Source of the DNA: Mesorhizobium sp. SARCC-RB16n
Lineage (GTDB): Bacteria > Pseudomonadota > Alphaproteobacteria > Rhizobiales > Rhizobiaceae
Assembly: GCF_008520305.1 (NCBI RefSeq)
Contig: NZ_ML703276.1
Location: 1-64,000 of the forward strand
DNA length: 64,000 nucleotides
Direction of reading: 5' to 3'
Below, piece by piece: positions 1-64,000 of this stretch. A program made the translations under genes and the position numbers. The notes under the pieces were generated by a model, which saw nothing but the letters and a program-made list of their open reading frames with translations, was not told the origin of the DNA and did not search any database. The stretch's first letter is position 1. Every line of letters begins with the position of its first letter.

Positions 1-443
1 TGTTCGCGCAAGGCGGCCTTCGCCGGAGGCGTACGCCGCTCCATCGGAAAGCTCAACATCGGAACCGCGCTGATGACGCAGTCGAACTTATCCGCGTTGC
101 GCTCCGGCAGGACTAGATCCAGCAAAAACACGTCGCCTAGCCGAACATCGACATCCGGACAACGTTGCCTCAAGCGGTCACAGCAATCCTTCGAATACTC
201 GATCGACACCAGGTGCTGCGGCTCGACACCCCCTTGCCAAAATAGCCTTGGTGATGACGCCGGTTCCGGCACCAAGCTCAAGAACCGGCATTGCCGGCGC
301 CTGATCCTTGCCATGTGGCGTGCGGCATGGACAGACGTCGTCATAAGAGCGCCCACGGCTTTTTTGTCCTTTTGCCAACACCTGAAGAATTGCACTTCTT
401 CTTCAAATTTTCGGCCGAGACGCTCTTTCAAGCGAAAGACCAT
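1..443 (-). pseudogene. pmtA: Phosphatidylethanolamine N-methyltransferase PmtA, frameshifted and cut by window edge
   Basis: PmtA enzymes methylate phosphatidylethanolamine towards phosphatidylcholine using SAM. From the ATG at 443 the first frame gives RLKERLGRKFEEEVQFFR and KKAVGALMTTS, a rhizobial PmtA N-terminus. SAM motif I (LELGAGTGVITKAILARG) lies in a second frame at about 305-229. The starting frame then resumes with VEPQHLVSIEYS and FDCVISAVPMLSFPM. Two compensating single-base shifts are therefore needed; the second is explained by one extra G in a run of five at 229-233. The frame is open to base 1, so the C-terminus lies outside the window. It is either a pseudogene or a functional gene with sequence errors. 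Family assignment is by recalled motif resemblance. Confidence 0.7.
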
Positions 444-755
444 ATCTACTCCCTGATACCTGTCGTGGATCGTTGACCGACAAGGTTCGGACAAGTTCTG
501 TGGCATTTTACAAGCCTTTGCTGCGGTCGAACCGGGACAGCAGAGGGAACGATAGACAGTCGCTCGATTACATCGAGCCCGTACTGCCGCCCTTCGCTTC
601 TGCGCCCGCTAGCCTATGGTGTCCGTTAAGCAGGGTGGAATTGAAGGCAAGCCGATCAGCCCTCGGAGGCAGTAGCGCGCGATCACCAAAGGCACATTCG
701 GAACTGCCCTCCAACCGACGCAAACTGCCTCCAACCGACGCAAATAGATGCGAAA
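444..755. other. Intergenic stretch, no gene seen
   Basis: No frame here has recognisable protein features. The only structure noticed is a 16-base direct repeat, listed separately. Confidence 0.5.
709..744. repeat. Short tandem direct repeat, 20-bp period
   Basis: CTCCAACCGACGCAAA occurs at 709-724 and again at 729-744, just beyond the 3' end of the MFS gene. It looks like a local slippage duplication; no function is suggested. Confidence 0.8.
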
Positions 756-2477
756 CTATGTCTGTGCGAAATTCGAGAGCCTTGGCTCATTGCCGTCCTC
801 GTACTTCATTGCGGCTCGGATGAGATCAACGCCGCAAAAAAAGCCCGTCGATTCATGACGCCTGCGATTTGCTCCGGTCGGACGCTCAATCGAAAGCCTG
901 ATGCGAGGTGGCCCCTCTCCCGCGTGCAATTCAAGGAGGTGCCGATCCAGTTCCTTGTCCGCCGCGGTGAGGCGATGGTTGAGGCGAAGGTAGTCCATCC
1001 AGGTCGGAGTACGGAATGTCTCTGTCCACAGCAACGGCTCCTGCAGGTCGCGTTGCAGGTTCCAGTTCCGTGCGCCGACGCCGCTTTGCACCCGGCGACG
1101 TTTCCGCATCAGGTCCAGGAAGGCTTCGACGTTCATCTCAGGTATCGAATACTCGATCTTGACGACGATCGGGCCGCTTTTTGACTTGAGGTCAAGGGCG
1201 AGCTGCGGCGTTTCAAAGCCAAAGGGATCCTGGTCGGTCTCTTTCCATTGCCGGATTGGCAGCAGCAACCCGGTGGCGGCGACCAACAGCAGAGCGCCAG
1301 CGGAGCTTTCGAGCGCCAAGGTGAGCGAATGGTTCTCGGCCACCATGCCCCATAGCCAGCTGCCGGCCGCCATGCCGCCCGACGACAAGGCAGAGTAGAT
1401 CGAGAGCGTCCGGCCAACGACCCAGCGTGGGCTCGACAATTGCACGCTGACGTCTAGCCCCGTCCAGGTGACAACCCAGCCTGCGCCACCGAACGTCAAG
1501 GCGAGTGCCGCCACCGCCAGCGACGGCGTGAATGCAAGCGCCAGACAGCACGCCGCGCAGGATATGCACGCCAGTGTTGTCAGCCGCTCCTGCGACAGCG
1601 ACCTTCGGAGCACGTTGTTGGAGATGCCGGCGCACAAGGCACCCGCCCCGAAGCCGGCCATCAGGACGCCGTAAGCAATCGGCCCTCCCTCCAGCTGACG
1701 GCGGGCGACCAACGGCAGCAGCGCCAGTATCGAGATGCTTGCCAGGCCAAAAAGCGTTCCGCGCGCGATGGCCGCTTTGATCTCTCCCGACAGCGCCGTG
1801 AAGCGCGCTCCATCACGAATGGCGGTAGCCAAGGGCTCGCGTGGAAGAGGCGAGGAGCGACCGCTCCATTTGCAGCGCCCGATGGCCCACAGCATTGTCA
1901 AATAGGCCAGCGTCGCCACGGCGAAAGCCGTCAGTGGTCCAAGCGAGGCAACGACAATGCCGCCGAGCGCCGGACCGATGCTTCGCACGGCATTGTACCC
2001 GACCGAGATCAGCGTGACCGCAGCCGGAACTTCGCGCTTGCGCAAAATGTCGCCGACCGAGGCGTGCCAGGCCGGTTCAGTAAAGGCGGCGCCACAACCG
2101 CCCAAACAGCTAAATGCAAGGATTATCCATGGATTGCAAAAGCCAAGCGCCACAAGAGCAGTAAGCATCGTCGAGGACAAGGCTATCAGACACCAGCCGA
2201 AGGCCATCACCTTGCGACGGCTGAAATTGTCGGCGATGGCCCCGGCCCAGATCGACAGGATGAATACGGGCAGGGTCGCGGACGACTGCACCAAGGCGAC
2301 CATTACGTCTGACGTCGAGATGGTAGCCATCAGCCAGCTGATCGCAACGGTTTGCATCAGCCAGCCCAGGCTAGATGCGTGTGCGCCAAGCCAGATCGCA
2401 CGGAAAGTGGGGTTCGCCAGCGGCGCGAACGTCGCCGACAAAACTGAATCCGCGTCAGCGCGCACCACCCTGCTCAT
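756..2477 (-). CDS. MFS exporter of the transmembrane secretion effector (EntS-like) family
   Basis: A 573-residue inner-membrane exporter. The first ~400 residues hold about twelve hydrophobic segments; the N-terminus (FAPLANPTFRAIWLGAHASS) and the loop with DNFSRRKVM after the second helix are typical of MFS_3 proteins. The last ~140 residues are soluble and contain the family's tail with WTETFRTPTWMDYLRLNHR, resembling an antibiotic-biosynthesis monooxygenase fold. The ATG at 2477 has GAGAGG upstream, so the 28 extra residues of the longer frame (from 2561) are rejected. The substrate cannot be read from sequence; relatives export siderophores or other small molecules. It stands alone, between two decayed genes. 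Confidence 0.8.
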   Translation of the reverse strand: MSRVVRADADSVLSATFAPLANPTFRAIWLGAHASSLGWLMQTVAISWLMATISTSDVMVALVQSSATLPVFILSIWAGAIADNFSRRKVMAFGWCLIALSSTMLTALVALGFCNPWIILAFSCLGGCGAAFTEPAWHASVGDILRKREVPAAVTLISVGYNAVRSIGPALGGIVVASLGPLTAFAVATLAYLTMLWAIGRCKWSGRSSPLPREPLATAIRDGARFTALSGEIKAAIARGTLFGLASISILALLPLVARRQLEGGPIAYGVLMAGFGAGALCAGISNNVLRRSLSQERLTTLACISCAACCLALAFTPSLAVAALALTFGGAGWVVTWTGLDVSVQLSSPRWVVGRTLSIYSALSSGGMAAGSWLWGMVAENHSLTLALESSAGALLLVAATGLLLPIRQWKETDQDPFGFETPQLALDLKSKSGPIVVKIEYSIPEMNVEAFLDLMRKRRRVQSGVGARNWNLQRDLQEPLLWTETFRTPTWMDYLRLNHRLTAADKELDRHLLELHAGEGPPRIRLSIERPTGANRRRHESTGFFCGVDLIRAAMKYEDGNEPRLSNFAQT

Positions 2478-2896
2478 TGGATCGGGCCTCTCATTTCGTG
2501 TACTCGACGCACTGAATGATTTCTGCCTTGGTGCACTTGCTATGAGTACCCGTCCAAGCAATTTTCGATGGTTCCTATAGGCCGAAACGAACCCTGCTGG
2601 AAATCACTCTTATAGCCAAAGCGCCTTGGCAGTGCGGATCATGGAGAATGTCTAGGACCCAGCCAGGGAGAACTGTTCTATGATGGCTCGATCAAACCAA
2701 AGTCGCTCTCACAAAGGCTAGGAAGGCACCTTTAAGCGATCACGGAGCGGTCCCCAAGGTCCTGACCTGTTAATGCCTCAGCCGATCACGCATCGCGTAC
2801 CCCAGCATGCCGAGTACAAAGAGCGGCCCGCGCAAACACTGAGCCGCCTAGAAACGCCATCGGACTGAGCCCCTCGAACAAGGCGAACCGCGCGGT
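2478..2896. other. Intergenic stretch, no gene seen
   Basis: About 420 bases between the MFS gene and the FAD oxidoreductase relic. No coding frame, clear promoter box or repeat was recognised. Confidence 0.5.
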
Positions 2897-4027
2897 TTAG
2901 TCGGCAATGGCTTCTACAAGAAGCTTGCCGACAAGCGTTGATAAGATGACGCCCAGACCGGAACAACCATGCGCGAAGTACATGTCGCCGTCCCGGCCGA
3001 CATGTGGAAGGCGCGAGGTGGTAACAGACGCCAGTCCGCCGCATGCGTAGCTGATGCTTGAGCTGCTGGAAAGTCCTCTCGATGTATGGGCGAATGAAGT
3101 CCCCGATGTCGGTCGGCGGGCAGGGCATGTAGCGCTCTCCGCCAAACAGCAGCCGGCGGTCGGACGACAGCGGATAAAGCGGGTGTCGGAGACCGCAGCA
3201 TTGCTCGGGATGACCGCCGCTGCATTCGCGAGCGGCTCGTTATCGACTATGTAGCTTCCAATAGGCATGATGCGGCTTTCGATCGGTAGGTGGATGCGCT
3301 TGAGCAGCGCATGGCCGGCAAGCACGGCACGACGAGCGCGAACCGCGCCGAACGCCGTCTCCGCCCTGATACCGTTGCGGCTATCAAGCCGCCGAACGAC
3401 CGACCTTTCGTGGAACATCACCCCAGCCGCAGCCGCAGCCTGCGCCAGAGCGAGGGTGTAGTTCAGCGGAAGCATATGGCCGCCGTCGAACAGGCCCCCG
3501 TGATAAGGAGCGTCAACCGCCACCCGCACCTCTGCAGCTGAGAGAATCCGCATAAGCGGACAGTTCATAATGGTGGCCAGGCATTCGATCTCGTGCTCGA
3601 ACCTGGTCATGTCGCCGGCGCTGGCAGTGCCGATCGGATGGACAGTCTTCCTAAGGTCGCAGTTCATCGCGTGACGCTTGATCAGATCCAATACCAGACC
3701 CCAGGCTTCGAGCGCGAGATCAAACAGCGCTCTTGCGCGCTCGCGGCCAAGGAGCTTAACCAGTTCGCACGCAGTCTTGCATAAACCAACGATCATCTGG
3801 CCGCCGTTGCGGCCGGAGGCGCCCCAACCGACCCGACCGCCCTCTACGAGTACTACCTTCAGCCCGCGCTCGGCGGCATTCAGTGCAGCCGACAGCCCCG
3901 TACACCCGCCACCAATGACAACAAGGTCGGCGTCAATCTTGGCCGTGAGTATCGGATGGCGCGGCTCCGGCTCGGCCGTTGCCGTATGGTAGGAGCGCTC
4001 GATATCGAGACCCGAATTGAAGCTCAT
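2897..4027 (-). pseudogene. FAD-dependent oxidoreductase (DAO, PuuB-like), with two compensating frameshifts
   Basis: A DAO-family flavoprotein like gamma-glutamylputrescine oxidase. The dinucleotide motif VVIGGGCTGLSAALNAAERG is followed by GGRVGWGASGRNGGQM, both typical of the family. The open frame is continuous, but between about 3175 and 3060 its sequence is nonsense; the +1 frame there gives the expected LSSDRRLLFGGERYMP and PTDIGDFIRPYIERTF. The original frame resumes with GGLASVTTSRLPHVG and ends normally. The protein as encoded has a scrambled block of ~40 residues in the substrate domain and is probably inactive. The ATG at 4027 is preferred over 4042 because AGGG sits between them. 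Sequence error is an alternative. Confidence 0.7.
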
Positions 4028-4737
4028 GATCACACCCTGCATAGTGTGCTTTTAAGACCAAAATGCCGGCCGCTTGGGCGCATGCAAAATTTGCTCGTCG
4101 TGTCGCTTTCGGTCAGGATAAATGCTCTTCTTGCCATTAGCTGTTAACTCCCGTGTTGTGTGCCCGTTCACGGTCAAGCGTAGACGCACATCTACCCGTC
4201 CACGTCCGTTTTTAAGAACATTACCACTATTCCTCGTCCGATGTCTGGCATATTCTGTAATTTTATTTGAAGTATCTATTGCAAATTGATTTAAAATCCT
4301 GACGCGCACCTTCGTGGTGGTACGCAACAGGCTTGTCAGGATCACCACCGAGCTTCAAGTCCGAACACGAATAAGGCCACGGGATTGTCGCACACCCGGG
4401 ACTCTGGAGGTTTATGGTGACGCCGTGAAGTTCAGGCTGCGATCAGCGAGCTTGTCGGCCTGACTGAGGCGTATTCCCGGGCAGTAGTTGCAGCAGACAC
4501 AAGGCGGGAAGATCGGCTGTGCCGGCCAGGACGTCGGCGAGAGGTTCTCTGATCGCCGTCGGTGCACCGTCGGACCGTCGAGCCTGAAAGGGTGGAATTG
4601 ATCCGCGCCTGCGCACCGCTGCGAATCTAACGAAGGACCGTCGCGGCGCTCAAATTGAGCATCGAGCGGATCGATCGACGAGAGCAACACGGCGATCGGC
4701 CACGGGAAACTCGCCCCTAAAGTGTGTCGTGATAAAT
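4028..4737. other. Non-coding stretch beside IS relics
   Basis: About 700 bases with an AT-rich part (4100-4330) and a GC-rich part. No convincing protein is encoded on either strand. It is probably debris around the IS630 and IS110 remnants that follow. Confidence 0.45.
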
Positions 4738-4883
4738 TGGCTTGATACCCCGCAGCTTTGAAGAAGTTTCTGCATTCAGATGGCTCGAACAGGTGACAGA
4801 TGTCGCTGAGTGCATCGAAGGTTATGGCTGCCTTCTTTCGCAGCCGCGTCTTGAGTATTGAGTAAGCCGTCTCGATTGATGGT
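4738..4883 (-). pseudogene. IS630-family transposase, C-terminal remnant
   Basis: Reverse translation gives IETAYSILKTRLRKKAA, then FDALSDICHLFEPSECRNFF and KAAGYQAN. This matches the end of IS630-type DDE transposases, where a PIE-x-AFSKLK-like helix precedes an A-x2-CxNYFxxAGY tail. Only the last ~45 residues remain and no start or catalytic core is nearby, so it is a dead fragment. Confidence 0.65.
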
Positions 4884-5118
4884 GTTGTCTAATCGCAGCC
4901 CGGCGTCAAGCATCTATCGCGTTGATATGGCGCTGCCGGGTGCATGGTTGTCTTCGCGGTCGGCGTCGGCCGCCGCATGATGGAGCTTCGCGGGACGAGC
5001 CTTCAATGTGGACGACGCACTTTGCTGAGACAGTGGTGCAACCCCATCAGCGGAGTGGCTCGGCTCACGTCCCGGCAGGGACGCCTCAGGCGCTCAGATT
5101 CTGAACGCTATCTGGATT

Positions 5119-5983
5119 TTACGCTGTGGCTCCTGGACTCGGATTGAAGAGCTCGCCAGTCTTGAGCATCGTGTGCATGATCACCGCCATTTGCGCGCCA
5201 CGGGCACGGCGGCTCGTTTGAAGGAGCTAGAGACCCATGTGCGTAGGCTGCTTTCGGGCGAACAGCGTATCAGCATGACCGGTGCGGCTTCGCAGAGAAG
5301 CCCTCGCAGATGCCGATCCCCGCGCCGGGACATATGGCCGTCATAATCGACTTTCTCCCGATTGGTATCGGCGGGTTGTCAGGCCGATCCAAGCGGCGAC
5401 AGAGCGGGACTTCTTGAAGTTGTTTGGATCCTCAATGGCGCTGACGAAAAAAGGTCGCGGTGATCACGCCGATGCCGGGGATCGACATGAGGGTGCGGCA
5501 GGCTTGGCTTTGACGAGCATCCGCAACCAGTTGGCGGCCGAGCTCGGCGGCACGAATGCGAATGCTGCGCCACGGCTCCAACATCGGCAAGACGACAGGA
5601 GCAAGCTCGTTCTGATCGGTAAGATGGCTCCAGACATTCTTTTCGAATGTAGTTCCCTTACCTGCTGGGACGAGCAGGCCGAACGTTTTCATGATCCCGC
5701 GGATCTGGTTGGAAAGCTCGACGGTGATCCGGATCAGTCGGGTGCGTGCTCCCACGAGCGTGTCAACATATGGCAATCCCTCGGCGCACAGCGCATGATA
5801 GAACCACACCGACAGAGGGCCGGTTTCAAACACGACGCGCTTTGCGGCCGGCGCGCTTGCGGACAAGCTCGGCATGATGTTGGGATCAGATGCGCACTTT
5901 CCGCGCCAGATCCGTTCGCCTCCACGGCGGATCGACACCGCCGTCTCTTTCATCGACACGTCAAGACCGATATATTCTGTCAT
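5119..5983 (-). pseudogene. IS110-family transposase, multiply frameshifted
   Basis: The intact first part, from the ATG at 5983, gives EYIGLDVSMKETAVSI and FETGPLSVWFYHALCAEGL, the N-terminal DEDD nuclease domain of IS110 transposases. It continues through MSIPGIGVITATFF, the helix-hairpin-helix of the second domain. The frame then breaks in a T/A-rich run near 5448. The rest is readable in other frames: AIEDPNNFKKSRSVAAWIGL, DYDGHMSRRGDRHLRGLLCE, and a C-terminal MAVIMHTMLKTGELF ending at 5119. At least three shifts are needed, so the element is inactive. IS110 elements lack terminal inverted repeats and none was found. Confidence 0.8.
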
Positions 5984-6185
5984 GGCTGTTCTCCGTTGAT
6001 GCTGGGGCCGGCGTCAAGTCGTGAGCCCGTATTTCATCATATCGGGGAGCAGCCACCTTCCAGGATCATGATCTGGTCCGGAGGGGCCTCGTGCCGAGGG
6101 TTGCTCGGGCGGGCCGAGCCATCTCACCGACAGAGTGACTCAAAACCGTGATCATAACATTGCCGTCAACCGCGCTCCGCGATGT

Positions 6186-6257
6186 CGTCGGACATGCGAC
6201 ATACCGGGGCCGACAGTTTGTTTCAGAACGATTTTTCCGTTTGGCACAGCGCATGCA
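6186..6257 (+). promoter_or_regulatory. NifA upstream site (one mismatch) and sigma-54 promoter
   Basis: CGT-N10-ACA at 6186-6201 is one base off the NifA consensus TGT-N10-ACA. TGGCACAGCGCATGCA at 6242-6257 has GG and GC at the -24/-12 spacing of sigma-54 promoters. The gap between them (~40 bp) matches the sites at 18891/18951 and 23742/23801. It should drive the ATP-grasp gene under nitrogen-fixing conditions. Confidence 0.65.
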
Positions 6258-6318
6258 GAGCAATCTGCAAGCGGCCCTTGAACGCCGCACGGTACACCGA
6301 AGGAAGGCTATAGCCCAA

Positions 6319-7539
6319 ATGTCAAAGAGAGCGCTCATCTTGCTTGAAGGCAATACAAGGGGTGTTGGTCTGCTCTACGTCCAAGCGGCCAGGCGCCTTG
6401 GTCTATATCCAATCAACCTTTCGGCGGATCCAACTCGGTATGACTACCTTGACGCCGAAAAAATTGAGACGGTCCGCGTCGACACAAACAATCTCGCTGC
6501 GGTCATCCGAGAATGTTCGCGGCTCGGCGCCACGTATGACATTGCTGGAATTACCACCAGTGAGGAGTTCGTCTATGTGACAGCCGGGAAGCTCTGCCGG
6601 CATTTCGATCTACCGGGACCGAATCCCGCATCCATTGAACAATGCTGTGACAAGTTGACTCAGTGCCAGCTTCTTGCGGACGCCGGGATTCCAATCCCTG
6701 CGTATCGCTTGGCCCAGAATGCAAGGGACGTAGAAGACGCTGCCGCCGAGATCGGGCTTCCGGTGATTCTTAAACCCGCCGTCGGCTGCGGCAGCCGGGG
6801 TGTCCGGCTATGCCGCACCGCAGAAGAGTTAGCCGAACATACAATCTATTTGTTGGGGGGAAAGCACATATGGCAGTCTTTGCCGAGGATCCTGGTCGAA
6901 GAGTACGCAGAAGGCCTCCAGTATGTTGCTTCGATGATGGGCGATGAGCTCGTTGGGATTGCTGCCGCTAAGTTCGGGGCCCCACCGCATTTCGTGTATC
7001 GCGAGTTCACCTTTCCCGCCGTTCTGACTGATAAGGAGCATGAGCGTATCGCCCATGTTTCGCGGAGCTGTGTGCGAGCTCTCAGCCTTGGCTGGGAGCC
7101 TACAAACATAGAACTCCGGTGGACGAAGCGTGGCGCAGTCGTCATTGAAGTCAATCCGCGTCCCGCTGGCACGCCCGTTCCTCAGTTGGTTCAATTGGCT
7201 TACGGCATTGATCTCATCACCGAGCACATCAAGCTTGTCATCGGCGAAGAATGGAATTTGCGCAGAAGCCATTCGCAGACTGCGGCCGGCCGCCTCCTCC
7301 TTCCTGATCGCGATGGCACTCTCAATTGGGCCGGTGATGTCAGTCTTGCGACTGCAGTACCGGGTGTTGCTGAGATCAAATTGTATGTGTCGTCTAAGAC
7401 GTCCATCATCAGGCAAGGCGATAACCGAGACTGGCTCGGACATGTCATCGCCGCTTCCCCGAGCCATGGTGAGACCAACGCCATTCTCCAACGTGCCGTT
7501 GACTTGGTCGGTTTGTCGCTCACGCAATTTCCGCCGTGA
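6319..7539 (+). CDS. ATP-grasp ligase
   Basis: A 406-residue ATP-grasp enzyme, of the type that joins a carboxylate to an amine via an acyl phosphate. Residues 1-105 form the N-terminal pre-ATP-grasp part (RALILLEGNTRGVG). The ATP lid has LPVILKPAVGCGSRGVRL, the next strand ILVEEYAEGLQYVASMM, and the metal site IEVNPRPAG with an upstream glutamate (NIELRW). The ATG at 6319 follows AGGAAGG, so the 57-codon extension to 6148, which runs through the sigma-54 promoter, is rejected. It resembles stand-alone amino-acid ligases more than purine or biotin enzymes. A ligase remnant and a nitroreductase follow, suggesting a small biosynthetic pathway. The substrate is unknown. Confidence 0.75.
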   Translation: MSKRALILLEGNTRGVGLLYVQAARRLGLYPINLSADPTRYDYLDAEKIETVRVDTNNLAAVIRECSRLGATYDIAGITTSEEFVYVTAGKLCRHFDLPGPNPASIEQCCDKLTQCQLLADAGIPIPAYRLAQNARDVEDAAAEIGLPVILKPAVGCGSRGVRLCRTAEELAEHTIYLLGGKHIWQSLPRILVEEYAEGLQYVASMMGDELVGIAAAKFGAPPHFVYREFTFPAVLTDKEHERIAHVSRSCVRALSLGWEPTNIELRWTKRGAVVIEVNPRPAGTPVPQLVQLAYGIDLITEHIKLVIGEEWNLRRSHSQTAAGRLLLPDRDGTLNWAGDVSLATAVPGVAEIKLYVSSKTSIIRQGDNRDWLGHVIAASPSHGETNAILQRAVDLVGLSLTQFPP

Positions 7540-7599
7540 GCGTATTCCCGTGGAGGTAATAGAGGAAACGTTCTGTCTGTCCAGATTCCGGGTCTTCGC

Positions 7600-7816
7600 T
7601 CTGGAGCTCCGTAAATTTTGCGGCGCGATGACGGCCGCCACGAGTTTGGCGGAGCCATCGATAAGCATTGGTCACCCTGGTGTTACCGCTTATCCGCGCG
7701 AAATACATTTCGTCGGATCGCTTCCAAAGGTGGTGAGCGGCAAGGTTCAGCGCTTCGTTCTCAGACAGAGTCGACGGAAAGAACTCCCTACATTGAAGGG
7801 CCGTGCCGATGGATAA
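7600..7816 (+). pseudogene. C-terminal scrap of an acyl-CoA synthetase / adenylate-forming ligase
   Basis: The frame ending at 7816 reads HPGVTAYPREIHFVGSLPKV followed by VSGKVQRFVLRQ. This is the final subdomain of adenylate-forming ligases, including the A10 lysine motif (LPK-x2-SGK-x2-R). Nothing upstream supplies the rest of the enzyme, because the ATP-grasp gene ends at 7539, so this is the tail of a deleted gene. It overlaps the nitroreductase start by a few bases. Confidence 0.6.
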
Positions 7817-8558
7817 AGAAGATTCTGAGAGGTGCAAGCATAGCAAGGGGGGCTATACCGGAGGGATGCGAAACGCAGTTTCGCAGGGGCCGCTTGGTGT
7901 GAGGGAAGCGGTCGTTGGGCGTCGGTCCGTGAGAAGATTTCTTGCGACCCCAGTTCCTTCGGAGACTGTCTCAGCTATTCTCGCGGAAGCTGCGCGCGCG
8001 CCTTCCGCGACGAACATGCAGCCATGGAAAGTTTATGTGGTAACGGGACCTGCTCGCGATCGTCTCTGTCGAACCGTTCTCGAGGCAGCAAATTTGGGCG
8101 CTCGTTCCGACGAATACGCCTATATGCCCTCGCCTCTTAAGGAGCCATACTTGTCGCGTCGACGCCGAGTTGGCTTTGATCTCTACCGGCTCCATCAGGT
8201 CGCGCGCGAGGACGTGGCTGGGCGCAAGCGGGTTATGCTCAGGAATTTCGAGTTCTTCGACGCTCCCGTTGGATTGTTCTTTACCATGGATCGCGATCTT
8301 CTTCTCGGCTCATGGCTCGATTGCGGAATGTTCATGCAAAATGTCATGATCCTCGCGAGAGCGCATGGCCTCGAAACCTGTCCGCAGCAGGCGTGGTGCG
8401 AATACGGCGCGCTCTTGCATAGCGAACTGTCGATCCCCGATGACGAGATCATCTTGTCGGGAATGGCGCTCGGAATTGCTGACGAGCATGCTCCGGAAAA
8501 TAGCCTGACCACCGAGCGCCAAGCCCCGCAAGAGTTCACCACATTCCGCGGCACGTAA
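7809..8558 (+). CDS. Nitroreductase-family flavoenzyme
   Basis: About 249 residues. Near the N-terminus VGRRSVRRFLATPVP is the FMN-phosphate-binding RRSxRxF motif, followed by ARAPSATNMQPWKVYVV, the standard nitroreductase loop. The C-terminal half has LDCGMFMQNVMILARAHGLE and ILSGMALGIAD, which complete the FMN site. Start options are ATG 7809 (AAGGG upstream) or ATG 7866; 7809 is used. It lies about 270 bases behind the ATP-grasp gene on the same strand and probably shares its NifA/sigma-54 promoter. A redox step on a ligated amino-acid or aromatic product is plausible but is inference. Confidence 0.8.
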   Translation: MDKEDSERCKHSKGGYTGGMRNAVSQGPLGVREAVVGRRSVRRFLATPVPSETVSAILAEAARAPSATNMQPWKVYVVTGPARDRLCRTVLEAANLGARSDEYAYMPSPLKEPYLSRRRRVGFDLYRLHQVAREDVAGRKRVMLRNFEFFDAPVGLFFTMDRDLLLGSWLDCGMFMQNVMILARAHGLETCPQQAWCEYGALLHSELSIPDDEIILSGMALGIADEHAPENSLTTERQAPQEFTTFRGT

Positions 8559-8861
8559 CGGAGTATTGTCTCTAAGCTAAACTGTCAGAGCAGCAGAGAG
8601 GATCTTGCCATACACGCCGGCATAGGAAAATTTCTTGGCGAGGACTCCTCGTGCGAGCTGCTGGACGGGCGACTGTCGCGAAGGTGGGCCGTCTTCAGTG
8701 GCTCATCGATGATTTGCGGACGGCAGCGCCTTGTCGGGCCGTATGCTGAGCGGCGAGAAGATCAGGGATTGGCTTCCTCTGCCTTCCGCGACGAGGCTGA
8801 GGGCCGCCTGCAAGCGCGATCACGTCATGGCCTGGCGGGCGACACAAAGTTCGCCTGCGAT
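8559..8861. other. Intergenic stretch between convergent genes
   Basis: No gene, clear terminator or repeat was recognised in these ~300 bases between the nitroreductase and the HTH gene. Confidence 0.5.
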
Positions 8862-9875
8862 CTATCGCATCCTGCTGCTCAGAAGGCGTCCGACCTCCGC
8901 CTGGATGCGATTTGTGGTGAGGCCAACAACGCCGAACCGTTCGTAGATCGCGGACACCATAGGAAACAGAATGTCCGCAAGGCGGGAACTGATATCGACA
9001 GCGGCGACCTCCGTCTCCAGCAATACCTCGTCGCTGCGAGCAGGCCTTCCCTCAAACATAAGTTCACTGATCGGGTTGGCCCAGTTCCGCAAAAGCCGAC
9101 CGGTCAGTCCAGTATAGAGCGCACGAAACCGAACCGAGATCTGGCTTTCCGGGGCCTTCCGCATGAGACCGGCTAGTCGCTCGGCGTGAAGAAGCGCCTC
9201 ACCCATCCGCCACACAGGCAATGTCGTGTCGAATACACTCGCCGGCGGAAAAGTCTCCTGACCGTCTTCCTGATAGCCACGTATCAGGAACAACCGTCCT
9301 GAGGGTACGGCACGCCAGAAGTCGCAATGCGCGGGATCGCCCAAGATGTTACGCTTGATCCCGTCACTCTCCGGCGGCAGCCAAACCTCAATGGCACCGC
9401 CGACCTCGCGGGGAGCAAGATCTTCGCGGGTCAACATCATGAAGAGCGGCCAACCAGTGTGCTTGGTGACCGCATTGTCTAGGATGTGTTCGAACTCCGT
9501 CAGAGCAAATGGCTTCAGATCGCCTTCCAGGCAGTAGTCGAACCGATATGAGCCGTTTGGAAACCTGGCAGGGCTATCGCTGGGCAGATCATGCGTTAGG
9601 GCGCGCCACCGGTCAAATGACTCCCGCACGAACCGCTCCTGCGCCCCGCCTTCGGGAGGCTCGTCCAAAAGTCCGACAACACGAAGGATATCGAATGCCT
9701 TTGCGAGCGTGAGGGTGTGCTCGCCCCGTTCAAAGGCTGCAATGGTCGGGATGCTGACACCAGCGAGCGCTGCGTGCTCGCGCTGTGTCATGCGTTCTTC
9801 TTTTCGGCGGGCGAGCGCTTCGTCGACAAGCGTGCGCCAGCTCAGCGGGCCTATTCCCCGAGGATTCTCAGGCAT
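8862..9875 (-). CDS. HTH (Xre/HipB-like) regulator with long C-terminal domain, HipA partner
   Basis: 337 residues. Residues ~28-70 form an Xre-type helix-turn-helix (MTQREHAALAGVSIPTIAAF followed by ERGEHTL). The remaining ~260 residues have no domain I recognise, are predicted soluble, and contain FWRAVPSGRLFLIRGYQEDG. HipB antitoxins are usually ~90 residues, so this one is a fusion or an unusual regulator. Its ATG overlaps the end of the HipA gene by 25 bases, so the two are translationally coupled, with the kinase gene first, the reverse of the common hipB-hipA order. It probably represses through the palindrome at 11066. Confidence 0.65.
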   Translation of the reverse strand: MPENPRGIGPLSWRTLVDEALARRKEERMTQREHAALAGVSIPTIAAFERGEHTLTLAKAFDILRVVGLLDEPPEGGAQERFVRESFDRWRALTHDLPSDSPARFPNGSYRFDYCLEGDLKPFALTEFEHILDNAVTKHTGWPLFMMLTREDLAPREVGGAIEVWLPPESDGIKRNILGDPAHCDFWRAVPSGRLFLIRGYQEDGQETFPPASVFDTTLPVWRMGEALLHAERLAGLMRKAPESQISVRFRALYTGLTGRLLRNWANPISELMFEGRPARSDEVLLETEVAAVDISSRLADILFPMVSAIYERFGVVGLTTNRIQAEVGRLLSSRMR

Positions 9876-11005
9876 TGATTACTCACGATTTCAGAATATC
9901 TGGTGACAAAACCATCGGGTCCTTCGGCTGCAGGGGGCTTGATAACTGCCGAAGCTTTGGCGACCTGTCTCTTTAGCTCCTGCAGCGTGCGGTCGATGAC
10001 GCGATCCGAAAGACCGATGTCGCGCCCGAATCCTCTGAGCAGCTCGCCGTCGGCAGCGCCAAGGTTGATCTGCTTTCCGCGGATAGACAGTGCCAGCGTT
10101 TGATCAAAACCGTCATAGATAGCGGTATTGAGGACGTCATAAGCGGGTGAAAGCCTAAGCCCCGTCGGCGTTTCCAATAGCGAGAAATTCTTGAGGTGAG
10201 CGTCGCAGTTTCCAACAAGCGCAAAAGCCACCAAGCGGTGAAAAAACCGCTGAATGTCGATGACTGGGCGCGATGAGTGACTTTTGATGATCGTGGCCAC
10301 ATCTTCGTAAGCGGCATCGTATTTACCTCCATAGTCCTGGCCGCGGGGCTTGGCGAGGATTTGCGCGCAATCTTCCAGTCGGAGCTTTTCGCCTTTCGGC
10401 CCGCGGTCGAACCGGGTCACAATGAGGGCATACTCGTCACCCACGGGTGCGGATTGGAACTCGTTGACTTCTTTCGCGCCGAGCACCACGCCGGTCCACC
10501 GCAAGCTCAAGGCTTCGTTACGGACAAGCGTCGGAATGCTTTCGGAGTTGAATTTCGCGATATAGGGAGCGGGGCCGGTTGCTCCGGCAGGGACAAAGCC
10601 ATCTCTGCCGCGCACTACAAGGAGCTTCTTCTGTATTCCCGAAACCGTACGGCCAGGATTGGTCGTGGCTTCCGCGGCCGCTACGGGAAGCTCGGAACTT
10701 TCCGGCGGACAAACGCTCACAGCACCAATGCAATCTGAACCGTATCGCAACAGCAGACCAAGATCGTCCTGGCCGTCAACATGAGCCCCGCGAGCCTGCT
10801 GCTCGCGCAGCCAGCCTTCGGGTCCGAGATGTTGGAAAAATGGATGTAGGCCAGACGGCCAGTCATACTCGTTGCGCGTGACTGGGTAGCAGCAGGCAAT
10901 ATCCTCCGTCCAACCCCGCTCGTAAGCAAAGCGCGTTCCTCCGGTAAGGGTCTCTGACAACGTACCGGCGAGGCGGTCCTTGAAAAGGACCTTGGCAGAG
11001 CGCAA
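9851..11005 (-). CDS. hipA: HipA-family serine/threonine kinase toxin
   Basis: HipA kinases phosphorylate targets such as glutamyl-tRNA synthetase and cause dormancy. The protein starts with the short N-subdomain (SAKVLFKDRLAGTLSETL), then VSGIQKKLLVV (the P-loop-like autophosphorylation region), PYIAKFNSE, and the catalytic core FALVGNCDAHLKNFSLLETP with the metal-binding LSPAYDVLNT. Length (384) is slightly below E. coli HipA (440). The listed frame opens with a TTG at 11005. Upstream in frame is ATA-GCT-TCT-GAA-TTG preceded by GGAAAA, which is where an ATG (MASEL...) would be expected, so the native start may be a mutated or unusual ATA. Confidence 0.8.
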   Translation of the reverse strand: MRSAKVLFKDRLAGTLSETLTGGTRFAYERGWTEDIACCYPVTRNEYDWPSGLHPFFQHLGPEGWLREQQARGAHVDGQDDLGLLLRYGSDCIGAVSVCPPESSELPVAAAEATTNPGRTVSGIQKKLLVVRGRDGFVPAGATGPAPYIAKFNSESIPTLVRNEALSLRWTGVVLGAKEVNEFQSAPVGDEYALIVTRFDRGPKGEKLRLEDCAQILAKPRGQDYGGKYDAAYEDVATIIKSHSSRPVIDIQRFFHRLVAFALVGNCDAHLKNFSLLETPTGLRLSPAYDVLNTAIYDGFDQTLALSIRGKQINLGAADGELLRGFGRDIGLSDRVIDRTLQELKRQVAKASAVIKPPAAEGPDGFVTRYSEIVSNQCLRILGE

Positions 11006-11384
11006 TTCAGAAGCTATGGTTTTTCCTTTGCCGTATCTAGCGCATTGATCCGCCCTTAAGCGAAACCATAGCTCGATATATGGATCGTTATGAGAAAAAA
11101 GGCAACTACTATTTTATTGCGGCAAAATGCGCCCGATAATTGCTATCATACCTTTCTTATCCGCCTGCCCGGCGGCTGGGAATCCCGCTTGGATAAAGGA
11201 TAATTGATCCGGGCTAAGGCTTGAAGCAATCCCGACTCGTGAATGTCAGCTTCCCTTCCGACTGAGCAGGAATGCTGGCAAGCCAGATCGCGTTTCGTCC
11301 AAATGCTCAATCGGCCAACCATTCCGCGCCGTCTGATCGGCAGGCGCGTACCCGGCTTGGGCTTTGATTTCCCTCGACCGCTTT
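11006..11384. other. Intergenic region with the hipA promoter
   Basis: AT-rich DNA between the DUF4236 gene and hipA. It carries the candidate operator at 11066-11083; on the minus strand TTGCCT and ATATAT about 18 bases apart could be -35/-10. No gene was seen. Confidence 0.5.
11066..11083. promoter_or_regulatory. Candidate operator, CCATA-N8-TATGG palindrome
   Basis: A perfect 5-bp inverted repeat with an 8-bp spacer, overlapping the likely -10 of hipA. E. coli HipB binds TATCC-N8-GGATA, the same geometry with different arms, so this is a good guess for the autoregulatory site of the HTH partner. Confidence 0.5.
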
Positions 11385-12511
11385 TTAATCCGCGGAAAGA
11401 GTTTGACGACTGGAGTCTTGATGCAATTGGGCGATGGCCGAGAGCGCCTGGCAAAACGCCTGACTGACGTTCGTCCTGGAGAATTCCAGCAGTTCGTTCA
11501 GTCCAGTTGCACTGGAAAGGCGCAAGGCTTCGTAACGGCAGATAGGGATCTGCCGATTATTTTTGAATCGCCTGTCTGGCCCACCGCTTTTGTTAGGGTG
11601 AGCCCAGGTATGTCCGATCACCTCAGCGTCGGACGGAACCCTGCCTGTCTCAATAAAATTGGTCGGCGCAAACTGGGTGCGAAGATCAGCATATCCAACG
11701 GCGCCATACCGGTTACCGTCTTTCACAAGGACCAGATCTGGCATGAAATACAGCACCTGCCGTCCCACCTGGATCGAAGGGGGTGTAACGTTGCTGCGAA
11801 CAACTTGCGGCAAGGTACTTGCAAGTGTCGTAGGCTTTTTGTCGACCAGCATGCTGGCCCCGGCATTGCGCTTCCAAGTCGTCAGATCCTGGATCTTGCC
11901 CCCGGCAGCTACATGCCACCTTCCAGCGCAAAGAGTGAGCGTTTCGAATGCGCCAACCAGCCTGCCATAGGCAGCCTCGGCGTCTAGTTCCAAATCGTAG
12001 TAGAGCACACTCACTCGTCGATAGCCGTCCAGCCATTTGCCGATCAGCATGCCCGGTAGAAATGCCATAACCCCCAGCACAGGGGCGGCACCTCCGAGCG
12101 CTTTCCCAACGAGGAAGCCGGCGATCCCAAATAGAATTGCCAGCACCACAGAGAGCCGCGTCTGCGATTGCCTGGCGTTGATTTCATCGATCACATTGGC
12201 AAACGTCTCATCGCGCATGTCCATAACGTCGCCGGACTCGATCTCTCTCATCACGACGCCATCAGCCACGTATTGAGGAGCCGACGGTTGCGGTTGAGCT
12301 TGCCGCATGTAAGGGCTCGGCTGTTGGACACCCTTTTTCGCGCCGGCGTGCCGCGATAATAGAGGCCGCCTACGCCTGCGTGGATATAATGGCCGCGTGG
12401 ACCCGTTCCGATCCGCAGACCTTTCACGCCAACCGAGACGCCGACCCCGCCGGATGAAAAATTGAAGCGGAACGGCCCCGCGCTGATCGATTTGCGAACA
12501 TAAAACCCCAT
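11385..12511 (-). CDS. DUF4236-domain membrane protein, split by a -1 frameshift site
   Basis: The start at ATG 12511 gives the DUF4236 signature: GFYVRKSISAGPFRFNFSSG, then GVSVGVKGLRIGTGPRG and GGLYYRG. At 12331-12338 (minus strand A-AAA-AGG) this frame would end soon after. A -1 slip at that heptamer joins it to the long downstream frame: Q/P-rich linker, then DETFANVIDEINARQSQ, two or so transmembrane helices (LSVVLAILFGIAGFLVGKAL and GVMAFLPGMLIGKWL), and a ~190-residue soluble domain ending at 11385. It is the last gene of the overlapping five-gene operon. Either a programmed frameshift or a base lost from the A5 run explains the break. Confidence 0.6.
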
Positions 12512-12567
12512 TCCCTTGGGTCCCCCAACTCAATGCTGTGAGCTAATTCACCAGCATTTTTCCGCGC

Positions 12568-13617
12568 TCATGACTTTGATCCGACACCCGCCGCGAGGTC
12601 GGTTTCGCGGGAGCGCTGCCTCACCCTGATTTCGATTCGTCGCCTTGCCTTCACATCGCCAACCTGCTCTCCGTTGGTCAGATGGTCGCCAGGAAGTATC
12701 AGCTGGCCACCTGACATCGGCAGAATGGTGAACCCTTTCAGCTCAGGCATCTCGCGAAGTATGCTCGTGACCGAGATTGCGCGCGCCAGTCCAAGGCCGG
12801 CGTTATCGGCGGGATGAAGCGTACCAACTTCCACCTTGCCAGCAAGGACCGGTTGGAGCCCTTTGTCCATGTTCGACGACTGACCGGACATGACCTGCTC
12901 ATCCGTGTGTCCAATCACCTCGATGACGTCGACGCCGTACGACGTTGCAATGCCCGCAATCGTCTTGGACAGGTCGCGCAGCCGCGTCCTGAAACGATCG
13001 GAAAGCTGCGCACTTCCGGTATCGAAATTGTAGCCATCGAGTTCGCTGAGGCTGATGATCGGTGGCCAATCATGCGGCTTGGCGGCCGCCACAGGCGCGT
13101 CTGCCTTCCTCAGGGCATCCGACAGGTCCTTCAAGGTCTTGGCCGTACCAACGTAGCCAAACTCCTTCAACACCTTCGTGCGCTCGATCATCGCCTGGGC
13201 TTGCTCGGCGTCGACATCGTTGTCGGACAGGATTTTGGTGACCGGGGCGTTTTTCACCAATTCTTGGACCGAAACTCCTGCCCTTTTGATTGTTTCAATG
13301 GTCTCCTTCGCCAACACCAACTCGCGCCATTGCTGATCGGGCAGGTTGCGCCCTGCCGCAGGCTTGACCATCTCATTCAGCTGAGCAAGCAACCGCTTGT
13401 TTTCCTCGTCCAGCTTACGCGATTCCAGCTTGAGGGATTGGGCAATCTTCTGCGCCTCTGCGGTCTGTTTCTGCTTCTTGGCGATGATCGCGCCGGCTGC
13501 GAGCAAAAGGCAAAACACCAGAAGCAGCATCGTCTCGGCCATGGTCAGGCCCAGGATCAGCCCACGGCCGTAGCCCTTGCGCTCATAAGCGACTGCTGTT
13601 GCGCCCGTCTCGCTCAC
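12568..13617 (-). CDS. MotB/ZorB-like protein with OmpA peptidoglycan-binding domain
   Basis: About 349 residues. One N-terminal helix (ETMLLLVFCLLLAAGAIIA) has a glutamate at its entrance, where MotB and ZorB carry their proton-binding aspartate. A coiled-coil of ~60 residues and a linker follow. Residues ~205-340 look like an OmpA domain (YNFDTGSAQLSDRFRTRLRD, VIEVIGHTDE, ARRRIEIRVRQ). The GTG start at 13617 overlaps the stop of the previous gene (GTGA); a TTG at 13629 is the alternative. With the MotA-like neighbour it should form a wall-anchored, ion-driven stator-type complex. Zorya ZorC/ZorD are absent, so it is not a standard Zorya locus. Confidence 0.6.
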   Translation of the reverse strand: MSETGATAVAYERKGYGRGLILGLTMAETMLLLVFCLLLAAGAIIAKKQKQTAEAQKIAQSLKLESRKLDEENKRLLAQLNEMVKPAAGRNLPDQQWRELVLAKETIETIKRAGVSVQELVKNAPVTKILSDNDVDAEQAQAMIERTKVLKEFGYVGTAKTLKDLSDALRKADAPVAAAKPHDWPPIISLSELDGYNFDTGSAQLSDRFRTRLRDLSKTIAGIATSYGVDVIEVIGHTDEQVMSGQSSNMDKGLQPVLAGKVEVGTLHPADNAGLGLARAISVTSILREMPELKGFTILPMSGGQLILPGDHLTNGEQVGDVKARRRIEIRVRQRSRETDLAAGVGSKS

Positions 13618-14927
13618 CTGCCCCACCAACCGCTTTTTCTCGGCGGTTCAGCCTTCTCCGGCTGCGACGCACCGTTCAAGGTTTGGAACGAATCATCTTG
13701 CGCACCGTCGGAGATCTTGATCGTCGCCTCTTCACTGTCACTGGCGGCGGGTGTCACAACGCGTGCTGGATCTATTTCTATTTCGGCGTTGGCGGTATGG
13801 TTTGCGCGAGCGACCTGAAAACTCTTTTCTGCTATGGTTGCAACGAGGTCACTCGTGTCCTTACTTTGCTTTTGCACCACCGCCGCAAGCGCCTCGGTCA
13901 AGCGCTGCTGTGCTTGAACACTCCCGGCTGTCCTCTCAGCCGCGGCTGCTGCCCGCTCTACGCCGCTCGCCACCTTCGCCACTGCATCAGCGAGGCCGGT
14001 CATACGCGCTTGTTGTTCCTGCGAGGCCGTCTCGGTTTTGACCGCATACTGGGCGACAGCGCTGCCAAGGAGCTTTACCATAGGCGCAAGATCGTTCTTC
14101 AGCACCTCGTCAGGAACGACAACTTTTTCCAGCTTCGTGGCCACCGTGTCGGCTTGTTCGCCGAGCTTACCGACCGACGAGGACATGGTGCTGTTGGCTT
14201 TGTCAAGCAAATCAGCAGCGGCTTCGACACGTTGCGCAATCGACGAGAACTGGCTTTCGATCTGCCCGAAGTTATCTTTCAGCGCGTCGCTGAGCTTGCC
14301 AGACGCCTCTTGGACCGGCTTGATCGATTCCATGGCGATCTTGTCCAAGGCTGATCTGATATGCTCGCCGTTTCGCTCGGCTTGGACTGCAATCTCAGCA
14401 AAGCCTTCCTCGAGCATCTGATGGCTAACGCGGCGAAAGTCGGCGAACTCTCTGGTGACGCTCTCCATCTCGGCTCTTACTCGCCGAGTCATATCGGCGA
14501 GTTCGTGCCGGGCCGTTCGCTCGATATCCGCAGGGTCGCGCCGCATCTGGTTATAGAAGATTCTGAGCGCGATGCCGGTGATCGTGGACGTAATCGCGAT
14601 GCCGAAGTTCCTGACGATGGCATCGGTCGAGTCTTCCGACCCGAACTGGAACAACGACACTCCAAGGCTCGTCAGCGTGAACAGGAAACCCATATAGTAG
14701 AGATTGTCGCCGGTTTGCTCATCGCTAAGGCGCAGCTTCCCGGTGAAGATGGACACACCGAGATAAAGAAGCATCAGGCAGACAGGTGCACCCGCCGCCA
14801 CCATCGGGTTTACCCCCGAGAGCTTGGCGACGGCGATAAAGACGCAGCCGCCGAGGGTCAATATCGCAAACACGAGGAGTGGGAAGCCTCGATGCCCCAC
14901 CAGGGAATTGTCGTGCTTCCTCGCCAT
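13614..14927 (-). CDS. MotA/TolQ/ZorA-like membrane protein with long coiled-coil tail
   Basis: 437 residues. Four hydrophobic helices lie in the first ~150 residues (FPLLVFAILTLGGCVFIAVA; VAAGAPVCLMLLYLGVSIF; YYMGFLFTLTSLGVSLF; FGIAITSTITGIALRIFY). The last resembles the conserved GIAxAL-TxxGL helix of MotA/ExbB proteins. The remaining ~270 residues are Ala/Glu/Lys/Gln-rich coiled coil (MTRRVRAEMESVTREFADFR...), comparable to the ZorA cytoplasmic tail. The ATG at 14927 shares bases with the stop of the upstream gene (TGATG), showing translational coupling. Assignment rests on helix pattern and partner, not on strong sequence identity. Confidence 0.55.
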   Translation of the reverse strand: MARKHDNSLVGHRGFPLLVFAILTLGGCVFIAVAKLSGVNPMVAAGAPVCLMLLYLGVSIFTGKLRLSDEQTGDNLYYMGFLFTLTSLGVSLFQFGSEDSTDAIVRNFGIAITSTITGIALRIFYNQMRRDPADIERTARHELADMTRRVRAEMESVTREFADFRRVSHQMLEEGFAEIAVQAERNGEHIRSALDKIAMESIKPVQEASGKLSDALKDNFGQIESQFSSIAQRVEAAADLLDKANSTMSSSVGKLGEQADTVATKLEKVVVPDEVLKNDLAPMVKLLGSAVAQYAVKTETASQEQQARMTGLADAVAKVASGVERAAAAAERTAGSVQAQQRLTEALAAVVQKQSKDTSDLVATIAEKSFQVARANHTANAEIEIDPARVVTPAASDSEEATIKISDGAQDDSFQTLNGASQPEKAEPPRKSGWWGR

Positions 14928-15745
14928 CAGTTTAACCCCTCCAAGCCAACCAGCTTTTCGAACTCGCCGTGATGGTTTTGGACCCATTGCGTCCAGAATT
15001 CAGCGTGATCCAGCGACTGAAACGGCTTCTTTTTCCGGTCGATATAAAGGATCGTAACTGCCACCCCGTCGAGCGACGTCCCGTAGGTCCGATCGGCGGC
15101 GCTATTGAGGTATTTCTGGTAATCCAGACCAGATCGGTACTGCGAATAGAGTGCCGTATGCTCGATCATGTCGGAGGCGACCACCAACCGCTTTGCGCGC
15201 CCCTGTTTTTCCAGGCTGCTATCGAACAGCGACAGTTTGATTTTCTGGATGCCGGCCATGATCGGAGACTGGCTGGCGGAGTCAGCATTCGGAATTTCGT
15301 CAGGAAGCTTGTTCAGCGGATCGCCGAACGCGTTTTCCCACTTTTTTTGACGCCGCGCCGGATTGTTTGTCCAACTGTCCACGGTGGACCCGTCGCCTGG
15401 ATTGCATCCGTCGAACATCACCGTCAGGTCGCCGGGGGCCGAGTTCAGCGTATAAATTCTCACATAGCCGCCCGGTTCGACCCGCCCGATGGTCTTGCGG
15501 AACTCGTTTTTCAGATCGGCCATGGTCGTTGCCGAGATGGGATCAGTGGCGTCAATCAGAACCGCCGTCAGGCTAACGGGGCCGTCCAGCGGGCAATTTG
15601 TGTTTGCCTCGATCTGACCCTTGCCAGACCTTGACCACATCCAGGCAAAGCCGCCCAGCATTGCAATCGAGAGCACACCAACAGCGAGGGCCGCAACGAT
15701 TGTGCCGACTTGGCCCTTCTTGCGCCTACGAACCCGCCTAGCCAT
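14927..15745 (-). CDS. Membrane-anchored VWA-like protein
   Basis: 272 residues. A basic N-terminus (ARRVRRRKKGQ) precedes one signal-anchor helix (VGTIVAALAVGVLSIAMLGG), putting the rest outside the cytoplasm. The soluble part has a von Willebrand A-like layout: LTAVLIDATDPIS resembles a variant MIDAS strand-loop (D-x-T/S), and RLVVASDMIEHTA matches the conserved 'SDM/SDG' strand of VWA proteins. No other domain was recognised. Its ATG overlaps the upstream stop by 8 bases and its stop overlaps the next start. It may be a ligand-sensing or scaffold subunit of the motor-like complex; that role is inference. Confidence 0.5.
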   Translation of the reverse strand: MARRVRRRKKGQVGTIVAALAVGVLSIAMLGGFAWMWSRSGKGQIEANTNCPLDGPVSLTAVLIDATDPISATTMADLKNEFRKTIGRVEPGGYVRIYTLNSAPGDLTVMFDGCNPGDGSTVDSWTNNPARRQKKWENAFGDPLNKLPDEIPNADSASQSPIMAGIQKIKLSLFDSSLEKQGRAKRLVVASDMIEHTALYSQYRSGLDYQKYLNSAADRTYGTSLDGVAVTILYIDRKKKPFQSLDHAEFWTQWVQNHHGEFEKLVGLEGLN

Positions 15746-17186
15746 TCACACTGTCCGGATGAAGCTTGTCGAGGTCGCGATACTGCTCAATTCCTCGCTC
15801 GCATTCCTGCCCAATCAGGCGGACTTGAGCGTTGAGCTCCTCCTGCGCTTGGCGGATCGATGCGCCAACGTCTCCCTCGCTCCATTCCCCGTCGGCCGAG
15901 ACATGGGGTTTGATGCGCTCGAGTTTGTATGGCACCCCGAAATGTTTGGGCGCAGGCTCCGTTCTGGCCTGGATATTCGCCTCCCTGTACTTGGAGAGAA
16001 GCTGACTGCAGGCTCGCTCGAGCTGGTCCTGGTGCTGCGCAAAGAGCGCCAAAAGCCGCGAGCGATGATCGACGATGGCACGATGCTCTCGGCGACGACT
16101 GCCGAGTTCCTTGACGATGTCCTCAACCTTTTCGTTGTGGTCGTCGCGAACGTCTTGCAGCTCTTCAATCAACTCCCGCTTGCGGTCGATATAGTCCTCC
16201 CGCTTACGGACCAAGCGATTTTCGACGCCGGCGTAGCCGGGATAAGGATCGAGTACGAACCAGCCGTCGATAAATGCGAAAATCGAAAACATGAGGCCGA
16301 TCGCAAACAGTAGCCATGACTTCACGTCCGTGAGCCCGGCCGGATTGTCGATCATGTTTCGGATGACCTCTGCACCGGCACCGTCAGCGAGCGAGCCACT
16401 CACCTCGCGATAGTGCGCCAGCGCCAGGTTTAAGGTCACGGCCAGACTGACATAGACAAGGATCGAGAACATCCCGACCAGCTTCCCAAAAATCGATCGG
16501 TGGGTGACAAGGCGGGCACAGAAAAGCGCCAGGAGCAAAGCGGCGCCGATGTTGATGAAGGAGAATGCTGCAGCCTCCAGGATGCCGCCAAAAAACCCCT
16601 GTTCGTTTCCCTTGGCAAGGAAGCTGCCATTCATTGCTGTCTCGATGAGAAATAGGAACAGCAGCAGCGAAATCCGTAAAAGGTGAGCCGCGCCGTGCTG
16701 AACCCGCGCCGCGCGAAACAGTCCGTGCTTCCCCTTGAACCAGGCGTGCTCTTTCTCAGCGTCGCTAAGAGCGCGCCTCAACCCATGGAGTTCATCCAGC
16801 CCGACCGCAACCGAAGCTTTGAAATCCGACACGCTGGCTGCGTTCGCTTGACGAATGAGACCAAATTGTTCTTCGAAGTCGAGTCCGGCAAGACGCCCGC
16901 TCAGAAGATGCAGGTTGTCCTCAAGAGTATGATACGATGCCTTTTTCTCGTCCTCGACGCGTTCGATGATGGCATGTTCAACATCGTCGAGATTTTTGGC
17001 GCTCCTAGGGGGCTGGTTTGCGTCGCCACGCTCCTTGCCGCGACCTGCCAGATTCATGTCCCGGTCAATCTTGGTGACATCCAAGCTGCTGAAGAGCTGG
17101 GTGCTCGCTCGGAAATCATGGTTGGACTCGCGGAGAGACTCGCGCAACCTATTTAGCTTTTCGAATTTAGAGCTCACGCCCTTCAT
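15738..17186 (-). CDS. Four-helix membrane protein flanked by coiled coils, first gene of the operon
   Basis: 482 residues from the ATG at 17186, chosen over the longer frame to 17297 because the extra 37 residues look non-coding. Residues 1-150 are charged and helical (KFEKLNRLRESLRESNHDF). Four hydrophobic segments follow (LLRISLLLFLFLIETAMNG; AAFSFINIGAALLLALFCA; FSILVYVSLAVTLNLALA; WLLFAIGLMFSIFAFIDGWF). A second coiled coil (DYIDRKRELIEELQDVRDDH) and a cytoplasmic tail complete it. It resembles DUF4407-type membrane proteins only in outline. As promoter-proximal gene it probably organises the complex encoded downstream. Function unknown. Confidence 0.55.
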   Translation of the reverse strand: MKGVSSKFEKLNRLRESLRESNHDFRASTQLFSSLDVTKIDRDMNLAGRGKERGDANQPPRSAKNLDDVEHAIIERVEDEKKASYHTLEDNLHLLSGRLAGLDFEEQFGLIRQANAASVSDFKASVAVGLDELHGLRRALSDAEKEHAWFKGKHGLFRAARVQHGAAHLLRISLLLFLFLIETAMNGSFLAKGNEQGFFGGILEAAAFSFINIGAALLLALFCARLVTHRSIFGKLVGMFSILVYVSLAVTLNLALAHYREVSGSLADGAGAEVIRNMIDNPAGLTDVKSWLLFAIGLMFSIFAFIDGWFVLDPYPGYAGVENRLVRKREDYIDRKRELIEELQDVRDDHNEKVEDIVKELGSRRREHRAIVDHRSRLLALFAQHQDQLERACSQLLSKYREANIQARTEPAPKHFGVPYKLERIKPHVSADGEWSEGDVGASIRQAQEELNAQVRLIGQECERGIEQYRDLDKLHPDSVNG

Positions 17187-17487
17187 ATCCCACTTTTTTT
17201 CGGCCCCAAGCAGAATGCTTTCTATGCACAGTAGCGCTAAAGGGCAACCATGGGCGTACGACCGTCGTTGGTGTGCGAACTCTCCCAAATCGGCCACCAG
17301 ATTGAGGCGGCTCGCTACTCACGCGACCATAAGGCGATGTCGACACGAAGAGAGAGTGGCCCGCGGGGCGACGTCATCCAAACAAGGGCCATAACCAGAG
17401 AAGCCTGCTAGATGGCAAATGTAACGCAAAATCAGTTCGGCTGATCGCTCCTAGGGGGTATGATTAGAACTCAAAGGAGTCTGAACA
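17187..17487. other. Divergent intergenic region
   Basis: About 300 bases between the five-gene operon and the divergent GNAT gene. AAAGGAG at 17475-17481 is the GNAT ribosome binding site. No specific operator was recognised. Confidence 0.45.
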
Positions 17488-17991
17488 ATGGATCGCTATA
17501 CAAGTAGACATAGACCTGAAGACCGCGATCGCGGTGACCTTAGGCAAACCAGCCGCTCAGTGGATACTATCTTTGACAAGCGCCGTGGAGAGCAAATAGG
17601 ACTGAATATTACAACAGTGTACATCGGTGGCGCCCGCAATATTACTTTCTCCTCTGCCGCTGACCAAGCCGAAGTGGGGCTTTTGACCATTTTGCCGCAG
17701 GATGGCAGCATGCGAATTGGCTGGATAAACAATAATCACCGGTCAAGGTACAAAGGGCTCGGGACGGCTATGGTCAATACTGCCGATCGGTTCCGAGCCA
17801 TGGACGACCTCCGCAGTCTGACTCTTCGTTCTCAATCTGAAGAAGCTTCAGTATTTTTCTACAAGAGCGGATTTCGATTTACAGGAGAAGGAATGGAAGC
17901 CAAGAATTCAGCGATGCGGAGGCAAATTTCCAACCCAGAATATCAACCGCCGGACGATGTCATCTTTCTTGGCGAAATGGAGCGCGGGTAA
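17488..17991 (+). CDS. GNAT-family N-acetyltransferase
   Basis: 167 residues with the acetyl-CoA fold in the second half: strand IGWINNNHRSRYKGLGTAMV contains a Q/R-x2-G-x-G/A-like loop (RYKGLG), and SVFFYKSGFRFTGEG is the usual C-terminal 'FYxxxGF' motif. The first ~30 residues are polar and unlike the family. AAAGGAG eight bases ahead fixes the ATG at 17488. It is divergent from the motor-like operon and not obviously linked to it. The acetylated substrate is unknown. Confidence 0.7.
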   Translation: MDRYTSRHRPEDRDRGDLRQTSRSVDTIFDKRRGEQIGLNITTVYIGGARNITFSSAADQAEVGLLTILPQDGSMRIGWINNNHRSRYKGLGTAMVNTADRFRAMDDLRSLTLRSQSEEASVFFYKSGFRFTGEGMEAKNSAMRRQISNPEYQPPDDVIFLGEMERG

Positions 17992-18419
17992 GTCGATGCG
18001 ACGCACATACCGATTGAGCGCGCCCAGATGAAACATCGACTCATCGCTTGACACCAGGGCCGAATGGCGTGGAAGCCCCTTGCTATAGGGGCCGCGCATG
18101 GAGCACAACGTGTGCTCCATGCGCGAGCTTTCTGGCGGCCCACCATGCTCCGGGTCGTCACCCGCTCCTCATTATGAGATCAAGGGACGCATCCGTGGGG
18201 GGCAGGCGTGATGGACCTTACTCAACCGGCTGAGTTCGACTGCCGCTCGGAATAGATCTGTCGTCGTTGGCACAAAAACCTCGCGAACCACAACGCGGAG
18301 GACCATACCATAAGATAGCAGTCCGACCCTGTCCTATGGAGTAAGTATTTCGACGAGATTCTAGCTGGGGGAAAGGAGTTCTCTCACATCACAGCGGTGG
18401 AAGGGATATGCGCCGTCTG
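17992..18419. other. Intergenic stretch with two strong hairpins
   Basis: No gene was recognised. Two adjacent inverted repeats at 18075-18124 are described separately; the remainder is featureless. Confidence 0.45.
18075..18124. terminator. Pair of adjacent hairpins, possible bidirectional terminator or small RNA
   Basis: GCCCCT (18075-18080) pairs with AGGGGC (18087-18092). Immediately after, a perfect 14-bp stem GCGCATGGAGCACA (18094-18107) pairs with 18111-18124 around a 3-base loop. No T-run follows on either strand, so intrinsic termination is not certain. It lies between the convergent GNAT gene and the transcript expected from the promoter at 18891. Confidence 0.45.
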
Positions 18420-18719
18420 TCAAGGAGAGCTCCCCGATCCCGACAGAGGCGATGGGTCCGACGAAAACACATCAGCACCAGGTCGGGTTGCACGTTCAAG
18501 GCGCGAGCCTGCTTGGCTCCGCGACGATCCCCAGATCGCGCCCCGACGCCACACACAAGAATTCCAAGGAGAAAACCACTGGCTGAGCATGACCTCAACG
18601 CCGAACTCGCGTGAATTCTGTTCGTTCTCGTGACCAGAACACTCGGGCTTCAAACGCTGGGGCCGGATTGCCGGCGTTTCCTGTGTTTTTTCCTCGAAAG
18701 GTTCGCTCTGCACCGTCAT
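18420..18719 (-). CDS. Unrecognised 99-residue reading frame downstream of a NifA/sigma-54 promoter
   Basis: The ATG at 18719 is preceded by GGAGACGCC, a fair ribosome binding site, and the frame runs to 18420. The product is rich in Ser, Glu, Arg and Trp (PFEEKTQETPAIRPQRLKPE near the start) and has no domain or membrane segment I recognise. A 69-codon TTG frame at 18389-18598 with a hydrophobic stretch overlaps it. The only reason to list it is its position about 160 bases downstream of a strong sigma-54 promoter. It may equally be non-coding. Confidence 0.25.
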   Translation of the reverse strand: MTVQSEPFEEKTQETPAIRPQRLKPECSGHENEQNSREFGVEVMLSQWFSPWNSCVWRRGAIWGSSRSQAGSRLERATRPGADVFSSDPSPLSGSGSSP

Positions 18720-18890
18720 GGCGTCTCCAGTTCTATTGCGAGACGCCGGCGCCGGCCCGGCGTTAGCTGCAGCTCGACCATCCTGTAGACGATGCAGCGA
18801 TTCTGTCTTCGACGGTGGATCATGCTAGGACAGCGTCGTAGACTTTCCTCGTGCGATCTCACCGTCGTCGGCGATTTGTTGCGGATACCC

Positions 18891-18966
18891 TGCATCTGTC
18901 GTGCCAAAGGAGAACCCCTTCAATTACAACGGGGTCCACCGAATCCGCCATGTCAGATGTCCAACA
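18891..18966 (-). promoter_or_regulatory. NifA upstream site and sigma-54 promoter without an obvious gene
   Basis: On the minus strand TGGCACGACAGATGCA (18906-18891) is a full -24/-12 match. TGT-N10-ACA at 18951-18966 is a perfect NifA site 45 bp upstream, the same spacing as at 23742/23801. Transcription should begin near 18880 and run towards 18400. Confidence 0.75.
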
Positions 18967-19148
18967 TTCATTGCACTTCGCACAATGCTGCTCAGTGTCC
19001 TGCCATGCTGCTTGACTGTGCCATTGTTTGCGAGCCAAGACCTGCCATGACATTCCAGCAGCTCAAGCTCCGAAAATGTCGGCACGTGGGACGAGAGGGA
19101 ACGAACCCCAAGGTTGACGGTCAAATGCCTTGCGGCCAGCGTTCCGCG
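18967..19148. other. Spacer between the orphan promoter and queC
   Basis: No gene, repeat or terminator was recognised between the NifA site and the queC stop. Confidence 0.4.
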
Positions 19149-19856
19149 TTATCTGGAGGAGACGAAGCGTTCCCACCCTTGGGCGCGCAGTTCGCATGCC
19201 GGACAGGTTCCGCAACCAAAACCCCAGGCATGAGCGTGCTCACGGTCGCCATTGTAGCAGGTGTGGGTTTCCTCACAGATGAGCCTGACCAGTGCCTCCT
19301 TTCCCAGCCGTTCCGCCAGCGCCCAAGTCTGCGCCTTGTCGATCCACATCAATGGAGTGTGGATGACAAAGCGCGCCTCCATTCCAAGGTTCAGAGCGAG
19401 TTGCATCGCTTTGACGGTGTCGTCTCGGGAATCGGGGTAGCCTGAGTAATCCGTCTCGCAGACACCAGCTACCAAATGCCTTATGCCTCGCCGATAGGCG
19501 ACAGCGGCCGCAAACGTCAGGAAGAGGAGGTTACGGCCGGGCACGAAGGTATTCGGGAGTCCATTCTCCTGCATGGCGATTTCAACACTGTGGGTGAGCG
19601 CCGTTTCGCTTAGTTCTGCAAGCACCGCAATATCGACCAGGTGATCGTCGCCGATTCGAGCGCTCCAATCGGCGAAGTCCCTCCGCATTTGATCGAGCAC
19701 GCGCGGGCGGACGTCTAACTCGATCCGATGCCGCTGCCTGTAGTCAAAGCCGATCGTCTCGACGCGCGCGAATGTCTCGAGCGCCCAAGCCAAACAGGTG
19801 GTTGAATCTTGGCCCCCGGAGAAGAGGACGAGCGCAGTCTCGGAATCATGTCGCAT
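19149..19856 (-). CDS. queC: 7-cyano-7-deazaguanine (preQ0) synthase
   Basis: QueC converts 7-carboxy-7-deazaguanine, ATP and ammonia to preQ0, the precursor of queuosine in tRNA. The N-terminal PP-loop is [15 protein letters not shown], and the zinc site at the C-terminus is CYNGD...[25 protein letters not shown] and DYSGYPDSR are the family's substrate motifs. The ATG at 19856, five bases after the queD stop and preceded by GAAGG, is preferred over 19871. It is the last gene of queE-queD-queC, which are tightly linked and co-transcribed. Length (235) is normal. Confidence 0.92.
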
Positions 19857-19860
19857 TGTT

Positions 19861-20214
19861 TCAGCCTTCATATTCGGCCCAGCAGTGCGGGGTCTCCCAA
19901 ACTGTTACTGATGCAATTTGCGGCAGAACGGGCTTTATACGGTCCCAGATCCAGATCGCGATATTTTCGGCGGTGGGGTTTGTTAGACCCTCGATCTCAT
20001 TGAGGCAGTGATGGTCAAGGCGCAGCAAAAGGGGGGCGAAAGCAGCCTCTACATCGAAGAAGTCCACGACAAAACCCGTGTCCGGATCGACTGGGCCTGA
20101 GAGACGAAGATCCACACGATATGAGTGGCCATGCATTCGGTGGCAGCGATGCGATTCGGGGACTCGGGGGAGGCGGTGAGCTGCCTCGAAGGTGAAAGCC
20201 TGCGTGATTTTCAT
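19861..20214 (-). CDS. queD: 6-carboxy-5,6,7,8-tetrahydropterin synthase
   Basis: QueD makes 6-carboxytetrahydropterin from dihydroneopterin triphosphate, the first committed step to preQ0. The 117-residue protein has the zinc histidines ([14 protein letters not shown]) and the catalytic cysteine in [26 protein letters not shown] and LDHHCLNEI are typical of the family. The ATG at 20214 overlaps the queE stop by four bases (ATGA), so the two are translationally coupled; AGGAATT precedes it. An upstream extension in the same frame is rejected. Confidence 0.92.
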
Positions 20215-20846
20215 GGAATTCCTAGAAGCTTGTGGGTTTGAAGGGTGAGCCGCCAGCGTGGATTGGCTAGGCAATAGGCGACCGCGGCCGCGGTATTCGC
20301 GTCGCGCTCAGGTCCATCCATTGGCTGGAGCAGCAGGTGGTCGAATGCCAGGCCTTCGAAGCACTCTGGCTTGGCATTAAGCTGCGGATAAATGAGCTTA
20401 AGTTCGTCCCCGGCCTTGACCAAGAGTGTGGCACCGGCCTTCGGACTGACACACAGCCAGTCGATGCCAGCCGGCGGATGAATGGTGCCGTTGGTCTCCA
20501 CAGCAATTTCAAACCCGGCAGCGTGCAGTGCCTCTATCAGCTCTTCATCAACCTGCAGAAGGGGCTCCCCTCCGGTAAGGACAACAAGGCGCCCCCCTGC
20601 CCCAGACCCGCGCCAAGCCCGTTGAATGGCAGATGCAAGCCCCTGTGCGCTCGCAAAGCGTCCGCCTGCAGAGCCGTTCGTACCGACAAAATCGGTATCG
20701 CAGAAGCTGCAGATTGACGTAGCGCGGTCGGCTTCACGGCCCGACCAAAGGTTACATCCCGCGAAGCGACAAAAGACAGCGGCACGCCCCGCATTGCGCC
20801 CCTCACCTTGGAGCGTATAGAAAATCTCCTTGATGGCGTATGACAT
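20211..20846 (-). CDS. queE: 7-carboxy-7-deazaguanine synthase (radical SAM)
   Basis: QueE rearranges carboxytetrahydropterin to 7-carboxy-7-deazaguanine with a 4Fe-4S cluster and SAM. The start YAIKEIFYTLQGEGRNAG is the family hallmark. The cluster cysteines are spaced C-x14-C-x2-C (GCNLW...ICSFC), the unusual spacing known for QueE rather than C-x3-C-x2-C. VVLTGGEPLLQ and AVETNGT follow as in other radical SAM enzymes. The ATG at 20846 is preceded by AAGG; the 49-codon extension to 20993 is rejected. It is first in the queEDC operon. No folE lies nearby, so the pterin input must come from elsewhere. Confidence 0.92.
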   Translation of the reverse strand: MSYAIKEIFYTLQGEGRNAGRAAVFCRFAGCNLWSGREADRATSICSFCDTDFVGTNGSAGGRFASAQGLASAIQRAWRGSGAGGRLVVLTGGEPLLQVDEELIEALHAAGFEIAVETNGTIHPPAGIDWLCVSPKAGATLLVKAGDELKLIYPQLNAKPECFEGLAFDHLLLQPMDGPERDANTAAAVAYCLANPRWRLTLQTHKLLGIP

Positions 20847-21291
20847 GGCTAAGCTACCTTCGATCGAGCAAGTGCCGTTCCCGACGCCAAACGATGGCGA
20901 GATTGGCGTATGTCCGAGGCACGCTCTGGCAGCGCTCCCGCGTCGCTGTCCATTCCCGACGACCCCCTGACCCACATGCGGAGCCAAAGTCAAATAGCGG
21001 CAGCCGAGCGAACACGTCTCGCTCTGGGTAACCTGTCATCGTATGAAGCACCTGAACCGCATACCTCTTAGCGACAGGGTTCTCTCGCAAAAGGCAACAC
21101 ACAATCCTGCATGGAAGCTTCTCCATTTTGGGCAGCTTGGGATATAACGGGGCTGCCTCTGCGATCCCGACTTGGAGGTGGTTGGAAGCCCTTAACTCCC
21201 AAATGGAATTTTGCAGAACACCTCGCCTACAGGATGGGCGATTTGGCGCTCATAGGGTGCTCCCAAGCGTGCCGAGGATCGCCACATCGCT
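20847..21291. other. Intergenic stretch, no gene seen
   Basis: About 445 bases between queE and the efflux adaptor gene. No MacB or other transporter fragment, repeat or promoter box was recognised. Confidence 0.45.
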
Positions 21292-22470
21292 TCAATTCTG
21301 CCGTTGCGCAGTCTGTCCGTGTAGCGCCGCTGTCCTTGGCAGGATGATGTCTTCGCCCTCGGAGAGACAACCAACGATCTCGGCCTCGGTTTGATTCACC
21401 TGCCCCACACGCACGCGGCGTTTCTCGGTCGCCCCTGCCCCCCTGTCTACCTGTGCACTATAGGAGCCCTTCGGATCGGGGCCGACGAGAGCACTCCTCG
21501 GGACAAGCAACACGTCATCAACCGCGCTCACCGTAATCGTCGCGTCGACCGTCATCCTCGGTAGAAGCTTCCCGTCCTTATTGGGCACCTCAAAAAACGC
21601 ATTGTAGCAGACCGGCTGCGCCTCCCCTGAGCGGCCACCTACCTGGCCACCCGAAGGTTCCTGGTTCGAAAGAAGGGTGGATAGAGCCGGCCCTACTTCC
21701 GTCAGCACGCTAGCTCGGTTCGCCTTTCTGTTTCCGACTGTGGTGAAGTGCACTGGCTGCCCGACCTTGATGCGTTCGACATCTGCCTCGGAAACTTGCA
21801 CTCGCGCCCTCATCATGTCGGTCTGTGCGACGACAGCAACCACGCTTGAGGGCTGCGTCTGTCCAGGTTTGACGATATCGATCACTCGCCCGTCTATCGG
21901 AGTTGTTATCCTTGTGTCTGCGAGATCCTTTCGGGCCTTTTCGACACCTGCAGTCGCTTCGTCGACCTGCGCTGTCGAAAAGTCCCGATCGGCGCTGGCA
22001 ATCTGGACGGCGACTTCGGCCTCCTGAAGAGCAGCACTCGAAATGACTTGCTTTGCAGAGAGTTGCCGCTGACGCGCCAAGGTATGCTTGGCCCAGTCGA
22101 GCTTGACCTGGCTCGAACTTTGGGCTGCCTGTCTCTGGGAGAGCAAAGCCGTCGCCTGACGCAATCGGTTCTGCTGCCCGAACGAATCCATTTCCGCAAT
22201 AAGATCACCTGCGTGAACCTTGTCCCCCACTCTAACGTGAAACATCGTCAATTGACCGAAGACCGGCGCACGGATCTGCGCCAGCTGGGAGGGTTCCAGG
22301 ACACCGGTTGCCGTTACTGTGTCCGTCAGCGAGCCCCTTTTTACAATAGCGTCCGGGGCGGAACTGGACGGCTGCCTATTTGGCGCTGACGCGAACCAAC
22401 CAATCACCCCGGCGACACACACGAAAATCCCAAAGAAGAAAACACTTGGTCTCATGATCCAGTCACTCAT
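21292..22470 (-). CDS. Periplasmic adaptor (membrane fusion) protein of a MacA/HlyD-type efflux pump
   Basis: 392 residues. A single N-terminal helix (VFFFGIFVCVAGVIGWFAS) anchors it in the inner membrane. A split biotinyl-lipoyl domain follows (ATGVLEPSQLAQIRAPVFGQ and ITTPIDGRVIDIVKPGQTQ), separated by a ~100-residue coiled-coil hairpin, then beta-barrel and membrane-proximal parts (DVERIKVGQPVHFT; DDVLLVPRSALVG). It closely matches MacA-like adaptors in layout. No MacB permease follows; instead the MFS gene just upstream ends 53 bases away on the same strand, so the pair may act together and share the sigma-54 promoter at 23742. Confidence 0.8.
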   Translation of the reverse strand: MSDWIMRPSVFFFGIFVCVAGVIGWFASAPNRQPSSSAPDAIVKRGSLTDTVTATGVLEPSQLAQIRAPVFGQLTMFHVRVGDKVHAGDLIAEMDSFGQQNRLRQATALLSQRQAAQSSSQVKLDWAKHTLARQRQLSAKQVISSAALQEAEVAVQIASADRDFSTAQVDEATAGVEKARKDLADTRITTPIDGRVIDIVKPGQTQPSSVVAVVAQTDMMRARVQVSEADVERIKVGQPVHFTTVGNRKANRASVLTEVGPALSTLLSNQEPSGGQVGGRSGEAQPVCYNAFFEVPNKDGKLLPRMTVDATITVSAVDDVLLVPRSALVGPDPKGSYSAQVDRGAGATEKRRVRVGQVNQTEAEIVGCLSEGEDIILPRTAALHGQTAQRQN

Positions 22471-22523
22471 CTGCTGCTAGAAATTCCACCTATCGTTCTG
22501 ATCCGAGTCCCGGCTCATGCTGT

Positions 22524-23699
22524 TCAAGGGGGGGAAGGGCCGCTCGGCAGAACGGTCCGGCGCTCTAGCGCCTGCGACAGCACCGCCACAGTGACCGCCA
22601 GCAGGGCGAGCACCGCGCCGACCAGCGGCAGATTGGCGTAGGAAACGCCCGCGGACAGCGCCACGCTGCCTATCCAGGCGCCGCCGGCATTGCCGACATT
22701 GAAGGCACCCTGGTTCAGCGTGGCGGCAAGGTTCGGTCCTTCGGACGCCGCCTCGACGACGCGAATCTGCAGCGGCGGCACCGCGACAAAGATGAGCAGG
22801 CCCCACAGGAACACCATGCCGATGGCAACGCGGGGGATCGCACCGAACTGCTTGAAGCAAACGAACAGCAGCGCCATCAGCAGTAGGGTGGCGATCACTG
22901 TCGGCATCAGCTTCCAATCGGCCAGCCTGCCGCCGATGATGTTGCCGATGGTCATGCCGGCGCCGAACAGCAAAAGCACCCAGATGACCGCCGCGGTCGA
23001 CAGGCCAGACACGTCGGTGAGGTAGGGTTTTATGTAGGTGTATACGGCAAACAGGCTGGCCGAGGTCAGCGCCGCGATCAGCATCGCCAGCCAGACCTGC
23101 AGCTTGCCGAGCACGCGGACTTCGGCACGCAGACCGCCGCCGCTCGGTTCCGTGACGTCGGACGGCACCAGCCAAGCGATGGCCGCGACTGAGATCAGGC
23201 CGATGCCGGCCACCGCCACGAAGGTGGCCTGCCAGCCGAAGGCCTCGCCGAGTGCAGTGCCGGCCGGAACGCCGAGGATGTTGGCGAGCGTCAGGCCCGC
23301 GAACATCAGCGCGATGGCGCTGGCACGCTTGTTGCGCGGCACCAGGCTTGCGGCGACGACCGAGCCGATGCCGAAGGAGGCGCCGTGGCCGAAAGCGGTG
23401 AAGACGCGCGCGGCCATCAGCAGCCGGTAATTGGGCGCCATGGCGCAGAGGAGATTGCCCACGACGAACAGCGCGGCCAGCCCGACCAGCACGGGTTTGC
23501 GCGGCAAATGCGCGGTGGCCATGGCCACGATGGGCGCGCCGAACGCAACGCCCAGCGCATAGCCGGTGACCAGCAGGCCGGCTAACTCGACCGACACGCC
23601 GAGATCGGCGGCTACTTCCGGCAGCAGGCCCACGATGACGAATTCGGTGGTGCCGATGCAGAAGGACGCAATGGCAAGCGCAAGGATTGGCAAAGGCAT
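22524..23699 (-). CDS. MFS exporter, AraJ/YdhP-like
   Basis: 391 residues with twelve predicted helices. The start PILALAIASFCIGTTEFVIV and following GLLPEVAADLGVSVELAGLL are the signature of the AraJ/YdhP drug-sugar efflux group, and GHGASFGIGSVVAASLVPRN is the helix-5 motif. The ATG at 23699 begins this signature; the longer frame to 23900 runs through the promoter and is rejected. It is followed by the adaptor gene, forming a likely operon. A sigma-54 promoter with a NifA-type site lies 43-117 bases upstream, so expression should be limited to nitrogen-fixing conditions. Substrate unknown. Confidence 0.85.
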   Translation of the reverse strand: MPLPILALAIASFCIGTTEFVIVGLLPEVAADLGVSVELAGLLVTGYALGVAFGAPIVAMATAHLPRKPVLVGLAALFVVGNLLCAMAPNYRLLMAARVFTAFGHGASFGIGSVVAASLVPRNKRASAIALMFAGLTLANILGVPAGTALGEAFGWQATFVAVAGIGLISVAAIAWLVPSDVTEPSGGGLRAEVRVLGKLQVWLAMLIAALTSASLFAVYTYIKPYLTDVSGLSTAAVIWVLLLFGAGMTIGNIIGGRLADWKLMPTVIATLLLMALLFVCFKQFGAIPRVAIGMVFLWGLLIFVAVPPLQIRVVEAASEGPNLAATLNQGAFNVGNAGGAWIGSVALSAGVSYANLPLVGAVLALLAVTVAVLSQALERRTVLPSGPSPP

Positions 23700-23741
23700 G
23701 GGAGGTCCGGACTTGAATCGGTGAAGGTTCGCGGACAGCCA

Positions 23742-23816
23742 AGCATGTACCGTTCCAAATGAAGGGTCGTGTAGAACAAGACCATAGGGCTGAGCAGCTC
23801 CGTCGCATGTCCAACA
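23742..23816 (-). promoter_or_regulatory. NifA-type upstream site and sigma-54 promoter of the MFS-adaptor operon
   Basis: On the minus strand TGGAACGGTACATGCT (23757-23742) keeps GG and GC at the correct -24/-12 spacing. TGT-N10-ACG (23816-23801) is one base off the NifA consensus and sits 44 bp upstream. An inverted CATGTCC/GGACATG arrangement surrounds it (23806-23827). Confidence 0.6.
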
Positions 23817-24117
23817 TTGTCGGACATGCGGCCTCGATAGGCAGTCTCCCCCAGCGCTCGCTCCGCACGCCAGAAGACCGTCCTCCGGTTCAGTATCCAT
23901 GCTCGTTTGCGACCGAGCCGCGCAGACCTAAACCGCAGGGCCCCCGCTACACTGACCCACCTGACGCGACCTGGCGGCAAAGCAATTGCTATCACATGCA
24001 TGGAGAAAGGGGGGCAGTCAGGTGGAGTTCGGTACACGCCATGTGCACGAGGCTCGACCTGAACGTTGACGCCTGGCCATTTCTGACAAGATTGTCGACG
24101 AATGTTTTCGGTTGTGA

Positions 24118-24131
24118 TTGACCCAGATCAA
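24118..24131 (+). promoter_or_regulatory. Anaerobox (FNR/FixK site)
   Basis: TTGACCCAGATCAA matches TTGAT-N4-ATCAA with one change. If it is a class II site, transcription would start about 24166, leaving a 19-base leader with AAGGAG before the ATG at 24185. Confidence 0.75.
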
Positions 24132-24184
24132 GGATTGTCCATGGCCGGCATGCTTTCCTCGACCCGTTTTCAAAGGAGAATGCT

Positions 24185-24325
24185 ATGGCCGTGGACAACT
24201 TACTGGTTATGGGACTTTACATGACAATGATGAGCTTGTGCTCCTTCGCAATTTTGTCATCACGCACGCAAGCGGTGGCCGTCCCTGTTCGGAACCGGGC
24301 GGCAAGTCGCCGCCACCGCTATTAG
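24185..24325 (+). CDS. 46-residue membrane peptide gene behind an anaerobox
   Basis: Too short for most gene finders. The ATG is preceded by AAAGGAGAATGCT, a strong ribosome binding site. The product has one hydrophobic helix near the N-terminus (LLVMGLYMTMMSLCSFAILS) and a basic tail (VRNRAASRRHRY), so the tail should face the cytoplasm. It lies at the spacing expected for a class II FNR/FixK promoter from the box at 24118. It may be a small subunit or assembly factor for a micro-oxic membrane enzyme, but I recognise no family. Its stop overlaps that of the convergent gene by three bases. Confidence 0.5.
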   Translation: MAVDNLLVMGLYMTMMSLCSFAILSSRTQAVAVPVRNRAASRRHRY

Positions 24326-24537
24326 CCGAGCCGAAAACCTGAATCGTCAAATATGAGATGGCGACCGGTGATCAACGGGATCATGAGCGCGGGGCCGGAT
24401 TCGCTGTGATCCTGCAGCGGCAGGCCTGCGACGTAGGGATGTTGTTTCAACGTTGTCTGCCAGATCGTGGAAAAATCCATACCCATGGCCCGCGCTTTGT
24501 TGCACTCGCGGACAAGCTTCGAGACGATGTCGGCCAT
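24322..24537 (-). CDS. Conserved-looking 71-residue hypothetical protein, anaerobox-controlled
   Basis: The frame has balanced, soluble composition (ADIVSKLVRECNKARAMGMD; IWQTTLKQHPYVAGLP) and ends LIFDDSGFRLG. GGGTGAT stands 7 bases ahead of the ATG. The anaerobox at 24594-24607 is centred 63 bases upstream of the start; a class II promoter there would begin transcription near 24559, a 22-base leader. No family recognised; Ala/Lys-rich helices suggest a small regulatory or binding protein. Probably a real FixK/FnrN target. Confidence 0.55.
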   Translation of the reverse strand: MADIVSKLVRECNKARAMGMDFSTIWQTTLKQHPYVAGLPLQDHSESGPALMIPLITGRHLIFDDSGFRLG

Positions 24538-24593
24538 GTATCACCCATGCAATGTTGTTTTTTGCAAGGATCGCGCGAACGCGCGGGGCCGCA

Positions 24594-24607
24594 TTGACCT
24601 CGATCAA
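24594..24607. promoter_or_regulatory. Anaerobox between divergent genes
   Basis: TTGACCTCGATCAA, one change from consensus. Spacing fits the minus-strand 71-residue gene best. On the plus strand a class II start would fall near 24642, at or past the ATG of the UbiM-like gene if that begins at 24641. Confidence 0.75.
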
Positions 24608-24640
24608 GTTCGCCAAAATTCTTGTTCTTGGGAGGCCGAA

Positions 24641-25894
24641 ATGTCGAACCGTATCCTGAGGGCTGCCAAGAACTCTGCTGGTTTCACCTCTCTTGGCCGT
24701 GGCACCGCGCCGGCGTGTAACAAGATGACCAGCTTCGATATCGTTGTGGTGGGGGCCGGCCCGATTGGGCTGGCGTTTGCGGCGTCGCTCACCGCAAGTG
24801 ACCTCAAGGTCGCGTTGATCGAACGCCGATCGATGGCAGACCTGGCGCAGCCCGCCTTCGACGGACGTGAGATTGCACTCACTCACGCTTCCGTCAAAAT
24901 TCTACAAGAGCTCGGTGCATGGGATGCCATTCCCTGTTCGGAGAAATCCCCCCTGCGCGGTGCACGGGTGCTCAACGGATCGAATCCTTTCGCGCTGAGC
25001 TTCGATGCGCCTCACGGAAGCGCGAAGCCACTGGGAATTCTGGTCCCAAACCACTGCATTCGTAGTGCGCTTTTCAGCATTGTCCGTGAACGGGAGCATG
25101 TCCGCGTGTTCTCCGGCTGCAAGGTGGTCGGCGCCCAAGTCAGGCCCGGCAACGCGAAGGTGACCCTTTCAGATGGTCGACAGCTCACGGCCGGGCTGCT
25201 CGTGGCGGCGGATTCACGCCTGTCTGCGCTACGCGATCTGCTGGGCATCGCTGCCGACATCAATCGGCTCGGCTGCTCGATGCTGATCTGCCGCGTGCGG
25301 CATGAGCTGCCCCACCACCGGATCGCGACGGAATGGTTTGATCACAGGCAGACGATCGCAATGCTGCCGCTTGCGCAAGGCGTGTCGTCGCTGCTTGTCA
25401 CACTTCCCGCAAACGAGGTTTCCAGACTTGTCGTGATGAACGATGCTGCTTTTCTCGCAGAAATGACTCAGCGCTGCCACGGGCGGTTGGGTAAAATGTC
25501 GCTGGCCAGCAGCCGGCATGCCTACTCACTCGTCACGACGTGGGCAGACAGGTTCTGGATGCCGCGCGCCGCGCTCATCGGGGACGCGGCCGTCGGCATG
25601 CATCCGGTCACAGCGCATGGCTTCAACATCGGCCTTGGCGGTCAACATCGGCTCGCTGAGGGAATTCTGGCAGCCTGGGGCAAAGGAACAGATATTGCCG
25701 ATCCAACCTTGCTGCGCCAATACGAAACCCGGCTAAGGCTCAGCGCCGCGCCGCTTTACCACGCCACTAACATGCTGGTTAAACTTTACACGGACGAGCG
25801 CCCGCTGGCGCGGGCCGCAAGGCATGTGGGCCTTCGGCTCGGACAGCATTTGCCATTTATCCGACGTGGAATTTCTGCTGCGCTGAGGCGTTGA
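24641..25894 (+). CDS. UbiH/Coq6-family FAD hydroxylase, UbiM-like
   Basis: A flavin monooxygenase of the ubiquinone hydroxylase family, ~417 residues. The FAD motif is FDIVVVGAGPIGLAFAASLT, the second motif WMPRAALIGDAAVGMHPVTA, and GFNIGLGGQHRLAEG completes the active site. These best match the UbiM branch found in some proteobacteria. ATG 24641 has GGGAGG upstream; ATG 24725, right before the FAD strand, is the alternative and fits the promoter better. It lies between anaerobox genes and convergent to hemN, so it may adjust quinone synthesis for micro-oxic respiration. Confidence 0.75.
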   Translation: MSNRILRAAKNSAGFTSLGRGTAPACNKMTSFDIVVVGAGPIGLAFAASLTASDLKVALIERRSMADLAQPAFDGREIALTHASVKILQELGAWDAIPCSEKSPLRGARVLNGSNPFALSFDAPHGSAKPLGILVPNHCIRSALFSIVREREHVRVFSGCKVVGAQVRPGNAKVTLSDGRQLTAGLLVAADSRLSALRDLLGIAADINRLGCSMLICRVRHELPHHRIATEWFDHRQTIAMLPLAQGVSSLLVTLPANEVSRLVVMNDAAFLAEMTQRCHGRLGKMSLASSRHAYSLVTTWADRFWMPRAALIGDAAVGMHPVTAHGFNIGLGGQHRLAEGILAAWGKGTDIADPTLLRQYETRLRLSAAPLYHATNMLVKLYTDERPLARAARHVGLRLGQHLPFIRRGISAALRR

Positions 25895-25994
25895 CTTCGA
25901 TCTTTCTAGCTTGGGCCGGCTGCCCGCCGGTCACCTCGATCGACGATCCGACTTTGATGCGAGCGCCTCTGGCCCAGGTATGCACACCACGCAC

Positions 25995-27371
25995 TCAGAC
26001 GGCCACGGAATACCTGGCTGTGCCCATTTCAAGATATTTGTCGAATTTCGCCGCCACGGTCCTGACGAGAGGTCGGCTCTCCTGCGGCACGACAAAATCA
26101 TTGCCGTCCCTTCCAAGCAGGCTGCCTGAGCCGGCAATCGCCAGGCGGCTTGCCTGACAGACGAGCCTTTGGCCGACCTCACCGAAACGCTCCACCAAAT
26201 CGATCGCCGAGAAAGCGAAGTTGCACATCAGGCGCTCGATCACCCAGCCCCTTGCCAGATCATCGGCGCTGAGTTCTATGCCGCGCGCCGTCGCCAATTG
26301 TCCGGTAACTACAGCCTTCTCATACCCGCCCGTCAATACGATATTCTGGGCGTAGCCTTGCCGGAAGCGGCTGATGGAAGATGGGCCAAGACCGATCAGG
26401 GTTTCGCAGTTGTCCTCGGTGTAGCCTTGGAAATTGCGATGCAGGCCACCATTGCGCGCCGCGATCGCCAGCGCATCGTCGGGCTTTGCAAAATGATCCA
26501 GCCCCACTGGCTCGTATCCGGCGTCTGCGATCAGCCGAGCGGCACGCTGCGACTGCGCCAGCCGTTCGGCGGAATCGGGCAGCCAGGCGTCGTCGATCAT
26601 CGTCTGATGCTTCTTGAACCACGGCACATGGGCATAACCGAACAGCGCAATCCTGTCGGGCCGCAGCGTCAAGGCGTGCGCGACCGTCGCGGCCACGCTG
26701 TCAAGCGTCTGGTGAGGCAGTCCGTAGAGCAGGTCGAGATTGACCGATTTCACGCCGCGGGCGCGGACGCCGTCCACCACACTCTTGGTCGACCGAAAAC
26801 TCTGCTCGCGATTGATGGCCTTCTGCACCTTGGGATGGAAATCCTGCACGCCAAGACTTGCTCTGGTCATGCCGATTGCCGCCAGCGCATCCAGACGGGC
26901 TTCGTCGATGTCGCGAGGTTCGATCTCGACGCTGACACTGGCATCGGACCGAAGGTCGAATTGGTCCCGCAAGGCTTTTCCGAGCGTAAGCATATCGTCG
27001 GGTTCCAGCATGGTCGGGGAGCCGCCGCCAAGATGCACAGCACGCACGCGCCCCCTGCCGCTCATGAGACGCCCGACCGTTTCGATCTCGCTGTGCAGAG
27101 CGCGCAGGAAGGTGGCCACCGGCGCATAATGACGCGTGTGCTTGGTGTGGCAGGCGCAAAACCAGCACAGCCTGTGACAATAGGGAACGTGCAGATAGAG
27201 CGACAACTCGTCGTCGCCTTTGAGGGCATTGATCCAGCCTCGAAGCAGACTGGCATCGACGCCAGAATGAAAATGTGGCGCGGTCGGGTAGCTCGTGTAA
27301 CGCGGTACGTTTTCGCGCAGCCTGGCGGTCATTTCGGGACGCGTGCGGTTGATTGCTGCTTCATGCATCAT
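25995..27371 (-). CDS. hemN: Oxygen-independent coproporphyrinogen III dehydrogenase
   Basis: HemN makes protoporphyrinogen IX without oxygen, supplying heme for the cbb3 oxidase. The radical SAM motif is HVPYCHRLCWFCACHT (C-x3-C-x2-C plus the extra cysteine of HemN). RYTSYPTAPHF near the N-terminus and HLGGGSPTML are family signatures; LDLLYGLPHQT and GLHRNFQGYTE follow. The tandem ATGs at 27371/27368 follow AGAGGG; the frame extends further upstream but through the divergent fnrN and is rejected. The consensus anaerobox at 27403 controls it. Length 458 is normal. Confidence 0.93.
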   Translation of the reverse strand: MMHEAAINRTRPEMTARLRENVPRYTSYPTAPHFHSGVDASLLRGWINALKGDDELSLYLHVPYCHRLCWFCACHTKHTRHYAPVATFLRALHSEIETVGRLMSGRGRVRAVHLGGGSPTMLEPDDMLTLGKALRDQFDLRSDASVSVEIEPRDIDEARLDALAAIGMTRASLGVQDFHPKVQKAINREQSFRSTKSVVDGVRARGVKSVNLDLLYGLPHQTLDSVAATVAHALTLRPDRIALFGYAHVPWFKKHQTMIDDAWLPDSAERLAQSQRAARLIADAGYEPVGLDHFAKPDDALAIAARNGGLHRNFQGYTEDNCETLIGLGPSSISRFRQGYAQNIVLTGGYEKAVVTGQLATARGIELSADDLARGWVIERLMCNFAFSAIDLVERFGEVGQRLVCQASRLAIAGSGSLLGRDGNDFVVPQESRPLVRTVAAKFDKYLEMGTARYSVAV

Positions 27372-27402
27372 GGCAAATTGCCCTCTGTAAACCGCGGCTG
27401 CC

Positions 27403-27416
27403 TTGATTTCGATCAA
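27403..27416. promoter_or_regulatory. Perfect anaerobox between hemN and fnrN
   Basis: TTGATTTCGATCAA is an exact match to TTGAT-N4-ATCAA. The centre is 39 bases from the hemN start and 94 from the fnrN start, so fnrN is probably autoregulated through it while hemN is activated. Confidence 0.85.
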
Positions 27417-27503
27417 GAGTGCCGCAGGCAGGACAAACTGACGCAACACCTCGCGGAGCAGCGGTGCTATCGTGCTGCCAGCATTATTCATTCGGGGCGT
27501 GCG

Positions 27504-28250
27504 ATGACCATCAAACAAGACGTTGAAAGCGTTGTCATTCCTGTGCTTTGCCAATCCTGCGAGGTTCGGGACCGCGGGTTGTGCGGCGCGCTTGAGCCCA
27601 ACCAGTTGGCCGACTTGGCCAAGACCTCGTCGAGACACAGCATTCCGCCCGGAACCGAGCTGGTCGGAGACGCCGAAACGATCGAAAGCTATTCGAACGT
27701 GCTTTCGGGCGTTGTGAAGCTGACTAAGGGGCTTTGGGACGGACGCCAGCAGATCGTGGGGCTTCAATTCCCGCCCGATTTTCTGGGCCGGCCATTCAAG
27801 TCGGAAAGCCAGATCAACGCGGAGAGCGCAACGGAAGTCTCGCTGTGCTCGTTCCCGAAAGCCGCAATCGAGCGAATGATGAGGGAGGCGCCGGCTCTGG
27901 AACACCGCCTGCTCAAGCAGACACTGGTGGAACTGGACGAGGCTCGCGATTGGATGGTGACGCTCGGCCGGAAGACAGCGCTCGAGAAGGTGGCGAGTTT
28001 TCTCTTCCTGATCGCGAGGAATATCGATCCGGCGGCAGAGATCAGCAAGCGAGCGGCAACTTTCGATCTGCCGCTCACCCGGGCCGATATCGCCGACTTC
28101 CTCGGTCTGACGGTGGAGACCGTCAGCCGCCAGCTGACGGAGCTTCGAGCCGACGGCGTGATCCGGATCAAGAACAACCGCCATGTCGTGGTCGATAGCG
28201 TGAGTCGGTTGCAACGCTGTTCGGGTGCTCGGGAGTGTTCCGACACTTAG
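27504..28250 (+). CDS. fnrN: FnrN, oxygen-responsive Crp/Fnr activator
   Basis: 248 residues. Cysteines 16, 19 and 27 (CQSCEVRDRGLC) and Cys115 (VSLCSFP) match the four ligands of an oxygen-sensitive 4Fe-4S cluster, which FixK proteins lack. The cyclic-nucleotide-like barrel covers ~20-150 and the HTH is TRADIADFLGLTVETVSRQL with the E-x3-SR recognition residues that read TTGAT. It is divergent from hemN with one anaerobox between them. It is the obvious activator for the anaeroboxes at 24118, 24594, 27403, 28822 and 32375. The longer frame running through antisense hemN is rejected. Confidence 0.93.
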   Translation: MTIKQDVESVVIPVLCQSCEVRDRGLCGALEPNQLADLAKTSSRHSIPPGTELVGDAETIESYSNVLSGVVKLTKGLWDGRQQIVGLQFPPDFLGRPFKSESQINAESATEVSLCSFPKAAIERMMREAPALEHRLLKQTLVELDEARDWMVTLGRKTALEKVASFLFLIARNIDPAAEISKRAATFDLPLTRADIADFLGLTVETVSRQLTELRADGVIRIKNNRHVVVDSVSRLQRCSGARECSDT

Positions 28251-28266
28251 AAGGCCGGTCTGTCGA

Positions 28267-28764
28267 TCAATCCTGCTGTGCGACGAGGGGCAGGATGTGC
28301 TCGCGCTCAAATGCGATGTGACGCCGCGACGCACAAAAGAAGGCTCTTAGCATGAAGCCCAGGGCTTCAGGGTTGTCGACAGCACCCCCACGCCCGATCG
28401 CCAGCAATGTGTCGGTCAAATCCTCTGCTGCGCTCTCATCCTCGATGTGCTCGGCCAGCAGGCGACGTATCGAAGCGCTCCGCTCTCCATGATGTGCGCC
28501 GCTCGCAAACACAGGAAAAACATGCTCTTCCTCGCAGGCATGGCTCATGCGCAGCAGAGGCAGCAGCTGGTTTGCCGCCTGCAAGCACTTCAACGGATCC
28601 GCCAAGGGCAACCCGTCGGCTATCGCCTCCAGCTCGTCGCAGATGCGCAATTTCCGATCGTGCCAGAAACAGACATTCCGGCACGGCAGGCTGGCATGAA
28701 GGCAGCCTTCGACAAACGGCCAGGCTTTGCATTTGACGACATTTGAGGTTTTGCAACTGGCCAT
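28267..28764 (-). CDS. Hemerythrin-like HHE-domain protein
   Basis: 165 residues, four-helix hemerythrin fold. Probable di-iron ligands are His35 (FWHDRKL), His75, Glu79 and His81 ([11 protein letters not shown]), His106 (AEHIEDE) and the C-terminal [14 protein letters not shown] cysteine-rich N-terminus ([18 protein letters not shown]) is unusual and might bind metal or form disulfides. It ends 17 bases past the fnrN stop in convergent orientation. Its start is 58 bases from the anaerobox at 28822 shared with fixN, giving a 23-base leader for a class II promoter. It may sense or buffer oxygen or nitric oxide; that is inference. Confidence 0.75.
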
Positions 28765-28821
28765 CAGGACGTCTCCGCGCGAAATCGAGACGCAGGATTG
28801 TCCGACTGGCGAACCGGGACC

Positions 28822-28835
28822 TTGACATGGATCAA
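28822..28835. promoter_or_regulatory. Anaerobox between the hemerythrin-like gene and fixNOQP
   Basis: TTGACATGGATCAA, one change from consensus. Class II spacing suits both directions: transcription starts near 28870 for fixN and near 28787 for the hemerythrin-like gene. Confidence 0.85.
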
Positions 28836-28911
28836 GGCGCTAAAACGCCCTTTGCGAAATAAGTGTGGAGCGGACCCGCATCCGCATCAAACCCGCCGTC
28901 GGGGAGATGTT

Positions 28912-30522
28912 ATGAGATTTGGTACAGAGATCGTCGCTTTAAGTGTGTTTGCGTTCGCGGCCCTGGTCGCCGCAGGCTTCGGTGTCGACGTCCCTTTCCG
29001 GCAACATATGTGGGTGTTGTTTTTCGTACTTACCGGTTTCACTGCCATTCTGTTGCGCAACACCGAATTCAAACCAGCAGCTCCGGTGGATCCATCGGCC
29101 TATATGGATGGGCCGATCCGTTACGGGGCCGTCGCGACAGTGTTCTGGGGCGTTGTGGGCATGCTGGTCGGCGTGGTCATTGCGCTACAACTGGCCTATC
29201 CGCAGCTCAACATCCAGCCATGGTTCAACTTCGGCCGCCTGCGCCCGGTGCACACGTCGGGCGTCGTCTTCGCCTTTGGCGGCAACGCGCTTCTGTGCAC
29301 ATCATTATACGTCGTCCAACGCACATGCCGCGCGCGGCTGTTCGGCGGCAATCTGGCCTGGTTCGTGTTCTGGGGCTATCAGCTCTTCATCGTCATGGCG
29401 GCTACCGGATACCTGCTCGGCATCACCGAATCCCGGGAATACGCCGAACCTGAATGGTATGTCGACATCTGGCTGACCATCGTCTGGGTCGCCTATCTCA
29501 TCCTGTTCCTCGGCACCATACTGAAGCGCAAGGAACCGCATATCTACGTCGCCAACTGGTTCTACCTGTCCTTCATCGTGACCATCGCGATGCTGCATGT
29601 GGTCAACAACCTGTCGATGCCTGCGTCGCTCCTCGGATCGAAGAGCTACTCGGCATTTTCCGGTGTCCAGGATGCCCTGACGCAATGGTGGTACGGCCAC
29701 AACGCGGTCGGCTTCTTCCTGACCGCGGGCTTCCTCGGCATGATGTATTATTTCGTGCCCAAGCAGGCCAACAGGCCGGTCTACTCCTACCGGCTGTCGA
29801 TCATCCACTTCTGGGCGCTGATCTTCCTCTACATCTGGGCCGGTCCGCACCATCTGCATTACACCGCCCTGCCCGACTGGGCGCAGACGCTTGGCATGGC
29901 GTTCTCGATTATGTTGTGGATGCCCTCCTGGGGCGGCATGATCAACGGCCTGATGACCTTGTCTGGTGCTTGGGACAAGATCCGCACAGACCCGATTATT
30001 CGCATGATGGTCGCGGCGATCGCCTTCTACGGCATGTCGACCTTCGAAGGCCCGGTGATGTCCATCAGGACGGTCAATTCGCTGTCGCACTACACCGACT
30101 GGACAATCGGCCATGTTCACTCAGGCGCGCTCGGCTGGGTCGGCATGATCTCGTTCGGCGCGATCTACTACATGGTGCCGAAGCTATGGAACCGTGAGCG
30201 GCTCTATTCGCTGCGGCTGGTCACCTGGCACTTCTGGCTAGCGACCCTCGGGATCGTCGTCTACGCCGCGGCCATGTGGGTGTCCGGCATCACGCAGGGC
30301 CTGATGTGGCGCGAATACAACGAGCAGGGTTTTCTGGTCTATTCCTTCGCCGAAACTGTCGCCGCCATGCACCCCTATTACATCATGCGCGCCATCGGCG
30401 GAGCAATGTATCTCGCTGGCACACTGATCATGGCATGGAACGTCACGATGACCATTCGTGGCCGCCAGCGCGAAGAGCAAGCATTGGCGGGTTCCGTATC
30501 CGCTCTGCAGCCTGTCGAATAA
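28912..30522 (+). CDS. fixN: cbb3-type cytochrome oxidase subunit I
   Basis: The catalytic heme-copper subunit of the high-affinity terminal oxidase used in nodules; 536 residues. It is almost wholly membrane (about twelve or more helices). Heme and copper ligands are visible in [53 protein letters not shown] and [17 protein letters not shown]. The ATG at 28912 follows GGGGAGATGTT; the longer frame to 28798 covers the promoter and is rejected. It is first in fixNOQP, with the anaerobox 77 bases upstream. Confidence 0.97.
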
Positions 30523-30532
30523 GGAGCCAGAC

Positions 30533-31264
30533 ATGGGCTTGATGGCCAAACACGCACTCATCGAGAGAAACGCCACGCTTCTCCTGGTCGGGTCGCTGCT
30601 GGTCGTGACCATCGGCGGCATCGTCGAGATCGCACCCCTCTTCTATCTCGACAACACGATCGAGAAGGTCGACGGCATGCGGCCCTATTCGCCACTCGAG
30701 CTCGCTGGGCGCAATATCTATGTCCGTGAGGGATGCTATCTCTGCCACAGCCAGATGATCAGGCCGTTCCGCGACGAGGTCGAACGGTACGGCCACTACA
30801 GCCTGGCGGCCGAGTCGATGTATGACCACCCCTTTCAGTGGGGATCGAAACGAACCGGTCCCGATCTCGCCCGGGTCGGCGATCGTTATTCCAACGAGTG
30901 GCATACGCAGCACCTGACAGACCCCCGTTCGGTCGTGCCGGAATCCATCATGCCGAGCTATGCGTTCCTGAAGGAGAAGGCGCTCGATGTGAAGGATTTC
31001 TCGACACAGCTGGTCGCGAATGCTCGCGTCGGCGTGCCCTACACGCCCGAAATGATCGCTAATGCAAACGCCGACCTGAAAGCACAGGCGGACCCGGCCG
31101 CGGACACAACCGGCCTTGAGGCCCGTTACCCTAAGGCCAAGACGGGCGACTTCGACGGGAATCCAGGCGAAGTGACCGAGATGGACGCTCTTGTCGCCTA
31201 TCTGCAAATGCTGGGCACACTGGTCGATTTCAAGACCTATGACGAAGGCGCCGGCTACCGCTGA
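30533..31264 (+). CDS. fixO: cbb3-type cytochrome oxidase subunit II (monoheme cytochrome c)
   Basis: 243 residues. An N-terminal helix ([20 protein letters not shown]) anchors it; the heme c site is CYLCH at residues 68-72 in [20 protein letters not shown]. The distal methionine is likely in ESIMPSY. It passes electrons from FixP to FixN. AAGGAG nine bases before the ATG defines the start, ten bases after the fixN stop. The extended frame inside fixN is rejected. Confidence 0.96.
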
Positions 31265-31274
31265 GGAGGACGCA

Positions 31275-31424
31275 ATGAGCTATGATTTGATGCGGGAATT
31301 CGCCGACAGCTGGGGCCTGCTTGTGATGGCGCTGTTCTTCGTCGGCTGCATTGCCTTTGCCCTGCGCCCTGGCGGCAAAAAACAGGCCGATCAAGCCGCC
31401 CAGATCCTTTTCAAGGACGACTGA
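31275..31424 (+). CDS. fixQ: cbb3-type oxidase small subunit
   Basis: 49 residues with one helix (WGLLVMALFFVGCIAFALRP) and a charged C-terminus (GGKKQADQAAQILFKDD). It stabilises the FixP-oxidase assembly. GAGGAGG precedes the ATG; the gene lies ten bases after fixO and two before fixP, the standard operon order. Confidence 0.95.
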   Translation: MSYDLMREFADSWGLLVMALFFVGCIAFALRPGGKKQADQAAQILFKDD

Positions 31425-31426
31425 TC

Positions 31427-32290
31427 ATGAGCAGCGAGCATATCGACGAAGCCTCCGGCATTTCAACGACCGGCCACGAATGGGACGGGATCAGGGAGCT
31501 GAACAACCCGTTGCCGCGATGGTGGGTGATAACCTTCTACGTCACCATCGCATGGGCGGCGGCCTACACGGTCGCCTATCCGGCTTGGCCCATGCTGTCT
31601 TCCGCGACCAGGGGCGTGCTCGGCTATTCCAGCCGTAACGACGTCAAGAACGAGCTGGCGGCGGCAGAAGCCGCCAAGGGCAAATACGTCGCCGCCATCC
31701 AGCAGAAGACCGTATCCGAAATCGCTGCCGATGATGGGCTGCGTGAATTTGCTGTCGCCGCCGGCGGCGCGACGTTCAAGGTCAATTGCGTGCAGTGCCA
31801 TGGCTCGGGTGCTCAAGGCTCGAAGGGCTTTCCAAATCTCAACGACGACGACTGGCTATGGGGTGGCGAGGCCGAGCAGATCCAGCAGACCATTTCCCAC
31901 GGTATCCGGTATGCCTCCGACCCCGAAACTCGCCAGTCGGAAATGCCGGCCTTCGCTGACGTGCTTCAGCCCGAGCAAATTGCCCAGGTCAGCGCCTATG
32001 TGGCAAGCCTTTCAGGGCCGGTGCGCGACAAGACCCTGATCGAGCCCGGCGCCAAGGTGTTCGCGGAAAATTGCGCTGCCTGTCATGGCGAAAATGCCAA
32101 AGGCGGCCGCGAGGTAGGCGCACCCGATCTGACCGACGCGATCTGGCTTTATGGCTCGGGCGAAAGCGCTATTGCCGCGCAGGTCCGCGCACCGAGGCAG
32201 GGTGTGATGCCAGCCTGGGGGGCGCGTCTGGGGGAGACAAAGGTGAAGGAGCTTGCGGTTTATGTCCATTCGCTTGGCGGAGGGGAATAG
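31427..32290 (+). CDS. fixP: cbb3-type cytochrome oxidase subunit III (diheme cytochrome c)
   Basis: 287 residues. One N-terminal helix (WWVITFYVTIAWAAAYTVAY) follows the conserved HEWDGIRELNNPLPRWW. Two heme c sites are CVQCH (121-125) and CAACH (216-220). The MPAF and MPAW methionines are probable sixth ligands. It accepts electrons from the bc1 complex side and hands them to FixO. The start is two bases after fixQ, and a strong hairpin follows the stop. Confidence 0.96.
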   Translation: MSSEHIDEASGISTTGHEWDGIRELNNPLPRWWVITFYVTIAWAAAYTVAYPAWPMLSSATRGVLGYSSRNDVKNELAAAEAAKGKYVAAIQQKTVSEIAADDGLREFAVAAGGATFKVNCVQCHGSGAQGSKGFPNLNDDDWLWGGEAEQIQQTISHGIRYASDPETRQSEMPAFADVLQPEQIAQVSAYVASLSGPVRDKTLIEPGAKVFAENCAACHGENAKGGREVGAPDLTDAIWLYGSGESAIAAQVRAPRQGVMPAWGARLGETKVKELAVYVHSLGGGE

Positions 32291-32328
32291 GAGAAGCGGC
32301 CTATTCACCCGCCACCACCGTCAAGCGA

Positions 32329-32354
32329 CGAGGCCCGGCTGCGGCCGGGCCTCG
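32329..32354 (+). terminator. Hairpin downstream of fixNOQP
   Basis: An 11-bp perfect stem, CGAGGCCCGGC with GCCGGGCCTCG, loop TGCG, 38 bases after the fixP stop. Only a weak T-rich tract follows, so it may attenuate rather than end transcription into fixG, which has its own anaerobox at 32375. Confidence 0.65.
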
Positions 32355-32374
32355 ACACCTTTCAACCCGCAGGA

Positions 32375-32388
32375 TTGACTTGCATCAA
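32375..32388 (+). promoter_or_regulatory. Anaerobox of fixGHIS
   Basis: TTGACTTGCATCAA. A class II start would fall near 32423, nine bases before the fixG ATG, a very short leader that still includes the AAGGGGG ribosome binding site. Confidence 0.8.
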
Positions 32389-32431
32389 AGCGGCGCGGGC
32401 CAGCCTGCGGCAAAGCTTGTCGAAGGGGGAG

Positions 32432-34018
32432 ATGGAGACTGCTCGACTGGAGATGCCGGTGCTGGATCAAACGCAGGAGGAACGGCTCGAAGCCGAGGCA
32501 GTGACCTCGGCCACGGTTCGGCCACCGCTCTATGCAGCACGCAAGAAGATATTTCCCGGGCGTGCATCGGGTCGCTTTCGGCAATTCAAATGGCTGGTCA
32601 TGGCCATCACCCTTGGCATCTACTACCTGGGGCCTTGGTTGCGGTGCGACCGGGGACCCTATGCGCCGAACCAAGCCGTCCTGCTCGATCTTGCGAACCG
32701 GCGCTTCTACTTCTTCTCCATCGAAATCTGGCCGCAGGAGTTTTATTACGTGGCGGGCCTTTTGATGATGGCCGGCATCGGCCTCTTCATGGTCACGTCT
32801 ATGGTTGGGCGGGCCTGGTGTGGCTACACCTGTCCGCAGACGGTCTGGGTCGACTTGTTTCTCGTGGTTGAGCGCGCGATCGAAGGCGATCGCAATGCCC
32901 GCATTAAACTCGATGCCGGACCATGGACGCTGCGCAAAATTCTTTTGTGTATGACCAAACATGCCGTGTGGCTGGTGATCGCGGTTGCCACGGGCGGCGC
33001 CTGGATCTTTTACTTTGCCGACGCGCCGAAATTGCTCGGTGAAATCATGGCCGGAACGGCGGCGTCCGCGGCTTATGTCACGATCGCCGTCCTGACCGGA
33101 ACCACATACGTATTCGGCGGCCTGATGCGCGAGCAGGTGTGCACCTACATGTGCCCATGGCCGCGCATCCAGGCCGCCATGCTCGACGAGAATTCCCTGA
33201 CCGTGACATACAATGACTGGCGCGGCGAACCACGTTCGCGCCATACCAAGAAGGCCGTGGCCTTTGGACAGCCTGTAGGCGATTGCGTCGATTGCAAGTC
33301 CTGCATGGCGGTCTGCCCGATGGGTGTCGATATCCGGGATGGCCAGCAGCTGGCGTGTATCACCTGCGCGCTGTGCATCGACGCGTGCGATGGTGTCATG
33401 GCCAAGCTCGGCCGCGCGCGCGGGTTGATCTCCTATGCAACGCTGGCGGACTACAATGCCAACATGGCGCTGGCCACCGCCAACGGCACTGGTGCCGTCA
33501 ACCCGACGCTGATCAGGAACTCGAACACCAGCTTCGTCGACGGTGTTGCGCATTTCGATCTGCGGAAGATCCTGCGGTTGCGCACCTTCATCTACCTTGG
33601 CGCATGGTCGGCGATCGGGTTGGTGCTGGTCTATGGCCTGCTGACGCGTGAGCGGCTTGAGTTGAATGTGCTACACGACCGCAATCCGCAATTTGTAACG
33701 CTCTCCGACGGCTCGATCCGAAACGGCTACACGGTCAAATTGCTCAACATGATTGCCGAGCCGAGGACGATCGTGCTCACAATGGAAGGGCTCGCCGGCG
33801 CGGACATGAGTGTCGCCGGGGTCGACCCGCCAGCGGGCCGTTCATTCGCCATTCCAGTGGAGCCCGACCGGCTCACAACGATCAAGGTTTTCGTCCGCCA
33901 ACCGGCGGACCAAATCAACAAACCGATGCAAAGTTTCACGTTTCGGATTGCGGATGAGACGAGCTCTGAGTCCGCCGAATACACCGCCAGATTCAATGCG
34001 CCGGAGATCGCCCGATGA
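32432..34018 (+). CDS. fixG: FixG/CcoG, membrane ferredoxin-like protein for cbb3 oxidase copper assembly
   Basis: 528 residues. Five or so helices surround WCGYTCPQTVWVDLF and YMCPWPRIQAAM, and two cluster motifs follow: CVDCKSCMAVCP and CITCALCIDAC, typical bacterial ferredoxin spacing. The C-terminal ~140 residues are a periplasmic Ig-like domain. CcoG is reported to reduce Cu(II) for the oxidase. The ATG at 32432 is chosen because the longer frame begins inside the anaerobox. The stop overlaps the fixH start (ATGA). Confidence 0.95.
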   Translation: METARLEMPVLDQTQEERLEAEAVTSATVRPPLYAARKKIFPGRASGRFRQFKWLVMAITLGIYYLGPWLRCDRGPYAPNQAVLLDLANRRFYFFSIEIWPQEFYYVAGLLMMAGIGLFMVTSMVGRAWCGYTCPQTVWVDLFLVVERAIEGDRNARIKLDAGPWTLRKILLCMTKHAVWLVIAVATGGAWIFYFADAPKLLGEIMAGTAASAAYVTIAVLTGTTYVFGGLMREQVCTYMCPWPRIQAAMLDENSLTVTYNDWRGEPRSRHTKKAVAFGQPVGDCVDCKSCMAVCPMGVDIRDGQQLACITCALCIDACDGVMAKLGRARGLISYATLADYNANMALATANGTGAVNPTLIRNSNTSFVDGVAHFDLRKILRLRTFIYLGAWSAIGLVLVYGLLTRERLELNVLHDRNPQFVTLSDGSIRNGYTVKLLNMIAEPRTIVLTMEGLAGADMSVAGVDPPAGRSFAIPVEPDRLTTIKVFVRQPADQINKPMQSFTFRIADETSSESAEYTARFNAPEIAR

Positions 34019-34524
34019 CCGCCAAAATGCACAGAGCAGGCGAATTCACTGGCAAGCACATGCTGCTGACAATTCTCGGTTTCTTTGGCGTCGTGATCGG
34101 CGTCAATGTGACCATGGCAACACTCGCCACCACGAGTTGGACTGGCCTGGTGGTGGAGAACACATACGTGGCTAGCCAGCAGTTCAACAAAAAGGCCAGG
34201 CAAGGGCGGGCACAAGCGGCACTTGGCTGGGATGGCAGGTTGATCATTGCCTCCGGCGAGGTTCGCTACAGCCTTGTTGACGCGAAGGGCAAGCTGGTTC
34301 CGCTGCACGGCGTGCGCGTCCTATTTCGGCACCCGTCCTATGACGCGCAGGATAAAGCCGTGACACTTACAGCCGCTTCAGATCCCGACAGCGCCGGGGA
34401 ATTTGCCGCGCGTCATACGCCGAAGGATGGCGTCTGGATCGTCGAGATCGATGCCGATGCAGGCCTGGCTTTGCCATTTCGTGATGTCCGCCGCATCATG
34501 ATCTCGAAGGGAGCGCTGCAATGA
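34015..34524 (+). CDS. fixH: FixH, cbb3 oxidase assembly protein
   Basis: 169 residues with one N-terminal helix (HMLLTILGFFGVVIGVNVTM) and a periplasmic domain of the FixH family (VVENTYVASQQFNKK, FRHPSYDAQDK, WIVEIDADAG). It works with the FixI copper pump in delivering copper to FixN. Four-base overlaps with both fixG and fixI show tight coupling. Confidence 0.94.
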   Translation: MTAKMHRAGEFTGKHMLLTILGFFGVVIGVNVTMATLATTSWTGLVVENTYVASQQFNKKARQGRAQAALGWDGRLIIASGEVRYSLVDAKGKLVPLHGVRVLFRHPSYDAQDKAVTLTAASDPDSAGEFAARHTPKDGVWIVEIDADAGLALPFRDVRRIMISKGALQ

Positions 34525-36812
34525 GCTGCTGCGCGCCAGGCGCCGAAATGGCATTGGATGTCGTCGACACAGCGTCGGCCCTGCCCTCAAGCGCCGAGAT
34601 CAAACTGGCCAGCCGCAGTCTGGGTGGCGACACGAACCAGACCGATCTGTCGTTGCCCACAATTCATTGCGCGGCCTGCATGCACGCCATTGAGACAGCC
34701 CTGAAGAAGCTGGAGGGCATCGAAAGCGCTCGCGTAAATCTATCCACCAAACGCGTGTCGGTGCGCTGGCATGGCGACCAGGTGCCACCGATTTTCGCCA
34801 CACTCGGGCAGCTTGGCTATCAGGCGCATCTGTTCGACCCGGAGATCGCGAACGGGGACAAGACTTTGTCGGAGCTGATCCGGGCGGTTGCCATTTCCGG
34901 GTTTGCCGCCGGCAACATCATGCTGCTGTCGGTTTCGGTCTGGTCGGGGGCGGAAGGCGCTACCCGCGACCTGTTCCATTGGGTTTCGGCTCTGATTGCC
35001 ATCCCTGCCCTTGCTTTCGCCGGCGGCATCTATTTCCGTTCGGCGTGGAATGCTCTTCGCCATGGGCGGATGAACATGGAGGTGCCGATCACTGTCGGGA
35101 TTTCACTGGCCTATGCCATGAGCCTCTACGAAACGATCACCCATGGTGAGCATGCCTATTTCGACGCGTCAGTGTCGCTGCTCTTTTTCCTTTTGATCGG
35201 CCGCACGCTGGACCACGTGATGCGCGAACGGGCACGCACCGCCGTGAGTGGCCTTTCGCGGCTGGCCGGGCGCGGCGCCATCGTCCTGCGCACTGGCAGG
35301 GTACGAGAATACCTGCCGGTCGGGCAGATCGAGCCGGGCATGGACCTGGTGATTGCCGCTGGAGAGCGCGTGCCCGTCGATGGTGATATCCTTAACGGCA
35401 GCTCTGATATCGATTGCTCACTCGTTTCAGGCGAAAGCACGCCTCGTCCTGTTGGCCCAGGATCGGATATCCAGGCCGGCACGCTCAATCTCACCGGTCC
35501 GTTCACCATGCGAGCGACGGCGGCCGCAAAGGATTCATTCCTTATGGAAATGGTTCGGCTGATGGAAGCCGCCGAGGGCGGACGTTCACAGTACCGCAGG
35601 ATTGCCGACCGCGTCTCTGCCCTCTACGCCCCGATGGTGCATCTGGCCGCACTCATGACCTTCCTTGGATGGATGATCGCATCGGGTGACTGGCATGTGG
35701 CGGGGACGATCGCGATCGCCGTTCTCATCATTACATGCCCATGCGCGCTCGGCCTTGCCGTGCCGATCGTGCAGGTGGTCGCGGCGCGACGTTTGTTCGA
35801 TGCCGGCGTGATGGTCAAGGATGGTTCTGCCATGGAACGGCTGGCGGCCATCGACACAGCCGTGTTCGACAAGACCGGAACACTCACCTTTGGGAGGCCG
35901 CGGCTTGTCAACGCGCCATCGATCGATCCGGCCCTGCTGGCAATCGCCGCCGACATGGCCACGCATTCTCGCCATCCGTACGCTAAGGCGATCAGCATTT
36001 TCTCAGGCTCTTCCAGCCAACCGGGACTGGCTTCGATCAGCGAGCATCCGGGCTTCGGCATCGAGGCCACCATGGAGGGGAACATTTGGCGCCTGGGCCG
36101 GCGGGAATGGGCCAAATCGGAGGCTCAGAGCGTTGGGCAAGGTAAGTATGGCAGCAACGGCGGGACGGTGCTTTCGCGGAACAGGATGATCGTCGCCTCC
36201 TTTGATTTTCAGGACGCCGCGCGGGCTGACGCCGGAGCAGCAGTGAAGCAATTGCAGGACGCTAACGTCTCGATCGAGATGCTGTCGGGTGATACCGCCC
36301 AGGCTTGTCGCGAATTGGCCAAATCCTTGCGAATAGGCAACTTCGTGCCATCGCTTCTTCCGTCCGGCAAAGTTGACCGCATCGAGGCGCTGACCAGGGC
36401 CGGCCACAAGGTCTTGATGGTAGGGGACGGGCTCAATGACACGCCTGCGCTGGGCGCCGCGCACGTCTCTATGGCTCCCGCCAGCGCGGCTGACGTTGGG
36501 CGCAATGCCGCCGATTTTGTTTTCCTGCGCGAAAGCCTTCTGGCAGTTCCTTTCGCGTTGGACATCTCACGACAGGCGGGCCGACTGATCCGTCAGAACG
36601 TGGCGATTGCAATTCTCTACAATGTCTTTGCCGTGCCGATCGCCATATCAGGGCATGTGACGCCGCTAACCGCTGCGATCGCGATGTCCGCCTCCTCCCT
36701 GATCGTGGTCACAAACGCCATGCGGCTGCAGGCCTTCAAAAAGCGTGCGGTGCCTGGAAACGGTCTGCCCGAAAGGCGGGCATGCCTTGACATACGGGAT
36801 CAGTCGAGATGA
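34521..36812 (+). CDS. fixI: FixI/CcoI copper-exporting P1B ATPase
   Basis: 763 residues. A heavy-metal domain with Cys50 and Cys53 (HCAACMHAIETALKKLEG) is preceded by a Cys-Cys at the N-terminus. The membrane metal site is TCPCALGLAVP, the phosphorylation site DKTGTLTFGRP, and the hinge MVGDGLNDTPAL. SLVSGESTP is the actuator loop. It loads copper for the oxidase, not for general detoxification, judging from the operon. Overlaps fixH and fixS by four bases each. Confidence 0.96.
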   Translation: MSCCAPGAEMALDVVDTASALPSSAEIKLASRSLGGDTNQTDLSLPTIHCAACMHAIETALKKLEGIESARVNLSTKRVSVRWHGDQVPPIFATLGQLGYQAHLFDPEIANGDKTLSELIRAVAISGFAAGNIMLLSVSVWSGAEGATRDLFHWVSALIAIPALAFAGGIYFRSAWNALRHGRMNMEVPITVGISLAYAMSLYETITHGEHAYFDASVSLLFFLLIGRTLDHVMRERARTAVSGLSRLAGRGAIVLRTGRVREYLPVGQIEPGMDLVIAAGERVPVDGDILNGSSDIDCSLVSGESTPRPVGPGSDIQAGTLNLTGPFTMRATAAAKDSFLMEMVRLMEAAEGGRSQYRRIADRVSALYAPMVHLAALMTFLGWMIASGDWHVAGTIAIAVLIITCPCALGLAVPIVQVVAARRLFDAGVMVKDGSAMERLAAIDTAVFDKTGTLTFGRPRLVNAPSIDPALLAIAADMATHSRHPYAKAISIFSGSSSQPGLASISEHPGFGIEATMEGNIWRLGRREWAKSEAQSVGQGKYGSNGGTVLSRNRMIVASFDFQDAARADAGAAVKQLQDANVSIEMLSGDTAQACRELAKSLRIGNFVPSLLPSGKVDRIEALTRAGHKVLMVGDGLNDTPALGAAHVSMAPASAADVGRNAADFVFLRESLLAVPFALDISRQAGRLIRQNVAIAILYNVFAVPIAISGHVTPLTAAIAMSASSLIVVTNAMRLQAFKKRAVPGNGLPERRACLDIRDQSR

Positions 36813-36991
36813 CGACCCTTGTCTATCTCATACCGGTTGCGCTCTTTCTGGGTGCGCTTGGACTGGCCGGTTTCCTGTGGGCTGTGCGTAGCGGCCAATA
36901 CGAGGATCTCGACGGTGCGGCAGAGCGCATCCTTATCGATCGGGACGACGAGCCGGACGGTTTGACTCGGCGCGCGAATATGTGGAACTGA
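36809..36991 (+). CDS. fixS: FixS, cbb3 oxidase maturation protein
   Basis: 60 residues: one helix (LVYLIPVALFLGALGLAGFL) followed by WAVRSGQYEDLDGAAERIL, the conserved CcoS motif. It is needed to insert cofactors into FixN. Four-base overlap with fixI; last gene of fixGHIS. Confidence 0.95.
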   Translation: MTTLVYLIPVALFLGALGLAGFLWAVRSGQYEDLDGAAERILIDRDDEPDGLTRRANMWN

Positions 36992-37101
36992 ATTCCAGTC
37001 GCTGATCGCGGCGAGACAGAGGAACGAGCTCTCTTGCCCGACTGGAAATTGGAATTCCCCCGATGGCGCCAACCTTACACGGCGGGCGATACCCGCAAAC
37101 C

Positions 37102-38115
37102 TCAGCCGTTGCGAAACGTATAGCTGTAGCCGTTGATCGCCGGCACTCCGCCGAGATGCACGTAGAGGACGTTCGATCCTTCTGGAAAGAAGCCTTTCTG
37201 GACAAGGTCGATCATGCCTTGCATCGATTTGCCCTCATAGACGGGATCGGTAATCATACCCTCAAGCCTGGCGCACAGACGGATGGCTTCCTTTGTTTCC
37301 TGCGATGGGATGCCATAACACGGGTATGCGTACGCCTTGAGCAGCACCACATCGTCCTTGGTTAAATCGGTGCCAAGGCCCACGAGCTTTGCGGTGTTTT
37401 TGGCGATGTCTAGCACTTGCGCGCTGGCCTGCTCGGGGGTCGCGGAGGCATCGATGCCGACCACATTGCGCTGTCGTCCGTCTTGGGCGAAGCCGACGAT
37501 CATGCCGGCCTGCGTCGAGCCCGTGACCGTGCATACGATGATATAGTCGAAGGCAAATCCAAGCTGCTTCTCTTGCGCGCGCACCTCCTGGGCGAACTGA
37601 ACGTAGCCGAGTCCGCCATATTTGTGGACGGAGGCCCCGGCCGGTATTGCGTAGGGTCTGCCGCCCCTTGCCTTTACGTCGTCGAGCGCCTCTTCCCAAC
37701 TGCGGCGGATGCCGATGTCAAAGCCTTGGTCGACCAGGCGCACCTCTGCTGCCATGATACGACTCAAGAGAATGTTGCCGACGCGGTAGTAGACGGCATC
37801 CTCATGAGGCACCCAGCTCTCCTGTACCAGGAGGCATTTCATGCCGATCTTGGCGGCGACCGCAGCGACCATGCGTGTGTGGTTTGACTGCACGCCGCCG
37901 ATCGAGACAAGTGTGTCGGCAGTTGACGCGATCGCGTCAGGGATGATGTATTCGAGCTTGCGGAGCTTGTTTCCGCCGAATGCAAGACCGGAGTTGCAGT
38001 CCTCGCGTTTGGCGTAGATGTCCACCTTTCCTCCCAGATGTTGGCTGAGACGCTCGAGCTTCTCGATGGGTGTCGGGCCAAAGGTGAGCGGGTAGCGTTC
38101 GAATTTTTCCAGCAT
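37102..38115 (-). CDS. acdS: 1-aminocyclopropane-1-carboxylate deaminase
   Basis: A 337-residue PLP enzyme that cleaves the ethylene precursor ACC to ammonia and 2-oxobutyrate, lowering plant ethylene. The start [20 protein letters not shown], the PLP lysine in [31 protein letters not shown] and [13 protein letters not shown] are characteristic of AcdS and separate it from D-cysteine desulfhydrase. The ATG at 38115 follows GGAGAG. It is convergent to fixS and transcribed away from the ExoX-like gene. In Mesorhizobium loti acdS is known to be NifA2-dependent, but no clear -24/-12 site was found here. Confidence 0.93.
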
Positions 38116-38213
38116 GTTCTCTCCGAGGGCCCGGGTTGAGCTATAGGGTGCTAAAGGGTCGTGTGCGGCCTGGGGTCAGCTGCCCGCTTGTGGGTACCGC
38201 GAAGTCCGAGGGT

Positions 38214-38474
38214 TCACTTATCGTCCTCACGACAGGGTGGCGACTGGCGCCGGCTTACCTTGCCGCCATCGGAATGCTTTGCCTTTTGGGTAGCTCTCTG
38301 GCCTGACCACCAGATAAGAAAGAGCACGCTTGCGAAATAACCTACCTGGGCAATCAGCGAAGATGCGAACGTCTTGACGATTATCGTGCGGATGGAATCC
38401 GAGAGGAGGTAGAAAATCAAAGCGTTGATGGACAGGACCACCGCAAGGGCGATGCAAAACATTCTGAGGGGCAC
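38214..38474 (-). CDS. ExoX/PsiA-like exopolysaccharide production repressor
   Basis: 86 residues: two membrane helices (FCIALAVVLSINALIFYLLS and SLIAQVGYFASVLFLIWW) joined by DSIRTIIVKTFA, then a basic tail, the layout of the small ExoX/PsiA proteins that reduce exopolysaccharide in rhizobia. The GTG at 38474 has AGGAGA eight bases upstream, 17 bases after the fdxB stop; a longer ATG frame from 38504 overlapping fdxB is less likely. It is the last gene of the nif cluster on this strand. ExoX identity is by family resemblance. Confidence 0.6.
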   Translation of the reverse strand: MPLRMFCIALAVVLSINALIFYLLSDSIRTIIVKTFASSLIAQVGYFASVLFLIWWSGQRATQKAKHSDGGKVSRRQSPPCREDDK

Positions 38475-38491
38475 CGACGTTCTCCTGTGTG

Positions 38492-38815
38492 TCAGGCAGA
38501 CCATGCTTCGGCGTTATCAGCCGCAAGATGGGTCTGGCAGTTCTTCGGACAGACGCGGGCGCAGGCTCCGCAGCCGATGCAGCGGCCGGCGTGGTCGACG
38601 ACCATGATCATGCGATTGAGCTCGCCGTCGAAGTCATCCTCATCATCACAAACGCCGAGGATTTCACCCGCGTCATCGACGCCGTAGAGATGCATGACCT
38701 CGCGCGAGCAGACCTTGAAGCAGCGGCCGCAACCGATGCAGGTCCTGCCATCGATAAAGGTCAGATAGTCGGGCATCCATTTGGAGCCATCGCGGGTAAA
38801 GGACGGGCTGGTCAT
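38492..38815 (-). CDS. fdxB: Nif-specific ferredoxin III
   Basis: 107 residues. The first cluster motif is CIGCGRCFKVCSREVM; the second is CIGCGACARVCPKNC, with an acidic loop (VCDDEDDFDGELNRMI) between, characteristic of FdxB of nif clusters. It probably carries electrons for FeMo-cofactor synthesis or nitrogenase. The ATG at 38815 has GGGAGG upstream and overlaps the stop of the preceding gene by four bases. Confidence 0.92.
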   Translation of the reverse strand: MTSPSFTRDGSKWMPDYLTFIDGRTCIGCGRCFKVCSREVMHLYGVDDAGEILGVCDDEDDFDGELNRMIMVVDHAGRCIGCGACARVCPKNCQTHLAADNAEAWSA

Positions 38816-39021
38816 CGTGAATCCTCCCACGCTGCGAGTTCTCTCTTTGCAGCGTCCAACTCGGCAAAAACGTCGAACGTTTTCCCGGCGACGGTCTTTA
38901 TCTTGATCTTGCGGCAGGCGACCGGGAGGTGCTCGGCAACGTCGTGCAAGTCCATCTTCGCGGCTCCCGCGCGCGACTGCAGCTTGCGGACTTTCAGTTG
39001 CAGTTTCTCAAGGTCCGACAT
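38812..39021 (-). CDS. CCE_0567 family (DUF683) nif-associated protein
   Basis: 69 residues from the ATG at 39021, preceded by GGAAGGAATTC; a 32-codon extension upstream is rejected. The sequence SDLEKLQLKVRKLQSRAGAA and KMDLHDVAEHLP matches the small helical protein usually found between nifX/DUF269 and fdxB. A four-base overlap with fdxB (ATGA) couples them. It is thought to bind metal; the role is unproven. Confidence 0.85.
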   Translation of the reverse strand: MSDLEKLQLKVRKLQSRAGAAKMDLHDVAEHLPVACRKIKIKTVAGKTFDVFAELDAAKRELAAWEDSR

Positions 39022-39136
39022 GAATTCCTTCCTCCGAACCGATCGCACGACCCGCTCTGTTTGCCAGCTCTTCGGCTGGCTCCAGCCGAACCGTTTGGCC
39101 AGGCTCAATCTCTCCATGCGGCAACAGCTTCGATCT

Positions 39137-40009
39137 TCAAGCCGCCGCGAACAGCGGCAATCGCGGCTTCTCGATCATCCACCCGATCACGCCGCCGAAA
39201 ATCCGCTCACGCAGCCGAGGGCGGCTCCAAGCGCCCATGACGACCATGTCGGCGGCCGTGTCGATCGCGTGCTGCACGAGGATTGTGGTCACCGATTGCG
39301 CGACGCTCGGCAGCCGGTCGACAACCACCCGAATACCGTGCCTAGCGAGGTAGGCCACGATGTCGATCCCCGGCCCAGGGCCATTTCCGTTGCCGATTGC
39401 CTCTGGATCGACCAGAGTGACACGAACTTGGTCGGCACCGGACAGCAGATGCAGTGCTCCCCGAATGGCACGCGACGTCTCGACTCGCGTATCCCAGCCG
39501 ACCAGGATGCGCTGCGGCCGCAGAGAGGCCTTGGCGCCGCGCGGAACAACAAGCACCGGCTTCCCCGATTCGAACAGGCAGCCGTTAATAGCAGCTGGTC
39601 CGAGATCATCGTCGTTGAGGAGTGAGGGGCCAATGACTACAAGGTCTGCACAGAGCGCCCGCTGCCGCACTGCGTCACCGACACAGGCCTGGTCGCAATA
39701 GTCGGTGTAAACGTCAGAGGGAATCCCCATGGCCTCCAACAAGGTATGGATTTCCCTGGACCGTTTTACCAATCTGTCGATTTCTCGGGAAAACGTCTGA
39801 ATTTCGCTAAGCTGGGTTTCCAGTCTGAATGCAGCTTGTATGCGCTCAGGCCATAGGGCGGGACCTGCGCCGAACGGCCGACGCCCGGTAAATTTGATGA
39901 TCAGTACGGACAGACGTGCACCAACCTCGGCGCACAGATCGGCAGCGGTTCTGACGTCCTGATCGGAGTGTTCCATTTCCGTTACGCACAATGCGGTTTT
40001 AAAAGTCAT
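39137..40009 (-). CDS. Universal stress protein with two Usp-like halves
   Basis: 290 residues. The first half begins TFKTALCVTEMEHSDQDVRT and has DLVVIGPSLLNDDD; the second half RILVGWDTRVETSRAIRGAL ends with VVMGAWSRPRLRERIFGGVI, a variant of the nucleotide loop G-x2-G-x9-G-S/T. The ATG at 40009 starts the Usp domain; the 87-codon extension is rejected. It interrupts the usual nifX-DUF269-CCE_0567-fdxB order, sitting between DUF269 and CCE_0567. It probably supports survival in the low-oxygen bacteroid. Confidence 0.8.
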   Translation of the reverse strand: MTFKTALCVTEMEHSDQDVRTAADLCAEVGARLSVLIIKFTGRRPFGAGPALWPERIQAAFRLETQLSEIQTFSREIDRLVKRSREIHTLLEAMGIPSDVYTDYCDQACVGDAVRQRALCADLVVIGPSLLNDDDLGPAAINGCLFESGKPVLVVPRGAKASLRPQRILVGWDTRVETSRAIRGALHLLSGADQVRVTLVDPEAIGNGNGPGPGIDIVAYLARHGIRVVVDRLPSVAQSVTTILVQHAIDTAADMVVMGAWSRPRLRERIFGGVIGWMIEKPRLPLFAAA

Positions 40010-40266
40010 CTGACTGCTACTCGGAGTGTCGTTGTATTTGCACATGCATTCGAAGCCGCACCATTTACCCGCAGCCAAGGGGGACGATGGGCAAGGGCGC
40101 GGCATTCGTCGTATTGTCCGCCGCCCTTCTCCCCGAGGGAGTAGCCGGCCAGTTCGTGGCACCGCTTGGGCTGGCCTAAATGGCGCAGCTACCGCACCTC
40201 GCGGTTCCGGGACGACAGCAGCTGCCGAGGTTCTTCTGCACTCATCAAGGCTCTGAGAGTGAGGCA

Positions 40267-40743
40267 TCAAGCCCGCGCCGCGTCGGGATAGATTTCGATG
40301 GCCGCGAGCGCATCGTCGACCAGTCTCGTGCCGGCCTCAGCAAGCTGCCGAAAACTCTCGAACCCGAAGCGGTGGACGTCGCGAAGCGTCTTCGACAGGA
40401 CCACCAATCGCCCAGCGGTGAGAAGCACGCGTCCAAAGCCCTCATGGCTGATATTCATCATGGGCGATGCCATCAGGCCGGCGCGTTCCTCGATCGCAAG
40501 CCCAACTGCGGCGTAATAGACATCGAGCCTCCACAGCACGTCCGGATCAGGATCGCCGATGATCGGGATTTCACGACGCTGTTCTTTGGTGACAATGAAG
40601 TCGGCCAGCAGCTCTGGGGCCGGTTTGCCTTCCCATGAGCCGTAGGAGTCCTGCGCGCGAAGCAGCCGGACGAGACACTTGACGAAAGAGGTGGCAAGCG
40701 CCGCCTGGTCTTCTTTGACAGCGGGGATGACCGCATCAGCCAT
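40267..40743 (-). CDS. NifX-associated nitrogen fixation protein (DUF269)
   Basis: 158 residues, full length. [40 protein letters not shown] and [19 protein letters not shown] are the conserved blocks of the family that follows nifX in proteobacterial nif clusters. ATG 40743 lies 17 bases after the stop of the nifN-nifX gene. Its biochemical role is not established. Confidence 0.92.
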
Positions 40744-40760
40744 TGTCGGTTCTCCTCATT

Positions 40761-42605
40761 TCAATTTTCGTCTTGAAAGAACGGTTTTTTTCGGCGAACG
40801 CCCGCGTCCGCCAACACCTTGCGCAGCCAGGGCGGAGGAGCCTCCCTAAGCATCTTCTGGGTTCGCGACAGGACGTCAGTGATGGGTTGAGGCTGCGGCG
40901 CTTTGATTGGGTGGATTTTTGCCGCAACAAGTTTGGCTGCGGAAGGGCCGCCGATCGCCAGACAGAACAGAAGATGGCAGCCCTTCAGTGCCGAGACCTT
41001 CCGGGTGATGCGGTCATCGCCCTCGGGTCGATGCGTTCCGCTCTCATCGGAAACGTCGTCGAACTCTACTGCTTCCACGAAATTCCATTCGGCGGGCGTC
41101 ACCTCGTAGACGGCAAAGCACCTGGCCGATCCAAAATGGGCATTAAGCTCGATCAGGTCCTGTGTGGCGATCGCCACGCGCAAAGCGCCGGCTTTCCTGT
41201 CCGGCGGCAATGGGTGAACCTCGTCAGTGACGAGCGAGAGGCGACGAGGGGATGTCATCTGGCATTCTCGGTTGCGGAATGGGTTGAGGGTCTCAGGCCT
41301 CGGCGCAGGCTGGTTGGCCTGGAAGACGTTAGCGATTTCGAAGATGAGGTCGCGCGTTCCCTGATAGAGGATTGTGAGCTTGTGCTGGCTGCCCAGGCGG
41401 TCGAAGATCGGGAAGCCGACGCGCATGAGCGGAATGCCGAGGCGCTCTGCCGCCTGTCGACCGTGGGAATGGGTGACAAGAAGGTCTGTGCCGGCAGCTA
41501 GGGCTTCCAGATCGCCGAGATCGCCGACCTGGACTGATTGCGCTGGAATATTCTCGACAATCTTCGACGTGCCGGTTGTGGTGACCGCCGCGGCGATTTC
41601 GGCGCCCATATCCACAAAAAAGCTTGCCAGTTGGTAGAGGTGGTCTGGTTCGGCAGCGATCGCAATTTTCTTGCCGCCGAAATGAAAATGTCCGTCGAGC
41701 AAGGCATCCTGCAACTGGCCCCGTTGATGGCGTAGCTTGGCCGGCGACGCTGCGCCCGAAATGACCGAAAGGAATGAGACAAGCCGATCGGCGGCCTTCA
41801 AGCCGGTGAGAGAGTGAAACAGCATGTAAGGCACACCCGTCAGCCTCTGCAGCGCCTCAGCTGAGCTGCGCATTTGCTCGCCGATGGCGATGCAATGCGC
41901 CACGGCGCCAAGCTCGCGAATGTCCTCGACGCTGGTGCCGCCAAGGGTGGTGGGGATCCAGCGGTCTGGTACCGAACCTTGGAGCGAGCCTGAGACGTCC
42001 GGCAGGATCACCGGCTGGAGGCCGAAGCCTACCACCACCTCGCGCAAGTGCTCGATGTCGGCCACGGTGAGGTTCCAGCCGGGCAGGACCGCGATCTTCT
42101 TCGAGTGCCGCGCCCGCTCGCCGGGCCGTGTCATGCCTTCGATCATCGCGGTGACTGCCTTGGCCCAGCCCTCTTCGAGGGCGCCGTCGAAATCCGGCGT
42201 GCTGGCCAACATGATCTCCGTACCTGCGAGTTCTTCGGCGTGCTTGCGCTGGATGGTAGCGATGTCGCCTGCGAAGTCTTCGCCACGGGTTTCCACAAGC
42301 GCCGTCGTGCAGACGCCGATCAGCTTTGGTTTGGTCCGGCTCTTGAGGTTCAGGATCGCCTCTTCGAGATGACCTGCCCCGCCGAGGATTGTCGCCAGTT
42401 CGTCCATTGCCGTTGTCTGCAAGGGAACTGCTTCCTTGAAATGCCGCACGAGGAGCACCAGAGCGAAGCTGGTGCAGCCTTGGCTGCCGTGGAACAGCGG
42501 AATCGCACCGTCGACCCCGAGAAAAGCGAAAGCAGCACCCAGCGGCTGGGAGGATTTCAGCGGATTGACTGCCGCCGATTTGGTTTGGGGAAGGATGCTG
42601 GCCAT
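40761..42605 (-). CDS. nifN: NifN-NifX fusion, FeMo-cofactor scaffold and carrier
   Basis: 614 residues in one open frame. Residues ~1-449 are NifN: NPLKSSQPLGAAFAFLGVDG, FHGSQGCTSFALVLLVRHFK and TTLGGTSVEDI. From residue 450 the frame continues, without a stop, into NifX (MTSPRRLSLVTDE, RVAIATQDLIELNAHFGSAR, FCLAIGGPSAAKL). NifEN is the scaffold for FeMo-co and NifX shuttles the intermediate, so a fusion would tether carrier to scaffold. No good ribosome binding site precedes the internal ATG at 41258. ATG 42605 follows TGAGGAA; TTG 42617 is unlikely. A frameshift fusing two genes by error is possible. Confidence 0.85.
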   Translation of the reverse strand: MASILPQTKSAAVNPLKSSQPLGAAFAFLGVDGAIPLFHGSQGCTSFALVLLVRHFKEAVPLQTTAMDELATILGGAGHLEEAILNLKSRTKPKLIGVCTTALVETRGEDFAGDIATIQRKHAEELAGTEIMLASTPDFDGALEEGWAKAVTAMIEGMTRPGERARHSKKIAVLPGWNLTVADIEHLREVVVGFGLQPVILPDVSGSLQGSVPDRWIPTTLGGTSVEDIRELGAVAHCIAIGEQMRSSAEALQRLTGVPYMLFHSLTGLKAADRLVSFLSVISGAASPAKLRHQRGQLQDALLDGHFHFGGKKIAIAAEPDHLYQLASFFVDMGAEIAAAVTTTGTSKIVENIPAQSVQVGDLGDLEALAAGTDLLVTHSHGRQAAERLGIPLMRVGFPIFDRLGSQHKLTILYQGTRDLIFEIANVFQANQPAPRPETLNPFRNRECQMTSPRRLSLVTDEVHPLPPDRKAGALRVAIATQDLIELNAHFGSARCFAVYEVTPAEWNFVEAVEFDDVSDESGTHRPEGDDRITRKVSALKGCHLLFCLAIGGPSAAKLVAAKIHPIKAPQPQPITDVLSRTQKMLREAPPPWLRKVLADAGVRRKKPFFQDEN

Positions 42606-42613
42606 CGGTTTCC

Positions 42614-44104
42614 TCAACCCAGGCCGACGGCGTTGGTACCGGTGCTGGCAAATTTCTCACGAGCGCGGCCGGTCGTGCTGACGCTGATTGTGCTCGTCAG
42701 TTCATGCTCCAAGGCAGGATGGCTATCCCACGGCGCTGGCCCCCGTACCTGCTGCCAGATCGGGTTGTGAATGGCGCGGTCGATCTGAGTTATGAGCTCA
42801 ATCATGCCGTCATAGCCGGCATAGGGGTGATGACGCTCCTGGTTGATATCGAGCCAGGGTGTCTTTGCCTTCAGCGCGACGAATTGCGTGCGCCCGCCCG
42901 ACAGCATGATGTCGGCCTTGCCTTGTGAGAGCATGGTGAAAAGCTCGCGCGGTGGTATGGATTCGAAGATCTGGTTTTCTTCCTTCAGGGTCTGTTTGAT
43001 ACGCTCCTTGTCTTCGACCGTCGATTTCTTGACCGAGGTTCCGACGATCTCGATGCCGACTTCCATAAGCGCATTGACGAGCGACCAGGACTTCACACCG
43101 CCGGTGTTGAGCAGCACGCGCTTGCCTTCGAGCCTCGGGCGGTAGGCCGCAAGCTTCTTCCAGGCAATCGACTCCTCCTGCGCGATCAGCGCCTCGGTGC
43201 GGCCGACGAGCCCCGGATCGGCCCCCCTTCTGACGAGCAGATCAGCGATGTTGCGAAGTGCTTGCGAGGTCGCGGTGATGCCGTAGAAGGAACCCTCGAA
43301 GAAGGGGATCTCCCAGCGTTCCTCCATCTTGCGAGCGACATTGATGAGAGCGGTCGAGCAGACCATCATCGCCGCCCGCGCGCGGTGCGCGCAGGCAATA
43401 TCGAGGTAGCGTGCATCGCCCGGAATGCAGGCGCGCACGCGGATGCCAAGTCGATCCAGGAGTGGCTTTACCAGCCAGAACTCGCCAGAGAGATTGAATT
43501 CGCCGATGATATTGATATCGCACGGGCCGGCATCATCGGGCTCTGCCGTACCGATCACGTGATCGAGCAACGCCTCGCCGGCGAGCTTGTTGCCGAGATT
43601 TTTAGAGCCGACGAAGCCCGGCGCATTGATCGACACCACGGGCAGTCCGAACTTTGCCGTCGCATGCCTGCAGACGGCGTCGATGTCATCGCCGATCAGC
43701 GCGGTCACGCAGGTTGAATAGACGAAGATCGCCGACGGCGCATACGTTTGCTTGATCTCGCGAATCGCATTGAAAAGCTTGCGCTCGCCCTGCCCCATCA
43801 CGACGTCGAGTTCGGTGAGATCGGTCGTGAAGCTTGTGCGCCACAGGGCTGATCCGGATGACGTCGCGCCCCGATTGTCCCAGGCATTGCCCTCGCAGGC
43901 AAGCGGCGCGTGGATCAGATGCGCGACGTCGGTGATGGGCTGCAACGCGACTTTGGCACCGTCGAAGGCGCAGCCTCCGGCTGCCGCTCCAGGGGTGAGC
44001 GGCTTGGAACAGCCCTGTTGGCGCGTTTTGGCATTCTTGGCCTGGTTCTTCTCGCAAGCGGGCTCGCTGAACACATCCTGCAGTTTCGCGCTCGGCAAGG
44101 ACAT
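42614..44104 (-). CDS. nifE: Nitrogenase FeMo-cofactor scaffold subunit NifE
   Basis: 496 residues. Cluster-binding cysteines are in GGCAFDGAKVALQPITDVAH, PLACEGNAWDNRG and FVYSTCVTALIGDD, and the cofactor-site region is MVCSTALINVARKMEERWEI. The ATG at 44104 follows GGAGACC; the upstream codon at 44119 is not used. It follows nifK by 56 bases and precedes nifN by 8, in the usual order. Confidence 0.96.
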   Translation of the reverse strand: MSLPSAKLQDVFSEPACEKNQAKNAKTRQQGCSKPLTPGAAAGGCAFDGAKVALQPITDVAHLIHAPLACEGNAWDNRGATSSGSALWRTSFTTDLTELDVVMGQGERKLFNAIREIKQTYAPSAIFVYSTCVTALIGDDIDAVCRHATAKFGLPVVSINAPGFVGSKNLGNKLAGEALLDHVIGTAEPDDAGPCDINIIGEFNLSGEFWLVKPLLDRLGIRVRACIPGDARYLDIACAHRARAAMMVCSTALINVARKMEERWEIPFFEGSFYGITATSQALRNIADLLVRRGADPGLVGRTEALIAQEESIAWKKLAAYRPRLEGKRVLLNTGGVKSWSLVNALMEVGIEIVGTSVKKSTVEDKERIKQTLKEENQIFESIPPRELFTMLSQGKADIMLSGGRTQFVALKAKTPWLDINQERHHPYAGYDGMIELITQIDRAIHNPIWQQVRGPAPWDSHPALEHELTSTISVSTTGRAREKFASTGTNAVGLG

Positions 44105-44160
44105 TAAGCCGGTCTCCAAAGTCCATCGGGATAGCGGCCAACCCAGTGCTGGCTGCGGCT

Positions 44161-45702
44161 TTAACGGGTCAGATCGAAGGAATAGTCGGTCACGCCCGGA
44201 TCCATCGTCTCTCGGTCGAGCTTGTCGAAGATCTTGTCGAGGATCGTCGTCAACACGCGCAGGCCACCTTGGTAGCCTATCAGCGGGAAGCGGTGGTGAT
44301 GGTGCCGATCGAAGATCGGGAACATCAGTCGGATCAGCGGCGTGCCCGTATCGCGCTCCAGATACTTGCCGTAAGAATTGCCGATCAGCAGGTCCACTGG
44401 TTCTGTAAAGAGCAGAGAGCGCATGGCCCAGAGGTCCTTGCCTGCCCAGACCTGGGCATCCTTGCCGAAGGACGAGGTTGCGAGCAGCTTCTTCATCTCA
44501 GCTTCCCAGGCATTGGTGCCGTTGGTGGCCAAGCAGTGGGTCGGCTCGCCGCCTGTCTCCATGACGAAGCGGGCCATAGCGTGGACAAAGTCCGGGTCGC
44601 CATAAATCGCGTATTTCTTACCGTGCAGCCATGACTGACTGTCGGCCATCGCATCAACCAGGCGGCCACGCTCCCGGGTGATCGCCTCCGGGATTTCCTT
44701 GCCCGATATCTCCGATACCCTCATCAGGAGTTCGTCGGTTGCCTCAACCCCCAAGGGGTAATGGAAGGAGGCCGTTTCCTGCCCGACCTCCTGGCAATAT
44801 TCCAGCGTCTTGCGGGTGTTGTAGTGTTGCAGCGACAGCGTTGCCTCGGCGTTGAGTGCCGCCTGCACGTCTTCGATCTTGGTCCCGCCGTCATACATGC
44901 GAAATTCGCCATCCGACGGCGTGTCAAACTGGTCCGAAGCGTCTTGGATGAGGGTGTAGGACACACCCATTAAATTCAGCAAACGCTTAAGCTCGCGGTT
45001 GTTGCCGACGCAGAAGCCATCGAAACCGGGAATGATGTTTACGGTGTTGGCGAGGACGGTTCGTTGCTTTCCCTTCCAGAAGTTTTCCAAGACGCCCTTG
45101 ACCATCGCATCATAGCCATCGACGTGGCTGCCGACGAAGGCGGGGGTGTGTGCGTAAGGCACTTCGAAGTCCTGTGGGACGGAGCCTTCCTGCCGGGCAT
45201 TTTCGATGAACGAATGTAGATCGTCGCCGATCACCTCTGCCATGCAGGTGGTTGAGACAGCGATCATCTTGGGGTCGTAGAGCTTGTAGGTGTTGGCGAG
45301 CCCGTCGATCATGTTCTTCATGCCGCCAAACACCGCTGCATCTTCGGTCATGGACGACGAGACCGCCGACGACGGCTCCTTGAAGTGGCGTGAGAGGTGC
45401 GAACGGTAGTAGGCGACGCATCCTTGGCTCCCATGGACGAACGACATTGTGCGTTCGAAGCCTGCTGCGGCGAACACCGCGCCGAGTGGCTGGCAAGCCT
45501 TGGCCGGATTCACCACGAGCGCTTCGCGGGCGAGGTTCTTGTCGCGATATTCCCAGGTTTTGGTGAATTCGCGTTGGTCTGTAACGATCTCATCGGGATG
45601 CGGGCATTCGAAATTCAGCTTCTTTGCGGCGAGCATCTGCCTGTATTCCGCCTCACGGAATAGAGGAGCATGATCGAGAACTTTTTCAGCCGACTGCGGC
45701 AT
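44161..45702 (-). CDS. nifK: Nitrogenase molybdenum-iron protein beta chain
   Basis: 513 residues. P-cluster cysteines are in [39 protein letters not shown] and [13 protein letters not shown]. It forms the alpha2-beta2 MoFe protein with NifD. The ATG at 45702 is preceded by AGGTTA; the 134-codon in-frame extension upstream overlaps nifD on the same strand and is rejected. 124 bases separate it from nifD. Confidence 0.97.
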
Positions 45703-45826
45703 TGGGGGTAACCTTTTTGATGTGGCGGCGCCATGCGGCGGCACAGGGACGTCAAGACGTACGGATCTCCCGCGGATCAGGGATTGCGGGCGTTCGAGGT
45801 CTCGCTGAAGATGCGAAGCAAGGTTC

Positions 45827-47329
45827 TCATTCGGCTGCGATCGCCGCTGGCTGAGCTGATTTCTTCTTCCAGGGCGCGTCGTAGAGGTCCCAGACAGGGT
45901 TGTTGATGGCCAAGTCCATGTCGCGGGCGAAGATGGCGAAGCCGTCATACCCATGATACGGGCCGGAATAGTCCCAGGAGTGCATTTGACGGAACGGTAT
46001 TCCCATCTTCTGGACCGGGTACTTTTCCTTGATGCCGGAGCCAACGAGATCGGGGCGGATTCCCTCGATGAACTTCTCCAATTCGTAACCGGTGACGTCG
46101 TCATAGATCAGCGTGCCCTCTTGCACGTAATGACCGGTGCGCTGATAGTCGTCGTTGTGGCCGAATTCATAGCCTGTGCCGACGATCGCCATGCCGAGGT
46201 CTTCGTAGGCGGAGACGACGTGCCGAGGGCGCAGGCCGCCGACGTACAGCATCACCGTCCTGCCTTCCAGGCGCGACCAATACTTGTCGATGACGGCGTC
46301 CACGAGGGGCCGGTATTTGGCAATCACGTATTCGGTCTTCTCTTCGATATCCGGTCCGAAATGCTTGGCGATGTTGCGCATTGAGGATTCGATCTGGGAA
46401 GGTCCGAAGAAATTGTACTCCATCCAGGGCACGCCGTACTTTTCTTCCATATGTCGACAGATGTAGTTCATCGATCGGTAGCAATGGATCAGGTTGAGCT
46501 TGGCTTTTGGCGCGCGTTCTATCTCGGCGAGCGTAGCGTCACCTGACCAGTTGCCAACCACGCGCAGGCCCATCTCCTCCAGCAGGATGCGCGACGCCCA
46601 GGCATCACCGCCGATATTGTAGTCACCGATGACGTTGACATCGTAAGGACCTGCCTCGAACTTGAGTTCCTTTTTCTCAAAGACCCAGTCGCGGATCGCG
46701 TCATTGGCGATGTGGTGTCCAAGCGATTGAGACACGCCGCGGAATCCCTCGCAGCGCACCGGCACGATGGTCTTTTCGTATTCCTTGGTCTTCTTCCGCG
46801 AGACCGCCTCGATGTCGTCGCCGATCAACCCAATCGGGCATTCGGACTGGATGGTGATGCCCTTGCTCAGCGGGAATAGATCTTCGAGCTCGTCGATGAT
46901 CTTTTCCAGCTTCTTATCGCCGCCGAAGACAATATCCTTTTCCTGAAAGTCGGAGGTGAACTGCATCGTCACGAAGCTGTCGATGCTGGTGGTGCCGACA
47001 TAGTAGTTGCGGCGCTGCGACCAGGAATAGTGGCCACACCCGACCGGCCCATGCGAGAGGTGGACCATGTCCTTCACAGGGCCCCACACGACGCCCTTGG
47101 AACCGGCATAGGCACAGCCCCGGATCGTCATCACACCGGGAATGGACTTGATGTTCGATTTGACGTCGCATTCGGAGAGGGCCTGCGTCTCTCCGGCAAG
47201 CTCTTGTCCGCGGGTGGCGACGCTCAAGTGTTTCTTGCGTCGCTTTGCCGTCTTGTCTGGATATCGCGATAGCACTTGCTCAATGAGCTTGGTGTGCAAC
47301 GCGCCGCTATTTTGGGAGTCAAGGCTCAT
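45827..47329 (-). CDS. nifD: Nitrogenase molybdenum-iron protein alpha chain
   Basis: 500 residues. P-cluster Cys72 ([18 protein letters not shown]) and Cys98 ([10 protein letters not shown]) are present, with a third in [11 protein letters not shown]. The FeMo-cofactor cysteine is in [20 protein letters not shown] and the homocitrate-side histidine in [18 protein letters not shown]. Full length for rhizobial NifD. It lies 93 bases after nifH with a hairpin in between. Confidence 0.97.
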
Positions 47330-47391
47330 AAAGCTGCCCTTTTTGAGGTTCTTCGGCTGGCGCCTGGCTTTTTAGACGCCCGTTCGGTGAA

Positions 47392-47412
47392 GGCGCCGGA
47401 ATGGCCGGCGCC
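47392..47412 (-). other. Hairpin in the nifH-nifD spacer
   Basis: GGCGCCGG and CCGGCGCC form an 8-bp GC-only stem with a 5-base loop just after the nifH stop. Such structures stabilise the nifH message and reduce read-through, helping to give more NifH than NifDK. No T-run follows. Confidence 0.55.
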
Positions 47413-47422
47413 CTGAGCGGGA

Positions 47423-48349
<927 letters not shown>

Positions 48350-48400
48350 CTAATACACGCGATACCGGTCGGCGGATCATGCCGCTCGCAACAGAAGCAT

Positions 48401-48515
48401 CAAAACTCGTGCCAACCTGCCTTGATCGGGATGAAGAAAAGTTTTCGTTTGTTTTCGGCCGTTTAGGCTCCTGCAAGAGGCTGATCGGTCGAACACCCAT
48501 GTCGCGGAACCGACA
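48401..48515 (-). promoter_or_regulatory. nifH promoter: NifA upstream site and sigma-54 -24/-12
   Basis: TGGCACGAGTTTTGA (48414 to 48400, minus strand) has the -24 GG and the -12 G, but the usual -12 GC is GA. A perfect TGT-N10-ACA at 48500-48515 lies 86 bp upstream. The leader to the nifH ATG is about 70 bases. Confidence 0.8.
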
Positions 48516-48825
48516 AAGCCTACACAGGTGTCGATCGGTAAATGTCGCTTGAGACCCAGAGCCACAGCGGCTGATCCGGACTGGCAACTCCTTGACCCTG
48601 ACCTCTGGCAGGACGGCGTCCATGCAATCGCCGTGAGCAAGGACGGCATCTATCAAACGATCGGTGGCCGGCGCGAGAGGCCCATATCTGACCAGTGCCG
48701 GCGTCGGCCTCTCAGCAGGAACACCCGCCCTATAGGCGGTAGCATCCTACCCCAGCTGTCATCCCGTTGCCGCGGCCGTCACCGGGCCGAATGGACTTCG
48801 GACGCAGAAGGTCTCGCCCTCAGAT
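48516..48825. other. Spacer between nifH control region and the small-peptide array
   Basis: About 300 bases without a recognisable gene or repeat. Upstream boundary of the nifH regulatory region. Confidence 0.4.
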
Positions 48826-49035
48826 TTAGTACCGCCAGATCCATCGTGGCAAGAACCGCCAGATGAACGTGTAGTCTGGTATATGGATTAATTTCCTGGC
48901 GGCACCCTGCCTCCCAGCGCTTACTTCCGTGGGCGTTATGGCAGTCCGGGCGACTAAAGACCCAAACGATATCGCTGCTGCCGACAAAGCAAGCAAGCCA
49001 ACTACGGTCGTTGCGAGTAGAGTGGTCCTCTTCAT
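48826..49035 (-). CDS. Small signal-peptide protein, array copy 1
   Basis: 69 residues: a basic start and hydrophobic core (KRTTLLATTVVGLLALSAAA) followed by a short tail rich in aromatic and basic residues (YTFIWRFLPRWIWRY). GGAGACAGAA precedes the ATG. The N-terminus and upstream DNA are homologous to the copies at 49511, 51042 and 51543, while the tail is unique, so the family keeps its export signal and varies the exported part. A CGTCAG-N5-CGTCAG element lies about 107 bases upstream. No known family recognised. Confidence 0.5.
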   Translation of the reverse strand: MKRTTLLATTVVGLLALSAAAISFGSLVARTAITPTEVSAGRQGAARKLIHIPDYTFIWRFLPRWIWRY

Positions 49036-49141
49036 TTCTGTCTCCGTTGATTGGGAACTGCAAATTGGGTCAAAGCCATAATTGCGGGGTTTGACTTGCA
49101 GGGTGGCGGGCAGATCGATCTGACAACATTAGGAACTGCTG

Positions 49142-49158
49142 CTGACGACATCCTGACG
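49142..49158 (-). promoter_or_regulatory. CGTCAG-N5-CGTCAG element upstream of array copy 1
   Basis: Two direct CGTCAG half-sites 11 bp apart (one helical turn) on the minus strand. The same element recurs at 49623, 51155 and 51631, each 80-130 bases ahead of a small-peptide start. Confidence 0.5.
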
Positions 49159-49352
49159 GAGCGCCCACCACGGGCTAGGAGGACCGGAGGAGATCCTCAT
49201 GATCTTGGCCGCTGCAAAAACCGTGCATATCGGCCCGGTCGGCATGGCTGACGGCAAGCTCATTCCTGTGGAGAGAGATCGCCGACACGCTCACAGCGAG
49301 GATCAGTGCCCGTCCCGAACCATACCGAGCGGAGTGTTTGGCCGACCCCAGC

Positions 49353-49511
49353 TCATCGGTTCGACCTGTGGCGGAACCATGGCTGTTGGTCGGTCGGTGC
49401 GGAGCTGGAGCCAGCCGGAGCCGATTGGTCGACGGACACAAACGATCTCGCTGCCACAAGCAAACTGAGCAGGCCAATCACGATCACTGCCAGAAGAATG
49501 GCCTTCGTCAT
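49353..49511 (-). CDS. Small signal-peptide protein, array copy 2
   Basis: 52 residues: TKAILLAVIVIGLLSLLVAA is a signal-like or single-helix N-terminus, then a Ser/Ala/Pro-rich tail (SFVSVDQSAPAGSSSAP). GGAGACAGAGAA precedes the ATG. Compared with copy 3, the tail reading frame shifts after APT, so the ending is probably truncated; the homologous longer tail (SATGRTDELGSAKHSA) is in another frame. Confidence 0.45.
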   Translation of the reverse strand: MTKAILLAVIVIGLLSLLVAARSFVSVDQSAPAGSSSAPTDQQPWFRHRSNR

Positions 49512-49830
49512 TTCTCTGTCTCCATTGATCCATTTGGCAGCGGCAAATTGCGTCAAAGCCACCCTGCCGGTTGTTGAGCCGCAGGTGCCGGTGGACGGAC
49601 TTGACGAAGATAGGGACCGCTGCTGACGCTATCCTGACGGAGCTGCCATAACGGATCAGGCTATCGGAGCAGATGCTGCGTGATCCTGGCCGCTACACGC
49701 TCGGCGCCCCTATCGCCAGGACTCGCCTGATCAGCATGGCCGACGGCAAGGTCTGATTCATCGCTCAAAAGCGAGGATCCGTGCACTTCCCGAGCCGCAG
49801 GAGACAGCGGAGTCTTTCGCCGGCCCCAGC
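49445..49830. repeat. Direct repeat unit A of the small-peptide array
   Basis: About 385 bases nearly identical to 50976-51363, covering the start of one peptide gene, its upstream region with the CGTCAG element and the tail of the next. It shows that the array grew by tandem duplication before the IS inserted. Confidence 0.85.
49623..49639 (-). promoter_or_regulatory. CGTCAG-N5-CGTCAG element upstream of array copy 2
   Basis: Second occurrence of the 11-bp-spaced direct half-sites, 112 bases ahead of the ATG at 49511. Confidence 0.5.
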
Positions 49831-49990
49831 TCATCGGCGCGACCTGTGGCGGAATCATGGGTGTTGGTCGGTTGGTGCGGAGTTGGAGGCAGCCGGAGCC
49901 GATTGAACGACGGACACAAACGATCTTGACCTTGCCCCTCTGATCTAATCCGGTTCAAAGTTCGTTCTGGCCCATCGAGAGGACCAGGAC

Positions 49991-50293
49991 ATGAAACGTA
50001 GCCGCTTCTCCGAAGAGCAGATCATCGGCATTTTGAAGGAACATGAGGCCCGGCTATCGGTTGCCGATCTGTGCCGCAAGCACGGGGTCAGCGACGCCTC
50101 GATCTACAACTGGAAGGCCCGCTTCGGCGGGATGGATGTCTCCGAGGCTCGGCGACTGAAGGCGCTGGAGGACGAGAACACGCGGCCGAAGCGGCTTCTG
50201 GCCGACGCCATGCTCGACAATGCCGCGTTGAAGGATCTTGTGGGAAAGAAGTGGCGACGCCCGCGGCCAAGCGCAAAGCTGTCGCTCGCCTGA
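49991..50293 (+). CDS. IS3-family transposase OrfA
   Basis: 100 residues: KRSRFSEEQIIGILKEHEAR, a helix-turn-helix (DLCRKHGVSDASIYNWKARF) and a leucine-zipper-like tail. It is the DNA-binding half of an IS407-type transposase and appears intact, with GGACCAGGAC upstream of the ATG. Without OrfB it cannot transpose the element. Confidence 0.85.
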   Translation: MKRSRFSEEQIIGILKEHEARLSVADLCRKHGVSDASIYNWKARFGGMDVSEARRLKALEDENTRPKRLLADAMLDNAALKDLVGKKWRRPRPSAKLSLA

Positions 50294-50948
50294 AGGAAGG
50301 CTTCGGTATGAGCGACCGGCGGGCCGGCTGTTGCCGTATGACGGTTCGCTACGAGACCAGCAGGCCGGACGACCGCGAGGTTCGCGAGCGGATGAAGGCG
50401 ATCGCGCAGGAGCGTCGCCGGTTCGGCTACCGGCGTCTTCTCGTGATGCTGAGGCGGGAGGGCCTGGTTGTGAACCACAAGAAGCTGTTCCGGCTCTATC
50501 GGGAGGAGAAACTCGCCGTTCGCCGCCGTGGCGGCCGCAAGCGGGCGATCGGGACCAGGGCGCCGATGCTGGTTCCGCTGCGTCCCGATCGAGACCTATC
50601 GTGCTGGCGTTCATCTTCGTCGCTCCCTGTTAAGTTGAAGGGACATCATACGGCCAATCGGTTCGGGGCGGGGCCGCCTTCCCCATCAACGGCCAACTGC
50701 GCGATGAACTGCTCAACGAGACGCTGTTTACCTCGCTGGCTCAGGCGCGCGTAGCCATAGCCTTGTGGCGCGCCGACTACAACTTCGCGCGGCCGGACTC
50801 CCAAATCGCCTGGCAGACACCGGCCGAGTTCGCCACCACCTTCAATCCGCGACAGTCGCTCGCGCTGCGCTATTCCAAAGGCTCCGCGCCAGCGCCAGTC
50901 GCTTCACCCGCCCAGCAGGGCACAACCCACGCCGGAAACGAACTCAAA
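50251..50948 (+). pseudogene. IS3-family transposase OrfB, internally deleted
   Basis: The N-terminal part (AVARLKEGFGMSDRRAGCC, RRFGYRRLLVMLRREGLVVN) runs to TRAPMLVPLRPD. It then breaks into unrelated sequence, and the C-terminal part reappears in another frame (NGQLRDELLNETLFTSLAQA, ALWRADYNFARPDS). The DDE catalytic core between them is missing. Confidence 0.8.
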
Positions 50949-50975
50949 ACTGGAAAAAAACTGGGGGCAAGGTCA

Positions 50976-51363
50976 ATCTCGCTGCCACAAGCAAACTGAG
51001 CAGGCCAATCACGATCACTGCCAGAAGAATGGCCTTCGTCATTTCTCTGTCTCCATTGATCCATTTGGCAGCGGCAAATTGCGTTTAAGCCAACCTGCCG
51101 GTTGTTGAGCCGCAGGTGCCGGTGGACGGACTTGATGAAGGATAGGGACCGCTGCTGACGGTATCCTGACGGAGCTGCGATAACGGATCAGGGCTATCGG
51201 AGCAGATGCTGCGTGATCCTGGCCGCTACACGCTCGGCGCCCCTATCGCCAGGACTCGCCTGATCAGCATGGCCGACGGCAAGGTCTAATTCATCGCTCA
51301 AAAGCGAGGATCCGTGCATTTCCCGAGCCGCAGGAGACAGCGGAGTCTTTCGCCGGCCCCAAG
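50976..51363. repeat. Direct repeat unit B of the small-peptide array
   Basis: Near-identical to 49445-49830; see that entry. A few single-base differences (for example gcgtcaaagcc versus gcgtttaagcc) show the copies are diverging. Confidence 0.85.
51155..51171 (-). promoter_or_regulatory. CGTCAG-N5-CGTCAG element upstream of array copy 3
   Basis: Third occurrence, 113 bases ahead of the ATG at 51042. Confidence 0.5.
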
Positions 51364-51543
51364 ATCATCAATAGTGGCAGCGGGTGTGGCATCTTTGCGG
51401 TCGTCGCTTGGTGCCGTGGGTGCCGTGGATGACGTAGGTGCCGTAGCTGGATGGTCGTTGGCTTCGGCCGCAAACGATTTCACTGTCACAAACAACCCCA
51501 GCAAGCCAATCATGGCCGCAGACCGCAGCGAGGACTTTTTCAT
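51298..51543 (-). CDS. Small signal-peptide protein, array copy 4
   Basis: 81 residues: KKSSLRSAAMIGLLGLFVTV then a possible signal cleavage after SFAA, and a Thr/Ala/Pro-rich mature part (TAPTSSTAPTAPSDD) ending LLRLGKCTDPRF. GGAGCCAGAA precedes the ATG. The tail again is frame-shifted relative to copy 3 (the shared ending ILAFER is in another frame). It is the most diverged copy. Confidence 0.5.
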   Translation of the reverse strand: MKKSSLRSAAMIGLLGLFVTVKSFAAEANDHPATAPTSSTAPTAPSDDRKDATPAATIDDLGAGERLRCLLRLGKCTDPRF

Positions 51544-51899
51544 TTCTGGCTCCGTAATCAATGTGGGATGACAGTCGCTGTGCCGGCTTTGACTCGCAGG
51601 CGGATTTCTACGAGCAGATAGAGGCTGTTGCTGACGACATCCTGACGAAGCCGCGTGCGGACAGGATCGTTGCCGCGGGCGTCACTGCCGCGATTGCAGT
51701 GGACGGCGAGCCGCTGGCTGCCGAAAAGCACACATTCAGCCCAGTCACACGAGACTGACGGCGCGAGAGAAGGTGCGCGGCGCGGATCTTTCCAGCATGA
51801 GCCAAGCCGCGAGATTTTCCCGATTCCGTCCCGGAAGACGGCATCGACCATGTATGCTCACGGATATTCGACGCCGAGCAGCGCCGCGCCAGATGCCGC
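51544..51899. other. Upstream end of the small-peptide array
   Basis: Holds the fourth CGTCAG element (51631) and otherwise no recognisable gene. The boundary with the luciferase-like gene carries no clear terminator. Confidence 0.4.
51631..51647 (-). promoter_or_regulatory. CGTCAG-N5-CGTCAG element upstream of array copy 4
   Basis: Fourth occurrence, 88 bases ahead of the ATG at 51543, closer than in the other copies. Confidence 0.5.
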
Positions 51900-52979
51900 T
51901 CAATTCAAGTCAGGTCTTTGCGACCTTGCAACCCTGTGACCGAGTGCCTTGTTGACGGCCGGGATGATCTTGTCTCCCCAGAGCTCGATCTGGCGCAGCA
52001 TCGTCTTGTGATCGAAATCTCCCAATTGGGTCTGAATGGCGATCTGGTCCGGTTTTAAGATGTCCATCTCTTCCAGTAGGCGATCGATTACGCGATTCAC
52101 GCTGCCGATCGGCAAGTTCTCACGCATGACCTCGAGGGACAGATCCTGCTGCGTCGGTGTTTCCTGCAGCAGGTAGCCGTCTTGGCTTTGTTGGCGGCGC
52201 TGGTGCAGTGCTTCAGATAGCCGGCGCTGGAAGCGCGCGTTGTCAAGATAGCTGTTGATCTCCGCAGCGTTGTCGCTGGCATAGCAGCAGCGCAGGAGGG
52301 AAATCTTGGCTTGCGCGGCATGCTTACCTTCGGAGGCCGCCGCCTTTTCTATGCTTTCGCGCAGCATGCGCAGGGTCTCCAAGCCGTCGTGGAACGCGGT
52401 GACAAATAGATTGTGTCCCTCACGATATGCCCGGCCCATGCTGCGCGCGGACCCGGCGGCGATCCAGATCGGCGGCGTCGGCTTCTGAAGGGTGCGCACC
52501 GAGATCGCCGTCGGTGGTATCTTCTCGTACTGGCCGTTGTGCTCGAAGATCTTCTGCTTGAGGCCCTTGAGCAGAACCCCCAAATATTCAGAAAACACCT
52601 CCGGCGCCTGATCGATGTCAACGCCGAAACGTTCGAACTCGAACTGCTGGTACCCCGAGCCCACTCCAAGCTCGAGGCGGCCGTTCGAAACGACATCGGC
52701 AAAGCCTATCTCGGAGAGCAGGCGCTGTGGCTGGTAGAGCGGTAGAACGCAGACGCCGGTGCCGAGCCGAATGGTGTCCGTCACGCCTGCGCAGTGCGCC
52801 ACCATCATCAAGGGCGACGGAACCAGGCTGTAATTGTTGAAGTGGTGCTCGGCGAACCAGGCGGTGTTGAATTTAGCCTGCTCAGAAAGCACCGCCTGTT
52901 CGATTGAGTTCCGGATCACACTGCTGGACGATTGATGATAGCCGCGCTGTGCGGCCAGGATGAATGTCGCAAATTCCAT
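51900..52979 (-). CDS. LLM-class (luciferase-like) flavin-dependent oxidoreductase
   Basis: 359 residues, bacterial luciferase alpha-like barrel. EFATFILAAQRGYHQ begins the barrel; FAEHHFNNYSLVPSPLMM and IRLGTGVCVLPLYQPQRLLS are the usual active-site and flavin strands, and LELGVGSGYQQFEFERFGVD follows. It would use FMNH2 from a reductase and oxygen to oxidise an organic substrate. It is the last gene of the nifQ-P450-ferredoxin-SDR cluster, 218 bases behind the SDR fusion with a strong hairpin between, so it may be only partly co-transcribed. Confidence 0.85.
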   Translation of the reverse strand: MEFATFILAAQRGYHQSSSSVIRNSIEQAVLSEQAKFNTAWFAEHHFNNYSLVPSPLMMVAHCAGVTDTIRLGTGVCVLPLYQPQRLLSEIGFADVVSNGRLELGVGSGYQQFEFERFGVDIDQAPEVFSEYLGVLLKGLKQKIFEHNGQYEKIPPTAISVRTLQKPTPPIWIAAGSARSMGRAYREGHNLFVTAFHDGLETLRMLRESIEKAAASEGKHAAQAKISLLRCCYASDNAAEINSYLDNARFQRRLSEALHQRRQQSQDGYLLQETPTQQDLSLEVMRENLPIGSVNRVIDRLLEEMDILKPDQIAIQTQLGDFDHKTMLRQIELWGDKIIPAVNKALGHRVARSQRPDLN

Positions 52980-53114
52980 GGTCGTTCCTTGTTTTACGCA
53001 ATTTGGCTGATCGGGGATTCTTGAGATGTGCCTCGAGCGCGTTTGGCGTGTCGATCCTGTCGACTACATCGCCGTAGATTGCTTCTGGTCCGCGGATTGC
53101 GGCTGCGACCGGAG

Positions 53115-53149
53115 GCAGCAAGGCACGCCCGAGGGGCGTGCCTTGCTGC
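53115..53149 (-). terminator. 16-bp hairpin between the SDR fusion and the LLM gene
   Basis: GCAGCAAGGCACGCCC pairs perfectly with 53134-53149 around a 3-base loop. No T-run follows on the minus strand. It may end or attenuate the P450 operon before the LLM gene. Confidence 0.55.
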
Positions 53150-53197
53150 ACCAGCCGCTCCCGCCGGCTGGGTCGACAACCATTGCCCGTACTCGGT

Positions 53198-55483
53198 TCA
53201 TTCCTGGCCAGGTTCGCTGGTCAATCCTGCATCGCCGGACAAGGTGCAGCCGCCGTCCACGTACAGGATTGAGCCGTTGACGTATGAAGCGTCCGGCGAA
53301 GCCAGGAAGAACGCTGCGTCGGCGACCTCCTCCGGCCGACCCAGCCTGTGCATCGGGATCCGCAGGCTGATCGCCTGCGGTTGGTCGATGCTGCCGAGCT
53401 CCATCGACTGAATGGTCCCTGGCGTGCGGATGTAGCCAGCAGCGATGGCGGCCGTCCGAATGCCGCGCGGCCCGAGTTCGGCCGCCATGCACCGTGTCAG
53501 GATTTCCAACCCGGCCTTGGATGCGCCATAGGCAAGGCGCGGTGCCTTCGGGAGACGGGTATTGGTCGATCCGATATTTAGGATCATGCCTTCGGGGCGC
53601 ATAAGCTTGATCGCCTCACGCGCGCAAGTGAAGGCGCCGGTAAGAGTGAGATCAAGAATCTGTTCGGTCTGTGCCGGCATTTGTTCGATCCCTGACATGT
53701 CCGGGGCGACAGCACTGTTGACGAGGACATCGATGCGGCCGAACCGCTCCTGCAATTCTTCGAACAGCGCCACGACTTCGCTCTCGACAACCACGTTCAC
53801 GATCTTGGCCACATGCTTGCCGCCGAGCGATCGAGCGAGTTCTGTCGCAGCACTGCGATCCCTGTCGGCAATCACGACGGTGTCGCCGTTCGCGGCGAAG
53901 CGGCGAACGACCGCAGCGCCTATTCCGTTTGCGCCGGCTGTGACAAGTACGATCCGCTCACGGGTGTGCTCGGCCGGACGGGAGAGTTCGGCTCCTGGCG
54001 TCCCATCCGCCGGCGGATGCGCATCGCCCGGCTGGTTGAAGGATGTCCAACCACCATCAACGGTCAGCACCGATCCGGTGATGTAACTTGCTTGCGGGCT
54101 GGCCAGGAACCGTACGGCCCGGGCGATCTCGTCGGGGCGCCCCATGCGGCCCATCGGCACGCGGCGGCGCACCGCCTCCAGGTCCGTTTTGCCCGCGCGT
54201 TCAAGGGCCGCGGTCATGGACGTGCGCACATAGCCCGGCGCTACCGCCGTGACGCGAATGCCGCGCGAAGCCCACTCGCGCCCCAACGATTTCGTGAAAG
54301 CGATCAGGCCGGCTTTCGACGCAGCGTAGGCATTGCGCTTGGGATTGCTGACCAAGCCCGCTATCGAGGCGACATTGACGATAACGGCCCCCGGCTGCAT
54401 CCGCCGCGCCGCTTCGCGGGCCATGACGATGGGCCCGAACAGGTTGACTGCCAGTGTGCGCCGGAAGGATTCAATACTGGTCTCGACAGTCGCGTCCACG
54501 GCGGGCCCAATACCTGCATTGTTGACGAGAACGCTGATCGGCGCGAACTGTGCTTCGACACGACGGAAAAGGGCGAGGATGTCATCCTCGTTCGAAACAT
54601 CGTACTCGAGGCCGAGATGCGGAGGGCCGAGACCGCGGGCCAGTTCAAGCACCCCACTGTCGGGAAGGTCCACGGCAACGACGACGTCTCCATCCGCGGC
54701 AAGCGTTTCGGCCAAGACACTGCCGATCCCGCCTGCAGCACCTGTAATGATCACGATGCGTCGTGCCAGTTGCTTCCTGAGAACTTCTCTGCCACCGGGG
54801 ACACCGAGCTCGGGCCGCCGCCAGGAAATATCCTTCTCGCCACAGTTGCTCGCCTTGGGGACGCTCCATTTCCCTCCGAACTGGGCCTCCGCTCTTGCCT
54901 TATTCGCAGAATGCCAGGCGGACAGGTCATCGCCGAATATTGCAGCATACTTCGCCTCCGCTGCAGCCGTTCCCAACCCATAGACTGGATCGTCTGGATG
55001 CGGTGCTCCGATCGGCTGCCGGGGCCCGAACCGCTCTGGCTCGAAGCCCGTCGGCGGGATCTGCTCCTGCAGCCAATCGTAGACCACCGTCCGTTCGGCA
55101 ATCCGCCACTCCCCTTGTCGCTTCTGAAATAAATCGCAATAGCGGCCGCAGAGGAGTTCTTGGCGTATCTCGCCGGAGGTGTCTGGTCCACGTTGCAGCG
55201 CGGTGAAATAGCTCTCGACTGCGGCCCTGGTCGGGCTGATGAAATCGATCAGGATGTTGGTGACCTGGTGAACGTAGCGCGGCTGGGTCTTGAACACATC
55301 CAGCGCAAACTGGATGAAGTCTTCGGCCGAGCCGGAATGTGCACCATGATGGTCATGCGCATCGGGCCAGTACGCGCTGCGCAGTGCCGCCTCATCAGCG
55401 CGGTCTATTCCGCGGCAGTACCGATAGAGGCAGTCGCGGATGGCCTCCCTGTCGAGCAGTTCGGTGATTTTTGCATGGCCCAT
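53198..55483 (-). CDS. SnoaL-like / SDR / SDR triple-domain protein
   Basis: 761 residues. Residues ~1-170 are a SnoaL/NTF2-like domain ([30 protein letters not shown]). A linker leads to a first short-chain dehydrogenase with [24 protein letters not shown] and Y-x3-K (YAASKAG). A second SDR follows with [24 protein letters not shown] and YGASKAG. Both Y-x3-K sites are intact, so both could act. ATG 55483 is preceded by GGGACAAAG; the extension to 55660 is rejected. Such proteins oxidise or reduce polycyclic alcohols and ketones. It sits in a P450 operon, consistent with terpenoid or steroid-like chemistry. Confidence 0.8.
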
Positions 55484-55625
55484 CGCTTTGTCCCAGGTTT
55501 GAGGAAGAGGCGTTTCGAGGTTTTTTTGTTCAGTGCCCGACGGACGCGGGAGCTGCTCCTTGCCGACTGTTTGCGTGTCTGGAGCAGCTCGATGCGGCCG
55601 CGTCGCGAGAAAGACGGTCGCCGAT

Positions 55626-55829
55626 TCAAGAAGTGGCCGCGCGATCGATTGCCAGGGCACGTTCAGGGCAGGATCGTGCCCCTCGTGCCGCCTTCAGTTC
55701 GTCTCTCTTCGCCACCTTAATGTCACCGGGCTCGATGTAGCCCTCGTCATCAAGCGTGAAGATCTCCGGCGCTTGCGCCCAGCATCGCGCGTGACCCTGA
55801 CATTTTGCTTTGTTGACGATGACGCGCAT
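55626..55829 (-). CDS. P450-type 3Fe-4S ferredoxin
   Basis: 67 residues: [20 protein letters not shown] and SCPERALAI. The C-x2-H-x2-C...CP pattern is that of single-cluster [3Fe-4S] ferredoxins paired with P450s. GGAGCGAGCGCC precedes the ATG at 55829. It lies 58 bases after the P450 gene and should be its electron donor. Confidence 0.85.
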
Positions 55830-55887
55830 GGCGCTCGCTCCATATTCTCCAACTCGCGACATCTTCTCCAACTCGCGACGGCATTGT

Positions 55888-57120
55888 TCAGGACCAGTCC
55901 AGGATCAGGTTGTCGATCCCGAACGCATGGCCACCATGGGTGATGGGGGCCGTACCTTCCTTGATCCGGAGCGCCGGGATGCGCGCCAGCCACTCCTCCA
56001 GGCCAATGACAATCTCGCGCCGGGCAAGATGTGACCCAAGGCAGCGGTGGGGGCCATGGGCAAAGGCGGTGTGGCGATTCTCCTCGCGCGCCAGATCGAT
56101 CGTGTTGGGGCATTCGAATTCCGCCGGGTCGCGATTGGCAATCATGGTGGCACAGGAAATATAGTCCCCTTTACGGATCGGCACGCCGTCGAAGTCGATG
56201 TCTCGTGTTGCCACGCGGATCATCTGCACGGTCGGGTAAGCGCGCAGTAACTCTTCGGCTGCGACCACGATGCGGTTTGGTTTGCTTCGCAGCCACTCCT
56301 GGTCTTTCGGATTGCGCGAGAGATGGGCCAAGTCAAAGCCTATGGCTGCTGCAACCGTGTCGAGACCCGCGACGAACAGAAGCACGCCGATGCCACGGAC
56401 TTCCTCGTTGGTCAGCGGGCGGCCCGCGACCTGTGCCTGCACGACGAAGGTCATGAAGTCATCAACGGGTGCCTTGCGGCGCAGGGCTGCAAGGTCGTCG
56501 ATGAAAGCGACAATCCGCTGGGCCGCGGCCTTCCTTTTGACAGCGTCGCCATGGAGCAGATCCTTTCCCCAGCCGACAAAGATGGCGAGCCGGTCGTCGG
56601 GTAGCCCGAGAAAGCGAAGGAAGATGTTGACCGCGAAAGGGTAGGCGAAATCCTTCATCACATCGCAGTTTGTGCCGGACGCGGCGATCGTGTCGATCAG
56701 CGCGATCGCCCGTTCCCGAACGGCCGGTTCCAGTGCCCTTACACGCTGGGGTGTAAACAGTGGGTTGAGGAGTGAACGAAAGATGCCGTGGGCCGGCGGG
56801 TCCAGTTCGAGGGGAATCATCGGCCAGTTTTCGCCAAGCGCGGAGGCGAAGATGCTGCGGTGGCTGGAAAAGGTTTCGGTGTCCTGCAGCACTTTGCGTT
56901 GGTCACTGGCGCGCGTGATGACCCAGGTACCCCGGCCATCGCGCGTGTTGTTGGGAGCATAAAAGATCGGCGGCCCGGCATGGACGCAAGTCACGGCTGC
57001 GTGGGGATCCCCGTTGGCCGTGGGTAACATCCCAGGCGACGTGAACAGGCTGAAGTTCCTTACCATTTCGGGCGGGACATGATCTGGAACCGGATTGCTC
57101 CGAAGCTGGTTTTTCGTCAT
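55888..57120 (-). CDS. Cytochrome P450
   Basis: 410 residues. I-helix VAGLDTVAAAIGFDLAHLSR (A/G-G-x-D/E-T-like), E-x2-R in VAAEELLRAYPTVQ, and the heme loop FAHGPHRCLGSHLARREI with the cysteine ligand. AAGGAGG precedes the ATG at 57120; the 68-codon extension is rejected. A P450 of this general sort (CYP127) with SDR genes is known from the pNGR234a plasmid of Sinorhizobium sp. NGR234; family number cannot be confirmed here. It is between nifQ and the ferredoxin gene, in what looks like one transcript. Confidence 0.9.
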   Translation of the reverse strand: MTKNQLRSNPVPDHVPPEMVRNFSLFTSPGMLPTANGDPHAAVTCVHAGPPIFYAPNNTRDGRGTWVITRASDQRKVLQDTETFSSHRSIFASALGENWPMIPLELDPPAHGIFRSLLNPLFTPQRVRALEPAVRERAIALIDTIAASGTNCDVMKDFAYPFAVNIFLRFLGLPDDRLAIFVGWGKDLLHGDAVKRKAAAQRIVAFIDDLAALRRKAPVDDFMTFVVQAQVAGRPLTNEEVRGIGVLLFVAGLDTVAAAIGFDLAHLSRNPKDQEWLRSKPNRIVVAAEELLRAYPTVQMIRVATRDIDFDGVPIRKGDYISCATMIANRDPAEFECPNTIDLAREENRHTAFAHGPHRCLGSHLARREIVIGLEEWLARIPALRIKEGTAPITHGGHAFGIDNLILDWS

Positions 57121-57196
57121 ATGTCGCCTCCTTGGAGCGGCATGGCGTTGGGCCTCTGTCTCAAGGGCCCTGGCACAAGAAATCGCCAAGCGATGA

Positions 57197-57958
57197 TCAT
57201 CCCCGTTCCAGCAGTAGCGCGGGATCAAGCGCTGGCGCTCTCGTAACTCCTGAAGACGCCTCTTCATCCAAATCAATGTCGTTCCTGATCCGTGCAAGGT
57301 GGCTCTCATCTTCCTCCGAGCCAAAGCAGCTTTCGAAATCGGTGCATTGGCGGCAACTGGGCGCGGTACATATTGAAAAACCTTCAGCCTCGCAGAGCAT
57401 GCGGTAGAGGTACTTCTTCCATTTCATGTTCCTGGTGTTGCCGGCTGCCAGTGCCGGGAAATGCGTGGCGAGTAAGCGGCTGAGTTCGGCCCGATTGAAA
57501 AGGCCAAGATCCTGCCAGAGATGGTCATCGCGCATGGCGCGCCGGGCGATGATTTTGGCAAACCGGGCGCTCGCCGGGTCTCCCGGCCGGGCCTGCATTA
57601 ACAACAGGTCGCGCAGCAGTTTTTCTTCCATCTCCGGTTCGACGTCCGATGCCTCTTCTAAGGCGAAGGCGCTGATAGGGGCGTGCGGAAAACGATCCGT
57701 CAGAACATCGCGCAGATCGGCAAGCGAAAGGCCGGTTGCCTGGGTGGCAGTCGCCTCGCCGACATCGATCTCATCGAGCGCTCTTGAGAGGACGCAGGCA
57801 AGCACATGCTCGTCGAAGCTGATCGCCTGATCTATCAAAGGCCACTGGCCGGTGCTGGGCGCATGTGCGTGTGGAAGCCGATCGGGCCGATAGGCCGTTC
57901 GAACACGGCGGCTGACGCCCATCCTCCAAATAATGCCTTCCTGAGGCTGACCTGACAT
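57197..57958 (-). CDS. nifQ: NifQ, molybdenum donor for FeMo-cofactor
   Basis: 253 residues. The C-terminal cluster motif is C-x4-C-x2-C-x5-C (CTAPSCRQCTDFESC), binding a Mo-Fe-S cluster, preceded by MKWKKYLYRMLCEAEGF and LGLFNRAELSRLLATHFP, all typical of NifQ. AAGGAAGCGAA precedes the ATG at 57958; the 160-codon in-frame extension is rejected. It heads the operon with the P450, 76 bases before it, behind a sigma-54 promoter at 58044. Confidence 0.92.
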   Translation of the reverse strand: MSGQPQEGIIWRMGVSRRVRTAYRPDRLPHAHAPSTGQWPLIDQAISFDEHVLACVLSRALDEIDVGEATATQATGLSLADLRDVLTDRFPHAPISAFALEEASDVEPEMEEKLLRDLLLMQARPGDPASARFAKIIARRAMRDDHLWQDLGLFNRAELSRLLATHFPALAAGNTRNMKWKKYLYRMLCEAEGFSICTAPSCRQCTDFESCFGSEEDESHLARIRNDIDLDEEASSGVTRAPALDPALLLERG

Positions 57959-58043
57959 TTCGCTTCCTTGTTTCGTGGTCTCGATCGCGATGTCATCGGC
58001 GACTTGAAAGCCTACGCAGCGACCTACCGCTCGTGGTGAAGCG

Positions 58044-58162
58044 AGCAAACGCCGTGCCAACTGCGGCGCCTGCGACAAAACGAGAGCTGGAAAGCATTTC
58101 TTGGGAGCTTTGGTCGGAGCACAGCCAAGAACGGGGATGACACGGGCGTCACCGGCTCGACA
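58044..58162 (-). promoter_or_regulatory. nifQ promoter: sigma-54 -24/-12 and NifA-type site
   Basis: TGGCACGGCGTTTGCT (58059-58044, minus strand) is an exact consensus match. CGT-N10-ACA at 58147-58162, 88 bp upstream, is one base off the NifA consensus; its flanks resemble the nifH upstream site. Confidence 0.8.
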
Positions 58163-58262
58163 AACCCGACACAGGCGTGTCCGTTTCAGGCACTCCCAAA
58201 TGGTGGAGAGGATGCTCACAGCCGAAGCGGAATTGCCCAAGCCAAGCGACCGCGGCTCGCAA

Positions 58263-58344
58263 TGTCCGATGTCCGACATGCGACATAGCACATTAGGACC
58301 CGCCCCTTGTTTTCGAACGATTTCTCCTTGGCACGATCCATGCG
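58263..58344 (+). promoter_or_regulatory. Double NifA site and sigma-54 promoter of the prxS-rpoN2 operon
   Basis: Two overlapping perfect TGT-N10-ACA sites (58263-58278 and 58270-58285) precede TGGCACGATCCATGC at 58329-58343. It is divergent from nifQ; the two regulatory regions are back to back, so NifA bound here could serve both directions. Confidence 0.85.
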
Positions 58345-58384
58345 TGGAGATCCGAGAACACGTCACGGACGAAGGAGATGAGCC

Positions 58385-58936
58385 TTGTTGCAGAGGGAAT
58401 GGCAATGTCGATGTGGCGTGAATGTAGGACCCATGCATATGTCACCGCCTTTGGCGGGCACGTTGCGCACCGCCAGTGTTGCTGACGGCGAGGCAACGCG
58501 TTTCCGGTGCGTTCAAACGACGTTGGGGAACGTTCGCGTCCGTACGGGAGTCGATCACACGAGCGGTGTGTCCGGCGAGGATGCTGCTCGGGCCATCGTC
58601 AATATTGATGAATATCCCTGCCTTGCCCTCGAGGGCCATCCTGACGTCGGCAACCCTGTCGTTACGCTTCGAGGCCTCTTGAGTGCCCCGGCGCACTTTA
58701 CTCACAAACGCGCAATTCGTCGTCGATATCCCGTTCAACGGCACGGCCGTAGAAGGCGCACCAGAGAACCCAAGTCACCCCGATCGACCTCGTCGGGTGC
58801 CGAAGAGCTGGAGCCTGGCCCTGGCCGCGGCAAGGATCGGCGCCGCAAGACGCCTCACCCTAACCGGCCAGTGTCGAGCTTACGGCTGCCCCATAGAGAC
58901 GCACTGCGCCAGTTTCCCTTACAGGAGCAAAATTGA
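58385..58936 (+). CDS. Unrecognised 183-codon frame between the sigma-54 promoter and prxS
   Basis: A TTG at 58385 has AAGGAG seven bases upstream and lies ~30 bases after the expected transcript start. The frame ends in TGATG, sharing bases with the prxS ATG. The first half is ordinary (AIVNIDEYPCLALEGHPDVG), but the second half is very Arg/Pro/Ser-rich (RRRRTREPKSPRSTSSGAEE), which suggests loss of frame or non-coding DNA. No domain recognised. Listed because position and coupling fit a real gene; composition argues against it. Confidence 0.3.
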   Translation: MLQREWQCRCGVNVGPMHMSPPLAGTLRTASVADGEATRFRCVQTTLGNVRVRTGVDHTSGVSGEDAARAIVNIDEYPCLALEGHPDVGNPVVTLRGLLSAPAHFTHKRAIRRRYPVQRHGRRRRTREPKSPRSTSSGAEELEPGPGRGKDRRRKTPHPNRPVSSLRLPHRDALRQFPLQEQN

Positions 58937-59505
58937 TGACCGTTCCCTTCGCGACGTTTCGCACGCGTGTTCGCGACGAATCTATTGGCGGGCCGAATCC
59001 GTTCCGCTGGGAAGACACCACTTCCGACGACTATTTCAAAGGCAAGCGCGTCATCCTGTTCTCGCTGCCGGGCGCCTTTACGCCGACCTGCTCGACTTAC
59101 CAAGTGCCGGATTTTGAAGAGCTCTATGATGAGTTCGAGAAAGAGGGAGTTGAGGCTATCTACTGCATGTCGGTCAACGACGCCTACGTCATGAATGCCT
59201 GGGGCAAAGCTTTGGGACTGCAGAAGGTCCAGCTCATCCCGGATGGCTCGGGCGAGTTCACGCGCAAGATGGGTATGCTGGTGGCCAAGGACAATGTCGG
59301 CTTCGGTATGCGCTCCTGGCGTTACGCCGCCGTGATCAACGATGGTGTGGTGGAGCGGTGGTTCGAGGAGGACGGTTTCTGCGACAACTGTGAGACGGAC
59401 CCGTATGGCGTCTCTTCGCCGCAGAACATTCTTAAATCGCTGAGAGAGGTTCAAGGCACGCCTTCTGGAATGAACGTCTCACAGGGTCCAGTGCGCACAG
59501 CCTAG
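58936..59505 (+). CDS. prxS: Peroxiredoxin of the Prx5 type (PrxS)
   Basis: 189 residues. The peroxidatic cysteine is in LFSLPGAFTPTCSTYQVPDF (P-x3-T-x2-C), with a further cysteine pair in FCDNCETDP, so it can work as a 1-Cys or atypical 2-Cys enzyme. VNDAYVMNAWGKALG is typical of the AhpE/Prx5 group. AGGAGCAAAATTG precedes the ATG. In Rhizobium etli prxS is co-transcribed with rpoN2 and protects bacteroids from peroxide; the same order is seen here. Confidence 0.9.
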   Translation: MTVPFATFRTRVRDESIGGPNPFRWEDTTSDDYFKGKRVILFSLPGAFTPTCSTYQVPDFEELYDEFEKEGVEAIYCMSVNDAYVMNAWGKALGLQKVQLIPDGSGEFTRKMGMLVAKDNVGFGMRSWRYAAVINDGVVERWFEEDGFCDNCETDPYGVSSPQNILKSLREVQGTPSGMNVSQGPVRTA

Positions 59506-59536
59506 GTGCGTCGCTCAACGGGAGTTGGCGGTAGTC

Positions 59537-60970
59537 ATGAAGTCCTCAGCAAGCCTGCTTCAGAGCCAGAGGCAATCCCAGGTTCTGACACCTCAACTCA
59601 TTGAGTCGATCCGCTTGCTGCAACTGGCGCACACGGAACTGCGTCAATTCGTGGAGCAGCAAGTCGAGAAAAATCCGCTTCTGGAGCTGACATCGAACAC
59701 CAGTGAGTCTGATAGTAATACCTCACCGAGTTCGGGGGAGAATCTTCCCAGCGACGAACGCGAAAGCCGGGTCGATGGGCCTATCGGGGGCCAGTGTTCG
59801 GATCGGCTCCGGCCACAGAAATCAACGCGCGACACAGCCACTGGCACGCCTGGGGAAGAATTTTCGCCAGAGAAGTTTGTCCCCAATCCTGAAACACTGC
59901 ACGAACATATCGCTGGTCAGATCGCCCTCACTGCGTTCAACCCAGGGGAGCGGGTGATTGCCGGCGCGCTGGCCAGTCATCTGGACGACACCGGGTATCT
60001 TCAGGTGGACATTCTGGAGCTAGCGGCAATCGTGAATGCCCCCATGGCTGTTGTGGAACGGGTTCTGGCAACCCTGCAGCTTTTTGACCCGCCGGGGGTA
60101 TTTGCGCGAACCCTCGCCGAGTGCCTTGAAATCCAGTTGCGTCAGCAGGACCGGTTCGACCCGGCGATGGCAGCTTTGATCGCCAATCTCGAGATGGTTG
60201 CTGAAGGCGACTTCAAGGGATTGAGGCGGCGTTGCGGGGTCGATGAAGACGACTTTGTCGACATGTTGCACGAACTGCGTGCGCTCGATCCAAAGCCTGG
60301 TAACCGGTTCCAATCAGGGGGGCCGGAAACAATCGTACCTGACGTGTGGGTCCTGCCGTCGCCCGCGGGTGGATGGAATGTCGAACTTGATCCAGACACG
60401 CTGCCCCGACTGCTCGTCAACCAGAGCTATTTTGTCGAAGTGTTGCGCCTCACCGCCCAAAATCCGAAGGACCAGGCATTTCTAAACGAATGCCTGGACA
60501 ATGCGAATTGGCTCGTGCGCAGCCTCGACCAGCGCGCCAAGACGATCCTCAAGGTGACCGCGGAAATCGTGCGCCAGCAAGATGCCTTTTTGAGACATGG
60601 CGTAGCCCATCTGCGGCCTCTCAATCTCAGAGCCGTTGCGGATGCGATCAACATGCATGAGTCGACTGTGAGCCGGGTGACGTCGAACAAGTACATGCTC
60701 ACTCCGCGTGGCGTGTTCGAACTCAAGTATTTCTTCACCGTTGCGATCGGCTCCTCCCAGCACGGCGACGCCCACTCCGCTGAAGCCGTTCGCCATCAGA
60801 TCAAGGCGATCATCGCCGCGGAAGATGCCGCGCTCTCCGATGAGGACATCGCTGCCCGGCTCAGGCAAAACGGCATCGACCTTGCTCGCCGGACTGTTAT
60901 GAAATACCGGGAGGCAATGAACATCCCATCCTCCGTGCAACGGCGCCGTCAAAAGCGCGGCTGGCGTTGA
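59537..60970 (+). CDS. rpoN2: RNA polymerase sigma-54 factor, symbiotic copy
   Basis: 477 residues. The N-terminal activator-interacting region is rich in Gln and Leu (SLLQSQRQSQVLTPQLIESI), the acidic region II is short, and the core-binding and DNA-binding parts follow (VADAINMHESTVSRVTSNKY, helix-turn-helix). The RpoN box is ARRTVMKYREAMNIPSS, with one change from the canonical ARRTVAKYRE. It reads the -24/-12 promoters found in this window. ATG 59537 is taken; an upstream start at 59525 is possible. It follows prxS by 31 bases. Confidence 0.95.
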   Translation: MKSSASLLQSQRQSQVLTPQLIESIRLLQLAHTELRQFVEQQVEKNPLLELTSNTSESDSNTSPSSGENLPSDERESRVDGPIGGQCSDRLRPQKSTRDTATGTPGEEFSPEKFVPNPETLHEHIAGQIALTAFNPGERVIAGALASHLDDTGYLQVDILELAAIVNAPMAVVERVLATLQLFDPPGVFARTLAECLEIQLRQQDRFDPAMAALIANLEMVAEGDFKGLRRRCGVDEDDFVDMLHELRALDPKPGNRFQSGGPETIVPDVWVLPSPAGGWNVELDPDTLPRLLVNQSYFVEVLRLTAQNPKDQAFLNECLDNANWLVRSLDQRAKTILKVTAEIVRQQDAFLRHGVAHLRPLNLRAVADAINMHESTVSRVTSNKYMLTPRGVFELKYFFTVAIGSSQHGDAHSAEAVRHQIKAIIAAEDAALSDEDIAARLRQNGIDLARRTVMKYREAMNIPSSVQRRRQKRGWR

Positions 60971-61474
60971 TGATGACGATCAGGCCGTGGCCGTTCTTCC
61001 TGCCGACGAAAGCTTCCAAATCGATGGCGGGTGGGTCTCGCCTTTCTCGCGCCCGGATCCTGAATCGACTTCCGGCATAGTCTGCATCCCGGCAGAGACT
61101 CGCGCAACGACTCGAATGTTTCCTGAGTCTTCGATCGTTGAGATCGCCTTCGCCTCGGGCGGAACGGAAGCGGCAATGCGGCGATCGTTCCGGGCTACCT
61201 TACCGCGAGGAGATCGTGGCCTCTTCGGTGACCATCGGCCTTGCTGACGCTCCGCGCGCTGCCGGGGATGCTGGCGCACGCCAGCCGCAAAGTGTTCACG
61301 CATTGAGGAGCTCGTTCTGCGTTGATTGCTACGGCGACGAGTTCCTCCACTTAAAGCGCTGAGGCACTGTCGACATCGTCGTTGCCGGATCAAGGCGCTC
61401 TATCAGACATCATCGTTGAGGCGCTGATCCCAGTACAACAATATCTCCACCGGAATCCATTTGCTCTGCTGACC
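60971..61474. other. Intergenic stretch between rpoN2 and the ABC exporter gene
   Basis: About 500 bases between convergent genes. A GTG-initiated frame of 86 codons (60987-61247, plus strand: VLPADESFQIDGGWVSPFSR near its start) has ordinary composition but no recognisable family. Nothing else was seen. Confidence 0.4.
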
Positions 61475-63277
61475 TCAGACCGGGTCAGTTGTCGACCCCA
61501 GCGCCTGCCCTTTGATCAGCCGGCTATAGACACCACCCTCCAGGCGGATCAGCGAATCGTGATCTCCCTGCTCGACGATCTGGCCGCGATCGAATACGAG
61601 CAGCCTGTCAAGCGCGCGTACCGTCGAAAGCCGGTGCGCGACGACGAGCGTGGTGCGGCCGAGCGTGAGCCGTTCCATCGCGCTTTGGATCAACGCCTCC
61701 GACTCTGAATCAAGACTGGAGGTCGCCTCGTCAAGAATTAAGATTCGCGCATTGGCGAGAAAAGCGCGCGCGATCGCTACTCGCTGGCGCTCGCCGCCGG
61801 AAAGCTTGACCCCGCGTTCACCGACAAGCGTGCCGTATCCCTTCGGCAGTTGCACAATGAAATTATGCGCGCTGGCAAGCCGCGCCGCTTGCTCGATCTC
61901 TGCTTGGCTGGCGCCAGTTCGGCCGTAGGCAATGTTCTCGGCGAGGGAACGATGAAACAAGACGGGCTCTTGTTGCACGATCGCGATCTGCGAACGAAGA
62001 GAAGCCTGCGTCACCCTCGAGATATCCTGCCGGTCGATCAGGATTACGCCATCACTCACGTCGTAAAGGCGCTGGATGAGCTTCACGAACGTCGTCTTTC
62101 CTGAACCGGAGGGGCCGACTAGACCGACCCGCTCGCCGGCCTGGATTGAGACCGATAAGTCGCGATAGAGCGGCTGCTGACGGCTGCCATAGTGGAACGA
62201 GACCTTCTCGAATTCGATGTGGCCTTCCGTGATCCGGATCGGTCTGGCCGAGGGATCCTCGGCGGCACCAAGAGGTTGGCCCTGAATATCGACCAGCTCT
62301 TCCAAATCATTAACAGAGCGCTGCAAGTAGCGGAGGTTCAAGCCGACATCACGAAGATAACCCTGTAGCAAGAAGAAGGAGGTCAGCACCAGGGCGATAT
62401 CGCCCGCGGTTGCCTGGCCGCGCGACCACAGCAGTAAGGCATAGCCGACAACAGCCGTTCTAAGTGCGAGGATCGCTATGCTTTGGGTTGTGGCGTTAAT
62501 CGTCGCGCGCACCCAAGTGCGGCGAGTACGGTCCCGCCATTTCGCCACGACCCTCGCGAGGCGATCGTCCTCTCGCGTTTCGGCACCGAACCCTTTGACC
62601 ACTGCATTGCAGCTGATTGCATCCGCCAACGCGCCGCCCAGCTTTGTATCCCAGCGGTTGGCAAGGCTCGCGGCCGGCGCCACGTAGCCTAGCGATAACG
62701 CGACCGTCAACGTCAGGTAGACGATTGAACCGCATGCAATAATCAATCCCATCACTGCCCAATGCCAGCCGAGCAACACGGCCGAACCGATCAGCATGGC
62801 CAACGAAGGGAACAGCGCGGTGAGAAGCGTGTAGTTCAGGAGGTCGATGGCCCACAAGCCGCGGGTGATCTTGCGCATTGTCGAGCCGGCGAAGTTGTTG
62901 GCATGCCAGTCAGTGGAAAAGCGCTGTACGCGCTGGAAGGCATCGCTCGCGGCATCTGTCATCATCTTCAACGTCAGCTCCATTAGTGCGGTCGAGCCGA
63001 CGTGCCGGACGATGGTCGCTCCAAATATGAGAGCAATCCCCACGAAGAAGGCGGTAAGCACCGCATCCCAGGCTGTTGCATCCAGGGCGGTACCCTGAGC
63101 AACGCGATCGACGAGACGGCCCGCATAGAACGGCATCAGCACGTCAGCCAGCGTGGCCGCAAGCTGCGCCGTCAGTACCGTCGCGAGCCGGGCTGGCTGT
63201 CTGCGCCATTGTTGAACCGTGTGGCCGAGAACGTCGCGAAAAGCGCCGTCGCGCAGCTTGTGATGAATTCTGTCCAT
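61475..63277 (-). CDS. ABC exporter, fused membrane and ATPase domains
   Basis: 600 residues. Six helices cover ~30-320 (AQLAATLADVLMPFYAGRLV, LLTALFPSLAMLIGSAVLLG, etc.). The ATPase has Walker A GLVGPSGSGKTTFVKLIQRL, Q-loop IAIVQQEPVLFHRS, signature KLSGGERQRVAIARAFL, Walker B ILILDEATSSLDSES and switch His in VVAHRLSTVRALD. This is a half-transporter that dimerises, of the lipid/peptide exporter type. The ATG at 63277 is used; a TTG at 63298 is the alternative. A sigma-54-like promoter at 63474 suggests bacteroid expression. Cargo unknown. Confidence 0.88.
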   Translation of the reverse strand: MDRIHHKLRDGAFRDVLGHTVQQWRRQPARLATVLTAQLAATLADVLMPFYAGRLVDRVAQGTALDATAWDAVLTAFFVGIALIFGATIVRHVGSTALMELTLKMMTDAASDAFQRVQRFSTDWHANNFAGSTMRKITRGLWAIDLLNYTLLTALFPSLAMLIGSAVLLGWHWAVMGLIIACGSIVYLTLTVALSLGYVAPAASLANRWDTKLGGALADAISCNAVVKGFGAETREDDRLARVVAKWRDRTRRTWVRATINATTQSIAILALRTAVVGYALLLWSRGQATAGDIALVLTSFFLLQGYLRDVGLNLRYLQRSVNDLEELVDIQGQPLGAAEDPSARPIRITEGHIEFEKVSFHYGSRQQPLYRDLSVSIQAGERVGLVGPSGSGKTTFVKLIQRLYDVSDGVILIDRQDISRVTQASLRSQIAIVQQEPVLFHRSLAENIAYGRTGASQAEIEQAARLASAHNFIVQLPKGYGTLVGERGVKLSGGERQRVAIARAFLANARILILDEATSSLDSESEALIQSAMERLTLGRTTLVVAHRLSTVRALDRLLVFDRGQIVEQGDHDSLIRLEGGVYSRLIKGQALGSTTDPV

Positions 63278-63473
63278 GAGATTACAAGGGCGCGCCAAAG
63301 CGCACAGACGCTAGAAAGCTAAAGGCGGAAACTACGTACGGGGACGAAAACGTCTTTCGAACTTTGGGGCTCCGATACCGAGCTGACATGTTTTTGCTGT
63401 CCTTCCCTCGTTGCGTTGCCACAGGCGATATGAAATGGCGGCCGCTTTCCTGCGTGTTCGCGACGAGGGCTTT

Positions 63474-63488
63474 TCAAAAGCCGTGCCA
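63474..63488 (-). promoter_or_regulatory. sigma-54-like promoter of the ABC exporter
   Basis: TGGCACGGCTTTTGA on the minus strand has the same TTTTGA -12 variant as nifH. A degenerate upstream copy of the nifH NifA region (TGTCGCGG... at 63559) lies 71 bases further. The ABC start is about 190 bases downstream. Confidence 0.5.
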
Positions 63489-63664
63489 ATTGCGCCGAAG
63501 GAGCCTCGACTAGTCCTGACTTGAAAGAGCCCGAGAAAAAGCCAGGGCTGAACCCCCTTGTCGCGGGGCTCGACTAACCGAGGGTGGGTGTTTGTTGCCG
63601 GGCATTTGCGAGGAAGGGCGGAGTGGAGAAAGACCCTGCCCGGTCATCCAATCAGGCTGCGCGT

Positions 63665-63747
63665 TGTGCGATATCCGACACACGACGTGACCTGTCGAAA
63701 ATATCACATTGATTAGAAACAGCTTTCTCCGCTGGCACGATACCTGC
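63665..63747 (+). promoter_or_regulatory. NifA site and sigma-54 promoter of the iscA/HesB operon
   Basis: Perfect TGT-N10-ACA at 63665-63680 and TGGCACGATACCTGC at 63733-63747, 52 bp apart. The ATG of the HesB-like gene is 44 bases downstream. Confidence 0.85.
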
Positions 63748-63791
63748 GTCGACATGGGCGAACGCATCGCGGACTGAGGAGAAAGCGTCCC

Positions 63792-64000
63792 ATGATCACG
63801 CTCACCGAAAATGCTGTTGCCGCCGTAAGGACCGCGCTTTCCCAAGCCAGCGAGCCGGCGGCGGGGTTACGCATCAAGGTCGAAGGGGGCGGGTGCGCCG
63901 GACTGAAGTATATCATGGGCCTGGAAAGCCTCGCGCGCGATGGCGATGCGGTCATCGAAAAAGAGGGGGTCAGGGTGTTCGTGGACCTATCCTCGCAACC
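63792..64000 (+). CDS. IscA/HesB-type iron-sulfur carrier, cut by the window end
   Basis: The first 69 codons: ITLTENAVAAVRTALSQASE, then LRIKVEGGGCAGLKYIMGLE, the A-type carrier core with its first cysteine (usual consensus G-G-C-S/A-G). The other two cysteines (C-G-C near the C-terminus) would lie beyond base 64000. GAGGAGAAAG precedes the ATG. In rhizobia this gene (iscN/hesB) heads an operon with nifU and nifS, which would be expected just past the window. Confidence 0.85.
   Translation, partial: MITLTENAVAAVRTALSQASEPAAGLRIKVEGGGCAGLKYIMGLESLARDGDAVIEKEGVRVFVDLSSQ

Follow-up and report, generated by a model that had tools for sequence, protein, structure and literature searches.

Zorya effectors work in the cytoplasm, and Zorya is, to our knowledge, the only flagellar-type motor that has been shown to serve immunity. 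The ZorAB complexes of Zorya types I and II are described in PMC11890865 as 5:2 motors in which ZorA has a tail, ZorB has a critical aspartate and peptidoglycan is bound. PMC12204202 proposes that vWA proteins adjoining TolQ-like motors transduce force, and a survey of MotAB proteins (PMC12505986) describes non-flagellar B subunits as being without OmpA homology and places Zorya at a greater distance. Here we describe by computation a conserved unit of four genes, A-B-C-D, that is common in rhizobia and whose protein D is a ZorB/MotB relative. No description of this unit was found in open PMC papers, and those retrieved with Zorya-like names mention no such system in title or abstract; the papers retrieved on DUF4236, and on nucleases with defence and ExbB, were unrelated as judged from their listing.

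The window, the 64-kb stretch of DNA that was analysed, contains nitrogen-fixation genes (NifH, two nitrogenase component 1-type proteins, a FixP-type cytochrome and sigma-54) as well as the operon and neighbours listed in Table 1. The initial annotation had proposed that A, B, C and D are coupled by overlaps, and the genes and their junctions are as it described them: A and B overlap (15738/15745), B and C meet in TGATG at 14927, and C and D in GTGA at 13617. QueC is encoded near the operon (19149-20993), together with QueD/QueE-like genes assigned by sequence alone; DpdF adjoins the block in one relative, L082, and a possible 7-deazaguanine DNA-modification link with the Que genes of the window could be looked for.

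Table 1. Positions and predicted products of the block and its downstream neighbours in the window
Feature	Position	Strand	Description
Gene A	15738..17186	(-)	482 aa; four predicted TM stretches, flanks read as coiled-coil; without known family
Gene B	14927..15745	(-)	272 aa; one TM helix (13-40), then VWA domain, predicted periplasmic
Gene C	13614..14927	(-)	437 aa; MotA/ExbB/TolQ/ZorA-like subunit, four TM helices and long helical tail
Gene D	12568..13617	(-)	349 aa, GTG start; MotB/ZorB-like: one TM helix with Glu28, linker, OmpA-like domain
DUF4236 accessory gene	11385..12511	(-)	frame-broken near 12340; head 12511-12251, remainder to 11385 in other frame
HipA + HTH gene	11005-8862		family matches; downstream of DUF4236 gene

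We assembled 87 relatives, comprising seven plasmid loci fetched first and the best 80 of the 216 loci that a pattern search with C had located on genome contigs. In 87/87 the four genes follow one another as A, B, C and D on one strand, though 80 of these were picked by C alone, and the A/B, B/C and C/D overlaps are kept in 84, 79 and 83 of them, respectively, so that the four-gene arrangement is not due to chance. Broken frames were seen in L031 (B and D), L046 (B) and L081 (C). The idea that these genes make one machine is borne out to this extent, but the proposed fifth member is not part of the unit. The initial annotation had named a lack of joint conservation as grounds against its claim, and whereas A-B-C-D are conserved jointly, DUF4236 is exchangeable; it was rejected as a core gene because it lies within 4 kb in just 15/87 loci and its copy in the window is broken.

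The record titles of the 80 contig relatives name Rhizobiales and related genera, except for one Flavobacteriaceae MAG and one 'Bacterium M00...', and the closest copies of C, among the best 80 of 216 relatives, are from Mesorhizobium (up to 91% identity). Searches of plasmid records by tblastn gave 20 with D and 24 with A, in five genera; two records, H19 and H20, match part of D only and are absent from the list of A matches. Collapse on A+B identity reduced the 87 loci to 37 at 90% and to 23 at 80%. When genomes were sampled with A, it was found in 13/385 of a class sample, in 62/148 of the genus of a Rhizobium locus and in 25/146 of the genus of a Mesorhizobium locus. Eleven of the 13 places in the class sample were fetched: seven hold A-B-C-D, one holds A-B-C up to the contig end and three hold A-B. 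At these A-B pairs (L147, L148 and L149, the last on a 5.8-kb contig) C or D was not detectable, and the VWA/four-TM pair may predate the motor or be separable from it. Phage records searched by tblastn with C gave no match, and viral contigs searched with C gave none that was confirmed. A co-directional TPR protein (median 651 aa), possibly a regulator of the block, directly precedes it in 15 loci, for example at L057:3907-6039 in tropical Rhizobium.

The protein classes of the initial annotation (a MotA/ZorA-like protein, a MotB-like protein, a VWA-like protein and a second coiled-coil membrane protein, with ZorC and ZorD missing) agree with what we found. In an AF2 model, C has four helices (15-37, 41-61, 69-94 and 101-129; pLDDT of the TM region about 70-87) and long helices over 132-379. 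This is the MotA/ExbB fold of 5:2 ion-driven motors, with the caveats that helical folds score high by chance and that profile comparison of the whole core with TolQ, MotA and ZorA by hhalign was negative. The best stator match of C in the structure search is type II ZorA, and 24 of the 50 VIA-align entries listed agree with the MotA/ExbB fold. C does not reach ZorA at family strength, as its PADLOC ZorA match (E 2.9e-4) is confined to the tail, and a sequence search of the PDB with C of L144 gave no match.

D combines an OmpA-like domain with a single TM stretch, in which Glu28 lies within GLTMAE, and its TM and OmpA parts are homologous to those of MotB and ZorB. Its Pfam OmpA match in the window (E 4.7e-4) lies below the curated cut-off. 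Its match to PADLOC ZorB has E 3.5e-4; a D profile matched MotS (8e-5), ZorB 8vvi (4.8e-4) and PomB (1.3e-3) in the PDB. Single sequences gave stronger matches, with type II ZorB as top PDB entry for two of them: D of L144 matches ZorB 8vvi at E 2.5e-19, its sole match up to 0.01, and D of L006 matches ZorB 8vvi at 2.8e-8 and MotB at 1.9e-4. Sequence searches of the PDB with D of L152 and of L155 gave none. The TM stretch of 47 D sequences aligned in register with ten known B-subunit stretches (E 5.5e-5), whereas the best of ten other TM stretches reached 0.0096. The position of the ion carrier is not the Asp of known motor families, yet an acidic residue is kept there: it is Glu in 7/7 further loci and in 86/86 scorable D proteins among the 87 relatives, D of L031 being cut short at this site. 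A 30-sequence alignment shows an invariant Gly-His-Thr-Asp with downstream Asn and Arg, the pattern of peptidoglycan-binding OmpA domains; Paracoccus forms of D differ at these positions.

B has a VWA alpha/beta fold, placing it in the VWA superfamily, and Cys51 and Cys114 are invariant across 30 sequences; its sequence search of the PDB gave chance-level matches only. A has four hydrophobic stretches between about 167 and 312, with long flanks read as coiled-coil, and its invariant polar residues include Glu182, Asn186, Asn212, Asn253 and His258. No match of A was found above cut-off in Pfam, NCBIfam or PADLOC, none by sequence search of the PDB, and nothing when its TM region was compared with TolQ, MotA and ZorA by hhalign.

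The block has at least three exchangeable accessories, an SNase nuclease, the DUF4236 protein and an SH3 protein, of which the SNase is commonest. Its association with the block is, like the folds, well supported. In 20/37 non-redundant loci (25 of all 87) an SNase gene is found no more than 500 bp away, where 0.06 would be expected from the background of 86 matches in the 136.6 Mb of 22 host genomes, and in 23/37 (36 of all 87) one is found within 2 kb; after the 80% collapse it stands beside the block in 15/23 lineages. It may be upstream or downstream, on the same or the opposite strand. SNase (Pfam PF00565) was above cut-off in 3/3 neighbour proteins tested (E 3e-11 to 1e-18), and the SNase cluster has DGDT and R..GIDAPE motifs in 34/35 members and a hydrophobic N terminus in 33/35, which suggests export. 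An SNase gene also adjoins the block in L143, in the viral contig L155 and, beside D, in the pRL11 copy of R. johnstonii 3841, and L142 has an SNase remnant upstream; none was found in the 64 kb of the window or near the tropical Rhizobium loci L049, L051 and L057.

In two divergent lineages the SNase is fused to D itself: with no break in the frame, it follows the OmpA and TM parts, at residues 347-488 in L152 and 394-541 in L144, where the first motif reads DADT. The nearest relatives of these D proteins are unfused (L150 for L152; L006 and L007 for L144), and the two SNase parts, 41% identical to one another, are each nearer to a stand-alone neighbour SNase, so that the fusion seems to have arisen twice. 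Searches of fourteen, then two, related genomes gave no further D-SNase fusion; L144 and L152 are those known. The fused SNase is expected to be periplasmic, because D is anchored with its OmpA part on that side of the membrane. The fused nuclease suggests that the machine destroys foreign DNA entering the cell.

The DUF4236 domain of the window gene, which the initial annotation had listed, is real (Pfam PF14020, E 2.9e-16, on the head piece), but the gene is not intact. It is intact in some relatives, interrupted in L012 and short in L014, and may decay often. DUF4236 is rare, with 10 genes in 9/22 genomes, 7/10 of them beside the block. An SH3-type protein is near the block in 5/37 loci, and the long DUF4236 protein of L074 has a C-terminal SH3 domain. 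At L163 (G010:C223:245500-260500), which holds no A-B-C-D, about 1.3 kb separates a DUF4236 gene from an SNase gene, and a PDC-S37-like protein (E 2.4e-40) is encoded nearby; the DUF4236-SNase pair may be a separate unit.

The HipA gene to which a defence link had been attached is present, but it makes weak evidence; it was found in the window and some plasmid loci, and it was set aside as the main argument; the SPARTA-type, Gabija, Shango, type IIG, Dpd and Shedu genes beside the relatives are better evidence of a defence neighbourhood. Nine of 20 large neighbours picked by hand are PADLOC matches at E <= 1e-20 (PDC-S37, type IIG, SngA, SngC, MkoA-like, GajA, TIR-APAZ, short pAgo and OLD). 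We also applied a fixed rule, taking the largest ORF within 5 kb, accessories excluded, in the 23 lineages; 8 of the 23 proteins so picked had already been scanned in the hand-picked set. The controls were 20 other SNase loci, hand-chosen in the same genomes, two of them with stretches shortened by contig ends. At E <= 1e-50, a line drawn after seeing the data, 6/23 lineages matched (TIR-APAZ, GajA, SngC, type IIG, DpdF and SduA) against 0/20 controls (one-sided p 0.017); at E <= 1e-20 the counts were 8/23 and 3/20 (p 0.13). The IMG/VR contig L155 carries the whole block and two SNase genes beside a serine integrase and a CI-like repressor, with the block at the contig end, so that it may lie inside the prophage or outside it.

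We propose, with a probability of roughly 60%, that the block encodes a Zorya-like motor that is anchored to the wall, bears a VWA arm and directs a periplasmic nuclease at incoming DNA; the D-SNase fusions and the ZorB match raised the odds of this explanation. C (probably five copies) and D (two) would assemble in the inner membrane into an ion-driven motor like MotAB, ExbBD and ZorAB, in which ions would pass Glu28 of D within a polar ring made by helices 3 and 4 of C and might drive rotation. The OmpA domain would hold D to peptidoglycan and the C tail would extend into the cytoplasm. B, as a membrane-tethered periplasmic VWA domain, may sense a breach of the envelope or take up force, and A may be a four-TM scaffold linking B to the motor or to its output. 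That output would be the SNase-type enzyme, whether the product of an adjacent gene or a domain at the periplasmic end of D. When incoming DNA breaches the envelope, this enzyme would cleave DNA within the periplasm, likely that of phages at ejection and possibly conjugating DNA too, and so protect the cell. DUF4236 and SH3 proteins may be alternative or additional partners.

The same parts could instead belong to a machine for force transduction or maintenance at the envelope, Tol-Pal-like or like motor-driven vWA transducers, in which a VWA arm moved by the motor acts on the outer membrane or the wall, and the nuclease has a part in nutrition or in removing extracellular DNA. Proposals of VWA proteins beside TolQ-like motors as force transducers (PMC12204202) fit this reading, as do the 62/148 genomes of the Rhizobium sample and the tropical Rhizobium loci, where the block keeps one constant chromosomal place among ordinary genes, an observation that also speaks against defence. 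We nevertheless think it unlikely, because the distribution of the block is patchy elsewhere and includes plasmids and a site next to an integrase, because of the SNase link and the defence neighbours, and because the TM helix of window B (13-40) has neither the SHLS/His motif nor the conserved Asp of the vWA families as given in PMC12204202.

That C and D are ZorAB in the strict sense, with A, B and the SNase as effectors of a highly diverged Zorya subtype, would agree with type II ZorA as the best stator match of C, with the long C tail and with the D proteins of L144 and L006, closest to type II ZorB among PDB entries. We did not file the block under Zorya, since ZorC, D, E, F and G were found neither among 9 window proteins nor among the matches listed for scanned neighbours; with Glu replacing Asp in every scorable D and A-B occurring also without C-D, we judge this assignment quite unlikely. 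A role in aiding conjugation or DNA transfer of rhizobial plasmids and islands is highly improbable: many copies sit on plasmids typed conjugative or mobilizable, and the window lies in a nif/fix region, but no transfer gene appears among the most recurrent neighbour clusters listed, and many copies sit on long chromosomal contigs.

If the Zorya-like motor reading is true, immunity that relies on a wall-anchored mechanical sensor of entering DNA extends beyond Zorya and can act before the cytoplasm is reached. A B subunit that is always Glu offers a natural test of the use of Asp in known motors, and the block is amenable to deletion in laboratory strains. Of the systems compared, the rhizobial pair of an ExbB-like gene and, downstream of it, a TM/coiled-coil partner (L104, L105, L107 and L108) is also a two-gene motor; its A subunit is far closer to the ZorA profile (E 7.6e-8) than C is, but its partner keeps Asp and it is not within an A-B-C-D block. 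The 'generic ion transporters' of PMC12505986 likewise pair motor A and B subunits in an operon with varied extensions, although their B subunits, as characterized there, are without the OmpA homology that D has. The vWA transducers share a membrane-tethered periplasmic VWA protein beside a 5:2-type motor; in the account of PMC12204202 they have TolQ/TolR or TolQ alone and SHLS/His or Asp in the VWA TM helix, whereas the block has an OmpA-type partner with Glu, a B without those motifs, gene A and the SNase. Zorya and the block have in common a MotA/ExbB-fold subunit with a long cytoplasmic tail, a partner with a TM helix and an OmpA domain, and defence-gene neighbours. Unlike Zorya, the block has Glu rather than Asp, VWA and four-TM genes as constant members, no ZorC-G that we could find, and a partner nuclease of the SNase type that is expected to be periplasmic where it is fused.
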